Shown here piece after piece: positions 1 to 64,000 of a stretch of 64,000 nucleotides of DNA. The notes beneath the pieces were generated by a model. The model did not search any database, had not been told where the DNA came from, and saw nothing but the letters and a program-made list of their open reading frames with translations. Origin of the DNA: Bacteroidales bacterium (GTDB lineage Bacteria; Bacteroidota; Bacteroidia; Bacteroidales; Muribaculaceae). The position numbers and the translations under genes were made by a program. Position 1 is the stretch's first letter; each line of letters opens with the position of its first letter. The stretch covers positions 1 through 64,000 of the forward strand of contig JAAVFV010000016.1 in NCBI GenBank assembly GCA_014800525.1, in the 5' to 3' direction.

Positions 1-1
1 T

Positions 2-385
2 GCAAGACTGAATTTTCGTCAGCTCGAAAAGACGCACATGATGGAGAATATTATCTACAATGAACTTCGTGTGAGGGGATTTAATGTTGACGTTGGAATA
101 GTACCATTGGTTATCCGCGATGAGAATGGGAGCCAAAAGCGAGTCAGCTATGAAGTAGACTTTGTAGCCAACAAGGGCAACCAAAGATATTATATACAGT
201 CCGCCTACCGACTTGACTCTGATGAAAAGATCGCACAGGAGCAAAACTCACTTCGCAACGTTGACGATTCATTCAAGAAGATAGTGATTGTAGGAAATCC
301 CATTTTAGTGGAAAGAGACAATAACGGTATCACGACCATGAGCGTGTATGACTTCTTATTGAAGGAAAACTCACTTGAACTGTAA
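2..385 (+). CDS. C-terminal part of a DUF4143-type AAA+ family ATP-binding protein (truncated by window start)
   Basis: Frame is open upstream of the listed ATG (ARLNFRQLEKTHMMENIIYNELRVRGFNVDVG...); EVDFVANKG and late IVIVGNP motifs resemble the C-terminal domain of DUF4143 ATPases. Confidence 0.7.
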   Translation, partial: ARLNFRQLEKTHMMENIIYNELRVRGFNVDVGIVPLVIRDENGSQKRVSYEVDFVANKGNQRYYIQSAYRLDSDEKIAQEQNSLRNVDDSFKKIVIVGNPILVERDNNGITTMSVYDFLLKENSLEL

Positions 386-628
386 CGATAAAATCGGATC
401 GAGGGGGTTCCCCTTGCAGGGGTGTTTTAGGTCGGTAGGAAGCCATTCGATTGTCTGACAAGAACACATCTTACAGAAGTAATAACATTTTTTGTGGGTT
501 GGGGTCTTAATCCGCTGGGGAGGGTCATGGGGAAGGGAAAGCGAGAGGGGGGAGAAAAAGAGGGGGAGTTTTGGAAAAGAGGATATAAAGAATTATATTT
601 GCATTTATAACCAATATTTGTATTAAAC

Positions 629-2053
629 TTGGATACAGATCCATTACCGTGTCCGGGCAACCCCGGAATTTCTTTATTACTGACACTCCTGACTAAGGTG
701 GAGCCTGCAGTTTCATTTCATGCGCCGCCTTCATGGATTGCTTGGTCGGCCCTTATATGTATAGTTATCCTGTGTCTTCTGGTCTCGGCTTTTGTTTCGG
801 GAAGCGAGATGGCATTTTTTGGCCTTACTCCCCAAGAACTCGAGGAAATTGGTAATTCCGATGATGCGGCAGATAAAAGAGTGTCTCGTTTGCTGAAGAA
901 TAGCGAGAAACTCCTCGCCACAATTCTGATATCGAATAATCTTGTCAATATCACAATGGTGGTATTGCTCACTTTCGCAATCGGTCAGACTGTGCACTTC
1001 CATAATGAAGTGGTCAGTTTTCTTGTCCAGACTGTGTTCATGACATTCCTTCTTCTCCTTTTCGGAGAGATATTTCCAAAACTTGTGGCACGCGGCCGCA
1101 CACTCAAATGGGTGCGTACTGCCTCGGGAGGAATTTCATTTCTTAATGCCCTCTTTTCTCCATTGTCACGACTGATGGTGAAAAGTTCCTTCATTGTCAA
1201 GCGGGTGGTTACGAAGAAAGAGGAGAAGGTATCGGCCGATGAACTCGGCACAGCACTCGAAATCTCGGATGTATCCGATGTCAAGGAGAAAGAGATGCTC
1301 GAGGGCATCCTTACATTCGGAGAGAAGAATGCCCGAGATATCATGATATCCCGGGTGGATGTCACGGCCATTGAATATCATGATTCATGGGAAGAGGCTA
1401 TGCGGGTGATTCTTGACTCAGGCTATTCGCGAATTCCTGTCTATGATACCTCACAGGATAGCATCCGGGGCATCTTATATAGTAAGGATTTATTACCCTA
1501 TATAGGCACGAGGAATCCGACATTCCGCTGGCAGAGCCTTCTGCGGGAGGCCTATTTTGTGCCGGAGTCGCGAATGATTGATGACCTGCTGGAAGACTTC
1601 CGAAAACGAAAGATTCATATCGCCATCGTTATTGATGAATATGGAGGAACTCAGGGAATCGTAACGCTGGAGGATATCATAGAGCAGATTGTCGGCGAGA
1701 TAGATGATGAATATGATGAAGTTGCATCTATGTATCGCAAGACCGGCCCGGATACCTATTATTTTGATGCCAAGATTCCGTTGGCCGATTTCTGCGAAGT
1801 GATGGGAATTGATGAAGATGAATTAGGGGATATCGGTGATGTGGAGACACTTGCCGGACTTATTCTCGATATGAAGGGAGACTTTCCTCAGCCAAAGGAG
1901 AGTTTCAAGAAATATGGAATGAAATTCCTTGTGCTGAAGATGGAGCGGCATAGGATTCAGAAAGTGAAGGTAACGAAGCTCCCTATTTCCGGACCTCACG
2001 ATTATAGCCCTAAAAAGCATAATCAGGATTCGGGAGATAAAAATGAAGTATGA
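629..2053 (+). CDS. gldE: Gliding motility-associated protein GldE / CNNM-CorC family transporter
   Basis: N-terminal DUF21 transmembrane region, CBS pair (ARDIMISRVDVTAIEY...GYSRIPVYDTSQDSIRGILYSKDLLPY), C-terminal CorC_HlyC domain; followed by a PPTase as commonly seen in Bacteroidales. Confidence 0.88.
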   Translation: MDTDPLPCPGNPGISLLLTLLTKVEPAVSFHAPPSWIAWSALICIVILCLLVSAFVSGSEMAFFGLTPQELEEIGNSDDAADKRVSRLLKNSEKLLATILISNNLVNITMVVLLTFAIGQTVHFHNEVVSFLVQTVFMTFLLLLFGEIFPKLVARGRTLKWVRTASGGISFLNALFSPLSRLMVKSSFIVKRVVTKKEEKVSADELGTALEISDVSDVKEKEMLEGILTFGEKNARDIMISRVDVTAIEYHDSWEEAMRVILDSGYSRIPVYDTSQDSIRGILYSKDLLPYIGTRNPTFRWQSLLREAYFVPESRMIDDLLEDFRKRKIHIAIVIDEYGGTQGIVTLEDIIEQIVGEIDDEYDEVASMYRKTGPDTYYFDAKIPLADFCEVMGIDEDELGDIGDVETLAGLILDMKGDFPQPKESFKKYGMKFLVLKMERHRIQKVKVTKLPISGPHDYSPKKHNQDSGDKNEV

Positions 2054-2073
2054 AAATCTTAATGAAAGATTAA

Positions 2074-2775
2074 ATGGAAACAGATTTCATATATTGGCGT
2101 CACCCGACTCTGCCGGGAATAAAGGTGGAGGAAGTATGTGGAGGTGAGGATAAGAAAGGGCGTCTCTGGGAGGAATTGGCACTTCAGGTGTATTGCGAGA
2201 ATGGGAAGGATGGTTATCGTGAGATAGGTCATTTTCAACAGGGAGCTCCATTTGTGAATGGAGAGGAATCACGTATATCGCTTTCGCATACATCGGGATT
2301 GCTCGTGGTGGCAACGCTGCCGGCCACTCCGGAAGTGGAGCTCTCCGACTTTAGCCTTCGTGCGGCAATGGGAGTTGACGCCGAGCGACTGGATAGAGTG
2401 GAGCAGGTGAGACGCGTTCAGAGCAAATTCCTCTCCACGGCGGAAAAGGAACTGGTTGGGGAGGATGGCATAAAATTGATTGTGGCCTGGACAGCGAAAG
2501 AGGCGGCTTACAAGGCCGTATTGGGCGACGGTCTTGATCTGATTGAGGATATCCGTATCGAACAGCTTCCGGGAATAAGTCCCGCCGTGCCGGTCTATGA
2601 AAAATCGGAGTTCCCTGAAATCACCTACGGTAGAGCAATCGTGCGTCGACAGGCAAAAGATGAATCCGGCGAAAGAGAGGAAGTGGAGCTATCCTTGTAT
2701 AGTTATGAATCCGAAGATTGTATAGTCACATTAGCCTTCTCTCCTAAGTGTGCCAAATTCGGGTCAAAATTCTAA
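2074..2775 (+). CDS. 4'-phosphopantetheinyl transferase superfamily protein
   Basis: MGVDAERLDR...FLSTAEKELV...AWTAKEAAYKAV signature; 20 nt downstream of gldE. Confidence 0.85.
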   Translation: METDFIYWRHPTLPGIKVEEVCGGEDKKGRLWEELALQVYCENGKDGYREIGHFQQGAPFVNGEESRISLSHTSGLLVVATLPATPEVELSDFSLRAAMGVDAERLDRVEQVRRVQSKFLSTAEKELVGEDGIKLIVAWTAKEAAYKAVLGDGLDLIEDIRIEQLPGISPAVPVYEKSEFPEITYGRAIVRRQAKDESGEREEVELSLYSYESEDCIVTLAFSPKCAKFGSKF

Positions 2776-2994
2776 GGGTTATCTTTACGCGGCTGAACCT
2801 GAAAATTATTCTTTCAATTGAATAATCAGGAAATGCAAGAGATAAAGGCATGATATTGCTTAACGGAGACGAGACTGTAAAATTTTATATAAAAACCAAA
2901 GGCAATTAAACCTTTGGAGGCGGTGGATGGTCTAAAAATTGAGGAAAATAAGTTTTGACAACGTCAAAATGAACATTAAAGGGGTGGATGGATA

Positions 2995-3024
2995 TTGAGA
3001 ATTAGGAAATATTGTGTATATTTG
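2995..3024 (+). promoter_or_regulatory. Bacteroidetes-type promoter for HTH gene (TTG-N19-TATATTTG)
   Basis: TTG at 2995-2997, 19-nt spacer, TATATTTG (TAnnTTTG) at 3017-3024. Confidence 0.6.
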
Positions 3025-3057
3025 TAGAGATAAATCATAACAACACTTAAATACACC

Positions 3058-3258
3058 ATGGAAATAGGAAACATTATTCGCAGCAGACGTCAAAGTCTAC
3101 GTTCCACACAGATCGCATTGGCAGAAATGTCAGGGGTGAGCGTTCGGATGATCAAGGCGATTGAGGGAGGATATGCCAATCCTTCAATCAAGACACTCAC
3201 CAAAATTCTCGGTCCTCTCGGCTTGAAACTCCAGATAGTAGATAAGAGCGACGACTGA
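3058..3258 (+). CDS. XRE-family HTH protein, HipB-like
   Basis: IIRSRRQSLRSTQIALAEMSGVSVRMIKAIEGGYANPSIKTLTKILGPLGLKL; HipB-like HTH. Confidence 0.8.
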   Translation: MEIGNIIRSRRQSLRSTQIALAEMSGVSVRMIKAIEGGYANPSIKTLTKILGPLGLKLQIVDKSDD

Positions 3259-3436
3259 TTAAGAGCCTATAGAAAGGCCAGTTTATAACGGCTTTCGCAA
3301 AGCTAAGATTTTTAGCCTGAAAAAGGCTGACAGAGGCCAAAATAAAGGGCCATCAAGGTTGAATCATTTATAGAATCATTATCAATGACAAGGAGAATCT
3401 GAAATATAAATTCTTCTTGGATTCTAAAAAATTCAT

Positions 3437-3467
3437 AGGGCTGACTCCTGCGACAGAAGTCAGCCCT
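3437..3467. terminator. Hairpin downstream of GHL10 gene / HTH gene
   Basis: 10-bp perfect stem agggctgact...agtcagccct. Confidence 0.45.
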
Positions 3468-3504
3468 ACTTCATAGAATTATATCATTAATCATTAATCA
3501 TTTA

Positions 3505-4998
3505 TCATTTATCATAGAGATAGATGGGAGCCGACTCACGATTCATACGGTCGACTGCTGTTACAGCAAACGTTACTCCCTTTTCATTATCCGGCAGAGC
3601 CACACGAGTGTAAGGCGTGATTGAAATGATGGTCTGCGGATCATTGATATTCTGCTCCTCTCCGGGATAAAATTCATATACCACATATTTTACAGCATCT
3701 GTCTCCGACTCATGATGCTTACGCCCCGGAGCTTTCCATGTCAGAAACTTCTTTCCATCCTGAATCTCAATGCTGATATCCTTCACCTGTTGGGGGCCTT
3801 TCTTCTGATCACCATAAGCAGGCGGAAGAGCAAGAGATGAATAATGATCGGAAGCCATGGCTGTGCGGGCACCTTTATAATTCCCGGTCAGCCAATAACC
3901 ATGAAACCATATCGAGCCCTTCACATTCGGCAACGAGCGGGAGATCTCTATCTTTGTGGCAAGCTCATTGGGGCGCCCGGCTTTGGGATCAGGGGCGTTC
4001 ATTGTACGCTGCAATTCCTGGCCGATATAGATATCAGTGCCATAAGCATTATCACTCCACCATTTGGCAAGACCCCGGCTGGGAGCCACCTTCTTATCGA
4101 GTTCCCAATAGAGTTGCGGAGAAAGATAGTCGACCCAGCCATTTTTAGCCCAGAGCAGGATATCGGCATAAAGACTATCATAATTCTCGAGACCATTGCT
4201 GTCGCTACCGCGCGGATCATTCTTCTTATTACGCCATATACCGAACGGACTGATACCGAAGCGGACCCAGGGCTTTGTCTCCTTGATAGTGGAATGCAGT
4301 TGCTCGATTAATAGATCCACATTATGCCGGCGCCAGTCGCCACGATTCATCCCATTGCCAAACTTCTTATAGCTCGCATCATCAGGAATCGCTTTTCCCG
4401 GGACAGGATATGGATAGAAATAATCATCAATATGGATTGCATCCACATCATAGCGGCTCACGATATCCTCGACCACCTTGCAGATGAAATCACGGTTTTC
4501 CTGATAGGCCGGATCAAAAAGCACCTTCCCATCATAGCGGAAGAAACGCTCCGGATATTTATTGGCCATATGCGACGGGGGAAGCACCTCGGAGGGATTT
4601 GAAGTGACACGGTAAGGGTTAAGCCAGGCATGAAGTTCCATTCCACGCTTATGGGCCTCCTCGATAGCAAATTCCAATGGATCCCATATCGGATCGGGAG
4701 CTTTGCCGCGCTTACCTGTCAGCCATGAACTCCATGGTTCAAGCTCCGAACGATAGGCTGCATCAGCTGTGGGACGCACCTGGAACACTACGGCGTTGAT
4801 GCCCGCTTCCTGAAGAAGATCGAATTGCTTGCGTATGTAATCACGTTGCTGCGCGGGATTCATCTTCATCCATTGAGTCTGGCCGATAAGATGCATCCAG
4901 GCACCACGAAACTCACGCTTTGGAGCCTCCGGGGAAGCCGCCCCGCAAGTGAGTAAGGAGAAGAGTGCAAGAAATAAGAATGAAATATATTTTCTCAT
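3505..4998 (-). CDS. Family 10-like glycosyl hydrolase (GHL10/DUF187, YngK-like) lipoprotein
   Basis: Signal peptide with SLLTCG; EFRGAWMHLIGQTQW...DAIHIDDYFYPYP...FGISPFGIWRN motifs. Confidence 0.88.
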   Translation of the reverse strand: MRKYISFLFLALFSLLTCGAASPEAPKREFRGAWMHLIGQTQWMKMNPAQQRDYIRKQFDLLQEAGINAVVFQVRPTADAAYRSELEPWSSWLTGKRGKAPDPIWDPLEFAIEEAHKRGMELHAWLNPYRVTSNPSEVLPPSHMANKYPERFFRYDGKVLFDPAYQENRDFICKVVEDIVSRYDVDAIHIDDYFYPYPVPGKAIPDDASYKKFGNGMNRGDWRRHNVDLLIEQLHSTIKETKPWVRFGISPFGIWRNKKNDPRGSDSNGLENYDSLYADILLWAKNGWVDYLSPQLYWELDKKVAPSRGLAKWWSDNAYGTDIYIGQELQRTMNAPDPKAGRPNELATKIEISRSLPNVKGSIWFHGYWLTGNYKGARTAMASDHYSSLALPPAYGDQKKGPQQVKDISIEIQDGKKFLTWKAPGRKHHESETDAVKYVVYEFYPGEEQNINDPQTIISITPYTRVALPDNEKGVTFAVTAVDRMNRESAPIYLYDK

Positions 4999-5029
4999 GT
5001 ATTCTAATCAGTTTAAAGGATAGAGTGCC

Positions 5030-5800
5030 TCAGATTTGTGCTCCGATTCCGAAGAGCGCATAATCGTACCACACAGGATCATCCGGACGCAAAGTTCGAA
5101 GAGAGGACGTGAGTTGTTCCACGCTTTTACGATCATTGGCTTTTCGGGTGAGCAGACCAAGATTACGGGCAGTATTGCCTACATGCACATCCATCGGGAT
5201 ATATAGCTTCGACTTCGGTATGGATTTCCATATTCCCATATCGACAATGCCATCATCGCGCACCATCCAACGAAGCGCCATATTGATTCGCTTCAGGGCA
5301 GTCTGATCAAGATTTCGTGGAAGACATCTCGAATCTCCCCGGCCATCGTTAGCCGAATCAAATTCGGCAATCATATTCTTTACAAGCTCCCAAGCCGGCA
5401 TTTCCGAATCGCCCACCTTATTCGCTTCTGCAAACGCATCCAGCGACGGATAGCGGGAATAAATCTTTCGGAGTCCGCGAAGATAATGCTTGAGATTGCG
5501 GGCAAAGAAAGTGCGATGAAGATTCATATTATCCGGCAGATCCTCATAGCCCTCCTCCATGGTATATTTGAAAGGCTCGCCATCCATCAGGGAGAGGATT
5601 CGATCCGCATTCCGACAGATCATCTTTCGGTTTCCCCAGGCGATAGTGGCACTCAAGAGCGCCGCAATCTCTATATCGCGCTGATCGGCAAAACGGCGTG
5701 GGAACTGCACGGGATCATCGGCAATAAAAGCCGGACTATTGATTCGCGCAGCCTCTTCATCAAGAAGCTGCGCGATATCTGAAGGAATGGAATGTGTCAT
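5030..5800 (-). CDS. TIGR02757/DUF2400 family protein
   Basis: Family pattern: FPRRFADQRDIEIAALLSATIAWGNRKMI ... PMDVHVGNTARNLGLL. Confidence 0.85.
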   Translation of the reverse strand: MTHSIPSDIAQLLDEEAARINSPAFIADDPVQFPRRFADQRDIEIAALLSATIAWGNRKMICRNADRILSLMDGEPFKYTMEEGYEDLPDNMNLHRTFFARNLKHYLRGLRKIYSRYPSLDAFAEANKVGDSEMPAWELVKNMIAEFDSANDGRGDSRCLPRNLDQTALKRINMALRWMVRDDGIVDMGIWKSIPKSKLYIPMDVHVGNTARNLGLLTRKANDRKSVEQLTSSLRTLRPDDPVWYDYALFGIGAQI

Positions 5801-6135
5801 TTCAACTGTCGGGCAATATCTGGATTTACTGTACGAATCGTAGAAACAAATCCGGAATCAAATGCGGCCGCCGCCTCACGTCTCCCGGAAGTGTCGTAGA
5901 CACATCTGCGTGCACGGGCCTCAAGGAGATTGCGCTGGAGTTCGGCGGTATCTTTCCAATCGCGGTTGATAAATATCCGGGCCGCCTCACGACCTGCCAT
6001 CATAGCGGCCTCAACATCGGCTGCCGCCTCCTCACCATTCTCAAAACGGGCGGTTGCATTCCGGCCGCATCCCTGAATTGCTATTCCGCCGATCACGGTC
6101 AGCAGAATCACATATAAAAGACTTTTCATCGCCAT
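5797..6135 (-). CDS. Small hypothetical lipoprotein
   Basis: Lipobox-like IAIQGC; 4-nt overlap with downstream DUF2400 gene and adjoining the upstream S9 peptidase gene. Confidence 0.65.
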   Translation of the reverse strand: MAMKSLLYVILLTVIGGIAIQGCGRNATARFENGEEAAADVEAAMMAGREAARIFINRDWKDTAELQRNLLEARARRCVYDTSGRREAAAAFDSGFVSTIRTVNPDIARQLK

Positions 6136-8654
6136 TAATCGTTACCGTAAAGAGAATTCCACCAGCGGGGATCATCCTGCAGCCATTTGGCAAACCATGC
6201 CATGATGGTGTTCTGCCAGAGTTGCTTGCGGTCGAAATTCGAGATCACATGATTCTCATCCTCCACGGTGATGAATTCCACCTCGCGTCCGAGCACCCGC
6301 AGAGCATTGAAGAGCTGGATGCTCTCGCCGATAGGCACATTGGTATCCTGAGTGCCATGGAGAAGGAGGAGGGGAGTATGAATCTTATCGGCATTGAAGA
6401 GAGAGCCCTGCTTGGTGTAGAGTTCCGGATCGGTCCAGGGGTAACTCTTGGCCGCCGCAACCGAATTGTACGAATAGCCCCAGAAGCCTTCGCCCCAGTA
6501 ACTGGTCACATTGGATATACCGGCATGCGACACGGCCGCTGCGAAGATATCGGTAAGAGTCTGGAGATATTGGGTCATGAACCCGCCGTATGAAGCTCCG
6601 AGACATCCGATTTTCTTACGGTCGACAAACGGATGAGCATCGCAGAAACGTTTTACGCCATCAATGATTTCCTCTGCCGTCTGCTTACCCCAGGCATTGA
6701 CATGGCGAGCTGAAAACTCCTGTCCATAGCCGGTGGTGCCGCTGGGATTGATCACATACACCACATAATCGCGCGAGGCAAACACCTGTGGGGAATAGAG
6801 ATGGTGCATGGCAGCTGAGGAAGGGGAGGTGCCGCCGTAATAATAGACGATCAATGGATACTTCTTGGAGGGATCGAAATCCGGAGGCAGACACATGAAG
6901 CCATCGATCTCCGTTCCATCCTTATATGTAAATTTCCAAGGCTCCATCTTTCCGAACTTCACATCCTTGAGGGTGGCTGACATCGGATCGGCGATCACCT
7001 GCTGTTTTCCGGTCTTGACATCCATCAGCCAAGCGGCCCCGGTGTCGGTGAAATCGCCTGCCACATAAGCCAGCCAACGGCCATCGCGGTCGCCCATTGA
7101 GAACCGCATCACATATCCAAGTTCCGAATCAAGTTTATCAATCTTCCCCGAAGCCGGATCAAGACGATAAAGATAGCTGTAGAATCCGGTTTCTCCACGG
7201 AAATAGATCTTATTATCAATGCGGTTCCAGACCGGAGAGCCTTCCACGGCCGGATCAAAATCGCGAGTGGAAGCCGTGACTTTTCCTGAAGCTATATCAT
7301 AGATGAATCCCTGGTTATCGAAAGCATTAGGGATCGGATGGTTTCCGGCATTGACACCAATCTCGCCAAACGCCTGCGGAGCGCCGGTGATGAAAAGACG
7401 CTTCGCATCCGGAGAATATACGGCGCCGGTGATATATCCGTTATCGGCTATTATTGTATCAGTGGCAAAGGTGGAGAGATCCATCTGAATCAGCGAAGTG
7501 AGATAGAAAGGATATTCCGACGGAGTCTGTCGCTGAACCATATAGAGCATCTTACGGCCATCGGCTGTGAAATCCGTAATAGAAGTTGTTCCTCCACCAT
7601 AGGTTAATGGAATCGACACTCCTGACGCCAGCTCATAGCGCATAATATAATATCTGTCGCGATTGCCGGGAATACGATCATCGGGACTCTGCACACGGCG
7701 CATCACACCCTCATCCTTTGTTCCCTCCACAATCTTATAATAATAGAAATATTTTCCATCGGGAGAGAGGGTGAAGTTTGTGGATGGAATGCCGGAGGCT
7801 ACACGTGCCGTGGTCATCGCAGGGAGATCCATACGATAGAGGTCGGCATTATCATTATCTCCTGAAGTGTAATAAATCGAATTGGAAACCGGAGCCCATT
7901 TCGACGACCATGGGAGATTTGAATTCAGGATCTTACCGGATGCTGTCTCGGAGAGCACGCAATGGCGTAAGGTCTTGGAGGCCGAAAGCGTCTCGGCATA
8001 GAAAGTGAGGAGATACTTTCCATCCGGGGAGAGGCTGACAGATGATACCCGTTTGCCGATCATAGTATGAAGAGGAGTGAAGCGTTCGGGAATGGCGGGG
8101 CCGGATTCCAGAGTCACATCCTTGAATTTCTCATCAGGCACAAACTCCACCATGAATTCGCCGGCACCCTTATCATCGGGCAGGGAGAGAAGATTGACCG
8201 TGATATCATACACAGCCTCCGGAAGGAGTTCGATAGCACCGGACACTTCAGTCGGAATAGAATCGGATGTCGACTTCTTTGCCAAAGAAGTGCCATTAAC
8301 GAGCAGATCGGCCATACCGGAGGAATGCAACACGAGTTTACCCTTCGCAAAACGATTGGCGCGTATACGGCTTTTAGCCGAAGAAAGAGCCGGTCCCTTT
8401 GCCGATATATGGAAATGTCCGGCGGTATCGGGAAGGATTGTGGTCCAGTCCTGAGCCAGATTCTTGAGCGCATTCACCGACCGGCTATCGAGAAGACTCT
8501 TTTTATCGAAAGGATTCTCTTTCTGCAGCGAATCGGGGACTGCCGGAATCGCGAGCGATACCGGGGGTGTGACACGGAACCCGGTAACGGTATAGGCAGA
8601 AGCGGCTCCAGCCATAGCGAGCAGAATGGAGCCTGCAAGATACGTCTTATTCAT
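6135..8654 (-). CDS. S9 family peptidase (DPP IV/prolyl oligopeptidase type)
   Basis: WD40-like beta-propeller plus catalytic GASYGGF, later GTQDTNVP and DENH motifs; signal peptide. Confidence 0.92.
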   Translation of the reverse strand: MNKTYLAGSILLAMAGAASAYTVTGFRVTPPVSLAIPAVPDSLQKENPFDKKSLLDSRSVNALKNLAQDWTTILPDTAGHFHISAKGPALSSAKSRIRANRFAKGKLVLHSSGMADLLVNGTSLAKKSTSDSIPTEVSGAIELLPEAVYDITVNLLSLPDDKGAGEFMVEFVPDEKFKDVTLESGPAIPERFTPLHTMIGKRVSSVSLSPDGKYLLTFYAETLSASKTLRHCVLSETASGKILNSNLPWSSKWAPVSNSIYYTSGDNDNADLYRMDLPAMTTARVASGIPSTNFTLSPDGKYFYYYKIVEGTKDEGVMRRVQSPDDRIPGNRDRYYIMRYELASGVSIPLTYGGGTTSITDFTADGRKMLYMVQRQTPSEYPFYLTSLIQMDLSTFATDTIIADNGYITGAVYSPDAKRLFITGAPQAFGEIGVNAGNHPIPNAFDNQGFIYDIASGKVTASTRDFDPAVEGSPVWNRIDNKIYFRGETGFYSYLYRLDPASGKIDKLDSELGYVMRFSMGDRDGRWLAYVAGDFTDTGAAWLMDVKTGKQQVIADPMSATLKDVKFGKMEPWKFTYKDGTEIDGFMCLPPDFDPSKKYPLIVYYYGGTSPSSAAMHHLYSPQVFASRDYVVYVINPSGTTGYGQEFSARHVNAWGKQTAEEIIDGVKRFCDAHPFVDRKKIGCLGASYGGFMTQYLQTLTDIFAAAVSHAGISNVTSYWGEGFWGYSYNSVAAAKSYPWTDPELYTKQGSLFNADKIHTPLLLLHGTQDTNVPIGESIQLFNALRVLGREVEFITVEDENHVISNFDRKQLWQNTIMAWFAKWLQDDPRWWNSLYGND

Positions 8655-8672
8655 AAGCTTAATATTCGAGGC

Positions 8673-9221
8673 TTAATATTCGTATGACACCACTTTCTTC
8701 ATCTTCACATGATAGATGAGATTACTATAAGGACGGATACTGTTTATGGTGCGGGCGCCATATCCCGAGATGTATGGAATCACTAAAGTCACCGTGTCTC
8801 CCTCATGCATATTGAGCATAGCGGCCCACATACCGACAATATTCTGATTCGGCTTGCTGCGATAGATGCTGTCGCCATAGGCGGCAGTATTGGAAAATGA
8901 ATTCCCGAGATCATTCCCATCTATATCCTCAAGGGCATAGGTGATATCCACGGTCGAATTTGAGAGCGGCTTCAGATTGCGGGCGGTAAGGGAAGTATCG
9001 TTATGCCATTTGATATAGACGCTGTTGAGCGAGGCCCATGAGGGAATCACCTTAGTGAAATCCTCCTTCCCTGCTTGAATCTGGGAGTCAAGGAAGGTGA
9101 TGTAGGCATCGTTTTCTCTCTTCCAGTCGAGAAACTCCTTGGAATCGTCATCGTCGCCCATGCAGCTTGTGAGAGCCAGCAGGAGAAGAGGAAGAGAAAG
9201 AAAGGCTTTATTGAATGTCAT
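8673..9221 (-). CDS. FKBP-type peptidyl-prolyl isomerase-like lipoprotein
   Basis: LALTSCMGDD lipobox; VDITYALEDIDGNDLGNSF and MHEGDTVTLVIPYISGYG pattern of FKBP-like proteins. Confidence 0.7.
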   Translation of the reverse strand: MTFNKAFLSLPLLLLALTSCMGDDDDSKEFLDWKRENDAYITFLDSQIQAGKEDFTKVIPSWASLNSVYIKWHNDTSLTARNLKPLSNSTVDITYALEDIDGNDLGNSFSNTAAYGDSIYRSKPNQNIVGMWAAMLNMHEGDTVTLVIPYISGYGARTINSIRPYSNLIYHVKMKKVVSYEY

Positions 9222-9291
9222 TGTTAATCAGTTGTTAAGAGAAGTCTCAGCGGGTTTTGCTGAGATATTTCCCGGTGATATTTACGAAGGA

Positions 9292-9888
9292 TCAGAATTC
9301 CACTGTCGGAGCTTTCTGCGCACCGGCTTCTGCCTTGAACTGCGGTTTCTCCTTGAATCCGAACCAGCCTGCATAGATTGTGGTCGGGAATTTCTTGATA
9401 GCCGTATTATACTCCTTCACGGCCTCCGTATAACGGCGGCGTTCGGTAGCGATACGGTTTTCAGTGCCCTCGAGCTGGGTCTGAAGATTCATAAAATTTG
9501 TATTTGCCTTCAGATCGGGATAAGCCTCATGCACTGCATTCACATAGATATCGAGTGCTCCCTTCAGACGGCTCTGGGCCTCCTGATACTGCTCGATATT
9601 CTCCTGAGGATTTTCCACACTCTGAGCTGCATTGTAAGCCTTTGTCAGACCGGCGCGTGCATTGGTGACATTCTCAAGAGTCTGGCTTTCATGAGTGGCG
9701 TAGCCCTTCACTGTATTCACGAGATTGGGAATCAGGTCGGCACGGCGCTGATACTGATTCTCAACCTGTGCCCAGCTCTGGTCCACTTCCTGCTGCTTTT
9801 CCACAAGAGAATTATAATTACAGGACGACAGACCGGAAGCTGCGCAGAATGCCAGGATGGCAAAAAGAATCTTGACTGTAAATTTCAT
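9292..9888 (-). CDS. LemA family protein
   Basis: NSLVEKQQEVDQSWAQVENQYQRRADLIPNLVNTVKGYA...; start set to MKFTVKILF at 9888 rather than the longer ORF start 9948. Confidence 0.93.
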   Translation of the reverse strand: MKFTVKILFAILAFCAASGLSSCNYNSLVEKQQEVDQSWAQVENQYQRRADLIPNLVNTVKGYATHESQTLENVTNARAGLTKAYNAAQSVENPQENIEQYQEAQSRLKGALDIYVNAVHEAYPDLKANTNFMNLQTQLEGTENRIATERRRYTEAVKEYNTAIKKFPTTIYAGWFGFKEKPQFKAEAGAQKAPTVEF

Positions 9889-10063
9889 AAAGTCCGAGAT
9901 TTTAGGGTGAGAGAATAGAGGTTGGTTCATATAAACCCGATATTCCAATTTCCGTAGAATAATCTGCAGAAATTGGAATTATCGGAAGCTAAGTTTATAC
10001 TTTTATTGTATGAGGGGCCGTTCCCGAAATTTCATAAATTTCTATGAGCGGCATTGGGAATTA

Positions 10064-11608
10064 TCAGATAAGCTTACGCAGAAGGCTGTTGAGGCTCACT
10101 TCCTCATGGAGGATCTTCACCAGATCGTCAGCTTTCACGCGTTCCTGCTCCATTGAGTCGCGATGACGGAGAGTGACGGTGCCATCCTCGAGAGTCTGAT
10201 GATCGACAGTGATACAGTAGGGCGTACCGATAGCATCCTGACGACGATAGCGCTTACCGATCGAATCCTTCTCATCATAATTGCAAGTGAAATCAAAGCG
10301 CAGACGATGCTGGATCTCACGGGCCTTTTCGGGGAGACCATCCTTCTTAACAAGCGGAAGCACCGCGCATTTCACCGGTGCAATCGGAGCCGGGAAATGA
10401 AGCACGACGCGACGGTCGCCATTGCCGAGATCCTGCTCCTCGAAGCAACTGCAGAATACGCTCAGGAACATACGGTCGACACCGATTGATGTCTCGATCA
10501 CATAAGGAACATAGCTCTCATTGAGCTCAGGGTCGAAATATTGTATCTTCTTGCCCGAGAACTTCTCATGCTGGGAGAGGTCGAAGTTGGTGCGGGAATG
10601 GATACCCTCCACCTCCTTGAAACCGAACGGCATCTCGAATTCGATATCAGTGGCTGCATTGGCATAGTGAGCAAGCTTCTCGTGGTCGTGGAAACGATAT
10701 TTCGCATCTCCGAGACCGAGAGCCTTATGCCATTTCAGACGTGTCTGACGCCAGAAATCAAACCATTTCAGCTCCTCGCCGGGGCGCACGAAGAATTGCA
10801 TTTCCATCTGTTCAAACTCACGCATACGGAAGATGAACTGACGGGCTACAATCTCATTACGGAAAGCCTTACCGATCTGGGCGATTCCGAAAGGAAGACG
10901 CATACGCCCTGTCTTCTGCACGTTGAGATAATTCACGAAGATACCCTGAGCCGTTTCCGGACGCAGATAGACATTCATCGCGCCGTCGGCGGTGGAGCCC
11001 ATCTCGGTCTTGAACATGAGGTTGAACTGACGTACGTCGGTCCAGTTACGTGTTCCGGAAATAGGATCCACAATCTCATAATCAAGGATAATCTGCTTGA
11101 GCTCGTTGAGATCGTTGGCGTTCATAGCCTCTGCGAAACGGGTATGAAGCTCTTCGCGCTTCTTGGCATGCTCAAGTACACGGGGATTGGTCTGACGGAA
11201 CATAGCCTCATCGAAGCTATCGCCAAACTTCTTGGCAGCCTTAGCCACTTCCTTATTGATCTTATCGTCAAACTTAGCGATTTCGTCCTCGATCAGCACA
11301 TCAGCACGGTAACGTTTCTTAGAGTCCTTGTTGTCGATCAGCGGATCATTGAACGCATCCACATGACCGGAGGCTTTCCAGATTGTCGGGTGCATGAAGA
11401 TGGCGGAGTCGATACCCACGATATTATCGTGAAGCATTGTCATAGCCTCCCACCAATAGCGTTTGATATTGTTTTTGAGCTCTACGCCATTTTGGCCATA
11501 ATCGTATACAGCTGACAGACCATCATAGATCTCGCTCGACTGAAAAACAAACCCATACTCCTTGGCATGGGCGATTATCGTCTTGAAAACGTCTTCCTGT
11601 TTTGCCAT
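10064..11608 (-). CDS. glyS: Glycyl-tRNA synthetase (eukaryotic/archaeal-type, class II)
   Basis: GFVFQSSEIYDGLSAVYDYGQNGVELKNN ... MYLRPETAQGIFVNYLN-like and IGKAFRNEI motifs; start at MAKQEDVF (11608). Confidence 0.95.
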   Translation of the reverse strand: MAKQEDVFKTIIAHAKEYGFVFQSSEIYDGLSAVYDYGQNGVELKNNIKRYWWEAMTMLHDNIVGIDSAIFMHPTIWKASGHVDAFNDPLIDNKDSKKRYRADVLIEDEIAKFDDKINKEVAKAAKKFGDSFDEAMFRQTNPRVLEHAKKREELHTRFAEAMNANDLNELKQIILDYEIVDPISGTRNWTDVRQFNLMFKTEMGSTADGAMNVYLRPETAQGIFVNYLNVQKTGRMRLPFGIAQIGKAFRNEIVARQFIFRMREFEQMEMQFFVRPGEELKWFDFWRQTRLKWHKALGLGDAKYRFHDHEKLAHYANAATDIEFEMPFGFKEVEGIHSRTNFDLSQHEKFSGKKIQYFDPELNESYVPYVIETSIGVDRMFLSVFCSCFEEQDLGNGDRRVVLHFPAPIAPVKCAVLPLVKKDGLPEKAREIQHRLRFDFTCNYDEKDSIGKRYRRQDAIGTPYCITVDHQTLEDGTVTLRHRDSMEQERVKADDLVKILHEEVSLNSLLRKLI

Positions 11609-11690
11609 TGCAAATGTTTTATATGAGCCGAAGCGGGTCAACCGGTCCTTGAATTTTTCGCCGGCGGCTTCGCACCCTGATTTATATTCC

Positions 11691-11888
11691 TTAGAAGTTG
11701 TTTAAACTTATTTTTTATTCACATTTGGGAGAGATTTTTGAGCTGATTGCGTCACTCGAAGAGGTAGCAACCTCTCGGTTGGTACCGATGAGAGGGGCGG
11801 AAGCAGTCAAAAAGATCCGCAAAGGGGAATAAAAGAATGAAGAATATACATAATCCTAACATTCGTAAATTAGTTTAAACAACTTCTT
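11691..11888. mobile_element. MITE-like ~200 bp element with 16-bp perfect terminal inverted repeats
   Basis: agaagttgtttaaact (11693-11708) and agtttaaacaacttct (11872-11887) are exact inverted repeats; the interior carries a strong secondary-structure core. Confidence 0.5.
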
Positions 11889-11913
11889 ATTCTGCAAAAT
11901 TACTCAAAAAACT

Positions 11914-12411
11914 TCAGACACACAATTCCACGGTCTTCTCCAGAATTCCCTCAGAGCGAAGAATGGTCTCTACAAATTCGCGGAAGGCTCCATATCCGCC
12001 TCTTTTTGCCCCGGGATAGCGCACCTGACTGCGGACATAATCGGGAGCATTGGCCGGAGATCCGCTGATACCCACTTTCCGGAGGAGGCAGAGATCATTG
12101 ATATCATCGCCGATGAAGGCCACATCAGCCAGAGTGATTCCCATCTTATCACAAAGCTCATTGGCCAGCGCCAGCTTATCCTTAACCCCGAGATAGCATA
12201 GATCAATCTTCAGCTTCTCCGCTCTCCGGGCCACAATCTGAGAATTCTCCCCCGTAAAGATAGCCACGGGAATATTCAGTTTTCGCAGGAATATGACGCC
12301 CCACCCGTCGGTGACGCAGAAGCGCTTGGCAATGTCTCCATCGGCGGTATAGATCATGCCGCCGTCGGTCCATACACCATCAATATCGGTGATAACAAGT
12401 TTAGGTAACAT
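11914..12411 (-). CDS. KdsC/nonulosonate-9-phosphate phosphatase-like HAD hydrolase
   Basis: VITDIDGVWTDGG, GWGVIFLRKLNIPVAIFTGE, AFIGDDINDL HAD C0-type motifs. Confidence 0.88.
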   Translation of the reverse strand: MLPKLVITDIDGVWTDGGMIYTADGDIAKRFCVTDGWGVIFLRKLNIPVAIFTGENSQIVARRAEKLKIDLCYLGVKDKLALANELCDKMGITLADVAFIGDDINDLCLLRKVGISGSPANAPDYVRSQVRYPGAKRGGYGAFREFVETILRSEGILEKTVELCV

Positions 12412-12447
12412 AAGTAGCTACTAAAAATTAATCGATATATGTATATT

Positions 12448-13488
12448 TTATTCCAGAGCTGTTGCGTATACAATTTCATCTGCGCCAATATCATCACGGA
12501 GCCGACGGCCGATCACCTTATCCTTCTCCGACCACTTAAATCCGTCGCCGGGACTAAGCAGATGGAGATCCTCCTCTGTGATGACATGGCCTTTCTTCAG
12601 GGGATAGCGAGTGGCGATCGAGCGTTCGAGCTTTGCTTTTGCCGCTGCCACTGCGGGTTCGATGGTCAGGTCTTCCTCACCGAGCCACATTTCAGCGATA
12701 CGGATATCGCGTACCATACGGTTTACACCATCCGGGCCGAGCGAACCTTTCTGGTCGGTACCCTTCATGCGACGGTCGATCGTGATGTGTTTCTCGATTA
12801 TTTCCGCGCCCATACCGACAGCCACAGCCGGAGCCGCAATACCGATCGTGTGATCAGAAAATCCGATCTTATACTTTCCGTAATGCTTCAGCAGATAGGG
12901 GATGGTGCGCAGGTTAAGATGCGGAGGGAGGGTTGGATATTCGCTCACACAATGCAGGATGGAGATATCTGAATGAAAACGCTCGATCACCTCCAGGGCC
13001 CGGTCGAGTTCCTCCTTCCCGGCCATGCCGGTGGAGAGGATAATCGGAATCTTAGTCTCGGCCAATGCCTCGAGCAGAGGGAGATTGGTCAGATCCCGGC
13101 TCGCCACTTTCAGTCGGTCGGGTGTAAAGAGCTTCAGCAGCGACAGACAACCGGTGGAGCAAAGAGTCTCCACGAAATCGAGTCCTTGAGCCTTAGCGTG
13201 CTTAAAGACTTCGAAATGCTCCTCATCGCTGAGTTCGAGGAAAGCACGATGCTCGCCGTAAGTGCGACCGAAAGAATGGGGAGAATCGTATGGACGGTTC
13301 ATCTGCGAGGCAGCCAGTTCTTCTGAGAGATCGCGTTTTGTCAGCTTCACGGCATCCATCGGGCGCAATTGCATACCGGATGCCTCATCCACAACGGGAC
13401 GGGCCACGAGATCGACAATCAGTTTTGCGATATCCACCGATCCATTATGGTTCTGACCTATTTCACCTATGATATATGTTGGCTTCAT
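12448..13488 (-). CDS. NeuB-family synthase (N-acylneuraminate/KDN-9-phosphate synthase-like) with SAF domain
   Basis: IIGEIGQNHNGSVDIAK, ILHCVSEYPTLPP, IGFSDHTIG, GAEIIEKHITIDR, C-terminal SAF-like LKKGHVITEEDL. Confidence 0.92.
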   Translation of the reverse strand: MKPTYIIGEIGQNHNGSVDIAKLIVDLVARPVVDEASGMQLRPMDAVKLTKRDLSEELAASQMNRPYDSPHSFGRTYGEHRAFLELSDEEHFEVFKHAKAQGLDFVETLCSTGCLSLLKLFTPDRLKVASRDLTNLPLLEALAETKIPIILSTGMAGKEELDRALEVIERFHSDISILHCVSEYPTLPPHLNLRTIPYLLKHYGKYKIGFSDHTIGIAAPAVAVGMGAEIIEKHITIDRRMKGTDQKGSLGPDGVNRMVRDIRIAEMWLGEEDLTIEPAVAAAKAKLERSIATRYPLKKGHVITEEDLHLLSPGDGFKWSEKDKVIGRRLRDDIGADEIVYATALE

Positions 13489-15104
13489 TTTTCGTTCTGT
13501 GCAATATTTTGTTTCATAATGCTTCCGTAGCGCGGATCGGAATCGACTAATTCTATCAGACTGCGGGTAGATGGCTCTTCCTCCTTCCGATGACGCTCGT
13601 AAAGCTCATGGAGGAGTTCGAAATCGGATGGCGTATCGAGAGTGAGCCTGATATCAGTGCGGTCTTTCAGATGGTCGGGGAGAGGAATGAGCGAGATACG
13701 ATAGTCGTCAGGACGGGTGTAGAGTCCGATTGTGACATGCTCATGGTCCATCTTGTCGTGTGATTTCTCATTCAGTCGACGTAAAGCAGCTGTTCTTGCA
13801 AGTTCGGCGAAAAGACCGAGGTGTGACTTGATTGTAGGGCGACCATCCGGAAATCCGAATCCCACATAATCCGCACCTGTACGGCTCTGCACATCGAAGA
13901 GTGTATTGAAAGAATCCGTATCCAGGAAAGGATTATCTGAGCATACCCTTATGATGCGGCCAAGACCGAATCGGTCGGCAGCACCGATAAAGCGCGACAG
14001 TACATCCTGTTCGCTCCCTCGGAAACATTCGATACCATGACGCTTCGCCACCTCGACGAGCACATCATCGGCCGGTCGGTCGGTAGTGGCGAGCACTATC
14101 ACCGCATACGGACAAGAACGTTTGGCTTTCTCGATGATGATATCCAGAATTGTGGAGCCATCGGGCGCGAAGGGCTTGAGAATCTTTGCCGGAAGGCGAG
14201 TGGAGCCGGTGCGTGCCTGAATCACGATACCATCCCGGCCCTCGTCAGGAATATGATACCTCTCGAAAGCATCTATATAGCTTCCGGGAGTGATATTGAC
14301 AATTCGCTGGTTATGGCGACGGGCATAATCCTCAAGAATATGGTAAGCCTTGAAGGCCACGTGCATATGATAGAGGATTATATGCAGACGAGCCTCAGAA
14401 AGATCCTCGCGTTTCACGGTATCGGCCTTGCTCGAGCCGGCATCATAGAAATGTTTCTGGTGCATCAGCACTTCATTGTCTTCCGTAACGCGGATTTCTG
14501 GAAGCCACGAATGATCGGCTCCGGCCAGATATATTGTGCGGAATGGCATCCGCAGGGCTGTGGCTATGGCGGGAATCAGCACATTATGCGGGCGTGGCAT
14601 ACCGATTCCTTTGGAATAGACCATATCCGTAAACCAGCGGAATCCCTCGATGGGAGTGGTGTTGTACCATACCACCCGTATATTGGGATTTCCGGCGATA
14701 AGCTTCTGCCAGTTGGCCTTTCCTTTGGCCTTCACGGGCATGAACAGACGCATTGGCCATGACGTCTTAGCACCGAGAGCACCAAACAGCGACTCGCACT
14801 TATCGGGCACAATCCAGAAGAGGGGATCGGCGATGATATACATTTCGGGCCGGAGGTCGGTAAACATCGGAGAGACTGCACAAAAGTTGACGGCCATCAG
14901 CGCCTTATCTTTCAGAAAAGAGCGATGTTCAGCCACAGTACGGTTTAATGACGGCCCGTTGGCTATTATCACCAGGTCGCGTTTCTCATCCTCTTTTAGG
15001 TCGGCAGGTGAAGGCCGACGGCTCCAAAGGAGAATTTTCGCAAGAGATTCAGCGGTGGCGCCAAGGTTATGAATAGTACCTTGTATTCTATCGATTAAGG
15101 GCAT
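13485..15104 (-). CDS. Fusion: MAF/DUF115- or GT42-like N-terminal domain + CMP-sugar synthetase (SpsF/CTP_transf_3-like) C-terminal domain
   Basis: N-term: LVIIANGPSLNRTVAEHRSFLKDKALMAVNFCAVSPMFTDLRPEMYIIADPLFW; C-term: GIVIQARTGSTRLPAKILKPF...RVCSDNPFLD...KMDHEHVT. Start set to MPLIDR (15104). Overlaps the NeuB-like gene by 4 nt. Confidence 0.8.
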   Translation of the reverse strand: MPLIDRIQGTIHNLGATAESLAKILLWSRRPSPADLKEDEKRDLVIIANGPSLNRTVAEHRSFLKDKALMAVNFCAVSPMFTDLRPEMYIIADPLFWIVPDKCESLFGALGAKTSWPMRLFMPVKAKGKANWQKLIAGNPNIRVVWYNTTPIEGFRWFTDMVYSKGIGMPRPHNVLIPAIATALRMPFRTIYLAGADHSWLPEIRVTEDNEVLMHQKHFYDAGSSKADTVKREDLSEARLHIILYHMHVAFKAYHILEDYARRHNQRIVNITPGSYIDAFERYHIPDEGRDGIVIQARTGSTRLPAKILKPFAPDGSTILDIIIEKAKRSCPYAVIVLATTDRPADDVLVEVAKRHGIECFRGSEQDVLSRFIGAADRFGLGRIIRVCSDNPFLDTDSFNTLFDVQSRTGADYVGFGFPDGRPTIKSHLGLFAELARTAALRRLNEKSHDKMDHEHVTIGLYTRPDDYRISLIPLPDHLKDRTDIRLTLDTPSDFELLHELYERHRKEEEPSTRSLIELVDSDPRYGSIMKQNIAQNEK

Positions 15105-15391
15105 TTCTAATTTTATATTCCGTCGGTTGCATCGGAGAATCAACTTCCCGGCTCATTGAGCAGCCGAACGATATGAACATTATGCAAATATAACTCAAAT
15201 TCGCCAATATCTCAACTCTACAGGAGCTAATTCATAAAATGTAGGACTATTGGCTCATCAAAATAATCTGAAAATTTTTTGGAAGGGGGAATAAACCATC
15301 GAAGATGCGGAATGTCCTAAAATTGTGTTTCGTAACATCATCTTATCTTAGAATTATCTTAGAACCCTCACTCAACTTCTCAACTCAGATT

Positions 15392-17863
15392 ATGAATAAA
15401 CGATACTTATTGAGCAGCCTGTTTCTCGCATCCCCGCTTCTTCTTTTCGCAAAGGGCAATGTCACGGGCACGGTGGTGAATAAGGCCACCGGCGAACCGA
15501 TGGACTTTGTCACCATCCAGATTGTGGATGCCAAAGGGCAGCCATTGCAAGTGGTGGCTTCCACTGATGAAGCCGGTAAATTCACCCTTCCAAATATTGC
15601 CGATGGCTCTTATGTGGTAAAAATCACCAATATAGGATCTATTGACCAGGAGCGTCCTATCAAGGTAAACGGCGGTTCGGTCGATCTCGGATTGATCCGT
15701 CTTGTGGATGATTCGAAGGTGCTGCAGGAGGTTGTGGTAGAGGGTATCCGCAGTCAGATGCGTTTCGAACTCGATAAGAAAGTTTTCTCCGTGGATTCCA
15801 ACATCGCGTCAGCAGGTCAGTCAGCTTCCGAACTTCTTGAGTCGGTTCCATCTGTGGAGGTGGATCAGGATGGAGAGGTGTCACTGCGTGGCGATACATC
15901 GGTGACTATCTGGATCAACGGTAAGGAATCAGGCTTATCGGCAGATAACCGTGCTCAGATTCTCGAACAGATTCCTGCCGAGAGTATCGACCGCATTGAG
16001 GTGATCACCAATCCTTCGGCAAAATATAGTCCGGAGGGCACATCTGGCATCATCAACATCATTCTGAAGAAAGACCATCGCGGAGGCTATTACGGCAGTG
16101 CCGAACTCTCAGCCAATACCCGTGGTGGAGGCAATGCCTCGGTAAATATCAATTATAATAATTCGAAATGGGACACCTACGCTTCCGTAGGCTTCCGTAT
16201 GCGTCATAATAACGGCGGAAGCGAGATGCGCCGTGATTTCACCAACGGCACCCATACCTACTCCGATGGAGAATCGCGCAACCACGGCAATAACCTTTTC
16301 GTACGCGCCGGAGCCACTTATCATCTCACCGATAAGGACGACTTCTATGCCAATGCGTTCGGAATGTTCGGCCGACGCTGGGGGCACACCAATACGGTAT
16401 TCTCAAGCACTGTTCCGGGAATGTGGAACACCGACCTTGAAAGCCAGCATACCCACAGCACATCCCAGGGCGCACATGTGGAATGGGGATATTCGCATAA
16501 ATGGAGCGACAATCATACGCTTGATGCCATGGTGGGGTATAACTATTGGGGTGGACCGACTTCTGATACATATGCAGAAATCCAGACTTATGCCGATGGC
16601 ACTAAAGCCGAGGAATATCGCGATCAGGAGATGCCTATCCATTCAAATTCATGGGAGGCCAAGCTTGACTATGTGAACCAGCTCACTTCATGGTTGAAAC
16701 TCGAGGCCGGATATCAGGGAAATTATTCACATGAGAATACCCCTAACACCACATTCTCAGGAATCACACCCACCAGCCTTACTCTTGATGAAGCACTTTT
16801 CAATCGATTCATCTACACCAACAATATCTCGGCTCTTTATGTCACCCTTGGCGGAAAGGTGAAAGACTTCAGCTTCTCAGCCGGAGTGCGTTCGGAGTCA
16901 TGGCAGGTGAGGTCAAAGTCGCTCGACTTCTGGACAAAGCGTGAGGATGGCCGCGAATTCAAGAGCAATAATTTCGCTCTCTTCCCTTCGGTGTTCCTTT
17001 CCTATTCGCTTCCGCATGATAACGAAGTGCAGTTGAATTATACCCGTCGTATACGTCGCCCCTGGGGCGCGCAGCTCAACTCATTCCTCAATACCTCCGA
17101 TCCGACCAATTATTCATACGGAAATGAGGAACTCGAGCCGCAGTATTCCAATTCGTTTGAGCTGAATTATCTGAAGTCGTTCACATGGCATATGATCTCG
17201 GTTTCGGCTTATATCCGAAGCAACGATAACTGCATGTCGCGTATCAGCTACCGAAACCCTTACGATGGAATTATCTATTCTACCACTGTCAATGTGGCTA
17301 ACCGCGTGAATTCCGGTGTGGAGATCGTTTCAAAGAACTCTCTGATTCATAATGTGCTCGATCTCACCACGACATTGAATCTCTATAACGATCATATCAG
17401 CGCGTGGAATTATACCGGAACCGCCTATAATCCGAATCCTCAGCAGTATCCCGACCTGAAGACCTTCTCATTGTCGGGAGAGAAGCAGAATTCATTTGCA
17501 TGGGATATCCGTGCGATGGCTAATGCGAAATTGCCATGGGGACTATCGTTACAGGCCACAGGTCGCTACTCATCCTCTCATCGTGAGGCTCAGGGCACTC
17601 ATCAGGGTGGCTGGAGCGTGGACGCCGGTCTGAGAAAGGTGTTGGGTAATTGGTCGTTCTCGCTCAACTGCCGAGATATCTTCGACTCCCGAAAGATGAA
17701 AAATACGGTCTTTACCGATGAATACTTCCAGAGTTCGAAGCGTTGGAGAGGAGGACGTACACTGAGTCTGACTGTGAAATATAGTTTCGGTAATATGAAG
17801 TCGAAGCCAAACCGCAATACTGAGGCTCCCACTGAGATTGAATACGACGGAGGCGAGGGCTAA
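15392..17863 (+). CDS. Outer membrane beta-barrel (TonB-dependent receptor-like, OMP_b-brl_3) with carboxypeptidase-regulatory-like domain
   Basis: GNVTGTVVNKATGEPMDFVTIQI; plug-like LLESVPSVEVDQDGEVSLRGDTSVTIWINGK; RIEVITNPSAKYSPEGTSGIINIILKK. Start at MNKRYLLSS (15392). Confidence 0.92.
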   Translation: MNKRYLLSSLFLASPLLLFAKGNVTGTVVNKATGEPMDFVTIQIVDAKGQPLQVVASTDEAGKFTLPNIADGSYVVKITNIGSIDQERPIKVNGGSVDLGLIRLVDDSKVLQEVVVEGIRSQMRFELDKKVFSVDSNIASAGQSASELLESVPSVEVDQDGEVSLRGDTSVTIWINGKESGLSADNRAQILEQIPAESIDRIEVITNPSAKYSPEGTSGIINIILKKDHRGGYYGSAELSANTRGGGNASVNINYNNSKWDTYASVGFRMRHNNGGSEMRRDFTNGTHTYSDGESRNHGNNLFVRAGATYHLTDKDDFYANAFGMFGRRWGHTNTVFSSTVPGMWNTDLESQHTHSTSQGAHVEWGYSHKWSDNHTLDAMVGYNYWGGPTSDTYAEIQTYADGTKAEEYRDQEMPIHSNSWEAKLDYVNQLTSWLKLEAGYQGNYSHENTPNTTFSGITPTSLTLDEALFNRFIYTNNISALYVTLGGKVKDFSFSAGVRSESWQVRSKSLDFWTKREDGREFKSNNFALFPSVFLSYSLPHDNEVQLNYTRRIRRPWGAQLNSFLNTSDPTNYSYGNEELEPQYSNSFELNYLKSFTWHMISVSAYIRSNDNCMSRISYRNPYDGIIYSTTVNVANRVNSGVEIVSKNSLIHNVLDLTTTLNLYNDHISAWNYTGTAYNPNPQQYPDLKTFSLSGEKQNSFAWDIRAMANAKLPWGLSLQATGRYSSSHREAQGTHQGGWSVDAGLRKVLGNWSFSLNCRDIFDSRKMKNTVFTDEYFQSSKRWRGGRTLSLTVKYSFGNMKSKPNRNTEAPTEIEYDGGEG

Positions 17864-17997
17864 TCCCTGGTTATATTAAATAAAAACAATGGCACTGAGT
17901 ATCAACTCGGTGTCATTGCTTTTTAAAACTAAGTATTCCACATCTGTGATCATCTGTGTCAAAATCTAATAGAGAAAGACAAGTCGGACATGAGTTC

Positions 17998-18106
17998 TCA
18001 CAGATTAACGCAGATGAATGTCACAGATTACCACAGATAATCGGGAGGGGGAGAATCGAATAAAAATCTGTGACCATCTGTGAAATTCATCTGTGATCAT
18101 CTGTGA
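17998..18106. repeat. 41-nt imperfect inverted repeat composed of (T)CACAGAT units
   Basis: tcacagattaacgcagatgaatgtcacagattaccacagat (17998-18038) vs reverse complement of 18066-18106 (tcacagatgatcacagatgaatttcacagatggtcacagat). Confidence 0.75.
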
Positions 18107-18148
18107 TTATAATCAGTAGGGAAGTCGATTCTCTTATAGGAGAATGGC

Positions 18149-18694
18149 TTAGAGATTGAAGTAGTATGTGCCGGTGGAGAGGGGAGTGTAGAAATTATAG
18201 TTCACTCCGCGGAGGTTATAGAATGTATTGAAGGCTGCCATATCAATGCCTTTATCCCACATAAGGGTGTAGGGGTTCCAGGCGTTGAGCACGGTGACGT
18301 TATACTGTCCGCCACCCCATTGATAGGCCACAAGCATAGGGATAATCTTATAGCTTCCCTGAGAATCATAACCGCAGGCAATCACTTTCTGATAACCCTG
18401 ATTAGGATTGACAATCACGGGATTCACCGTGGCCGAAGGCATCGGATTCCAGTTCCAGCTCGAAGGCCAGCCGTTGTTGAAGCCGCCCCAACCCGGAGCA
18501 GCAGGATTCGGGCCGGGATTCCAGCCTATACCATTCGGCCCCAGAGGCGCATTACCCCCTGATCCGGGAGCCGGCAGACTCGATCCTCCTCCACCGCCGG
18601 GGGCACCCGGAGGCTGAGCTGATATTGTGAAAGGGATAAGAGCCATGGCGGCTCCGATGATTCCGAGCTTGAGTAAATTCATAGTGTTTTTCAT
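18149..18694 (-). CDS. Secreted Pro/Gly/Asn-rich hypothetical protein
   Basis: Signal peptide MKNTMNLLKLGIIGAAMALIPFTISAQ then PPGAPGGGGGSSLPAPGSGG low-complexity segment. Confidence 0.6.
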   Translation of the reverse strand: MKNTMNLLKLGIIGAAMALIPFTISAQPPGAPGGGGGSSLPAPGSGGNAPLGPNGIGWNPGPNPAAPGWGGFNNGWPSSWNWNPMPSATVNPVIVNPNQGYQKVIACGYDSQGSYKIIPMLVAYQWGGGQYNVTVLNAWNPYTLMWDKGIDMAAFNTFYNLRGVNYNFYTPLSTGTYYFNL

Positions 18695-18917
18695 ATGTAA
18701 TGTTATTTATAATTGACAATTAAGCCTCTGTCGGATGCTCTGGTGCATCCAGTCTCAATTATAAACATATAACAAACAACTTGGAATCTTTATCGACGTT
18801 CGATAATCCATGATTCAATCCGGCGCGAACCGGAAGAAAAATTAACTGATAAGGTAACGGATGTCCCAAAGAACTGTGAGCCCAAAGTGTCAACCTGTAT
18901 CCGTCTCCGGCAATAAT

Positions 18918-18963
18918 CACAGATTGGCACAGATTTTTATCACAGATTGGCACAGATTTTTAT
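18918..18963. repeat. Two perfect tandem copies of a 23-bp unit cacagattggcacagatttttat
   Basis: 18918-18940 and 18941-18963 are identical. Confidence 0.85.
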
Positions 18964-19187
18964 TGTAGAGGAGCGCGGATAAATTGAGATGGGATAAGGA
19001 AGAAAAATCTGTGGGAATAGGTGAAGATCATCTGCGCTCCTCTGCGACTCTACTTCCATCATGAATACGTGACTGTGATTACTCGCGGATGAGCACGGAT
19101 TATTATAAAAGGTAAGACCAACTTCTTGAAATAGGGAAGTTGGCCTTACTGATTTATGTATGTTACGGAGAGTAAGTTCGAAGGGGA

Positions 19188-21158
19188 TTATGCCTTGGCC
19201 TTCTTGCTTGCTGAATAGAGGTAGGCAATCAGAAGAAGATAGGCCACGCAACCTAAAATCTGAGATGTGCCCTCATCAATCGGGTTCTGATATTCGAAGC
19301 CACAGAAGCGTGTTACGGCAGCAAATACACCGAAGAGGGCTCCACCGGCAATCAGGCCGGAAGAGATGAGCGTTCCGCGGTCACGACGTGCATCGTTGGT
19401 CTTCTGATCCTTTGAAGAATGGCTCACAAAGTAAGCGATTGCACCGCCCACAAGCATCGGAGTATTAAGCGACAATGGAATGAACATCCCCAGACAGAAA
19501 GCCAGAGCCGGAACACCAAGCCAATTGAGCAGGAGCGCCAGAATAGCCCCGGTCATGTAAAGTATCCATGGAGTCTCACCACCCATCATGAGCGGTTCGA
19601 TCACCTTAGCCATGGCATTGGCCTGAGGAGCCACAAGAGCATTATCGCCTGAGAAACCATACACCTTGTTAAGCACGATAATCACGCCTCCAACGGTAGC
19701 AGCCGACACGAGAGTGCCGAGGAATTTCCAGGTCTCCTGCTTCTTAGGAGTGGAACCGAGCCAGTAGCCAACCTTAAGGTCGGTTACAAAACCACCGGCC
19801 ATTGAGAGCGCTGTACACACTACACCGCCGATTACCATAGAGGCCACAATACCTCCGGTACCTTTCAGGCCGATACCGACGAAGATAGCCGAGGCGATAA
19901 TCAGAGTCATCAGGGTCATGCCGGACACCGGGTTGCTTCCTACGATAGCGATCGCATTAGCGGCAACTGTGGTGAAAAGGAAAGCAATAAGAGTAACCAC
20001 TACCCAAGCTACGGCAGCCTGCCAGAATGTATGGATCACACCAAACCAGAAGAAAAGCATCACTGCGATAAGAGCCAAGGCAATGTAGAATACCACCTGC
20101 TTCATCGAGATATCCATCTGCCAGCGGACTTCATTGCCGGTCGACGCACCACCTTTGAATTCGCGTCCTGCCAGACCCACAGCCTGACGGATAATAGGCC
20201 ATGATTTGATGATACCGATCACGCCGGCCATGGCGATACCGCCGATACCGATCATTCGGGCATAATCCTTAAATACAGCCTCCGGAGCGAGAGCCTGAAA
20301 TTCGGGAGACCCGTATGTGCCCAACAGGGGGATAATAACCCACCATACGAAAACCGAACCCGCAAAGATCACAAAAGCATACTTGAGGCCCACGATATAG
20401 CCGAGGCCGAGAAGAGCCGCACCCGTATTACATGAAAGCACGAGTTTTGTCTTTTCCGCTATGGTTTGGCCCCAACCTGCGGCTGTGGTCTCCACGGTCT
20501 CGGCCCACCATCCGAATGTGGCAACCACATAATCGTAGATACCGCCGATGAGTGAGGCTCCGATCAGGGTTTTGGCCTGACCTCCGTCGCCCTCTTTGGC
20601 AGAAGCCTGTCCGGAGACGAGCACCTGAGTGGTGGCTGTGGCTTCAGGGAAGGGATACTTGCCATGCATATCCTTCACAAAATACTTGCGGAAGGGAATA
20701 AAAAATAGGATTCCTAAGATACCTCCCAAAAGCGATGCAAGGAAAATCTGGTAGAAATCCACCACAATTTCCGGATATTGTGCCTGGAGGATATAAAGGG
20801 CCGGGAGAGTGAAAATGGCGCCCGCCACGATCACACCCGAGCAAGAGCCGATCGACTGGATGATAACATTCTGGCCAAGGGCATTTTTCTTCTTAAGGGC
20901 ACCGCTGAGGCCGACGGCGATAATGGCGATAGGGATGGCGGCCTCAAACACCTGGCCTACTTTCAGACCGAGGTAAGCGGCAGCCGCACTGAAAATGATG
21001 GCCATAAGCAGACCCATGCCGACTGAATAAGGAGTCACTTCCTGTTGGTCGTGCGCGGGTTTCATCACCGGAACGTACTCCTCATCTGCGGCCAGTTCGC
21101 GGAACGCGTTCTCGGGCAGACCGGTGTCGGTGGTGTAAACTTCTTCTTCCTCTTTCAT
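19188..21158 (-). CDS. OPT family oligopeptide transporter
   Basis: Multi-pass protein with TPYSVGMGLLMAIIFSAAAAYLGLKVGQVFEAAIPIAIIAVG and GKYPFPEATATTQVLVSG motifs. Confidence 0.93.
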   Translation of the reverse strand: MKEEEEVYTTDTGLPENAFRELAADEEYVPVMKPAHDQQEVTPYSVGMGLLMAIIFSAAAAYLGLKVGQVFEAAIPIAIIAVGLSGALKKKNALGQNVIIQSIGSCSGVIVAGAIFTLPALYILQAQYPEIVVDFYQIFLASLLGGILGILFFIPFRKYFVKDMHGKYPFPEATATTQVLVSGQASAKEGDGGQAKTLIGASLIGGIYDYVVATFGWWAETVETTAAGWGQTIAEKTKLVLSCNTGAALLGLGYIVGLKYAFVIFAGSVFVWWVIIPLLGTYGSPEFQALAPEAVFKDYARMIGIGGIAMAGVIGIIKSWPIIRQAVGLAGREFKGGASTGNEVRWQMDISMKQVVFYIALALIAVMLFFWFGVIHTFWQAAVAWVVVTLIAFLFTTVAANAIAIVGSNPVSGMTLMTLIIASAIFVGIGLKGTGGIVASMVIGGVVCTALSMAGGFVTDLKVGYWLGSTPKKQETWKFLGTLVSAATVGGVIIVLNKVYGFSGDNALVAPQANAMAKVIEPLMMGGETPWILYMTGAILALLLNWLGVPALAFCLGMFIPLSLNTPMLVGGAIAYFVSHSSKDQKTNDARRDRGTLISSGLIAGGALFGVFAAVTRFCGFEYQNPIDEGTSQILGCVAYLLLIAYLYSASKKAKA

Positions 21159-21707
21159 TGATTATAAGATTAGTTATGTGATTATGATATTTGAATCTGG
21201 ATTAGTATGATTAGTGTATATCGTATAAATTAATTTTGAACACTTACTTATGAAAAATAGTGCTTCAAACACATCACTACTGGGAAACACCACCAAAGTT
21301 ACGGATTTTTAACGGATTATCAGCAATCCATACGGATATATCCTCCGGGTGGGTCTGATTATTTTAAGAAGGGGCTATATGAGTTAACTATATTTTTTGT
21401 TAAGTAAGCACGATAAGTAGTTCGCATAATTAATTAATGTATTCTCAATCAATTGATGGTAATGCTGATTCTTAGCAAAGATAATAATTTTTTTTGATAA
21501 GTGTATAATTATGCCTTAAAAAGAGAAGTCTGCCCTGAGAAAATAAGATGATTCTGCACTCCTGAGAGCTTAACTCATAATTTATTCGAAATGAAGGGGG
21601 CAATGTTGAGGTTTTTATGTATCTTTGCAGTTTCGATAAAGGGAAATTTTTAGGAATTATCGGAATGTTTACGAAATATCTTAACTATCTACTTAATTAT
21701 TAATTAG

Positions 21708-24700
21708 ATGAAGAAGTATTACCATTTATTTGCTCTTGTGGTGATGGTGTTGTGCGGCGCCCTCTCTGCGAGAGCTGCCGAATGGGTCTGGGATTGGCCC
21801 ATTTCAGCCACCAAGGACAAGGAAACCGGATATGCCAACGGGTATTATAACTTTGGCTCCGGAGCGTATTATGATGCAAAGCTCACAGAGCAGACGCGTA
21901 CTTTCAATGGAATCACCTGGACAGCTCATTTCGATGCCGGGTGTGTGCTGGCTTATACAGCCTCCGGTCAGACTATCGGCCAGAAGGGAAAAGCCGTAAC
22001 CAACGCTTTCGATATGACTACGGATTCTTTCTCGGGAAAGATACGGAGTGTTACGATTGAGGCGCGTTGTGAGCTGGCGTCGGCCACAGCTGCAGTGGCA
22101 GTGAACGGTACAAGCTATGTGTGCGACGAGTCTACGGCAAGTATTGCGGGAACCACACTTAAGAAACTTACGTACACACCCTCAGGAGATGCACTTGAAG
22201 GAACTCTGAAGATAACACTCAACACGGAGGGTACCACCGGCCCGAGCTATCTTAAATCCATTACAGTGGTATACGATCCGGCCCAGGCATCTATTGACGC
22301 ACCGACTTTCACGCCGGCTCCCGGTTCGTTTGACGGGCCGGTTGAGGTATCGATCGCCGGAGTGGAAGGAGCGCAGATACTCTATACCATCGACGGAAGC
22401 AGCCCGAAAGTAAACGGAACCGTCTATACCGCACCATTCGCTATAAATGAGACAGCAACGATAAAGGCGGTTGCCAAAGTGGGCGAGGAATTCAGCGCAG
22501 TGGCGGAAGCGAAATATGTGGTCCGTGTCAGTCCCGAACTCTCCCTTGTAAAGGATAGATACTCCATCGAACTCCTGGAGGAGGATATCATTGTGGTCAA
22601 CAATCCTAATAATGTGGAACCGATCACATTCTCTTCGAGCAAGCCTCAGGTGGCAGCCGCCGATAAATATGGGCATATCTACACCTTCTCAACCGGCACC
22701 ACCACCATCAGCGTGAAATTCGCAGGAAATGAAATCTACCTTCCCCAGACACTGACAGCGGAAGTGGAGGTTGTGGCCAAAGAACCGCTCGCGGGGCTTA
22801 AAGCCTCTGTAGAATCCGGAAAATATGAAGGGCCGTTAGCAGTGACCTTTACCTGTACAGATCCACGGGCGAAAGCCATCTGGTACAGCATCGGAACGGA
22901 GAAGATGACCCTCGATGAACTCGGTATTCTTGACGAATACACCATCGAGCCTTCCACCACGCTTAATCTCTCACTCGAGAACTCATGTGTGGTATCCGTG
23001 CAGGCAATGGGCGACAATGTATGGAGCGAGCCGATCTTCCTCACATATGATATCACCACTCCACTGAAAGCCGATTTCAGCGGGCCGGAGTCGGTGGAGA
23101 TCCTTTATCATAATGGATTCGATTCCTCAGAAGAGGCCAACGAATGGGAAACCTCAAGCGGCTCGAAATGGCAGCTCACCAATTCGAACAGCTATAACGT
23201 ACCCGATTTCTCATCGATCAATCCCGACAGCAAGTATTCTCTCTTCCATGCCTATGCAAATACGGGTGATGTGTCGGTGGTGTCTTCTCCTGCGGTAGCG
23301 ATTCCGGAGAAGGCTAAAGTTAGATTTTATGCTCTCTTTAATCCGATATGGATTCATGACGGCAATCTCGAACTGTATATTGCCGAGGATAAGGATGGTG
23401 CCGAACCCAAGAAAATATGGGATGCCTTCCTCACATCGCAGAATGCCGCTACTGATAATGCCAACTGGACACAATATTCAGTGAATCTTTCTGACTATGC
23501 CGGCAAGAAGGTGAAATTCTCTTTTGCATATTATCTGACATACGGAGATAATGTCTATATTGACGATTTCGAGGTGACAAGCGCTGCTCCGGCCACGGAT
23601 CATATTACGGTGGTAACGGGTCAGGAAGTGAAGTTTACCAATCTTTCCACCGGTGCTCCCGAATCTTACTCGTGGAGTTTCGAAGGGGCCGATACTCCGA
23701 CCTCCACTGAGGCCGAGCCTACTGCAATCTGGTCACGTGCCGGAAGCTATACTGTATCTCTGACTGCAATCAAGGGTGATGAATCCGATACGTGCAAGAA
23801 GACAGGATATGTTTTGGTGCGTGCGCAGGCTCCTAACGCTTTGATTGATGTGGAGGCTCCCGGCTGTTACTATTCCCCGGAGGCTGCCCTTGTGGCTCCG
23901 TTGAATAAGGATATCACCTTCCGTAGCGCCTCTACCGGAGTGCCGACTGAATTTGAATGGAAACTTCCGGGCACTGACAAGGTGATGGCAGCGACAGAGG
24001 AAGTGACTGTGAAGTATATCGAGGCCGGAACCTACGATGTGGATCTGACAGTGAAGAATGATGTGGGCACCTCATCCACTTATATTCATGGAGTGAAAGT
24101 GGGGCAGGAGGCATTGGTCTGGAACATCCGTACAGACGAGAACGAGAATCTCGGCTTGACCACTCTTGGCTGGTATGGCTATTATGGAGGAACCAACTGG
24201 CTTGATATGGAAGCCTTCGCAGAGCATTTCGAGGCCCCGGCAGAGGCTGCGGAGATAAGTGCGGTGAATATCTATTTCGGTAAGGCAACCACTATTTCCC
24301 CGGATGCGGATATCACTGTGGCGATAACTTCGCAGACTGCGGCCGGTCTTCCCGGAAAAGAATTGGCATCGACTTCTCTGAAGGCTTCGCAGTTGGTGGA
24401 TGCTTCCGAGACATATAATGATCCTACGGTGTTCAGGTTTGAGAAGCCTGTGGAGGTGAATGAGCCATTCTTTGTCACTATCAGCGGTATTCCTAACAAT
24501 GAGACCGATTCGGGTTCTGATGCGATTGCGATGTATACTCTCTATCGCGGGCCCGGCGGCAAGAACACAGCCTATCATCTGATAGCGGAGATGGACGATA
24601 ATTGGCAGCCTACGGGAGAGAAGAATTGGTATGCCCAGACAGATGATCCCTGTTCGTTTGCGATTGCCCCTCTGTTGAAGTATAATTCTGTTGTTACCGG

Positions 24701-24845
24701 GGAGACATCGGTAGAAGCCGACGATGAGGCGGCGGAGCCTGTCTATTACACAGTATCCGGTATTCGTGTAGCAGCTGAGGATCTTGTTCCGGGCATCTAT
24801 GTAATGAAACGCGGATCAAAGACAGAGAAAGTCGTAATCAAATAA
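21708..24845 (+). CDS. Large secreted protein: CHB_HEX_C-like, cleaved-adhesin-like and PKD domains, T9SS type A-like C-terminal sorting domain
   Basis: Signal peptide; SIAGVEGAQILYTIDGSSPKVNGTVYTAPFAINETATIKAVA; two PKD-like repeats (TNLSTGAPESYSWSFEG...AGSYTVSLTA); C-term YYTVSGIRVAAEDLVPGIYVMKRGSKTEKVVIK. Confidence 0.85.
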   Translation: MKKYYHLFALVVMVLCGALSARAAEWVWDWPISATKDKETGYANGYYNFGSGAYYDAKLTEQTRTFNGITWTAHFDAGCVLAYTASGQTIGQKGKAVTNAFDMTTDSFSGKIRSVTIEARCELASATAAVAVNGTSYVCDESTASIAGTTLKKLTYTPSGDALEGTLKITLNTEGTTGPSYLKSITVVYDPAQASIDAPTFTPAPGSFDGPVEVSIAGVEGAQILYTIDGSSPKVNGTVYTAPFAINETATIKAVAKVGEEFSAVAEAKYVVRVSPELSLVKDRYSIELLEEDIIVVNNPNNVEPITFSSSKPQVAAADKYGHIYTFSTGTTTISVKFAGNEIYLPQTLTAEVEVVAKEPLAGLKASVESGKYEGPLAVTFTCTDPRAKAIWYSIGTEKMTLDELGILDEYTIEPSTTLNLSLENSCVVSVQAMGDNVWSEPIFLTYDITTPLKADFSGPESVEILYHNGFDSSEEANEWETSSGSKWQLTNSNSYNVPDFSSINPDSKYSLFHAYANTGDVSVVSSPAVAIPEKAKVRFYALFNPIWIHDGNLELYIAEDKDGAEPKKIWDAFLTSQNAATDNANWTQYSVNLSDYAGKKVKFSFAYYLTYGDNVYIDDFEVTSAAPATDHITVVTGQEVKFTNLSTGAPESYSWSFEGADTPTSTEAEPTAIWSRAGSYTVSLTAIKGDESDTCKKTGYVLVRAQAPNALIDVEAPGCYYSPEAALVAPLNKDITFRSASTGVPTEFEWKLPGTDKVMAATEEVTVKYIEAGTYDVDLTVKNDVGTSSTYIHGVKVGQEALVWNIRTDENENLGLTTLGWYGYYGGTNWLDMEAFAEHFEAPAEAAEISAVNIYFGKATTISPDADITVAITSQTAAGLPGKELASTSLKASQLVDASETYNDPTVFRFEKPVEVNEPFFVTISGIPNNETDSGSDAIAMYTLYRGPGGKNTAYHLIAEMDDNWQPTGEKNWYAQTDDPCSFAIAPLLKYNSVVTGETSVEADDEAAEPVYYTVSGIRVAAEDLVPGIYVMKRGSKTEKVVIK

Positions 24846-24880
24846 TCATTCATATCCCCGACTAACGTCGGGTATGCTTC

Positions 24881-24920
24881 AGGAGGCTGTATCGGATTCC
24901 CTAATCCGATACAGCCTCCT
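24881..24920 (+). terminator. Intrinsic-terminator-like hairpin
   Basis: 18-bp perfect stem aggaggctgtatcggatt/aatccgatacagcctcct with 4-nt loop just after a stop codon. Confidence 0.7.
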
Positions 24921-25089
24921 TTGCTACTCCTTAGCCAGTATTTTCAGGACAATCCACTTAGTCTATATGAGAGTTGATAAGAGGTGTAAAAAGGCAATGA
25001 GAGGAGGTTTTAAACCAAATGGATTGACGGAATGTTCTAAAACAAGAAACGAAAGTATTAAGAAAATTAAAAATATAAAAAACGAAGTT

Positions 25090-25488
25090 ATGTTTAAATC
25101 CACAATGATTGCAGGTATCGGAGGTCTGTTGGGTACCTGCCTTCGTTTCCTTTCAGAAAAGCTTGGCGCGTCCATATGTCACCTATCTTTTCCATTGGGA
25201 ACATTTATGGCCAATATGGTGGGATGTATCATCATCGGTATGCTGTATGGGTATCTGAATAAGACCGGTAAACTGAGTAAGACGGCCAATCTACTTTGGA
25301 TCACCGGATTTTGTGGAGGTCTGACCACCTTCTCCTCATTCTCCGACGAAATGCTGAACCTTCTCAAGGCCGGAGATGCCGGAATGTTTGTATTCTATAT
25401 GGTTACCAGCCTTGTATTCGGAATAGCGATGGTAGCTCTCGGAGCTGCATGTATTCGTAAGCCGGCCACTAAAACTCAGAATGCCTAA
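25090..25488 (+). CDS. crcB: Fluoride efflux channel CrcB/Fluc, copy 1
   Basis: GGLLGTCLRFLSEKL, PLGTFMANMVGCIIIG, GFCGGLTTFSSFSDE; start moved to MFKSTM (25090). Confidence 0.92.
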   Translation: MFKSTMIAGIGGLLGTCLRFLSEKLGASICHLSFPLGTFMANMVGCIIIGMLYGYLNKTGKLSKTANLLWITGFCGGLTTFSSFSDEMLNLLKAGDAGMFVFYMVTSLVFGIAMVALGAACIRKPATKTQNA

Positions 25489-25518
25489 TCCCTAAGTAGT
25501 TACTAAAAATAGAAAATT

Positions 25519-25890
25519 ATGATTATTGTATATATGCTTATTGCAGGGTTAGGCGGATTTGCAGGAACATGCGGACGTTACCTGACCGGAGTATTGGGAA
25601 AGAAACTTTTTGGCGATAAATATCCTGCCGGCACATTTGCCGTCAATGTATTAGGATGTTTTATAATCGGTATCTTCAGCGGTATTTTTGCTGACCATGA
25701 AATGGGCACAGTAGTCAGTGCGTTGCTGATATCAGGCTTCTGTGGAGGCTTCACCACATTCTCATCATTCAGCCATGACAGCTTCGCAATGATTCAGAAA
25801 GGAGAATGGTGGAAATTCATATGTTACATCGTTCCGTCTGTCGTTCTCGGTCTTCTGATGGTATGGCTCGGTTACCTGTGTGTGGCCTAA
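25519..25890 (+). CDS. crcB: Fluoride efflux channel CrcB/Fluc, copy 2
   Basis: GGFAGTCGRYLTGVL, PAGTFAVNVLGCFIIG, GFCGGFTTFSSFSHDSF. Confidence 0.94.
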   Translation: MIIVYMLIAGLGGFAGTCGRYLTGVLGKKLFGDKYPAGTFAVNVLGCFIIGIFSGIFADHEMGTVVSALLISGFCGGFTTFSSFSHDSFAMIQKGEWWKFICYIVPSVVLGLLMVWLGYLCVA

Positions 25891-25928
25891 GACTTCAACC
25901 TCTAAATTTATAGAATAATACGAAATTA

Positions 25929-25960
25929 GCCCGAACGCTTTATCAGCGTTCGGGCTTTTT
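25929..25960 (+). terminator. Rho-independent terminator of crcB pair
   Basis: 11-bp perfect stem gcccgaacgct/agcgttcgggc followed by ttttt. Confidence 0.85.
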
Positions 25961-25981
25961 ATCACAATGAGGGAATCAGCG

Positions 25982-26365
25982 TTACTTCTGAATGGTATTG
26001 GAATTTTGATTGTAGGCTTTAGCCACACATTTCCACTCGCCATCGAGTTTGAGAAGCAGTAGGAAGTCGGTGAAGTCGATTGACCCACCCCAGCCTTCTT
26101 CGAGCACTCTGACTACCGCTACGGTTTCTTCCACTGCAAGAACATCGATGCGAGCTTTGAAATCGGAACCTGCTCCAACAGTATCGACATTATGATAGAA
26201 CTGTTCGATAGATCCACGTTCAACGACACCATTGAGAATTCCGAACAGAACCGCATCATCGGTGAAGAGACTCTTTGCATATTCACTGTTCCCCTCGGCA
26301 ACGCTCTTTACAAAATTTTCAGCAGCCTTAGCCACTGCCTCATATTCTTTAATCTCGTTTCTCAT
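25982..26365 (-). CDS. SnoaL/NTF2-like family protein (SgcJ/EcaC-type)
   Basis: AAENFVKSVAEGNSEYAKSLFTDDAVLFGILNGVVERGSIEQFYHNVDT ... TDFLLLLKLDGEWKCVAKAY. Confidence 0.8.
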   Translation of the reverse strand: MRNEIKEYEAVAKAAENFVKSVAEGNSEYAKSLFTDDAVLFGILNGVVERGSIEQFYHNVDTVGAGSDFKARIDVLAVEETVAVVRVLEEGWGGSIDFTDFLLLLKLDGEWKCVAKAYNQNSNTIQK

Positions 26366-26388
26366 AACAGAATTGAATTATGTGACCA

Positions 26389-26491
26389 CAAAATTAAGAT
26401 AGTAATCCTTAAAAATCAAGTACCGAAAAATTATTCATATATAGAATAATTTTTCGGTACTTGATTTTTAGATAGTTATTGATTTACTTTG
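26389..26491. promoter_or_regulatory. Divergent promoter region with 27-bp-arm palindrome (26410-26436 / 26444-26470)
   Basis: taaaaatcaagtaccgaaaaattattc - atatata - gaataatttttcggtacttgattttta; flanked by -7 boxes TAATTTTG (minus, 26389-26396) and TACTTTG (plus, 26485-26491). Confidence 0.75.
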
Positions 26492-26529
26492 CAGAGAAGA
26501 GATAACTTCGATATTAAAAATTATAAGAA

Positions 26530-26886
26530 ATGGCATATGAAAAAAAGAAACCGGTCGATTTAGATTGCCCATTGCGCTTAACAATGAGTTTGATAGAATC
26601 AAAATGGAAATCCTGTATCCTTGACGAGTTGAGAGATGGTAAACCACTCCGTCCCAGCGAAATCCATAAGCGTTTACCTGAGGCAGCCCCACGAGTGCTC
26701 GATATTCAGCTAAAGGAATTAATTGAAGATGGGCTTGTAGAGAAAACAATCTATCCCGAACTTCCACCTCGCTCAGAATATGTGATCAGCCCGCTCGGCT
26801 TATCATTAATCCCCATAATCGACCAAATGCTCAAATGGGGAGAAGATCATTATGATATCTTTGTAAAAAAATACGGTAAGAAATAA
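26530..26886 (+). CDS. HxlR family winged-helix transcriptional regulator
   Basis: CPLRLTMSLIESKWKSCILDELRDGKPLRPSEIHKRLP...RVLDIQLKELIEDGLVEKTIYPELPPRSEYVISPLG. Confidence 0.93.
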   Translation: MAYEKKKPVDLDCPLRLTMSLIESKWKSCILDELRDGKPLRPSEIHKRLPEAAPRVLDIQLKELIEDGLVEKTIYPELPPRSEYVISPLGLSLIPIIDQMLKWGEDHYDIFVKKYGKK

Positions 26887-27007
26887 TGAAATGGCCGACT
26901 TCATTGTAGGAGTCTGCCTTAAGATTCTATATAAGATAAGAGATTTTAAGTAAGTATTCAAAATTAAGAAGCTCGCTGCAATTAATACTTAGGTTCTGTC
27001 TTATAAT

Positions 27008-27041
27008 AATATGGTTGCATACACAACCATATTTATGTTTG
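27008..27041 (+). promoter_or_regulatory. Operator-like palindrome abutting a -7 box upstream of MarR gene
   Basis: aatatggttg-cataca-caaccatatt (27008-27033) followed by TATGTTTG (27034-27041). Confidence 0.6.
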
Positions 27042-27056
27042 TGTTGTTATAGTAGT

Positions 27057-27488
27057 ATGAAAGCGGAAAACAACACATATCAGGCTCCGGCAATCGGATG
27101 TATGCTGGGCACTGCCAATCAGATTCTTCTACGCGAACTTGAGAAGGCACTGAAAGAGGCAGCCCTCAATCTGACCACTCTTGAATACCTGATACTACGA
27201 GCATTGTATTCGAAAGATGGGATTCAACAATGCGAGATCGCAGAAATGGTAGGGCGTGATAAAGCCGGCATCTGTAGAGGTGTAAGCGCCTTAGTCAAGA
27301 AGAATCTCGTGCGGACCGAACCGATCAGCTATAAATGCCTCAAGGTGTATCTGACTGACGAAGCGCTTTCGATACAATCCCGTGTGATGCAGGTAGCTGA
27401 GAGCCGACATCAATCGCTAATGGAACTGATAGGTAGGGATGAGTTCGATACTTTCACAAAGGTTTTAGAAAAAATAATTAATAAATAA
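27057..27488 (+). CDS. MarR family transcriptional regulator
   Basis: LTTLEYLILRALYSKDGIQQCEIAEMVGRDKAGICRGVSALVKKNLVRTEP; start MKAENNTY at 27057. Confidence 0.85.
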   Translation: MKAENNTYQAPAIGCMLGTANQILLRELEKALKEAALNLTTLEYLILRALYSKDGIQQCEIAEMVGRDKAGICRGVSALVKKNLVRTEPISYKCLKVYLTDEALSIQSRVMQVAESRHQSLMELIGRDEFDTFTKVLEKIINK

Positions 27489-27546
27489 GTACAATGATTG
27501 GTAGATTCTACCAAATCATTGTAGATAAATAGAAAGGAAAAATACT

Positions 27547-28272
27547 ATGATGACATTAACTGTATGGTCAGACTTTGCGTGCCCTTATTGCTACATAGGC
27601 GAAACCCGTCTTCAGAATGCTATTGAAGAACTCGGTCTGCAGGATCAGGTGACAATTGATTTCCGTGCCTTTGAGTTGGATCCGACAGCTTCGAAGGAAG
27701 TGGTAAGTTCCACTCCCGAACGTTTTGCAAAGAAATATCGTCTTTCACTTGCAGGCGCCAAGGAACAGATTGAACAGATTTCATCTCTCGGACGCGAATT
27801 GGGCATTGACTTCAATTATGCCACCACACAATACTCCAACACACGCGATGCCCATCGTCTGATGAAACTTGCCGAGGCTAAATATGACCGCGAAACAGTC
27901 GGACGCCTCAACGAGGCATTGTTTAAGGCCTATTTTGTTGAGAATCTTGTCTTGGCAGATCATAAAGTATTGCTTGATAAGGCTGTAGGTGTCGGTATGA
28001 ATGAAGTGGAAGTCAGGGAAGTGCTCGAATCAGACAAGTATGATGATGAAGTTCGTTTTGATGAGCGCGAGGCAATGATGCGTGGAATTCATGGTGTGCC
28101 CTATATCGTATTCAACGGAGATTTCGCAGTTCCGGGAGCAATGACAACCGAAGGATTTAAATCGGCCCTCAAGCGAGAATTGAAGAAGCAGGAGAAGGTG
28201 CAGGATGAAACAGATCAGACCACTGGCGAACGTCCCCATCAGTGTGGTCCTGACGGGTGTGAGCTTCTTTAA
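27547..28272 (+). CDS. DsbA-family (FrnE-like) oxidoreductase
   Basis: VWSDFACPYCYIGETRLQNAI (CPYC), HGVPYIVFNGDFAVPGAMTTEGF. Confidence 0.92.
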   Translation: MMTLTVWSDFACPYCYIGETRLQNAIEELGLQDQVTIDFRAFELDPTASKEVVSSTPERFAKKYRLSLAGAKEQIEQISSLGRELGIDFNYATTQYSNTRDAHRLMKLAEAKYDRETVGRLNEALFKAYFVENLVLADHKVLLDKAVGVGMNEVEVREVLESDKYDDEVRFDEREAMMRGIHGVPYIVFNGDFAVPGAMTTEGFKSALKRELKKQEKVQDETDQTTGERPHQCGPDGCELL

Positions 28273-28323
28273 ATCCAAGAGTATCTGATAACTTGAAAAA
28301 CAATCTGAGAAAGGAGAAAAGCA

Positions 28324-28947
28324 ATGATCAAGGAATTACAGGTTCAGGGTGTATTTGCAGAAAACACCTATTTCTATATTGACGATCATTCAAAGTCGGG
28401 TTTTATTATCGATCCCGGTGCACAGGCCGGACTGATATATGATGTGGTGAAGCGAAACGGATGGACAATCGAGAAGATCCTTCTCACACACGGTCACTTT
28501 GACCATATGGGTGCAGCGGAGTTACTACGTGAAAAACTCATAGCTCCGATCTACATTTATCCCGAGGATGCGTCATATCTCAGAGACCCATATCTGAATC
28601 TTAGTGCGGATTCGGGTGAGCCAATCACTGTGACACATTATGAGGAATTATACGATGGCGAGATAATACGCCTGAAGGCTAATTCGGGATTCTATCTTAA
28701 AGTGATACACACACCGGGGCATACGCCCGGATCGGTGACTTACTATTCACCGGAAGAGAGCGCTGCCTTTGTCGGCGACCTCTTCTATCAACATGGGCCC
28801 GGTCTTACCAACTTCCCGGGAGGAAACCGCCGAGTATTGGAAGAAACAATCATCAATAAGATATTCACTCTTCCGGACAATACAGTACTGCTTTCCGGCC
28901 ATTCCTCTCCCATTACGATCGGGCAGGAAAAACAGAGGTTATTATGA
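28324..28947 (+). CDS. MBL-fold metallo-hydrolase (glyoxalase II-like)
   Basis: LLTHGHFDHMGAAELL, VIHTPGHTPGSVTYY, FVGDLFY, LLSGHSSPITIGQEK. Confidence 0.92.
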   Translation: MIKELQVQGVFAENTYFYIDDHSKSGFIIDPGAQAGLIYDVVKRNGWTIEKILLTHGHFDHMGAAELLREKLIAPIYIYPEDASYLRDPYLNLSADSGEPITVTHYEELYDGEIIRLKANSGFYLKVIHTPGHTPGSVTYYSPEESAAFVGDLFYQHGPGLTNFPGGNRRVLEETIINKIFTLPDNTVLLSGHSSPITIGQEKQRLL

Positions 28948-29055
28948 TTAACTCTATCAGTAGATATCCCAAATAACAAGTTTTTATGTTCAGGATTTTC
29001 CCAAATGATATTAAATAATATCATTTAATTTTTAGAAAATAAGTAGCTCATAGCC

Positions 29056-30105
29056 ATGACCAACAAGACTTTTACACCAACGACACTTGGAAATCTTGTG
29101 ATAAAAAACCGTATTATTCGAAGTGCAACAAATGATCATCTCGGCAACCGCGATGGAAGTGTTAGCGAAGCCGAGATAGAGATGTATGATACGTTGGGGA
29201 GAAATAATATAGGCACTATTATTACAGGTCATTTGAGTGTTAGCCCTGATTTGGATCTTAGAGCAGATGAGGTGCAACTCTGTATTGGCGATGATAGATA
29301 TATCGACGGTCTAAGACGAATACCGGAAACTCTACATAAATATGATGCAATAGCGATTGCGCAGATATCTCTTGCAGGGCCAAAAGGCTTGAATCCATTT
29401 GATTTCAATGAACTGACCACCGACCAACTCGAAGAAATACGAGATTGGTTTATAGCCGCAGCCCGAAGAGCACAGGAGGCCGGATTTGACGGAGTGCAGG
29501 TTCATATTGCGCATTGGTATTTACTTCAGGCTATAGTAAATGTAGATCTGAACCATCGTACAGATAAATATGGAGGAAATCCGGAAAACTGTCTGCGATT
29601 ACCCCTCGAAATTATCAATGGAATAAGAAAAGTTTGTGGGGAATCCTTTCTAATAGCGGTAAAGCTAAATGCCCACAACACGATTAGCGGTGAAAATGAT
29701 CAGGAAATATTGAATTATTATGCCTCAAAGCTATACGAATCCGGTGTCGGACTCGTAGAAATCAGTGGTTCGGATTTTAATCATAAAGACCGCAAAGCCA
29801 AACTATACTATCTTGAGGAAACGGTAAAACTGAAGGAAGCATATCCGCAGATTCCGCTATCGCTTGTGGGAGGAATCTATAGTGAAGCTACGATTGAAGA
29901 GGCATTGAAAACCACTGAATTTGTATCCTTATCCCGAACATTACTTACGCAGCCGGATTTTATAACCAAGCTGCTATCCGGGGAAACGTTACAATCCAGA
30001 TGCATCCACTGCAACAAATGTTTTGAGATCTTCTCCACCAAGTATGAGCGATGTGTCTTCGGACCGGTGATCCACAAACTCGAGGAGACATTCAAGCAAG
30101 ATTGA
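29056..30105 (+). CDS. Old yellow enzyme family NADH:flavin oxidoreductase
   Basis: LGNLVIKNRIIRSATNDHLGNRDGSVSEAEIEMY; FDGVQVHIAHWYLLQAI; NHRTDKYGG. Confidence 0.9.
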   Translation: MTNKTFTPTTLGNLVIKNRIIRSATNDHLGNRDGSVSEAEIEMYDTLGRNNIGTIITGHLSVSPDLDLRADEVQLCIGDDRYIDGLRRIPETLHKYDAIAIAQISLAGPKGLNPFDFNELTTDQLEEIRDWFIAAARRAQEAGFDGVQVHIAHWYLLQAIVNVDLNHRTDKYGGNPENCLRLPLEIINGIRKVCGESFLIAVKLNAHNTISGENDQEILNYYASKLYESGVGLVEISGSDFNHKDRKAKLYYLEETVKLKEAYPQIPLSLVGGIYSEATIEEALKTTEFVSLSRTLLTQPDFITKLLSGETLQSRCIHCNKCFEIFSTKYERCVFGPVIHKLEETFKQD

Positions 30106-30137
30106 GGGTAGAGCCTTAAATGTTCTCGATCACCGGA

Positions 30138-30187
30138 GTGAAATGCACCCCAAAAGTTAGACACAAAACTTTTGGGGTGCATTTCAC
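30138..30187. terminator. 21-bp perfect hairpin after OYE gene; sequence resembles IS3-type terminal inverted repeats
   Basis: gtgaaatgcaccccaaaagtt - agacacaa - aacttttggggtgcatttcac. Confidence 0.6.
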
Positions 30188-30429
30188 AAATGGAATCAGC
30201 TGATGGAGTCCTTGGAAGTTAGATTGCGGAACTCAGTTATGAGTAGCGAAAGTGATTTTGTATCAATAGCCATAATGAAGCGCCGGTGGTGCGGTTTATG
30301 AGTTTATGTGTTGATGAGTTTATGTAAAAGTATGGCTATTATAATGCCGTGGAAAAGACACGATACATAGCCGAATTATCAAATATTTGTTGTATTTTTG
30401 TATAGAAATATCGGCAACTTCAAAATCTG

Positions 30430-30689
30430 ATGGCTAAAATAACTGTACAAAATACACCCATCACTGTACTCTCAGTTGAGGAACAGGATTATATCTCCCT
30501 TACCGATATGGCAACAGCCAAAGAGGGAGATAATAGCTCTGCCGATATAATCAAGAACCGGTTACGCAACCATTACACTATTGAATTTCTTGAACATGGG
30601 AAGTGATACATAACCCCAATTTTAAAGTGGTCGAATTTGACCACTTTAGAATGAGTGCCGGGCTTCCTTCTTTTGTACTTGGAGAGTGA
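30430..30689 (+). pseudogene. Frameshifted/truncated KilA-N domain protein
   Basis: MAKITVQNTPITVLSVEEQDYISLTDMATAKEGDNSSADIIKNRLRNHYTIEFLEHGK* then in another frame IHNPNFKVVEFDHFRMSAGLPSFVLGE* (30606-30689). Confidence 0.85.
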
Positions 30690-30713
30690 TAACAATAATA
30701 GAAAACTTCTGAA

Positions 30714-32291
30714 ATGAAAAAAATAGCTACATACTTAACCTGCGGCATCATTGGAATTATTAGTGTATTTGCTGATAATGTTGTTATAAAATCTCCAGGC
30801 TATTTCAAGGCGCCAATCCGCGATGGTCATGAATTGTTTCCTGACTCCCTCGTCTTTCCTCGCGATGCGGAGTCAATCCACATCCCGGATATTGGAATGA
30901 TAGGGTGCTTCGAGGATTATGGATTTACTAATCTGAAAAAGGTGTCGTTTGGTGATATTGACTATCTGCCGGGCGGGTTGTTTATGAATAATGAAACTAT
31001 TGAAGAAATAGAGTTTAACGGATTGATAGGTCATTTTGATTGCTGCTTGGTGCTCAATTGCCCCAATCTCCGTAAAATCGTATTTCATGGCCCGGTTTCC
31101 AGTACGGGAGGCCCAGGTTTTGCCTCCAAATGTCAGCAACTTGACAGCGTAATTTTTGAGGGGCCGGTGGTTGATTTCGGATTGGGGATATTTCCTGACG
31201 AATTATGCCCAAGATTTAATTCTTACACAAATCGCGGGGCATTTTTGTCAGTCTATAATGACAGCCTCACTCCTAAAACCACAATAGATCAACTGCGCAA
31301 TAATCCGCACCTTATATCTGATTTGGAACGAATTGCCAAATGGCAGACTGAAGTGCTTACATCAACCGATCCCGGCTGGATGAGGGCTTGTCAGTATAAG
31401 AATGCCAAGATACTTTTGCCGGTGCTTGAGCAGTTAAACAGCAAAGAAGCTGTTGCTTTGAAAAAGGCGATGGACTATGCCTGGAATTTAGGCGACGAAG
31501 TTAAAAGCGACCTTGAGATTCTGAAGGAATCGCCCGCATATCGGCGCGATTCTATTCAGAAGCATGAATTTGTCTATGCACAACCTTCCGACACCCTATT
31601 GCGCCTGTCACAAGAACGGTTCAATCTCGATAGCATTGCCGGCAATGGTGATGATATAAGCCGTATAAAAAATCTGCTTTATTGGGTTCATAATAATATT
31701 CCGCATGACGGAAGCAATGGTTTGGCACCAGGTGCACGAAATTTGAGAAATACATACGATTGCTCAAAGCGTGACAGTTGCGGTTACAACTGCCGCGCAT
31801 TAGCCATTTGCTTGACTGAGGCGCTGCTTGCAGAAGGAATACCCGCAAGATATATCACTTGCGAATCAAAGAAGTGGGATACGGACAACGATTGCCATGT
31901 AATATGTGTGGCATGGAGCGAATCGCTCGGAAAATGGATATGGGTTGATCCGACATTCGCCGCCTATGTCACAGATGAAAACGGTCTGCTGCTTCATCCC
32001 GGAGAAGTGCGTTATCGTTTGCAGAACGATTTGCCGTTGATTCTTAACGAGGATGCAAACTGGAATAATCGCTCAAAGGAAGATAAAGAGTATTATCTTG
32101 ATAAATACATGGCTAAAAATCTATATATCATGTCGGCCAATACATTAAATCAGGCAGAACCCGAAGGAGAGACGACTCATAATAAAGGTAAAGTTGTAGC
32201 CATTGTTCCAGTTGGTAGCAATTATACAAATGCGCATATCGTTACAACTGATGATGAATGGTTTTGGCAAGCACCTGACATTATGAGATGA
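30714..32291 (+). CDS. Secreted protein with BspA-like LRR-like N-terminus and transglutaminase-like domain
   Basis: Signal peptide; LRR-like NNETIEEIEFNGLIG...CPNLRKIVFHGPV; Cys-His-Asp set: DSCGYNCRALAICLTEALLAEGIPARYITC ... NDCHVICVAW ... WIWVDPTFAAYV. Confidence 0.78.
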   Translation: MKKIATYLTCGIIGIISVFADNVVIKSPGYFKAPIRDGHELFPDSLVFPRDAESIHIPDIGMIGCFEDYGFTNLKKVSFGDIDYLPGGLFMNNETIEEIEFNGLIGHFDCCLVLNCPNLRKIVFHGPVSSTGGPGFASKCQQLDSVIFEGPVVDFGLGIFPDELCPRFNSYTNRGAFLSVYNDSLTPKTTIDQLRNNPHLISDLERIAKWQTEVLTSTDPGWMRACQYKNAKILLPVLEQLNSKEAVALKKAMDYAWNLGDEVKSDLEILKESPAYRRDSIQKHEFVYAQPSDTLLRLSQERFNLDSIAGNGDDISRIKNLLYWVHNNIPHDGSNGLAPGARNLRNTYDCSKRDSCGYNCRALAICLTEALLAEGIPARYITCESKKWDTDNDCHVICVAWSESLGKWIWVDPTFAAYVTDENGLLLHPGEVRYRLQNDLPLILNEDANWNNRSKEDKEYYLDKYMAKNLYIMSANTLNQAEPEGETTHNKGKVVAIVPVGSNYTNAHIVTTDDEWFWQAPDIMR

Positions 32292-32518
32292 CGGTGCAGC
32301 GTATAATGTCGGGATTCTTTGCTCAGGCAATACGTCAAAAGGAGGATAAGAGTGCGTTGGAAATGGCACGGCAGAACTCCTGACCTAAGGAGTCTGCATA
32401 AAATTCCTGAATATTCATTACCGAGGCGAAGTTACGTCTCTAACTGAGACAACCGATGATTTATCTTCTGAATTATTTTGAGATGCGGAGATTTGTGAAT
32501 CTTCGTATGAAATAGATT

Positions 32519-33085
32519 TCAAATTTTCTCGATCACGGGCGCTCCAAAGATTCCACGGCGGATGTTGATGGTGATCGAGCGGCCCTTACGGAGCTGTTTA
32601 TATCGGCTTCCTGGGAGTTCGAAAGAACGTATGGCCCCATCAGGAAAGCGAGCTTTGACCTTATAGACCGTATAGGGTGCGCCTCTACCGACACTGCGGC
32701 GTCCCACACGTCGGGTATGGTATCTGGTAACGGTGTATTTTCGCTCGATCACTACATCCTCAGGATGGGCCGGACGGATGGTCACTGTGGAATTCAGAAG
32801 GTAGAATGCTCCCCAACAGAAACAAGTGACGCAGATCAGATGGCACAGATAGTTGACCCAGAATACCTGAATATCCGTAAAGCGGCGCCAGATCCTCCAT
32901 AGTGTGAGACCTGTAGCGGCTGCGATAAAGAAGGAGATTAAAAAAGGAATCCAGCGGTTGACGAGCGTATATTGCGCGAAAGCACCGACCGCACCGATGC
33001 TGAAAAAGGAAATCAGGATTATTACGACTCCGACAATAATGCGGCTGAAATCGCGGCGTGTGAAAGCCTTATTCGATTGAGACAT
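32519..33085 (-). CDS. Hypothetical membrane protein (DUF3592-like)
   Basis: Three hydrophobic segments then YTVTRYHTRRVGRRS...VKARFPDGAIRSFELPGSRYKQLRKGRSITINIRRGIFG. Confidence 0.55.
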   Translation of the reverse strand: MSQSNKAFTRRDFSRIIVGVVIILISFFSIGAVGAFAQYTLVNRWIPFLISFFIAAATGLTLWRIWRRFTDIQVFWVNYLCHLICVTCFCWGAFYLLNSTVTIRPAHPEDVVIERKYTVTRYHTRRVGRRSVGRGAPYTVYKVKARFPDGAIRSFELPGSRYKQLRKGRSITINIRRGIFGAPVIEKI

Positions 33086-33142
33086 AGAGGATATGGGATT
33101 GAGAGCATGGTATTATGACAGGCTGATACCATGCCGGAATAG

Positions 33143-33178
33143 ACAGAGAGCGCGGAAAAACTCCTCCGCGCTCTCTGT
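33143..33178 (-). terminator. Hairpin terminator downstream of asd
   Basis: 14-bp perfect stem acagagagcgcgga/tccgcgctctctgt. Confidence 0.65.
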
Positions 33179-33192
33179 TTTTCTATGGATTC

Positions 33193-34212
33193 TTATTTCG
33201 CGAATTTGGGATCGTTGGCCAGAAGCCACTGAGCAATCTGCACGGCATTGAGAGCCGCACCCTTCTTAATCTGATCGCCCACAACCCAGAAAGAGAGGCC
33301 GCAATCATCGCATAGATCCTTGCGTAGGCGCCCCACATATACGGGATCCTTATCAGCGATATCAAGAGGCATGGGATAGAACTTATCGCCATCCTTCTCC
33401 TCGCAAACCACCAGCCCGGGAGCTTCAGCAAAAGCTTTATTAACCTCCTCTAATGTAAGCGGCTTCTCAGTCTCGACCCAGATAGCTTCACTATGGGCGC
33501 GCAGCACAGGGACGCGGACGCAAGTGGCGGAGACCCGGATATCGGAATGCATGATCTTCCTGGTCTCATTGAACATCTTCATCTCCTCCTTGGTGTAACC
33601 GTTATCGGTGAAGACATCCACATGGGGAATCACATTATAGGCGAGCTGATACTTGAACTTCTCAATTGTGGGCTCCTCACCGTTGGAGAGCTGTGCAGAC
33701 TGAGTGCGGAGCTCATCCATCGCTGCTGCGCCGGCACCACTCGCCGCCTGATATGTGGCCACATGCACACGGCGGATATGCGAAAGATTGTCGATGGGCT
33801 TGAGGGCGACCACCATCTGGATAGTGGTACAATTCGGGTTTCCGATTATATTGCGCGGACGAATCAGGGCATCCTCGCCATTGACCTCCGGTACGACCAG
33901 AGGCACATCCTCATCCATACGGAACGCCGAACTATTATCGATCATCAGAGTGCCATGACGGGTGATGGTGTCGGCAAACTCCTTAGAAGTTCCCGCACCG
34001 GCTGAAGTGAAGGCAATATCCACGCCGGAGAAATCGGAATCATGAGTCAGCTCCTCGATAACGTAATCCTGACCGCGGAACGAACGGGTCTGGCCCGCAC
34101 TGCGCTTGGAGCCGAAAAGCCGAAGGGAATCAATGGGGAAATTCTGCTCATCAAGAACGCGCAGGAACTCCTGACCTACCGCGCCGCTGGCACCAACTAT
34201 AGCTATATTCAT
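33193..34212 (-). CDS. asd: Aspartate-semialdehyde dehydrogenase
   Basis: [53 protein letters not shown]. Confidence 0.96.
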
Positions 34213-34230
34213 AAATATCGGGTATAGAAA

Positions 34231-34278
34231 TGAGGCTGCCTCCGGACCGGTGGAAAAGCCGGAGCGGAAGCAGCCTCA
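34231..34278 (-). terminator. Two-part hairpin downstream of fabD
   Basis: tgaggctgc-ctccgg ... ccggag-cggaa-gcagcctca. Confidence 0.5.
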
Positions 34279-34296
34279 TAGATTGTATACAAAAGA

Positions 34297-35175
34297 TTAC
34301 TGCATTCCGCTGGTTGCGACCTGGCGGTTGATTTTCTTGACGAGACCCTGAAGCACAGAACCGGGGCCGAGCTCCACGAACTCAGTGGCACCATCGCCGA
34401 TCATCGCCTCAACATCGTAGGTCCAACGAACGGGAGCTGTAAGCTGCTTCACAAGGTTTTCCTTAATCTCCTTCGGATCAGTATGGGGCTTACCATCCAC
34501 ATTCTGATAGATGGGGCAACGGGGAGTCTTGAACTCTACAGTCTCGATAGCCTCAGCGAGCTCATCGTGAGCAGGCTGCATGAGAGGGCTATGGAATGCG
34601 CCGCCCACCTTAAGCTTCATAGCACGCTTCGCACCGGCAGCCAGCATCTTCTCGCAAGCCGCATCGATGCCGGGAACCGTACCAGAGATTACAACCTGAC
34701 CGGGGCAGTTGTAGTTGGCCGGAGCCACCACATCATCCACCTCAGCACAAAGCTCCTCCACCTTTTCATCCGGAAGGGCCAGCACAGCAGCCATAGTGGA
34801 GGGCTGAGCCTCACAAGCCTTCTGCATGGCATGGGCACGCTTAGACACGAGCTTGAGACCATCCTCGAAGCTCAACGCACCGGAAGCAACAAGAGCCGAA
34901 AACTCGCCAAGGCTATGACCTGCCACCATATCGGGCTGGAAATCATCGCCAAGGCTCTTTGCAAGAATCACACTATGGAGGAAGATAGCGGGCTGAGTCA
35001 CCTTAGTCTGCTTCAGATCCTCCTCGGTGCCTTCAAACATCAGGTCAGTGATGCGGAATCCGAGAATCTCGTTAGCCTTCTCGAACATCTCCTTAGCCTC
35101 AGCATTATTGTCGTAGAGGTCTTTGCCCATGCCGACAAACTGAGCACCCTGACCGGGAAAAACGTATGCTTTCAT
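34297..35175 (-). CDS. fabD: ACP S-malonyltransferase
   Basis: AYVFPGQGAQFVGMGKDLY; VAGHSLGEFSALVASGAL; GGAFHSPLM. Confidence 0.96.
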   Translation of the reverse strand: MKAYVFPGQGAQFVGMGKDLYDNNAEAKEMFEKANEILGFRITDLMFEGTEEDLKQTKVTQPAIFLHSVILAKSLGDDFQPDMVAGHSLGEFSALVASGALSFEDGLKLVSKRAHAMQKACEAQPSTMAAVLALPDEKVEELCAEVDDVVAPANYNCPGQVVISGTVPGIDAACEKMLAAGAKRAMKLKVGGAFHSPLMQPAHDELAEAIETVEFKTPRCPIYQNVDGKPHTDPKEIKENLVKQLTAPVRWTYDVEAMIGDGATEFVELGPGSVLQGLVKKINRQVATSGMQ

Positions 35176-35251
35176 TATTTTGGGATTTAATTAATTTTAA
35201 ATTCGGATAAATATCTTTGCGACAGCGTCTGTCATTGCCTGAGGAGAAGCC

Positions 35252-36682
35252 TTATTTCTTCTCCTTACTTCCGCAAGCGCAACCGGAGCCGTCGAAGCAA
35301 TGGGTGCAGACCTTGCATTTGGGGAGTCCGATAGCACGTATAAGAGCATCAAGGGTATTAAACTTCAAAGAAGTCAACCCGAAATGCTCGCGGAGCACCT
35401 CGACCATGCGGTTATACTCCGGAGAACCGGCTGTGGCATATTTTTCAAGATTCTTATTGGGATCTCCCTCGAGATTCTGGATCACACGGCGTGTGATGAG
35501 CTCGAGATCGCTCTTGGAAGCAGAAAAATTCACGAACGGACAACCATATATCAGGGGAGGGCATGCAATGCGGATATGCACCTCCTTGGCACCATAATCA
35601 AACAGGACTGTGGTGTTATCACGAAGCTGTGTGCCGCGAACGATTGAATCATCGCAAAGCAACACACGATTCCCTTTCAGGATGGCGGGGTTGGGAATGA
35701 GTTTCATCTTAGCCACGAGTTCGCGCATATCCTGACGGGGAGGAGTGAAGCTGCGGGGCCATGTCGGAGTATACTTGGAGATAGCCCTCTTATAAGGCAC
35801 TTTCTTACCGCAGGCATAACCCAGAGCCATACCTACGCCTGAATCCGGGATACCGCATGCGAGATCGATTTCCGACTCATCCTCGCTACCCATTTCGAAA
35901 CCGAACTTAAAGCGGACATCCTCAACATTTCTGCCCTCATAAGAGGAAGTGGGGAAACCATAATACACCCAGAGGAACGAACATATCTGCATCTCCTCAT
36001 AAGGCTCTTTAATCACCTCCATCCCGCCGGGGAGGAGACGGACGATCTCACCGGGGCCCAGATCGCGGACCACCTCGAAATCGAGATTCGGGAAAGCGGA
36101 GGTCTCGGAAGTGGCGGCCATAGCTCCCTTCTTCTTACCGATAATGATAGGAGTTCGGCCATAACGGTCGCGAGCGGCAATGATTCCGTCGGGGGTAAGG
36201 ATGAGCATTGAGCAGGACCCCTTCACCTTATTATAGACATTCTCTATACCATCCTTGAAAGAATCTTTCTGGTTGATGAGCATAGCCACGAGCTCGGTCT
36301 GATTAGTCGAACCGGAAGAAAGCTCGGCGAAATGCTGGTTGCCGGCAAGGAGTTCCTCCTCGAGCTGGCGGATATTGTCGATTTTAGCGACAGTAACGAT
36401 AGCGAAACGTCCGAGATGAGAATTGATCATGATCGGCTGGGCGTCGGTGTCGGAGATAATACCGATACCGGAAGTGCCGGTAAACTTATCGAGATCAGGC
36501 TCGAACTTGGTGCGGAAATAAGTGCTTTCAAGGTTGTGGATTGATCTGGCGAAGCGCGCGTTCTCAGCGTCGTAGGTCACCATACCGCCACGGCGAGTGC
36601 CGAGATGCGAATTGTAATCCGTTCCGTAGAAAAGGTCGTTGACGCAGGGGCGCGTCGATACGGTTCCAAAGAAACCTCCCAT
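35252..36682 (-). CDS. PurF-like amidophosphoribosyltransferase paralog lacking the N-terminal catalytic Cys
   Basis: MGGFFGTVSTRPCVNDLFYGTDYNSHLGTRRGG; PRTase motif VLLCDDSIVRGTQL; Cys-rich tail CKVCTHCFDGSGCACGSKEKK. Confidence 0.88.
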   Translation of the reverse strand: MGGFFGTVSTRPCVNDLFYGTDYNSHLGTRRGGMVTYDAENARFARSIHNLESTYFRTKFEPDLDKFTGTSGIGIISDTDAQPIMINSHLGRFAIVTVAKIDNIRQLEEELLAGNQHFAELSSGSTNQTELVAMLINQKDSFKDGIENVYNKVKGSCSMLILTPDGIIAARDRYGRTPIIIGKKKGAMAATSETSAFPNLDFEVVRDLGPGEIVRLLPGGMEVIKEPYEEMQICSFLWVYYGFPTSSYEGRNVEDVRFKFGFEMGSEDESEIDLACGIPDSGVGMALGYACGKKVPYKRAISKYTPTWPRSFTPPRQDMRELVAKMKLIPNPAILKGNRVLLCDDSIVRGTQLRDNTTVLFDYGAKEVHIRIACPPLIYGCPFVNFSASKSDLELITRRVIQNLEGDPNKNLEKYATAGSPEYNRMVEVLREHFGLTSLKFNTLDALIRAIGLPKCKVCTHCFDGSGCACGSKEKK

Positions 36683-36884
36683 AAGACAATATCTAAATTA
36701 TATAGGTAAGGACAGGCGCGATTGAAGAGCCTAAGACTGCAAAGGAATGGCCGCAGCGCAGCCTGTCGGGAAAAACATAGACGCAAATTTAGTAAAAAAT
36801 ACGCGTAAAACAGGGGAAAAGGGGGGTGAAAAAGCAATGAAAACCAAAAAATACCTAAAAAAGAGGGTATAGGAGAGGTAACAT

Positions 36885-36915
36885 TTTGTAGAGTGCTAAA
36901 AAAATATTACTTTTG
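36885..36915 (+). promoter_or_regulatory. Promoter of ribosomal protein operon (TTTG-N19-TACTTTTG)
   Basis: TTTG 36885-36888, 19-nt spacer, TACTTTTG 36908-36915. Confidence 0.75.
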
Positions 36916-37027
36916 CAAGCCGATTATATCCAGTTTTAGATACGGAGCTGCTCCCGGCGAGGTTTTGGCCGACCTTAAGGGTAAGGGTTCCGTAAAAGAA
37001 TTAAAACTAAAAAAGCAAAAGAACAAA

Positions 37028-37507
37028 GTGGATACATTAAGCTACAAAACTCAATCAGCCACCCCTGAGACAATTGAGAAGAATTGGGTGGTAATTGATG
37101 CGGAGGGCCTCGTGCTCGGCCGCGTATGCTCGGAGATCGCGAAGATACTTCGGGGCAAGAACAAACCTTCCTACACACCGAATCTCGACTGTGGAGACAA
37201 TGTAATTGTAATCAACGCCGACAAGGTGATCCTCAACGGCGGTAAGATGGAGAAGCGCGAATATCTGCGTTACACCGGTTATCCCGGCGGTCAGCGTTCG
37301 TACACTCCTGCCGACCTGATGGAGAAATCCTACAAGAAAACAATTAAGGGCGGCCGTCACCCTCTGTTCATCAAGGTGGTAAAGGGCATGCTTCCCAAGA
37401 CAAAGCTCGGCGACGCTCAGCTCGACAATCTCTATGTCTACAATGGTAGCGAGCACCCCTTCGAGGCTAAGAATCCCACAGTAATAGATCTGAAAATTAA
37501 GAAGTAA
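37028..37507 (+). CDS. rplM: 50S ribosomal protein L13 (GTG start)
   Basis: (M)DTLSYKTQSATPETIEKNWVVIDAEGLVLGRVCSEIAKILRGKNKPSYTP; GTG at 37028; longer ORF from 36893 begins upstream of the promoter -7 box. Confidence 0.95.
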   Translation: MDTLSYKTQSATPETIEKNWVVIDAEGLVLGRVCSEIAKILRGKNKPSYTPNLDCGDNVIVINADKVILNGGKMEKREYLRYTGYPGGQRSYTPADLMEKSYKKTIKGGRHPLFIKVVKGMLPKTKLGDAQLDNLYVYNGSEHPFEAKNPTVIDLKIKK

Positions 37508-37512
37508 GGAAG

Positions 37513-37899
37513 ATGGAAAAAATTAATGCAATTGGTCGCCGTAAGGCAGCTGTAGCCCGTGTATATCTTGTCGAGGGCAGCGGAAACATCGTAATCGACA
37601 AGCGTCCTCTTGATGTTTACTTCCCCTCTTCAATTCTTCAGTATGTAGTGAAGCAGCCTCTGCTTACACTTGATGTTGCTGAGAAGTATGACATCGTAGC
37701 TCACCTCGATGGTGGTGGTTATAAGGGTCAGGCAGAGGCACTTCGTCTCGCAATCGCCCGTGCTCTTGTAAAGATCGATCCCGAGGTAAAGCCCGCACTT
37801 CGTGCAGAAGGCTTCATGACACGCGACCCGCGTGCCGTAGAGCGTAAGAAGCCCGGTCAGCCCAAGGCAAGAAAGCGCTTCCAGTTCAGCAAGCGTTAA
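37513..37899 (+). CDS. rpsI: 30S ribosomal protein S9
   Basis: INAIGRRKAAVARVYLVEGSG...KPGQPKARKRFQFSKR. Confidence 0.98.
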   Translation: MEKINAIGRRKAAVARVYLVEGSGNIVIDKRPLDVYFPSSILQYVVKQPLLTLDVAEKYDIVAHLDGGGYKGQAEALRLAIARALVKIDPEVKPALRAEGFMTRDPRAVERKKPGQPKARKRFQFSKR

Positions 37900-38064
37900 T
37901 CGCTGCCTGAATTGGTCTTGGATTCATCTGTATTTTATAGCATGATGATATCCGATTCATCTCGCTCCTCGAAAGTGTTTAGTATCTAAATCCGGAAGAT
38001 GGACACGTTCCCTACCTCCGGATTGTAAAAAGCGAAAGAACGTAAACAAAACAGAAAAGAAAGA

Positions 38065-38892
38065 ATGGCAACACCGACATTCGACCAGCTCCTTGAAGCA
38101 GGCTGTCACTTCGGCCACCTCAAGCGCAAATGGAATCCCGCAATGGCTCCCTATATCTTCATGGAGCGCAATGGTATCCACATCATCGATCTCTATAAAA
38201 CAGCAGCCAAGATTGAAGAGGCTTCTAATGCTCTGCGTCAGATTGCAAAGAGCGGCAAGAAGGTTCTTTTCGTGGCTACTAAGAAACAGGCCAAAGAGGC
38301 TATCGCCAACAAAGCCAAGGAAGTTAACATGCCTTATGTTATCGAGCGTTGGCCCGGCGGTATGCTCACCAACTTCCCCACTATCCGTAAGGCTGTCAAG
38401 AAGATGACCACCATCGACAAGATGCTTAAGGATGGTACATTCGATAATCTCTCCAAGCGCGAGAAACTCCAGATCACCCGTCAGCGTGCTAAGCTCGAGA
38501 AGAACCTCGGTTCGATCGCTGACCTCGGTCGTCTTCCGTCAGCTCTTTTCGTGGTTGACGTTATGAAGGAGCACATCGCTGTAGCAGAGGCTAAGCGTCT
38601 CGGTATCCCCGTATTCGCAATCGTCGACACCAACTCAAATCCTGAGGACGTAGATTTCGTGATCCCTGCAAACGACGATGCATCCAAGAGCATCGAGGTG
38701 ATCCTCGACGCTGTATGCGGTGCAATGGCAGAGGGTCTCGAGGAGCGTAAGGTTGAGAAGATCGACACTCCCGAGGATAAGGAGGATGATGCAGCCGGCA
38801 AGCGTCGTCGCGTTCGTCGCAACGAAGAGCGTGCAGCTGCTCCTGCTGAGGCTTCAGTAGAGGTTACTGAGGAAGTAAAGGAGGCTGAGTAA
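38065..38892 (+). CDS. rpsB: 30S ribosomal protein S2
   Basis: TFDQLLEAGCHFGHLKRKWNPAMAPYIFMERNGIHIIDL. Confidence 0.98.
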   Translation: MATPTFDQLLEAGCHFGHLKRKWNPAMAPYIFMERNGIHIIDLYKTAAKIEEASNALRQIAKSGKKVLFVATKKQAKEAIANKAKEVNMPYVIERWPGGMLTNFPTIRKAVKKMTTIDKMLKDGTFDNLSKREKLQITRQRAKLEKNLGSIADLGRLPSALFVVDVMKEHIAVAEAKRLGIPVFAIVDTNSNPEDVDFVIPANDDASKSIEVILDAVCGAMAEGLEERKVEKIDTPEDKEDDAAGKRRRVRRNEERAAAPAEASVEVTEEVKEAE

Positions 38893-38904
38893 TCGATCCT
38901 TATA

Positions 38905-38938
38905 AAAGGCGCGGCTTCCGAGTCGCGCCTTTATTTTT
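38905..38938 (+). terminator. Hairpin between rpsB and tsf
   Basis: aaaggcgcg ... cgcgccttt followed by attttta. Confidence 0.6.
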
Positions 38939-38967
38939 AGTAAAAAACAACATAACAAGATAAAACA

Positions 38968-39960
38968 ATGGCAGTAAGCATTGAAGATATTAAGAAATTG
39001 CGCCACATGACCGGTGCCGGCATGATGGACTGCAAGAATGCTCTTGCTGAGACTGATGGCGACATCCAGGCAGCAATCGAGATTATCCGTAAGAAAGGTC
39101 AGGCTGTGGCCGCTAAGCGTGAAGACCGTCAGGCAGCTGAGGGTTGCGTGCTTTCAGGTGTTAAGCCCGGTTTTGCAGCAATCGTAGCTCTTAAGTGCGA
39201 GACTGACTTCGTTGCCAAGAACGAGTCTTTCCGCAATCTTACCAAGGAGATTCTTAACTTGGCTATTGCAGCTGGCGCTAAGACTCTTGATGAGGTTAAG
39301 AAGCTCGATATGGATGGCCGCACTGTAGAGGAGCACATCACTGATGAGATCGGTAAGACCGGTGAGAAGATGGAGCTCGGCGCATATGAGTGTGTTGAGG
39401 CTGCTTCAGTTGCCGCTTATGATCACCTCGGCAATAAGCTCGCTACAATCGTTGGCTTCAATCTTGAGGATGTTCGTGCTGAGGTAGGTAAGGAGGTTGC
39501 AATGCAGATTGCTGCGATGAATCCTGTGGCTATTGCTCGTGAGGATGTTCCTGCTGCTCTTATCGAGGAGGAGAAGAACGTTGCTATCGAAAAAACCAAG
39601 CAGGAGCAGGTGCTCAAGGCAGTTGAGGGTGCACTCCGCAAGGCTGGTCTTAACCCCAACCACTTCGATACCGACGAGCATATTTCTTCTAATGTGACCA
39701 AGGGTTGGATCACAGAGGAGGAGGCTGCTAAGGGTCGTGCCATCATCGCTGATGTTTCCGAGCAGAAGGCTGGTAATCTTCCCGAGCAGATGATCGAGAA
39801 CATCGTTAAGGGCCGTATCAACAAGTATTACAAGGAGAACTGTCTTCTTGAGCAGGCTTATACCCGCGACGCTTCTCTCACAGTTGGTCAGTATCTTGAC
39901 AAGGAGAAGAAGGGTCTCGTAGTGGTTAGCTTCAAGCGTGTAAACCTCAACGAGGATTAA
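38968..39960 (+). CDS. tsf: Elongation factor Ts
   Basis: IEDIKKLRHMTGAGMMDCKNALAETDGDIQAAIEIIRKKG. Confidence 0.97.
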   Translation: MAVSIEDIKKLRHMTGAGMMDCKNALAETDGDIQAAIEIIRKKGQAVAAKREDRQAAEGCVLSGVKPGFAAIVALKCETDFVAKNESFRNLTKEILNLAIAAGAKTLDEVKKLDMDGRTVEEHITDEIGKTGEKMELGAYECVEAASVAAYDHLGNKLATIVGFNLEDVRAEVGKEVAMQIAAMNPVAIAREDVPAALIEEEKNVAIEKTKQEQVLKAVEGALRKAGLNPNHFDTDEHISSNVTKGWITEEEAAKGRAIIADVSEQKAGNLPEQMIENIVKGRINKYYKENCLLEQAYTRDASLTVGQYLDKEKKGLVVVSFKRVNLNED

Positions 39961-39981
39961 TCCCATTCCCTGCATAAGGCT

Positions 39982-40019
39982 AAAGCGGCCGGGTCAATCT
40001 CTGACCCGGCCGCTTTTTT
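39982..40019 (+). terminator. Strong Rho-independent terminator after tsf
   Basis: 15-bp perfect stem aaagcggccgggtca/tgacccggccgcttt, loop atctc, T-tract. Confidence 0.95.
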
Positions 40020-40741
40020 GTGTACTACTTTCAATTTCAGATTTCCAGACACAAGTATCTATCGATTTTAACCCTCATCTAAACATTCCCGACCCTGTTT
40101 TCTCACATGCTCAGTGCGTGATACCTACTAAAATCCATCACAAAAAGATAAATAGGGTGCTAAATTTAACTCCGGGTAAGCTGATAGGGTATTCATGGAT
40201 TTAAAGTCTGTGAACGGTCTGAAAACCACATTTGTGCCATATCTGTGATTATTACATAATATATTTAACTCACAGATATTTCTCAGATTGAACTTCACAG
40301 ATTCACACAGATTGGATTTAAATGTATAAATGAGAGTAGTCGTAGGTTGGCCCGAATCTCATTCCCTTTCGGATGACTAGCTGACCCTTCAAGCATTCTT
40401 TTCTCTGCACCTTCACGTTCTAGTCGTACGATTGTTTCGGCCGGTAGAAATTCTATCTTGCAAAGAGAATGGGAGGGGGAGAGATTTTAAATCTGGCGTC
40501 CACTCCTCAGGCACCACATAGTTCAGAGGCTATGCTTTTTAATTCCTTCTACCCTATACCGTATAGTCTATATCATATTTTCAGTTAATACGGCATACTA
40601 TTACACCATATTCATTACTACTTCTTATTTTGAAGTAAGGGTAAATTATATGAATGATATGATATTTGAATATTAAGATACACAGTTATAGTATATAATA
40701 TTATGGGTGTTAATAATTAATGAAAAAATATCTAAATAAAT

Positions 40742-40772
40742 TTTGAAACTTTCATGCAATGAATTAAATTTG
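40742..40772 (+). promoter_or_regulatory. Promoter (TTTG-N19-TAAATTTG)
   Basis: TTTG 40742-40745, 19-nt spacer, TAAATTTG 40765-40772. Confidence 0.75.
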
Positions 40773-40795
40773 CCTAACAATAAAACTAAATCGAT

Positions 40796-40924
40796 ATGAA
40801 ACAACTAACCAGACTTTTGTGGAGTATTAGCTTCATACTAATCTATACAAATCCGATGATCTGGTTAGAAGACACTAATGATGAGATGGAAGTTATATCT
40901 CGATATGGAGTGAAGGCTAAATAA
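40796..40924 (+). CDS. Small 42-aa hydrophobic peptide
   Basis: MKQLTRLLWSISFILIYTNPMIWLEDTNDEMEVISRYGVKAK*; sits between a consensus promoter and the next CDS (8-nt gap). Confidence 0.5.
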   Translation: MKQLTRLLWSISFILIYTNPMIWLEDTNDEMEVISRYGVKAK

Positions 40925-40932
40925 ATATTCAT

Positions 40933-42219
40933 ATGAGAGTTATTAGATTATTAATAATAGGGGCATGTGTCTCTATTGGGGGATGGGTAGAAGCCCATAC
41001 TCCAGGTTGTCAGGTGGAGCTGGAAGCTTTGGAGATGAAGGAATGTAATGTTGGTCTGGAAATGGCATCCTTGAAATCTGAAAATTCAGATTCCGTGACC
41101 TATAAATTCCAGCTTACGTCTGATATGATTCGTCCTGAAAAGAAGGATGCGTATGGAAACTTATGGCGTCGTGGATTTCTTACCGAAAAGAATGAGGTGA
41201 AGTTGGGTTATTCAAGTGATGATCCAAGAATAGCCTCGGTGGAAATAGCGGTAATGGACTGTAACATAGCTTTTCCATACAACGGATCTTACACCACTAT
41301 CGTTAAAGCACTCGAACAGGGGTTGGATTGTCTGGATGTGCAGAAAGTCGGGAGTGGAGAAACAGTTTCATTAAAAATAAGCAAACCGGGAAGAAACTCG
41401 GTTGGATATCTTGTCAAAGACTCGAAGGACAGTGTCCTCTATAAAGGGCAGGTAGGATTTGATGCATTATATGACGACGGTAAATGGGAAAAGTGTGGAG
41501 AAGCCGAACTAACTTCAGATCTTCTTGCCGCTTCCGGTGTATATATGCATTTGTGGGGAATTCCTAATGGAGGAAGTTGGCCCACAACTACCTATATGTC
41601 TGGCCTTCCTTGTCCGGTTGACTATCCGTATTATAAAGGAGAATCATGGAAAGTGATGGTAGACTATCATCCCGAGCTAAAGCGGTATAGGATAGTGAAT
41701 CCGTTGACTTCGAATGAGCAGTTCAAGGATTTTACAGTTAATAAAGAGGAGACCCTTGCATATGTTACAAGCAAGGGTAGGAATGAATATCCTGAAGCAT
41801 TTCTTTTCGATACAGAGAACCCTTCATGGTTCATTCTCAATGCAGAAAAAACTAAGGATGCCTATTGTGAACCGACGAGTATAGGCATGATGGTGATCCA
41901 CAATGCAGAAGGAAAGGATTTCTTTGCCCCGAGATATAATGAATTGGAGGGAGTGGTAAAGTATGTTGACACTCCGGTACAAAGTATCGAGGAAGGGGAA
42001 TACTTTGAGTGTCCCATGAAACCGGAATTATCTTTGATCAGAATTAAATTTGATTCTAAAACATTCAATCGTTCCGGTGATTCGGGGATTGAGAATATTG
42101 AAGAAGATCAGATTGGCAAAGAGATATTCTATACATTGGATGGTGTCAAGGTCGACAGACCGTCAACAGGACTCTATCTCAAGAGAAATGGATCTAAGGT
42201 CTCTAAAGTTATTTTGTAA
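40933..42219 (+). CDS. Secreted hypothetical protein with T9SS type A-like C-terminal domain
   Basis: Signal peptide MRVIRLLIIGACVSIGGWVEA; C-terminus EIFYTLDGVKVDRPSTGLYLKRNGSKVSKVIL. Confidence 0.7.
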   Translation: MRVIRLLIIGACVSIGGWVEAHTPGCQVELEALEMKECNVGLEMASLKSENSDSVTYKFQLTSDMIRPEKKDAYGNLWRRGFLTEKNEVKLGYSSDDPRIASVEIAVMDCNIAFPYNGSYTTIVKALEQGLDCLDVQKVGSGETVSLKISKPGRNSVGYLVKDSKDSVLYKGQVGFDALYDDGKWEKCGEAELTSDLLAASGVYMHLWGIPNGGSWPTTTYMSGLPCPVDYPYYKGESWKVMVDYHPELKRYRIVNPLTSNEQFKDFTVNKEETLAYVTSKGRNEYPEAFLFDTENPSWFILNAEKTKDAYCEPTSIGMMVIHNAEGKDFFAPRYNELEGVVKYVDTPVQSIEEGEYFECPMKPELSLIRIKFDSKTFNRSGDSGIENIEEDQIGKEIFYTLDGVKVDRPSTGLYLKRNGSKVSKVIL

Positions 42220-42275
42220 AATTTGATTGTTGAATAATTCCAGTGGGGGTTCATTCAGCTTAGGAATTTTGTTTG

Positions 42276-42325
42276 AGATCGCACACAAAGGTTCAGAGTG
42301 CTATTGAGCTTATTGTGTGCGATCT
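42276..42325. terminator. 13-bp inverted repeat downstream of the T9SS-like gene
   Basis: agatcgcacacaa ... ttgtgtgcgatct with 24-nt loop. Confidence 0.4.
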
Positions 42326-42427
42326 TAGTATATATTACCTCTGAACCAGGAGGACCTTTTTCCTTCCTCTAGGAAACATCCCAGTACCCTAAGCAAGCCT
42401 AAACCAATAAATGAAAATTCAAAATAA

Positions 42428-42455
42428 AAAGGTCGGTGCGATTGCACCGACCTTT
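42428..42455 (-). terminator. Rho-independent terminator of eno
   Basis: aaaggtcggtgc gatt gcaccgaccttt; minus strand read-out ends in tttttatttt. Confidence 0.85.
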
Positions 42456-42529
42456 ATGGTTATCTTTAAAATATCTCTCTTTTGGAAAATCCGAAGAGAA
42501 TCCATTTTTAGATATGGTTTGAAGAAATA

Positions 42530-43957
<1,428 letters not shown>

Positions 43958-44068
43958 TCAATGCAAAGTTAGCAATAATTTCTTAATTCCGGAGGGAAAG
44001 AGAAATGATATGTGCGTAATTTTAATTAACTTTAACCACTCAATATTTCCCCATCAATCCAAGCCTTT

Positions 44069-45475
44069 ATGACAGCAGGTAACGCAGAAGAAAATTTAGT
44101 GAAAATAGCTCTCTCCACCCTTCAATTTGAATTGCTTCACGACCAGCGGGAGCTTCTCGAAGAGTTGGCCGAATTTGCCTTGACTGGTCCGGCAAACGGG
44201 GTGTTTGTTGTCAATGGATATGCAGGTACGGGAAAGACCACAGTGGTGGGAGCTTTCATCCGAGCTATGACCGAGATGAAGCGAAAGACTGTGGTGGTGG
44301 CTCCGACTGGTAGGGCGGCGAAAGTGGCCGAGGGATTCTCCGGTCATAAAGCTTCTACCATTCATAAGCTTCTTTACCGCGGAGATACGATGAATCCCGG
44401 CAATACACAATTTTTCCTATCTCAGAATAACTATCGTGATACTCTCTTCATCGTGGATGAGGCATCGCTTATTTCAGATGTTCCGGATGCGTATGGTCGT
44501 TCGTTGCTTACAAATCTTGTGCGTTATGTCTATTCCGCGCCGGGATGTAAGATGGTGCTGGTCGGAGATGAAGCGCAGCTCCCACCGGTGGGACAGACCC
44601 TGAGTACGGCTATGAGCCCGCAGCGACTACAGCAGTTGGGCCTTGTTCCGCGTTATCATTCTCTGGATATTCCTGTGCGCCAGGAAGTATACAGTGGTAT
44701 AATCTATAATGCCAACTTTATCCGGAACAAGCTTTTCCATCCTACGGATGAGATGCCTGATGCTGTTTTTGCCAAGGATTTCAGCGATGTGGAGGTGGTG
44801 AATTCCGGGGAATTGATCGATAAGCTTGCCACATCATGGGCTGAGGTCGGAGAGGAGGAGACACTAATTATCACGAGATCGAATAAGCGAGCTAATGACT
44901 TCAACCGGTCGATACGTAATATGGTGATGTATGCCGAGGAGCCTTTGGAACGTGGCGACAAGGTGGTGATAGCCAAGAATGATTATTACTGGGGAAAGAT
45001 TAATGAGCAACCCGGACTTATTGCAAATGGGGAGACTGCGGAGGTGGTTTGGGTAGGTCGCACCGAGAAAGCCTACGGAAGATATTTCACTGACGTTGAG
45101 CTAAGATTCCCGGGAGAGTCGAGGGTGATGTCGGCAAAGGTGATGCTTCGAAGTTTGGTTGCCGATGGTCCGGCAATTCCGAGGGAGGAGATGCAGAAAT
45201 TCTATCAGCGGGTGATGAGTGCGTATGAGGGAGAGTACACAGAGAAAGTGAAGGGTGTGGCGGAGGATCCATATTACAATGCCTTGCAGATGAAATATGC
45301 CTATTGTGTCACATGCCATAAGGCACAGGGAGGTCAATGGAAACATGTCTACATAGATATGTCGGGGATTGCGCCGGAGGCAATCGGGCCGGACTTCTAT
45401 CGCTGGCTTTATACGGCCGTTACTCGCGCCAGCGTAAAGGTATTCTTCATAAATCCCGGCCTGGAGATAATGTAA
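44069..45475 (+). CDS. RecD/Dda-like ATP-dependent DNA helicase
   Basis: VNGYAGTGKTTVVGAFI Walker A, FIVDEASLI, VGDEAQLPPVG, C-terminal UvrD_C2 AYCVTCHKAQGGQWKHVYID...YTAVTRA. Confidence 0.92.
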   Translation: MTAGNAEENLVKIALSTLQFELLHDQRELLEELAEFALTGPANGVFVVNGYAGTGKTTVVGAFIRAMTEMKRKTVVVAPTGRAAKVAEGFSGHKASTIHKLLYRGDTMNPGNTQFFLSQNNYRDTLFIVDEASLISDVPDAYGRSLLTNLVRYVYSAPGCKMVLVGDEAQLPPVGQTLSTAMSPQRLQQLGLVPRYHSLDIPVRQEVYSGIIYNANFIRNKLFHPTDEMPDAVFAKDFSDVEVVNSGELIDKLATSWAEVGEEETLIITRSNKRANDFNRSIRNMVMYAEEPLERGDKVVIAKNDYYWGKINEQPGLIANGETAEVVWVGRTEKAYGRYFTDVELRFPGESRVMSAKVMLRSLVADGPAIPREEMQKFYQRVMSAYEGEYTEKVKGVAEDPYYNALQMKYAYCVTCHKAQGGQWKHVYIDMSGIAPEAIGPDFYRWLYTAVTRASVKVFFINPGLEIM

Positions 45476-45500
45476 GACATAAGTGGGGATAATTAAACAT

Positions 45501-45605
45501 TAAGAAGTTACTAAAATTTATACGATATCTATGTTTCACAAGTAGTTGGAGTAATCTCCAAAAGAATCTTGCATTTAGTATAAATTAATTTTGAATACTT
45601 ACTTA
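45501..45605. repeat. Inverted pair of dispersed intergenic motif TAAGTA(A/G)(G/T)TAYT(M)AAAATTAATTTATACGATAT
   Basis: taagaagttactaaaatttatacgatatct (45501-45530) and, inverted, gtataaattaattttgaatacttactta (45578-45605); single copies at 12411-12440, 21216-21250, 25493-25510, 26947-26967. Confidence 0.6.
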
Positions 45606-45621
45606 GTCGAATATAACCGAT

Positions 45622-46332
45622 ATGAACCAGATAAAGATTTCCGAAATAGATGTTAACTTATGGAATAAATATAATGTTAATTTTACTCCGCATCCGGATG
45701 TCAACATCATCGTAGGAAAGAATGGAAGCGGGAAGACCACTCTTCTGTCTGCGATTGAGAGAACTATACCTAAGGACTCCTATATTTATATTCCCTCTAT
45801 TGATAATCTTGTGACTCGTGATAAACGAAAGAAGGAAAACGCCCTATCCCAAGATCTTGATTCATATATCTATGATATGAAGACAGGGCCTTCTCTGATG
45901 TATTATCGTATGTCGCTGCTTGATGCCTCCGCTGATGAACAAGCTGTGATAAATGAAAGGATCTCTATGTTCTGCAAAGTGGTCAATAGCCTTTTCAAGG
46001 ATACGGAAAAACGAATAGAAATTGAGGGGAATAAATTCATAATTAATTCAAATGGTATACTTTTATCCACAAATGATCTTTCTTCAGGAGAAAAGCAGAT
46101 ACTTCTCTTACTCTTGAGAGTTTTCCTTCTGAATGAGAGTGAATCGGTGGTGTTGATCGACGAACCCGAGAATTCCCTTGATATAAGTTGGCAGTATAAA
46201 CTGATAGATATATTAACGGAGTTAAATAAGAATGCGCAATTCTTTATTACCACTCATTCACCCAGTATTTTCGGGAATGGCTGGGGAAATAAGATTATAT
46301 ATATGGAGGATGTGACCAAGAAAGAAGTATGA
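45622..46332 (+). CDS. Compact AAA_15/AAA_21 (ABC/SMC-like) ATPase, AriA-like
   Basis: Walker A VGKNGSGKTTLLSAI; signature LSSGEKQILLLLL; Walker B SVVLIDEPENSLD; H-switch FFITTHSPSIF. Confidence 0.88.
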   Translation: MNQIKISEIDVNLWNKYNVNFTPHPDVNIIVGKNGSGKTTLLSAIERTIPKDSYIYIPSIDNLVTRDKRKKENALSQDLDSYIYDMKTGPSLMYYRMSLLDASADEQAVINERISMFCKVVNSLFKDTEKRIEIEGNKFIINSNGILLSTNDLSSGEKQILLLLLRVFLLNESESVVLIDEPENSLDISWQYKLIDILTELNKNAQFFITTHSPSIFGNGWGNKIIYMEDVTKKEV

Positions 46333-47165
46333 GCCGTATAGAAGATCAAGCCAATTACTACAAAAACTATCATTTGCGCTATCGTGATACCATAGCTGTG
46401 ATCCATGTTGAGGATGAGGATGATAAGAATTTTTGGTTGGCGCAACTTAAAAATGTAAAAAAGGGTAATTACCATTTCATCACCCGGAGTAAAAGTGAGG
46501 CTGGTAACAATACAAAAGGTTGTGAGCAATGTCTTAAATATAGACCCTATACCAATGACAAGTTTTTTATTTGCATAGATAGTGATCTTCGGTTATTACG
46601 AGGTGAAGAGAGTTTTACTCCCAAGAACTACATAGCTCAAACCTATGCATATTCATGGGAGAATCATTCTTGTGAAGCAAACCATCTTGAAAATAGATTC
46701 AAGGAGAAAGTGCCTGACAGTAAGTTTAGCTTTGTGACTTTCCTGACACAATTGTCCAATATAGTTTACAAACCACTTCTCTATCTGGTATATCATAATA
46801 CTTCTGAGTTAAATCTAAAATGGAATATCACGAAATTCAACCGTTGCATTCCCACTCAACTCAGAAGAGATAATCTTGAGGAGAATGGTAAGCAATATTT
46901 ACTTAAAGTAAAACAGCATTTCGATGAAGAATTAACTTATCTGAGTCTACCCGAAGATTTCGCTATTGAGGGTCTTAATTCTGAAAACGCTTATCTGCAT
47001 ATTCAAGGTCATAAATTATATGACCTCATAGTAAACATCGGCAGCATGCTATGTAAAGGAAAAAGAGTTGCCTTTAAGTCGGAAGTATTGGATAGTGGAC
47101 TTCCTGTATCCGGTTATATGGAGATTGATAATGTCCAATCTGACTTAACTTCAATCTTGGGATAG
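46329..47165 (+). CDS. DUF4435 (TOPRIM-like) protein, AriB-like
   Basis: IAVIHVEDEDDKNFWLAQL (acidic motif), KFFICIDSDLR (DxD), TYAYSWENHSCEANHLENRF; ATGA overlap with the ATPase gene. Confidence 0.82.
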   Translation: MSRIEDQANYYKNYHLRYRDTIAVIHVEDEDDKNFWLAQLKNVKKGNYHFITRSKSEAGNNTKGCEQCLKYRPYTNDKFFICIDSDLRLLRGEESFTPKNYIAQTYAYSWENHSCEANHLENRFKEKVPDSKFSFVTFLTQLSNIVYKPLLYLVYHNTSELNLKWNITKFNRCIPTQLRRDNLEENGKQYLLKVKQHFDEELTYLSLPEDFAIEGLNSENAYLHIQGHKLYDLIVNIGSMLCKGKRVAFKSEVLDSGLPVSGYMEIDNVQSDLTSILG

Positions 47166-47210
47166 AGGCTATCAAATATCTTGTAGAATCCCCTCCTTAT
47201 TAATCTCACT

Positions 47211-47276
47211 TATAGCCAAATTGATCTATATTTAGAGCTAAATTGATTTCTATGTAGAGCTAAATTGATCTCTATG
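47211..47276 (+). repeat. Three tandem copies of a 22-bp unit (tagagctaaattgatctctatg)
   Basis: ttgat cores at 47221, 47243, 47265: exact 22-bp period. Confidence 0.8.
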
Positions 47277-47335
47277 AAGAGCCAACCCGGGTGTTTTTCT
47301 ACTCTAAAACACCCGGGTTGACTCTTCATAGAGAT
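47268..47335. terminator. 30-bp near-perfect hairpin between convergent DUF4435 gene and cca
   Basis: atctctatgaagagccaacccgggtgtttt / aaaacacccgggttgactcttcatagagat, one mismatch, 8-nt loop. Confidence 0.8.
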
Positions 47336-47339
47336 GTGA

Positions 47340-48830
47340 CTATTTCTTTATACTTTCTTGATTTTTATCCTCCTCGTCCTCTTCTTCGGAGACGGGAGGA
47401 GGGGAGGGAATCGGCTTGTCAGGAACCGTAAGCCCATGATCAGGGGCTATTTTGATGATATATTTCCAAGCTTCCTGATGGTCGTAGGGGATCTCTCCTT
47501 CCAGAGTGGCTTCTTTTACGGCGTCTTTCAGCTCTTTGAGCACACTCGATGGAGGAATCTCAAAATAATCCATCAATTCATATCCATCGACTGGAGATTT
47601 CCAATTCCGCAGATAGTCGGCATCTTTAATCTGAGTCATACGTTCACGTAGGGCCGCAAATCCTTCGAGCTGACGGCGCACCTTCGCAGGATTCTTTGAC
47701 GTGATGTCCGCCTCGGCAAGAATCATGAGATCTTCGAGATCGTTTCCGGCATCAGACATGAGACGTCGTACACCGGAATCAGATACACCTTCCTCGCCCA
47801 CAGACTGAGGACGCATGTGGAGGCCGACAAGTTTCGCCACATACTTCATTTTTTCATTAAGCGGAAGCTTCATAGCCTTGAAAAGCCGGGGAATCATCTT
47901 CTCACCTATGAAATTATGATTATGGAACGTCCAGCCGATATGGGGATCATATTTCTTGGTGACGGGCTTTCCGATATCATGAAGGAGAGCAGCCCACCGC
48001 AACCATTCATTTTCCGACCGGGCAGCCACATTATCCACCACTTGAAGAGTATGGAGAAAATTATCCTTATGCCCACGGCCCTCTTTGGTCTCCACTCCTT
48101 TCAGATCGGGGAGATAGGGAAATATCAGTTCGAGTAATCCGGCCTCATCCAATAGCTTAAATCCTATGGAAGGACGCGGAGAACGCATTATTTTGGAGAG
48201 TTCCTCATTGATGCGTTCTTTCGTAATGATTGAGATTCGCTCCCGATTTCGTCGGATGGCCTCAAATGTTTCAGGCAGGATAGTGAAATCGAGCTGTGAG
48301 GCGAATCGGATGGCGCGCATCATGCGGAGAGGATCATCGGAGAAGGTGATATCCGGATCAAGGGGAGTACGGATGATGCGATTGTGGAGGTCGACAATAC
48401 CGTTGAAAGGGTCCACGAGCTCGCCGAAGCGATCTTTATTAAGGCAGATGGCCATGGCATTGATGGTGAAATCCCGACGTTTCTGATCGTCATCAAGGGT
48501 TCCATCCTCCACGATGGGATTGCGGCTCTCGCGATGATACGACTCGCGGCGCGCACCGACAAACTCCAGTTCGAGGTCACCGCTCTTCACCTGCGCTGTC
48601 CCGTATGTGGCGTACACTGTCAGAGCCTTACGGCGATGGAGAGCATCCGCCACCTTCTCAGCCAGCTCCACACCGCTACCGACAGTGACGAAATCAATGT
48701 CGGAAGAGGGACGATTGAGGAAAATATCCCTCACATATCCTCCGACCACATATACCTCCCTGCCCATCTCGTCGGCTACATTGCCGATCTGACGGAACAC
48801 CGGGAGTTTAAGATCTTCCTTAAGATTCAT
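47340..48830 (-). CDS. cca: CCA tRNA nucleotidyltransferase / HD domain protein
   Basis: EVYVVGGYVRDIFLNRPSSDIDFVTVG; RRDFTINAMAI; LLHDIGKPVTKKYD. Confidence 0.94.
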   Translation of the reverse strand: MNLKEDLKLPVFRQIGNVADEMGREVYVVGGYVRDIFLNRPSSDIDFVTVGSGVELAEKVADALHRRKALTVYATYGTAQVKSGDLELEFVGARRESYHRESRNPIVEDGTLDDDQKRRDFTINAMAICLNKDRFGELVDPFNGIVDLHNRIIRTPLDPDITFSDDPLRMMRAIRFASQLDFTILPETFEAIRRNRERISIITKERINEELSKIMRSPRPSIGFKLLDEAGLLELIFPYLPDLKGVETKEGRGHKDNFLHTLQVVDNVAARSENEWLRWAALLHDIGKPVTKKYDPHIGWTFHNHNFIGEKMIPRLFKAMKLPLNEKMKYVAKLVGLHMRPQSVGEEGVSDSGVRRLMSDAGNDLEDLMILAEADITSKNPAKVRRQLEGFAALRERMTQIKDADYLRNWKSPVDGYELMDYFEIPPSSVLKELKDAVKEATLEGEIPYDHQEAWKYIIKIAPDHGLTVPDKPIPSPPPVSEEEDEEDKNQESIKK

Positions 48831-48837
48831 TCGTAGG

Positions 48838-50031
48838 CTATTTTTTCAATTCCTTGAGTGACTCATCCATAGGAGTGAGGTTTTCCAGACCGTCAGCGCC
48901 AACACGATAAGTGTTCTCTATGCCTAACGCTCCGACTCCTGGAACCACAAACTTCGGTTCGATGGCAAGAGTCATATTTTCGGTGAGAACGGCTTTTGTG
49001 CGCTCCATTATTACGGGCTGCTCATTGAGCTGGATACCCACGCCATGGCCGATAAACTTCACATGATTGCGATGGCCCATGAAATAATCTTCCAGACCCT
49101 CACTCTTCACAATCTCCATCGAGCGGCGATACATATCGCTCAGGGGCATTCCCGGACGAGCCTCGTATTCCAGTTCGTGAAGGATTTTCAGCGAACAATC
49201 GTGGGCACGGAAAGCAAGATCGGGGAGGGAGCCGACATACCATGTGCGAGTCATATCGGTCTGATAACCATTAAAGCCGCCATTCATATCGAGCATCACT
49301 GACATTCCATTACGCAGTTCAGTACCATCAGCTCCGACAGGAAGAGAGGGATCCGCACCTGCTCCACCCATTGAGAAATCGTAAGGAGAAGGCATATCGG
49401 CGTTATCGCCGGCTATTACAGAACCCATATTGATTTCCATTCTCGAACCAGCCACGCGCAGATAGCCCAGACAGCCCTCACGTCGGAGCACACGCTCCAC
49501 TTCAATCTGTAGTTCAATGTCGGTCATTCCGGGCCAATAACAGCTTTCGATACGCGAATAAGCCGCCACATGATGCTCCCCGTCTTCCTTCATTTTCTCA
49601 ATCTCATAGGGAGTCTTAATCATCCGGGCCTCCATCAGAATCGGGGAGGCATTGCTGAATCCGCATCCGGCGAAGGCCCCTTTGAGGCGTTCCACCTCAT
49701 TATAGAACATATCATTATATTCCAGCCCGATTACTTCAGGAAGAGTCATACCGCGTTCCTGCAACATTCCGGGGATGAGTTCCGGCTTGTGAAGAGTCAC
49801 TGTATCAGACGAAGCCTCAGTCACGCTCGGCGGGATAGTGATGAAAAGCGGTCCATCTTCCACTGAAAGGAAGATATAACCGCGGAAGATGCATCCGGAA
49901 AGGTATAAGATATTGGCAGTGGAGGAGACAAGAATAGCCTTTAGACCGGCCACCTGCATGGCCTTGCGCACTTTCTCGACACGCAGATCGAGTTCGGGGC
50001 GGAGATCGGGGGTGAGGAAGGGTATAATCAT
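48838..50031 (-). CDS. M24 family Xaa-Pro peptidase
   Basis: VMLDMNGGFNGYQTDMTRTWYVG; FIGHGVGIQLNEQPVI; NMTLAIEPKFVVPG. Confidence 0.92.
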   Translation of the reverse strand: MIIPFLTPDLRPELDLRVEKVRKAMQVAGLKAILVSSTANILYLSGCIFRGYIFLSVEDGPLFITIPPSVTEASSDTVTLHKPELIPGMLQERGMTLPEVIGLEYNDMFYNEVERLKGAFAGCGFSNASPILMEARMIKTPYEIEKMKEDGEHHVAAYSRIESCYWPGMTDIELQIEVERVLRREGCLGYLRVAGSRMEINMGSVIAGDNADMPSPYDFSMGGAGADPSLPVGADGTELRNGMSVMLDMNGGFNGYQTDMTRTWYVGSLPDLAFRAHDCSLKILHELEYEARPGMPLSDMYRRSMEIVKSEGLEDYFMGHRNHVKFIGHGVGIQLNEQPVIMERTKAVLTENMTLAIEPKFVVPGVGALGIENTYRVGADGLENLTPMDESLKELKK

Positions 50032-50115
50032 ATTGTCATTTTCTCTTTTGAATTCTTAAGAATCAATCGGCCTTTCTTCCGAACGACCTCTTGAAGTTAT
50101 ATAAAAGAACAGTCA

Positions 50116-50664
50116 TTAAAGAGAGAGTGTTCGGATTGTTGAGAAATCCCACCATTTCTCTTCCCTGTGTCCGGAGAGTGAAAGCCGGGCGCCTATTTCC
50201 AGAATCCCGGCGGTCTGTGCGGGATTTGTAAGATTCCGGAGGTCGAGAGTGGTGCCGGGATGGAGTTCAATATTACGCATCACCGTATCAATCACCTCAT
50301 AGACTGCGTAAGCGCCATGTCCTCCGGGTCTATTCGGAGGGGGGAGCAATTCAAGAGTGACTGTGTCAGATTTCAATATTGAATCCTCTAAAGAAAGCGA
50401 ATACGATAAATGGAGGAACCGTGGATGATCACCGGTGCGAAACCGACACCCTAAGGCGATATCGAATCTATCCTCGGGATGGACGATTGAATCAATCGGC
50501 CACGGCTGAAGAGAATAGACGTGTATCGGATCCCAGCCGTCGGCAGGAATATTGCAGAATTCAGCCCATACGGTGTTTTCCACCCTCCGGCATCCGGAGG
50601 ATACCAAAAGGAACAGAGCCGCGAAGGCTAATGATAAAATTCCGCCACATCCTGATTTCTTCAT
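50116..50664 (-). CDS. gldH: Gliding motility lipoprotein GldH
   Basis: LLVSSGCRRVENTVWAEFCNIPADGWDPIHVYSLQPWPID; upstream ricT-like gene. Confidence 0.85.
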   Translation of the reverse strand: MKKSGCGGILSLAFAALFLLVSSGCRRVENTVWAEFCNIPADGWDPIHVYSLQPWPIDSIVHPEDRFDIALGCRFRTGDHPRFLHLSYSLSLEDSILKSDTVTLELLPPPNRPGGHGAYAVYEVIDTVMRNIELHPGTTLDLRNLTNPAQTAGILEIGARLSLSGHREEKWWDFSTIRTLSL

Positions 50665-50669
50665 CTTAT

Positions 50670-52106
50670 TCAGGCTTCTTCAGATGGTTTTCTTCTTTTA
50701 TTCTGATTACGTCTCTGAGGTCTATGGGAAGGCTGCTGGCGATTATCGTTTGGCTGCTGGCGATTATCGTTTTGCTGCTGACGATTATCGTTTTGCTGCT
50801 GACGGGGTTTTGACTGCGCGCCGGAACCCTCATTCTGGCGTTGACGCTGGGCCTGACCCTGATTTGCCTTTGAATTACCTTGATTCCCTCTTGGATTTCC
50901 CTGATTCTTCTGTTTATCATTAGGCTTGGGAGCGTTCTCCTTCGGAGGCGTTCTATCTCCACGCGACTGTCGGTCAGACTTCTCCTGCTTGGAACCCTTG
51001 CTTCCCAGCGACTGCTGATTTCCCTTCTTCTTCGCCTTTTTCGACTTATCGAAGCGAGTGAGACTTTCCTGTTCCACCAGATCGATATATTCTTTCTGCT
51101 GTATAGCCTCCTTACCGGGAGCCTCAAGGGCATCGACCTTTATACCCTGACGGTTGAGGGCCATGATTTCAAATGCTCTGGAAGCAGGGATTGTCACCAA
51201 GTTAGCCGGAATATTCTTATCGGTGGAGTAGGTCACGGTACGCGCAAGAATATCGGGCTTGAAGAAATAATAATCGGTATCCTTGGTCTCGAGAACAGCA
51301 TCCTTCGGCGGCATCTTCTTGTTTGCCTCCGAATAAGTGTCTATTTCAAAATTAAGACAGCATTTAAGCTTTGCGCATTGTCCGGCGAGCTTCTGAGGAT
51401 TCATGGAGAGGTCTTGAAGACGGGCTGCGCCTGTGCCGACCGACACGAAATGATTCATCCAGGTGGAGCAACATAGCGGACGGCCGCAAGGACCGATTCC
51501 TCCGATGCGTCCCGCTTCCTGGCGGGCGCCGATCTGCTTCATCTCGATGCGGATCTTGAATGTATCGGCCAGGATACGGATGAGCTTACGGAAATCGACG
51601 CGCTCATCTGCTATATAATAGAAAATGGCCTTTCCGCCGTCGCCCTGGTATTCCACATCACCGATTTTCATGCTCAGCCCGAGTTCTTCGGCAATACGGC
51701 GGGCACGTATCATCGTGTCATGTTCCCGAGCCACGGCTTCGTCAAACTTCTCGAGGTCGCGTTCGGTGGCGATACGGAACACCTTCTTGAGTTCTGAATC
51801 ACGCGACACACCGGCACGGGCCATCTGGCGTTCCACGAGTTTACCGGTGAGGGCCACCCGGCCGATATCATGACCCGGTGCAGCCTCCACGGCCACGATA
51901 TCATCCACCTTCAGATCGAGTCCCTGAGGATTGGAATAGAATCCGGAGCGGGTGTTTTTGAACACCACCTGCACCGCATTCAGATCCGAAGCATCCGAGA
52001 TATCCGAGAGCCAGTCGGTGACTTGTATCTTACCGCGCGGACAATTCCCGCACCCTCGTTTCGGAGGGCGGGGAAACTGATTGTTCTGCTGTTCGGAATC
52101 CATCAT
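50670..52106 (-). CDS. ricT: RicT/YaaT (PSP1 domain) regulatory iron-sulfur complex subunit with Q/N-rich repetitive tail
   Basis: [18 protein letters not shown]...[23 protein letters not shown]...[19 protein letters not shown]; tail [25 protein letters not shown]. Confidence 0.92.
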
Positions 52107-53644
52107 TTAGCGAAACTTACTGCGCGGGTCTCGCGGATTACGGTGATCTTTACCTGGCCCGGATATGTGAGTTCATCCTGAATCTTCTTGGCGATTTCTG
52201 CGGAGAGCTTTTCGGTCTCTTCATCAGAGATCTTATCAGCTCCTACGATTACGCGGAGTTCGCGGCCGGCCTGTATGGCATAAGTCTTGGTGACACCGGG
52301 GTATGAGAGGGCGAGTTGTTCGAGATCATTGAGGCGTTTGATATAAGCCTCCACGATTTCGCGGCGCGCACCGGGACGGGCACCGGAGATTGCATCGCAT
52401 ACCTGAACGATTGGAGCGAGCAAGGAAGTGGGTTCCACTTCATCGTGGTGGGATCCGATAGCATTGCAGATATCGGGTTTCTCCTTGAATTTCTCTGCGA
52501 GCTTCATGCCGAACAGAGCGTGTGGCAATTCGGGCTCATCATCGGGCACTTTGCCTATATCGTGAAGCAACCCTGCGCGACGGGCTTTCTTGGGGTTGAG
52601 ACCAAGTTCGGAAGCCATCACGGCGCAAAGATTGGCTGTCTCGCGGGAATGCTGTAGAAGATTCTGACCATAGGAAGAACGGTATTTCATCTTACCGATC
52701 ATACGGATAAGTTCGGGATGAAGACCATGAATACCGAGGTCGATAGCCGTACGTTTTCCGGTTTCGATGATTTCCTCTTCCACCTGTTTGCGGACCTTAG
52801 CGACTACCTCCTCGATACGAGCCGGATGGATACGGCCGTCGACCACGAGCTGATGCAGAGCCAGACGGGCGATCTCACGGCGCACGGGATCAAATCCTGA
52901 AAGCACGATTGCCTCCGGAGTATCATCTACGATAATCTCGATCCCTGTAGCGGCCTCAAGAGCACGGATGTTGCGGCCCTCACGACCGATGATGCGTCCT
53001 TTGATCTCATCATTATCAATATGGAACACAGTCACGGAGTTTTCCACAGCCGTCTCTGTAGCAACTCTCTGAATCGACTGGATTACGATGCGTTTGGCCT
53101 CCTTGTTGGCAGTCATCTTGGCATCATCCATTATGTCGTTGATATAGCTTGCCGCAGCTGTTTTTGCCTCATCCTTGAGCGATTCCACGAGTTTCTCCTT
53201 CGCCTCATCGGCAGAGAGGCCGGAGATGCGTTCGAGCTCTTCTGTGATCTGACGGTGACGGTGGTCGATTTCTGCCTCCTTAGCCTCGATATTTGCGGCG
53301 CGGCGGTCGAGCTGATTGCGTGTGTTATCGAGTTCGGCCTTGCGTCGCTGGTTTTCGCTCTGCTGTTGGTTGAGCTGTAGTTCGCGCTGTTTTGCCCTGG
53401 CTTCGGCGTTCTGAGCTTTCTGGAGTTTGGAGTTGGCATTGCGTTCGGCCTCATTGATGATCTTGAGCTCTTCCTCCTTAGCCTTCAGCATAGACTTCTC
53501 CTTGATCACCTCGGCCTCGCGGTTGGCCTCATCTATGATGATATTGGCACGCGAAGCGGCGTTGCGCTTGCTTACCATTGTCGCTACCACATATCCGGCA
53601 ATTGCCGTTGCGATAGCTATTATAATCCATATTGCTGTTCCCAT
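52103..53644 (-). CDS. rny: Ribonuclease Y
   Basis: N-terminal TM, long coiled coil, [67 protein letters not shown]. Confidence 0.97.
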
Positions 53645-53699
53645 GGTTAGTTGTTATAATTGTTTTATATAATGTTTGAAATATTATTCTATCCTTTGA

Positions 53700-53870
53700 T
53701 GAAGTGAAATATAATGCTGGTAAAATATAATACTAATGCACTACTTCCGATCAATCCACCTATAGGTACGGGGAAGGGCGCATACGCAAAGAAGCAGAGA
53801 GTCTATCCGGATAAGGAGAGACACTCTGAGATTGAATGCAAGAATGAGAAAGTGTGAAGAACGGCGGATG
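53700..53870 (-). ncRNA. Candidate 6S RNA (SsrS)-type gene in zapA-rny intergenic region
   Basis: 230-bp non-coding gap between zapA and rny; minus-strand sequence can form extended imperfect hairpin (agagtgtctctcct..tatccggatagactct) inside a CAATC/GATTG closing pair. Assignment rests mainly on synteny. Confidence 0.35.
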
Positions 53871-53875
53871 AGGGG

Positions 53876-54196
53876 TTATCTTTTATCTATTCCGTCTTTA
53901 TCTTTATCTAATTTTGATATCTCGGCTTCGACATCAGCAATTTCAGTCTCCACCATCGCCATGGCTTTCTTGTGGATAGCCACAAGATCGGTGTAATATT
54001 CGGCATAACGATATACCATCATTGCCAGAATCTGGCGTTCGTCACGGCGCGGATATTCCAATTGCCATTTAGAGAAGAGGGAATTGATTTCCTCTTCCAC
54101 ATCGCGGACAAAATCCTGACGGTCGAACGCTACGTTCAGCGTAATAAGCTGACCGGCTATATTGATATCAATATTTACTTTCTCTGAATCTTCCAT
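53876..54196 (-). CDS. zapA: Cell division protein ZapA
   Basis: VNIDINIAGQLITLNVAFDRQDFVRDVEEEINSLFSKW...RDERQILAMMVYRYAEYY. Confidence 0.88.
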   Translation of the reverse strand: MEDSEKVNIDINIAGQLITLNVAFDRQDFVRDVEEEINSLFSKWQLEYPRRDERQILAMMVYRYAEYYTDLVAIHKKAMAMVETEIADVEAEISKLDKDKDGIDKR

Positions 54197-54217
54197 CGCA
54201 ATATCAGATTCGTGGCC

Positions 54218-54511
54218 TTATTCCTTCAGCATCTCGATGCAGCGGTCGATATTCCGGATTAGTCCGGAGATAATGCGACGTGTTTCGATGATGGTATCGG
54301 GGTTATCGGCCAGACGATGCGACACGGCAAGGAATTCAGCATCGAGTTTTGCCCGGTCGCGCTCCGTGGTTAGATCGGAGACTTCACGTCTTAGTACCTG
54401 CACATCCTCCCTAAGCTCCCTGTTTTCCTCCCGCAACGATTCCACACGCTCCGAAAGGTCGCTGATCCGGCTTTGCAGCTCTTCGATAACAGATATGAGG
54501 GAAGTGGCCAT
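54218..54511 (-). CDS. Coiled-coil protein (ZapB-like), upstream of zapA
   Basis: Heptad-rich LISVIEELQSRISDLSERVESLREENRELREDVQVLRREVSDL. Confidence 0.65.
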   Translation of the reverse strand: MATSLISVIEELQSRISDLSERVESLREENRELREDVQVLRREVSDLTTERDRAKLDAEFLAVSHRLADNPDTIIETRRIISGLIRNIDRCIEMLKE

Positions 54512-54584
54512 CGATACTTTTTTTATCAGCTAATTACAAAATTAATGAAAAAGAGCGATACCTGCAATAGGTAGTCCGCGAGGG

Positions 54585-57434
54585 TTAATACCACTGTATA
54601 CCGTTGTTATTGGTGGAACGCTTGTCGTATTTAAGGTCTTTGAGGAGCGATGACTTCACGGCGATATGGAAGTTATAGCTCTTGTACGGACCGACAGGCA
54701 CGAATGAAGCGGTCATTGTGAAACAGTGGAGATCACGCGACACGGAGCAGTTCATATAGGCCAATTTATGTAGATCGAAGTCATAGGAAGCGGAGAGGGA
54801 GAAATTCCAGTTCTTTGTCGGTCGGATAGACCCATTGAATGAAAGATTCTGATTCCATCGGCCATCATACTCCATCTTCGCGGGATTAAACTGGCCATAG
54901 CCATAGCTTACGGAATAGTTTACCGAGAAGCTCCACGGACAATCCCATTTAGCATAGCCATCTTCTCCCTCCTCAGGTAATGCAGGCTCGCGGCGTCTGC
55001 TCTTTGCAGATGCCAGACCGTTGAAAGAATCAGCTTCCTCTTCACCGGTGTCTTCGCCTTCGGTATCAGAATCGGCCGAAGAGGTGTTGTTGGTGGTATT
55101 TTTTTTCTTGCGGAAAGTATCGTTGTTGAAGGTATAGGAGAAGGATGTTCCTGCCGAAGCAAGTCGGAAGAGCCCTTTTCCTGCAGCCAGACGTGTTTTA
55201 TTCAGCTTTACGGGCGAACCGCCAGCGGTCAGTCCGTAGATATATGGATCCCAGGTAGAGTTGATGTTGAGGTTGAAATTCTTCATCAGACGAAGCAATA
55301 CGCTTGCCTGAAGAGGGGAGAGACGCAGAGAATCAGCCGCGAAGTTATAGCTCTGGGAGAACTGAAGGTTTTCAATGAGTGATACCTTCTTAACGCCGGT
55401 GGAATCTTTATCGCTCTTCACCTTCATCTCAAGGTTATTCGACAATCCCCAGGACACGGATGCTGCCTTTCCGGAGGGTGCGGTGCCGAAGATACCATGA
55501 GAGAAGTAAGAATACTGGCGGCGGTTAAGATTTCCGGCCTGGTCGGTATAGACATAATAGTCGTAAGAACCCCACATCGGGTTGGAGAAATCAGGCTGAT
55601 AATCGAATGAGATGGTAGGGGTCATCACGTGACGGATCATCTGGACCTTATCACCTAAGAAGCTGAGGGGTTTATAGAAACCATAAAGCTTCGTGTCGAA
55701 TGCCATTCCGACATGGAAATCAAAGGAGTTATAGAAACCGTAAGTAGTATCCTGCACCTCTCGGGATGCCTGTGTATCCCATTGGCGACGAATCTTGGAG
55801 GTATACATTCGGTCGTTGAATGTAATATTGGGGGAGAGATTGAGATAGTTGAAAATAGAGAAGGTGGCACTTACCGGGATATTATGCCGCATACCGTTAC
55901 GCCAGTCCTTGATAAGGCTCTTCTTGAAGAATTGATCCTGATGAGCAGTAAGTGAATTCTGGAATTGGCCGGAATAAGACATCTTGATTTTCTCATACCA
56001 TTTCTCTCCGCCTACGGCTTTCTTGCGTTTAAACGGCGAGAGCTGACTCATCGTAATAGTCAGGTTGGGGAAAGAAACGGCGAGGGTAGAATCCTGACTT
56101 CTCTGAGTGATATTGGCAGTGGCCGATACACTCCATTTTGAGTTGGGAATACGATATGTAAGGTTTACGGAAGACGACTTAGTGTTCTCCGTAAATGCAT
56201 TGCTATAATAAGAATTCAGGTCGTTTCTTGAATAACCGGATGTGGCAAAGTTCACCGAAGCAGAGAATGATAGGTTGGGATTTGCCTTTGCATCCTGAGA
56301 ATGACTCCAGATCACCTGGAAGTTTTTCATTTTCATATAGTCGGGCATTCCCTTATCTCCGGTGATGGTGGTGAGGTAGGAGATATCGAAATTACCGCGG
56401 TAGCGATAGCGTTTCACATACGATGAATGGGCGTTGATACCCCACGAACCTTTGGTATATATCTCCCCGCGAAGAGCAAGATCAACATTATCGTTTATTG
56501 CAAAATAATAACCTCCATCGCGCAGGTAGAAGCCGCGGTTGTAATCATCACCAAAAGAGGGGAAGATCACACCCGAAGAATACTTATCCGAGAACGGGAA
56601 ATAGCCGAACGGGAGGGCAAGGGGAAGAGGAATTCCGAGGAGGACCATATAACCGGGGCCTGTTACCACATCCTTTTTGGGACGCACCTTAGCACGGGTG
56701 AGCTGAAAATAGAAATGGGGGTGTTCGTGGTCGTCGCAGGTGGTGTAGCGGCCATCTTCCACAAAGAAAGAGCCGTCTTCCATTTTCTTGGCGCGTCCGC
56801 CGGTGAGGAAGCCATCCTGCTGTTCGGTTATTACGTTGGTGATGTATCCCCGTTCGGTCTTGAAGTTATAAGCCATAGACTCCGACTCATACTGACCGCT
56901 TTTATCCTGGAATACGGGGTTTCCCTGACGCTCGCCGATGGAGTCGATCACCCCTGTGGCATAGACCATGGAAGAATCCATTTCCATACGGATCTCCTCA
57001 GCTTTTACCTGGAACGAACCGTACTGCACATCAGATGAACCATATAGGTATGCGTTATTTTGACCGATAATAAGTAGGGAGTCCTTGGCCGAGAATGTTA
57101 CGGCATCGTTAATATCCGACTTGTCGCGGCGAATCTTAGATAAGTCTTCTCGATAGACAGTGACCGGCATTGAATCTCCGGAGATGGAATCGCGGGGTCC
57201 TGAAGATCGTTTTGCCGAATATCGGCGTCCGGAAGTGGTATCGAGAATAGTCGAATCTGGAAGCCATACGGAATCGGCCGCCATGCCTGTCGAATCTGAA
57301 TCGTCGGCTCTGGTGGCTGCAGAATCGGGAGTGAACTCCGACTGGGAGTAAGCGAACCCGAAGATAAGCAAAACAAGTATATATAGGAGTAATCGCCTCA
57401 AGTGTGTCTGGTGGTTGATCCGGATAGCAGGCAT
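54585..57434 (-). CDS. lptD: LptD/OstA-like LPS assembly outer membrane protein
   Basis: OstA-like N-term KDSLLIIGQNNAYLYGSSDVQYGSFQVKAEEIRMEMDSSMVYATGV; large C-terminal beta-barrel. Confidence 0.87.
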   Translation of the reverse strand: MPAIRINHQTHLRRLLLYILVLLIFGFAYSQSEFTPDSAATRADDSDSTGMAADSVWLPDSTILDTTSGRRYSAKRSSGPRDSISGDSMPVTVYREDLSKIRRDKSDINDAVTFSAKDSLLIIGQNNAYLYGSSDVQYGSFQVKAEEIRMEMDSSMVYATGVIDSIGERQGNPVFQDKSGQYESESMAYNFKTERGYITNVITEQQDGFLTGGRAKKMEDGSFFVEDGRYTTCDDHEHPHFYFQLTRAKVRPKKDVVTGPGYMVLLGIPLPLALPFGYFPFSDKYSSGVIFPSFGDDYNRGFYLRDGGYYFAINDNVDLALRGEIYTKGSWGINAHSSYVKRYRYRGNFDISYLTTITGDKGMPDYMKMKNFQVIWSHSQDAKANPNLSFSASVNFATSGYSRNDLNSYYSNAFTENTKSSSVNLTYRIPNSKWSVSATANITQRSQDSTLAVSFPNLTITMSQLSPFKRKKAVGGEKWYEKIKMSYSGQFQNSLTAHQDQFFKKSLIKDWRNGMRHNIPVSATFSIFNYLNLSPNITFNDRMYTSKIRRQWDTQASREVQDTTYGFYNSFDFHVGMAFDTKLYGFYKPLSFLGDKVQMIRHVMTPTISFDYQPDFSNPMWGSYDYYVYTDQAGNLNRRQYSYFSHGIFGTAPSGKAASVSWGLSNNLEMKVKSDKDSTGVKKVSLIENLQFSQSYNFAADSLRLSPLQASVLLRLMKNFNLNINSTWDPYIYGLTAGGSPVKLNKTRLAAGKGLFRLASAGTSFSYTFNNDTFRKKKNTTNNTSSADSDTEGEDTGEEEADSFNGLASAKSRRREPALPEEGEDGYAKWDCPWSFSVNYSVSYGYGQFNPAKMEYDGRWNQNLSFNGSIRPTKNWNFSLSASYDFDLHKLAYMNCSVSRDLHCFTMTASFVPVGPYKSYNFHIAVKSSLLKDLKYDKRSTNNNGIQWY

Positions 57435-57622
57435 TCAGCTTATGGAGAGTGTCGGGGTCCGGAAAATGATCTATTCATTTAACGTAGAAAATCCCGATTT
57501 CGTGAATGCAATCCGGAAAAAGTCTGACTGCAAATTTAGCCAAAATCCGATAAACAACCAAATCCCTCATATAATGAGTATATAATGAGGAGTTTTACAT
57601 GGGGCCGAAAGACGGACTCTTT

Positions 57623-58177
57623 TTATTCGAAGAGGGAATGGAGGGCCTTAAAACGAGCTAAGGAGTCGGGCCCGAAGTGGGCCATCGATCTTTCTACTTC
57701 TTCAAGAGTTTTCTCGCGACGGATATCTCCGGATTTGCTGAAAAACTTATCGGCATAGCAGATAGCTTTTTCTTCCGGAGAGAGGGGGAGCATGTCGACA
57801 GCAGGCAGGGGTAAGTTTTGATGCCGGATTTCTTCCGCTGTAAGTCCCGAGCCGGTGTGACGTTCGCATACGAGGGCATGTTTCGGAAGATTTTCCGCAC
57901 GTAAAATCGCTCCCCCTTCGAGTCCATGACGGATATATGGCTCCGTGCCGTGACAATGGATTCCGGGAGCATTGCATCGGAAGATACCGATATCATGAAG
58001 CATGGCTGCTTCAGATATGAAACCGATATCAAGAGATTGTCCGGTTTTTGCCTCATAACGGCGGGCGCATTCAATGGCTTTATCGCGAACGAGTTCACTA
58101 TGGATGATAAGCTCTTCACGGAGTTGCTCCATTCCAGGAGCAGAATAATACTTATCTATAATTGAATAGGGATTCAT
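57623..58177 (-). CDS. HD/HDIG domain phosphohydrolase
   Basis: IHSELVRDKAIECARRYEAKTGQ...AAMLHDIGIFRCNAPGIHCHG. Confidence 0.9.
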   Translation of the reverse strand: MNPYSIIDKYYSAPGMEQLREELIIHSELVRDKAIECARRYEAKTGQSLDIGFISEAAMLHDIGIFRCNAPGIHCHGTEPYIRHGLEGGAILRAENLPKHALVCERHTGSGLTAEEIRHQNLPLPAVDMLPLSPEEKAICYADKFFSKSGDIRREKTLEEVERSMAHFGPDSLARFKALHSLFE

Positions 58178-58255
58178 GCAAAGAGGAAATAATGTGGAAC
58201 TTCAGCGGCCTTCGGCGCGCTGCACAGGACGAGCTTCGCGCTAACCCTGAATTAG

Positions 58256-58291
58256 AAATGAGCATTATGAAAAGACTCATAATGCTCATTT
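58256..58291 (-). terminator. Hairpin terminator of ilvE
   Basis: 15-bp perfect stem aaatgagcattatga/tcataatgctcattt. Confidence 0.75.
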
Positions 58292-58318
58292 ATCTCTTAT
58301 ATCTTAAGTTCTCTGCTT

Positions 58319-59353
58319 TCAAGCTTCAGTCTCGATGATCTCACACCAGTTGTGGGTATCGGGAGCCTCGCCATACTGGATAGCGCGGAGGGCGTTATAG
58401 AGCATAGTTGATTTCGGACCTGCCTCACCGGTGGTGTAGACAAATTTGCGGCCGTTGTCGAGATCGTGTATCTCCGCGATGGGGGAAATCACAGCTGCCG
58501 TGCCACAGTTGCCTACTTCCTCGAAGGTTTCGAGTTCCTCATAAGGAATCTGGCGTTCCTCAACAGTCATTCCGAGATCAGCAGCGATCTGACGGATGCT
58601 CTTGTTGGTGATGGAAGGAAGGATAGAGGGGCTTGCGGGAGTGATATATGAGTTATCGCGGATTCCGAAGAAGTTGGCGGCACCGGCCTCATCGAGATAT
58701 TTCTTTTCCTTGGGGTCGAGATAAACCATAACGGAATAGCCGAGCTCATGAGCCTTCTCACCGGCCACGAGAGAAGCAGCATAGTTGCCGCCTACCTTGA
58801 TGGAACCGGTTCCCTTGGGAGCAACGCGGTCGTATTCGCGGCTCATGCACACCTTCGTAGGCTTGAAACCCTCCTTGAAGTAGGGGCCTACAGGGCTTAC
58901 GAGCATGATCACCATGTATTCATCAGCAGGTTTTACACCGACGCGGGGTGAGAGACCGATTTCAAGCGGACGGATGTAGAGGGAGGCTCCGGTGCCATAT
59001 GGAGGGATGAAGCGTTCGTTAAGTTTCACCACCTTTCTTACCATCTCGCAGAAGAGTTCAACGGGCATAGGCTGCATACCGATTCCTTCCGCAGAACGGA
59101 TGAAACGTTTAGCGTTTTCTTCCATTCGGAATACGCGGACTTTGCCATCGACGCCACGGAAAGCCTTGAGGCCTTCGAATGATTCCTGACCATAGTGGAG
59201 ACAGGTAGCGGCGATGTGGAGAGGGACATACTCTGAATCGCTTACCTGAATTTCACCCCATTCTCCGTTTTTATAAGTGCATCTTACGTTGTAATCTGTC
59301 GGTACATAGCCGAAGGGAAGTTTATCCCATTCAAGATCGGGCTGCTGTTTCAT
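58319..59353 (-). CDS. ilvE: Branched-chain amino acid aminotransferase
   Basis: LHYGQESFEGLKAFRGVDGKVRVFRMEENAKRF; VGGNYAASLVAGEKA; EAGAANFFGI. Confidence 0.96.
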   Translation of the reverse strand: MKQQPDLEWDKLPFGYVPTDYNVRCTYKNGEWGEIQVSDSEYVPLHIAATCLHYGQESFEGLKAFRGVDGKVRVFRMEENAKRFIRSAEGIGMQPMPVELFCEMVRKVVKLNERFIPPYGTGASLYIRPLEIGLSPRVGVKPADEYMVIMLVSPVGPYFKEGFKPTKVCMSREYDRVAPKGTGSIKVGGNYAASLVAGEKAHELGYSVMVYLDPKEKKYLDEAGAANFFGIRDNSYITPASPSILPSITNKSIRQIAADLGMTVEERQIPYEELETFEEVGNCGTAAVISPIAEIHDLDNGRKFVYTTGEAGPKSTMLYNALRAIQYGEAPDTHNWCEIIETEA

Positions 59354-59446
59354 ATCAGTTTTGTGTTAAGTGTCTATGGTAATAGATATTATGATTTGAA
59401 TTAACTGTTTAAAAAGAACCGTTATCAGCTGCCCATAACATTCGGA

Positions 59447-59776
59447 TCAGATGGCGACCTTGCAAGTGATCGACCCGGTCTTGACTATGTAGACTCCGTG
59501 GGCCGGAAGCTGCAGGCGGGATGTGCCGGCGGGAATATTCTCCGAAATGAGGAGACGTCCCAGAATGGTGAATACCTGAATCTTAACGCTATGATTTGAG
59601 CTGATTATAAGTGCATTGCCGGAGGTTTTGATTTCCAGTTCGGATTCTTTGAACACGGATTTGGCATCGACAACCTCAGTACGGACCAGTTCCCATTTCA
59701 GTGCGGCCATAGCGGGTATTGCCGGGATTAAAGATCCCAACAAAACACAAAAGGGTATGAGCGCACGGATACGCAT
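59447..59776 (-). CDS. Short secreted protein consisting of signal peptide + T9SS type A-like C-terminal domain
   Basis: SELEIKTSGNALIISSNHSVKIQVFTILGRLLISENIPAGTSRLQLPAHGVYIVKTGSITCKVAI. Confidence 0.7.
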   Translation of the reverse strand: MRIRALIPFCVLLGSLIPAIPAMAALKWELVRTEVVDAKSVFKESELEIKTSGNALIISSNHSVKIQVFTILGRLLISENIPAGTSRLQLPAHGVYIVKTGSITCKVAI

Positions 59777-59821
59777 GGTTCGATACTATTTCTATGGTAA
59801 AATTAATAAATTCCTTTGTAA

Positions 59822-59856
59822 TAAAAAAGAAACGCCTCCGGAAAATCCGGAGGCGT
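59822..59856 (-). terminator. Rho-independent terminator of rpsA
   Basis: acgcctccgga/tccggaggcgt, minus-strand tail ttcttttttat. Confidence 0.9.
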
Positions 59857-59897
59857 CTTGATGATATTGCAATCTGGCAATAATGGAGGGGGAGGGA

Positions 59898-61688
59898 TTA
59901 GCCCTTCTTCTCCTCTTTCTGCATCTGCTCCTTAAGAGCCTGGAGAGCGCCGAGGTCACCGAGAGTGGTTTTCTCGATCTGAGGAGTAGCGATCTGCTCT
60001 GCAGCAGGCTTGGAAGCCTTACGTGCGGGAGCCTTCTCACGACGCTCAGGTTTGTTGGCGTCCTCAGAAATACGGCTGTGGCTGAGGATGATGCGCTTAT
60101 TGTCTTTATTGAATTCGATTACCTTGAAGTCGAGCTTCTCGTCAAGCTTAGCCTGAGTGCCATCCTCTTTTACGAGGTGCTTGGGAGTGGCGAAGCCTTC
60201 AACACCGTAGGGAAGTGAGATCACAGCACCCTTGTCCATCATTTCGGTGATGGTACCCTCGTGGATAGAACCAACGGTGAAGATAGTCTCGAATACATCC
60301 CAGGGATTCTCCTCGAGCTGCTTGTGGCCGAGAGAGAGACGACGGTTATCTTTGTCGATCTCGAGAACCTGAACTTCGATATCATTGCCCACCTGAGTGA
60401 ACTCGCTGGGGTGTTTGATCTTCTTGGTCCAAGAAAGGTCTGAGATGTGGATGAGGCCGTCAACGCCCTCTTCGATCTCAACGAATACGCCGAAGTTAGT
60501 GAAGTTGCGCACCTTAGCAGTGTGGCGGCTACCGATAGCGTATTTAGTTTCGATATTCTCCCAGGGATCATCCTTGAGCTGCTTGAGACCAAGGCTCATC
60601 TTACGCTCGTCGCGGTCGAGAGTAAGAACCACAGCCTCAACCTCGTCGCCAACCTTAAGGAAATCGTTAGCGCTGCGGAGGTGCTGGCTCCAGCTCATCT
60701 CAGAAACGTGGATCAGACCCTCAACGCCGGGCTGAACCTCAACGAATGCACCGTAATCGGCCATAACGACAACCTTACCCTTAACGCGGTCGCCAACCTT
60801 AAGATCGGCAGTAAGGTTATCCCAGGGATGGGGCTGGAGCTGCTTGAGACCGAGAGCGATACGCTTCTTCTCGTTGTCGAAGTCGATGATAACGACCTTG
60901 ATATCCTGATCAAGCTCCACGACTTCGCGGGGATCTGAAACACGACCCCAAGAAAGATCGGTGATGTGTACGAGACCGTCTACGCCACCAAGGTCGACGA
61001 ATACACCGTAAGGAGTGATATTCTTGACTTTTCCTTCGAGCACCTGACCCTTCTCGAGCTTGGAGATGATTTCCTTCTTCTGCTGCTCAAGCTCGGCCTC
61101 GATAAGAGCCTTGTGAGAAACGACAACGTTTTTGTATTCCTGGTTGATCTTGACAACCTTGAATTCCATTGTCTTGTCGACGAATACATCGTAGTCGCGG
61201 ATGGGGCGAACGTCGATCTGAGAACCGGGGAGGAATGCCTCGATACCGAATACGTCAACGATCATACCGCCCTTAGTGCGGCTCTTAACGTAACCCTTGA
61301 TTACTTCGTCGTTCTGGAGAGCCTCGTTGACACGATCCCAGCTGCGAGTCTGGCAAGCCTTCTTGTGAGAGAGGCGGAGCTGACCGTTCTTGTCTTCGAG
61401 AGTCTCGATATATACCTCAACTTCGTCGCCTACCTTGAGGTCGGGGTTGTAACGGAATTCGCTTACCGGGATGATGGCGTCAGACTTCATACCGATGTCT
61501 ACGCGTACCTCACGCTTGCTGATCGATTTTACGATACCGGAAACGACTTCGTTTTCTTTTGCTGTCTTGAGCGATTCGTCGTAGGTATTGGTTAGCTCTT
61601 CACGGCTCTTCTCACCTGCGGTCTCGCCGTTTGCATATGCATCCCAATCGAAATCTTCGATTGCTGTGAAATTCTTTGATTCAGACAT
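59898..61688 (-). CDS. rpsA: 30S ribosomal protein S1
   Basis: Multiple S1 domains, e.g. VKNITPYGVFVDLGGVDGLVHITDLSWGRVSDP. Confidence 0.97.
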   Translation of the reverse strand: MSESKNFTAIEDFDWDAYANGETAGEKSREELTNTYDESLKTAKENEVVSGIVKSISKREVRVDIGMKSDAIIPVSEFRYNPDLKVGDEVEVYIETLEDKNGQLRLSHKKACQTRSWDRVNEALQNDEVIKGYVKSRTKGGMIVDVFGIEAFLPGSQIDVRPIRDYDVFVDKTMEFKVVKINQEYKNVVVSHKALIEAELEQQKKEIISKLEKGQVLEGKVKNITPYGVFVDLGGVDGLVHITDLSWGRVSDPREVVELDQDIKVVIIDFDNEKKRIALGLKQLQPHPWDNLTADLKVGDRVKGKVVVMADYGAFVEVQPGVEGLIHVSEMSWSQHLRSANDFLKVGDEVEAVVLTLDRDERKMSLGLKQLKDDPWENIETKYAIGSRHTAKVRNFTNFGVFVEIEEGVDGLIHISDLSWTKKIKHPSEFTQVGNDIEVQVLEIDKDNRRLSLGHKQLEENPWDVFETIFTVGSIHEGTITEMMDKGAVISLPYGVEGFATPKHLVKEDGTQAKLDEKLDFKVIEFNKDNKRIILSHSRISEDANKPERREKAPARKASKPAAEQIATPQIEKTTLGDLGALQALKEQMQKEEKKG

Positions 61689-61823
61689 TTAGAATCAAGT
61701 TGGTTTTTGTGCCTCAGCCGGGAAGGATCACCGTGCGGTATCCAATTAATTATTCCGACTTCGGCGGTTAATTATTAATGTTATTTATCTCTATGGTCAG
61801 GGCACATTATGCCCACACCATTG

Positions 61824-61855
61824 CAAAATTACAATTTTTTTTTGATTCAGGCAAA
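61824..61855 (-). promoter_or_regulatory. Promoter of rpsA (TTTG-N20-TAATTTTG on minus strand)
   Basis: caaaatta 61824-61831 and CAAA 61852-61855 on plus strand. Confidence 0.65.
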
Positions 61856-61951
61856 TTTTGCGGGGATATCCTGCCGACTTAATTTTCTGATATACTGCCA
61901 TAATGACATTCGGACCTCAGGACAGCCGCTATCCCGACACCATGCCTTAAC

Positions 61952-62470
61952 CTATGCCATGAAGAGCCGGCGGTATTCGCTCTCGAAATTAGGGGTGAAT
62001 ATCCCTTTACCGATATTCTCGGAGATCTCTCCGGAAGTCCAGAAGCGGCCACCGCTGAGCTCGGCACTTGGTTTGGGAGCGGAGGCATCCACTGTGGTGC
62101 GGTAGGTATTCACCAATTCACGCTCGCGGTCGGATTCAAATACATAGGAATCCAGAAATTCCGGTTCGAATCCCTCCAGACCTAATTCTTCCTTTGCCTC
62201 GCGGCGGAGCGCTTGCTCCACATGCTCACCGAGCGCGACATGGCCGCCGATTGCCGTGTCCCACTTCCCGGGCTGGATATCCTTCCATTCGGGACGCTGC
62301 TGAAGATAGAGGCGCCCGGCGGGGTCGAATACATGGAGATGCACCACCGGATGCAGGAGTTTCGAGCCTCCGTGGCATTCCTGTCGCGTGGCGGCTGAAA
62401 GAATCTGCCCGGTCTCATCCACCACCGGAAACATCTCCGTCATGTCATCTTTTATAATTTCCTCATTCAT
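61952..62470 (-). CDS. NUDIX hydrolase
   Basis: GGHVALGEHVEQALRREAKEELGLEG NUDIX box. Confidence 0.93.
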   Translation of the reverse strand: MNEEIIKDDMTEMFPVVDETGQILSAATRQECHGGSKLLHPVVHLHVFDPAGRLYLQQRPEWKDIQPGKWDTAIGGHVALGEHVEQALRREAKEELGLEGFEPEFLDSYVFESDRERELVNTYRTTVDASAPKPSAELSGGRFWTSGEISENIGKGIFTPNFESEYRRLFMA

Positions 62471-62518
62471 ATTTTTTGTTTTCGATGTAAGATTTTATGC
62501 AATGTATCGTCTAAGTAA

Positions 62519-62868
62519 GTAAGACTCCATCCAGTAAAATATGTTAAACGCAGGGCGGTCTCTTTTTGAGATAAATTCTTGAATCTCAGAGGGAGCAGCC
62601 TTTTGGCTGTAACTGATGAGATTCAGGAATTTAGCCGAAAAGAGGCCGTCTAAAGGTAACTTTTTCATATAGGCCGGAGTCCATTGGAATTAAGTATTAA
62701 TATAATTAATAATTCAAATTTATAAAAATTACTCCATTCCGCATCTCAGGGGCATCTCTGTCCTTTTGACTCAGTCACATAGCCCGCTATGCTCCTGAGT
62801 CTGCAAGAACATATCTGCGCCCTGAGCTGCGACCCTGCATTAACAGATTTTATTGGATGGAGTCTAAC
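62519..62868. mobile_element. MITE-like ~350 bp element with ~25-bp terminal inverted repeats and two internal hairpins
   Basis: agactccatccagtaaaatatgtta (62522-62546) vs reverse complement of 62841-62865 (agactccatccaataaaatctgtta): 23/25 match. Confidence 0.55.
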
Positions 62869-63510
62869 GTTCAAACGAAATCAATGATTATTTCAGCACA
62901 TTCATATTCTTCGATAGGAACAGGGGAATCCCCAATACGCAATGGTATTCCCGGGCATCGACTCAGGAGCGCGTTCAGATGGATCTGTGCCCAAATTTCC
63001 GTCAACCGGGAAGGCCGCGAGAGACGCCGGCGATTTGACTCTATCCTGGCTGCCAATCATCCGATGATAAAAAGAATTGCGTTCTCATATGCCAATTCGA
63101 TGCAGGATTATGAAGATCTCTGTCAGGATATTCTTCTGAATATCTGGAAGGGAATCGGGGAATTCAGGGAGGAGGCGATGGTTTCGACATGGATCTATCG
63201 TATTGCGCTCAATACGTGTGTCTCCACAATCCGTAGACGCAACCGGGAGCCTGATAAGGTGGAACTTTCGGAGATGGTGGCCCAGGTGGCCGACAATACC
63301 GAGAATTATTCCATGAATGAGGAGCTGATGGAGCTTCATCAGGCTATCTCTGAGCTTGGACCGATCGATAAGGCAGTGATCACGATGCGTCTCGATGAAC
63401 GGTCGTACGACGAGATAGCAGAAGTCACCGGTCTGTCGAAATCGAATGTCGGTGTGCGTCTCAACCGTATCAAGCACCATCTGGCCGAAAGGTTGAAGAC
63501 ACCGGAGTAA
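62857..63510 (+). CDS. Sigma-70 family (ECF-like) RNA polymerase sigma factor
   Basis: YANSMQDYEDLCQDILLNIWKGIGEFREEAMVSTWIYRIALNTCVSTIRRRNR; ...YDEIAEVTGLSKSNVGVRLNRIKHHLAERL. Start uncertain: the listed ATG lies in the terminal inverted repeat of the upstream element; MIISAHSYSS (62884) is an alternative. Confidence 0.9.
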   Translation: MESNVQTKSMIISAHSYSSIGTGESPIRNGIPGHRLRSAFRWICAQISVNREGRERRRRFDSILAANHPMIKRIAFSYANSMQDYEDLCQDILLNIWKGIGEFREEAMVSTWIYRIALNTCVSTIRRRNREPDKVELSEMVAQVADNTENYSMNEELMELHQAISELGPIDKAVITMRLDERSYDEIAEVTGLSKSNVGVRLNRIKHHLAERLKTPE

Positions 63511-63604
63511 CTTTCAGACAATCATGACATTATGAATATCATGACACATAAACATCATATTCAGATATTTTTGACAACATTACACTAATTACAATCACAA
63601 TATT

Positions 63605-64000
63605 ATGGTATCTAACAATTATTCACGTGCGTGGAGTTCGATGGGGAATGGGTCGTTTAATTCCAACTTCAATCCTGACCGGAAGACGGCCCTGGAGAAG
63701 TTGGCTGCTATGTACCGCAGGTTTATGACCGTGGCGTTGATACTCGTTCCGTATTCCTGGCTGACCTTCACGCGTCCCAACTTGATCGAGAATTCCACGG
63801 GACGTATCTTACTTCCCATTCTCTTCTCACTCTATGCTTTGTCGGCATTCCTTATCGACCGGTATCTGTATCATGGTATCAGAGGAATCGACTGTTTCCG
63901 GATGACCGTAAAGGAAGTGGGGGAGAGGGCCTATCGTCTTCGGCGGATTCATCTCCGTTCGATATGTTTTCTGGTGCCGGTTATCATTGTATTCATCGGC
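63605..64000 (+). CDS. Membrane protein, partial at window end, downstream of sigma factor
   Basis: Open frame MVSNNYSRAWSSMGNGSFNSNFNPDRKTALEKLAAMYRRFMTVALILVPYSWLTFTRPNLIENSTGRILLPILFSLYALSAFLIDRYLYH... to window edge (absent from the ORF track because no stop). Confidence 0.75.
   Translation, partial: MVSNNYSRAWSSMGNGSFNSNFNPDRKTALEKLAAMYRRFMTVALILVPYSWLTFTRPNLIENSTGRILLPILFSLYALSAFLIDRYLYHGIRGIDCFRMTVKEVGERAYRLRRIHLRSICFLVPVIIVFIG

Follow-up and report, generated by a model that had tools for sequence, protein, structure and literature searches.

A compact PARIS-type gene pair between a helicase gene and cca in a Muribaculaceae genome

Gene pair and insertion site

The window, i.e. the whole stretch of 64,000 nucleotides that was analyzed, carries two genes, denoted ariA and ariB, that overlap by a shared ATGA and lie in an inserted segment between a helicase gene and cca. 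The overlapping pair of open reading frames described in the original prediction was recovered at the same positions. The features of the locus are as follows.

45476..47339, no strand: inserted segment, helicase stop (45475) to cca stop (47340)
45586..45593, + strand: TAATTTTG, candidate −7 promoter element of the Bacteroidetes type, 5' of ariA
45622..46332, + strand: ariA, compact ABC/OLD-type ATPase of 236 aa, predicted sensor/antitoxin
45715..45741, + strand: AriA Walker A, GKNGSGKTT, residues 32-40
46078..46092, + strand: AriA ABC signature, LSSGE, residues 153-157
46147..46170, + strand: AriA Walker B, VVLIDEPE, residues 176-183, D180 and E181 invariant
46252..46263, + strand: AriA H-switch, THSP, residues 211-214, invariant
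46329..47165, + strand: ariB, DUF4435/Toprim-like nuclease of 278 aa, predicted toxin/effector
46404..46424, + strand: AriB acidic motif, HVEDEDD, residues 26-32, E28 and D32 invariant in 33 relatives
46578..46586, + strand: AriB D84-S85-D86, Toprim DxD, invariant in 33 relatives
47268..47335, no strand: inverted repeat, 30 nt, 97% complementary, 8-nt loop, between the convergent ariB and cca

All ATPase motifs named in the original prediction were found in AriA (Walker A, LSSGE, Walker B as LIDEPE and the H-switch as TTHSP), and the acidic motif and CIDSD that it reported for the 278-aa DUF4435 protein are both present in AriB. Among 34 AriA relatives, the invariant positions comprise the Walker A pattern GxNGxGK-T (G32, N34, G35, G37, K38 and T40), LSxGE, the DE pair of Walker B and THSP; among 33 AriB relatives, E28, D32, D84-S85-D86, E111 and G227-H228 are invariant. 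Comparison with the nearest relative (L048), which is 84% identical to the window protein in AriA and 82% in AriB, yielded dN/dS values of 0.05 for AriA and 0.07 for AriB, with dS near saturation; the low values indicate that both genes are under purifying selection and are not chance open reading frames. Judging from the sequences, ariA and ariB are kept by selection for function.

The consensus of the Bacteroidetes −7 promoter element is TAnnTTTG, and TAATTTTG is a suggestive candidate for the −7 element of an ariA promoter, with an unconvincing −33 spacing. Downstream of ariB (window 47211-47335), three 22-nt tandem repeat units precede the 30-nt inverted repeat, which is probably a two-way terminator and may end both the ariB and the cca transcripts. 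Membership of this inverted repeat in a mobile repeat family was rejected because it is present in a single copy genome-wide.

The helicase and cca stops are 1,864 bp apart, with 175 bp between the end of ariB and the 3' end of cca, and the GC content of the inserted segment is about 0.35 vs. about 0.49 in the flanks. The original prediction described an island between a RecD-like helicase gene and cca; the site stands, whereas the helicase is better described as RecD/PIF1-like (AAA_30, UvrD_C_2). Comparison of this locus among related genomes, proposed as a check in that prediction, showed that the pair is lacking in three genomes of the same genus, where the helicase and cca genes lie tail to tail with a distance of 0 bp (L045), an overlap of 26 bp (L046) or a gap of 11 bp (L047). 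Only 6 of the 247 sampled genomes of the window's family carry a relative of the pair, and the neighbourhoods of these carriers differ from one another. Within this family, the pair is an accessory insertion, and horizontal acquisition at the helicase/cca junction is the best explanation for its presence. tRNA-associated integration was considered and rejected, no tRNA having been found in the window.

Assignment to compact PARIS

The paper that named PARIS detects the system as AAA_15 or AAA_21 together with DUF4435, with bit scores greater than 32, 27 and 27, respectively (PMC9122126). The window pair satisfies this rule: AriA scores 89 bits against AAA_21 (cut-off 27) and 70.5 bits against AAA_15 (cut-off 32), and the product of the adjoining gene, AriB, is placed inside DUF4435 with 67.1 bits (cut-off 27). 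PADLOC-DB v2 (2023) includes dedicated short AriA and AriB models, and both window proteins match these nearly end to end, AriA with residues 1-233 (PDLC04164, 253 positions; E 2.2e-93) and AriB with residues 3-276 (PDLC04165, 289 positions; E 2.1e-105), whereas no NCBIfam model exceeded its threshold for either protein. The PARIS-like reading of the original prediction, for which a PADLOC search had been recommended, is thus borne out by the dedicated models as well as by fold matches to the solved AriA and AriB. Its alternative, a new split OLD-like pair, becomes superfluous and was rejected, given the better fit of the dedicated models. As to the suggested novelty of the short form, a minimal PARIS is upheld but a new subtype is not: the existence of short PADLOC models implies that the compact form is already catalogued, and it is common in Bacteroidales. 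A limited literature search found no study of, or experiment on, the compact form. The comparison confirms that the window pair is an ordinary further member of compact PARIS and not a new system; it has the same two-gene order as the PADLOC pair, from which it differs by ordinary divergence only, and its clade, with AriA of 236-256 aa, lies at the short end of the range.

For both proteins, structures were modeled with AlphaFold from alignments of the window protein and sequences from the relatives' genomes. In the search of the AriA model (pLDDT 93.1) against the PDB, the top matches were E. coli AriA chains (8v45, 8v47 and 8ux9; E about 1e-11 to 1e-9, the best being 2e-11; TM about 0.65-0.7 by query length), which outrank most retron/Septu PtuA chains. 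The solved AriA is 464 aa long vs. 236 aa here, in line with the earlier remark that the window ATPase is shorter than characterised AriA proteins. By sequence, the two proteins align in two pieces, residues 6-52 and 82-220 of the window AriA with residues 6-53 and 292-431 of E. coli AriA, so that the window protein lacks about 210 of the residues that lie between Walker A and the signature in the E. coli protein, residues about 54-291 of E. coli AriA being shrunk to about 29; a family-profile alignment agrees on the missing residues. The AriA model is devoid of a long antiparallel coiled coil, and its longest helix spans residues 104-128. The large insert of E. coli AriA that is absent here is not a defining trait in PADLOC or in the published PARIS rule.

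The AriB model (pLDDT 94.5) has a single notable match in the PDB, E. coli AriB (8v46_D; E 2.3e-3, probability 1.00), which is weak (TM 0.41); the next match has an E value of 0.46. Neither a single-sequence nor a profile search with AriB detected any sequence match in the PDB, the solved E. coli AriB included. In E. coli AriB, the E26A substitution yields an inactive protein (PMC12409363), and E28 of the window AriB is likely to be the counterpart of this catalytic E26.

Compared to E. coli B185 PARIS (PDB 8ux9, 8v45-8v49), the window pair has in common the combination of an ABC/OLD ATPase with a Toprim nuclease, the gene order, the ATPase motifs and the folds, but differs in the length of AriA and in the sequence of AriB. 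Septu and retron PtuA are related ABC/OLD-type ATPases that match less well than AriA, and in Septu (PtuAB), the partner is the HNH nuclease PtuB rather than a DUF4435 protein. OLD/Gabija GajA likewise combines an ABC ATPase with a Toprim nuclease, but both domains reside in one chain as opposed to the two open reading frames here, and the match to AriA is far better.

Distribution, inheritance and defence context

A genome scan identified 33 loci, all in Bacteroidales except for one record labelled Staphylococcus (Staphylococcus sp. NALB_7821b_12; L041/L059). The neighbour genes in that record correspond to the genes at a Muribaculaceae locus (L061), which makes a labelling error probable. 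The length of AriA ranges from 236 to 296 aa in the 30 pairs from the Bacteroidales scan, which argues that its shortness is a lineage trait and not a truncation. AriA lies directly 5' of AriB at every locus where both genes are readable, and the AriA and AriB distance matrices are strongly correlated (r = 0.955; 0 of 2000 permutations as high). The clade that includes the window pair (n = 7) is represented in Muribaculaceae, 'Porphyromonadaceae' bins and one Prevotella, at different loci.

A different pattern was observed in Odoribacteraceae, where the compact pair is present throughout several genera (6/6, 8/8, 3/3, 2/2 and 2/2 genomes) but absent from others (0/9, 0/7 and 0/6). At most of the examined Odoribacteraceae loci (L062-L077, e.g. 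L071:3444-7107), the pair adjoins a DUF486 gene, and in the Odoribacter-type loci, ruvB is located downstream. These observations suggest long vertical inheritance of the compact pair in Odoribacteraceae; genus-wide presence at a kept position implies that the family can be a stable resident and not only a mobile island, a pattern less typical of accessory defence. No AriB relatives were detected in IMG/VR viral contigs or in phage records, so viral carriage was rejected, and a plasmid search with AriB produced only 3 matches, all distant.

In Salmonella (D23580), PARIS is embedded in BREX (PMC11341690). Similarly, in Prevotella sp. 885 (L053:24-8306), a compact PARIS, the AriB of which is 51% identical to the window AriB, is flanked by brxC and pglX within a BREX operon; the likeness to the Salmonella system is one of genomic location, and the window pair itself lies outside any BREX operon. 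In the closest relative of the window pair (L048), an AbiD gene is found about 1.9 kb downstream. The published rationale is that PARIS acts as a backup of restriction (PMC9122126; PMC12839542). The window's genome encodes, on contig 9, HsdM, HsdR and HsdS-like components of a type I restriction-modification system, which fits this rationale, short of proof.

Another DUF4435 protein of the same genome is an AriAB-type fusion of 584 aa (C30:12756-14507; L043:8757-10508), encoded between the riboflavin synthase gene and glgB. The fusion occurs in the majority of the sampled genomes of the genus (43-52% identity) and retains the Toprim acids, whereas the Walker B glutamate is replaced in 7 of 7 aligned proteins (FIDSP or FIDAP vs. 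IDEP); it is a predicted near-core PARIS-like gene. Upstream of the pair at another locus (L049:548-3920) lie three genes, possible cargo, whose products of 362, 240 and 410 aa matched no Pfam or PADLOC model.

Proposed mechanism and alternative readings

In PARIS, an AriA hexamer sequesters three AriB. In E. coli, AriA hexamers hold AriB until a trigger such as Ocr frees it, and AriB dimers then nick tRNA-Lys and other tRNAs (PMC12409363; PMC11455837). We consider it probable that the window pair is a compact PARIS of the Bacteroidales type that was acquired horizontally, with AriA holding AriB until a phage trigger releases it to arrest growth by cutting RNA. What the sequence data show directly are the gene pairing, intact motifs, profile and fold membership, selection, insertion and co-inheritance. 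By analogy with the E. coli system, AriA would assemble through its ABC heads, bind AriB and keep the nuclease inactive; a phage protein, most likely a restriction inhibitor, would alter the AriA assembly, and the freed AriB would dimerise and cut RNA, most likely tRNA, with E28 and D84/D86 as its metal site, halting the growth of the infected cell. The complex, the release, tRNA cleavage and abortive infection are all modeled on E. coli PARIS; given the missing AriA residues, the way in which AriA forms a hexamer, captures AriB and binds a trigger is not simply transferable from that system. The trigger of the compact form may well differ from that in E. coli. More tentatively, the compact Bacteroidales branch, lacking the large AriA insert, could have a distinct PARIS function, with another mode of assembly, triggers other than Ocr-like proteins and, in Odoribacteraceae, a fixed, vertically inherited pair.

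Alternative readings concern the chemistry of AriB, the role of the pair and the integrity of AriA. A toxin/antitoxin arrangement like that of PARIS could operate with an AriB that cuts DNA or an RNA other than tRNA, comparable to OLD-type Toprim nucleases; OLD Toprim domains cleave DNA (PMC12409363), and the sequence of the window AriB has diverged too far to match that of the solved tRNase. However, the sole notable fold match is AriB rather than an OLD, Gabija or RNase M5 chain, and we regard this possibility as unlikely. Even less probable is that the pair is a domesticated host regulator or a stress toxin-antitoxin module rather than a phage defence system. The fixed, syntenic position by ruvB or DUF486 in several Odoribacteraceae genera is compatible with domestication, but the sporadic presence in the window's family, the AT-rich insertion at an otherwise empty site, the neighbourhoods that vary by carrier and the close relative within BREX all argue against it. 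Finally, because AriA has only about half as many residues as the solved protein, it could conceivably be a decaying, truncated remnant next to an intact AriB; the 30 pairs of similar length and the purifying selection (dN/dS about 0.05), along with the fully intact nucleotide-binding motifs and the confident model (pLDDT 93), reduce the probability of decay to a negligible level.

As a compact PARIS, the window pair may include the smallest working PARIS sensor, in which AriA is reduced to a bare ABC head that pairs with the nuclease. With such a bare head, the parts of AriA needed to hold AriB could be cleanly told apart from those needed to sense the phage. In the present gut Bacteroidales genome, PARIS occupies an otherwise empty chromosomal site, while related genera retain it as a fixed pair.
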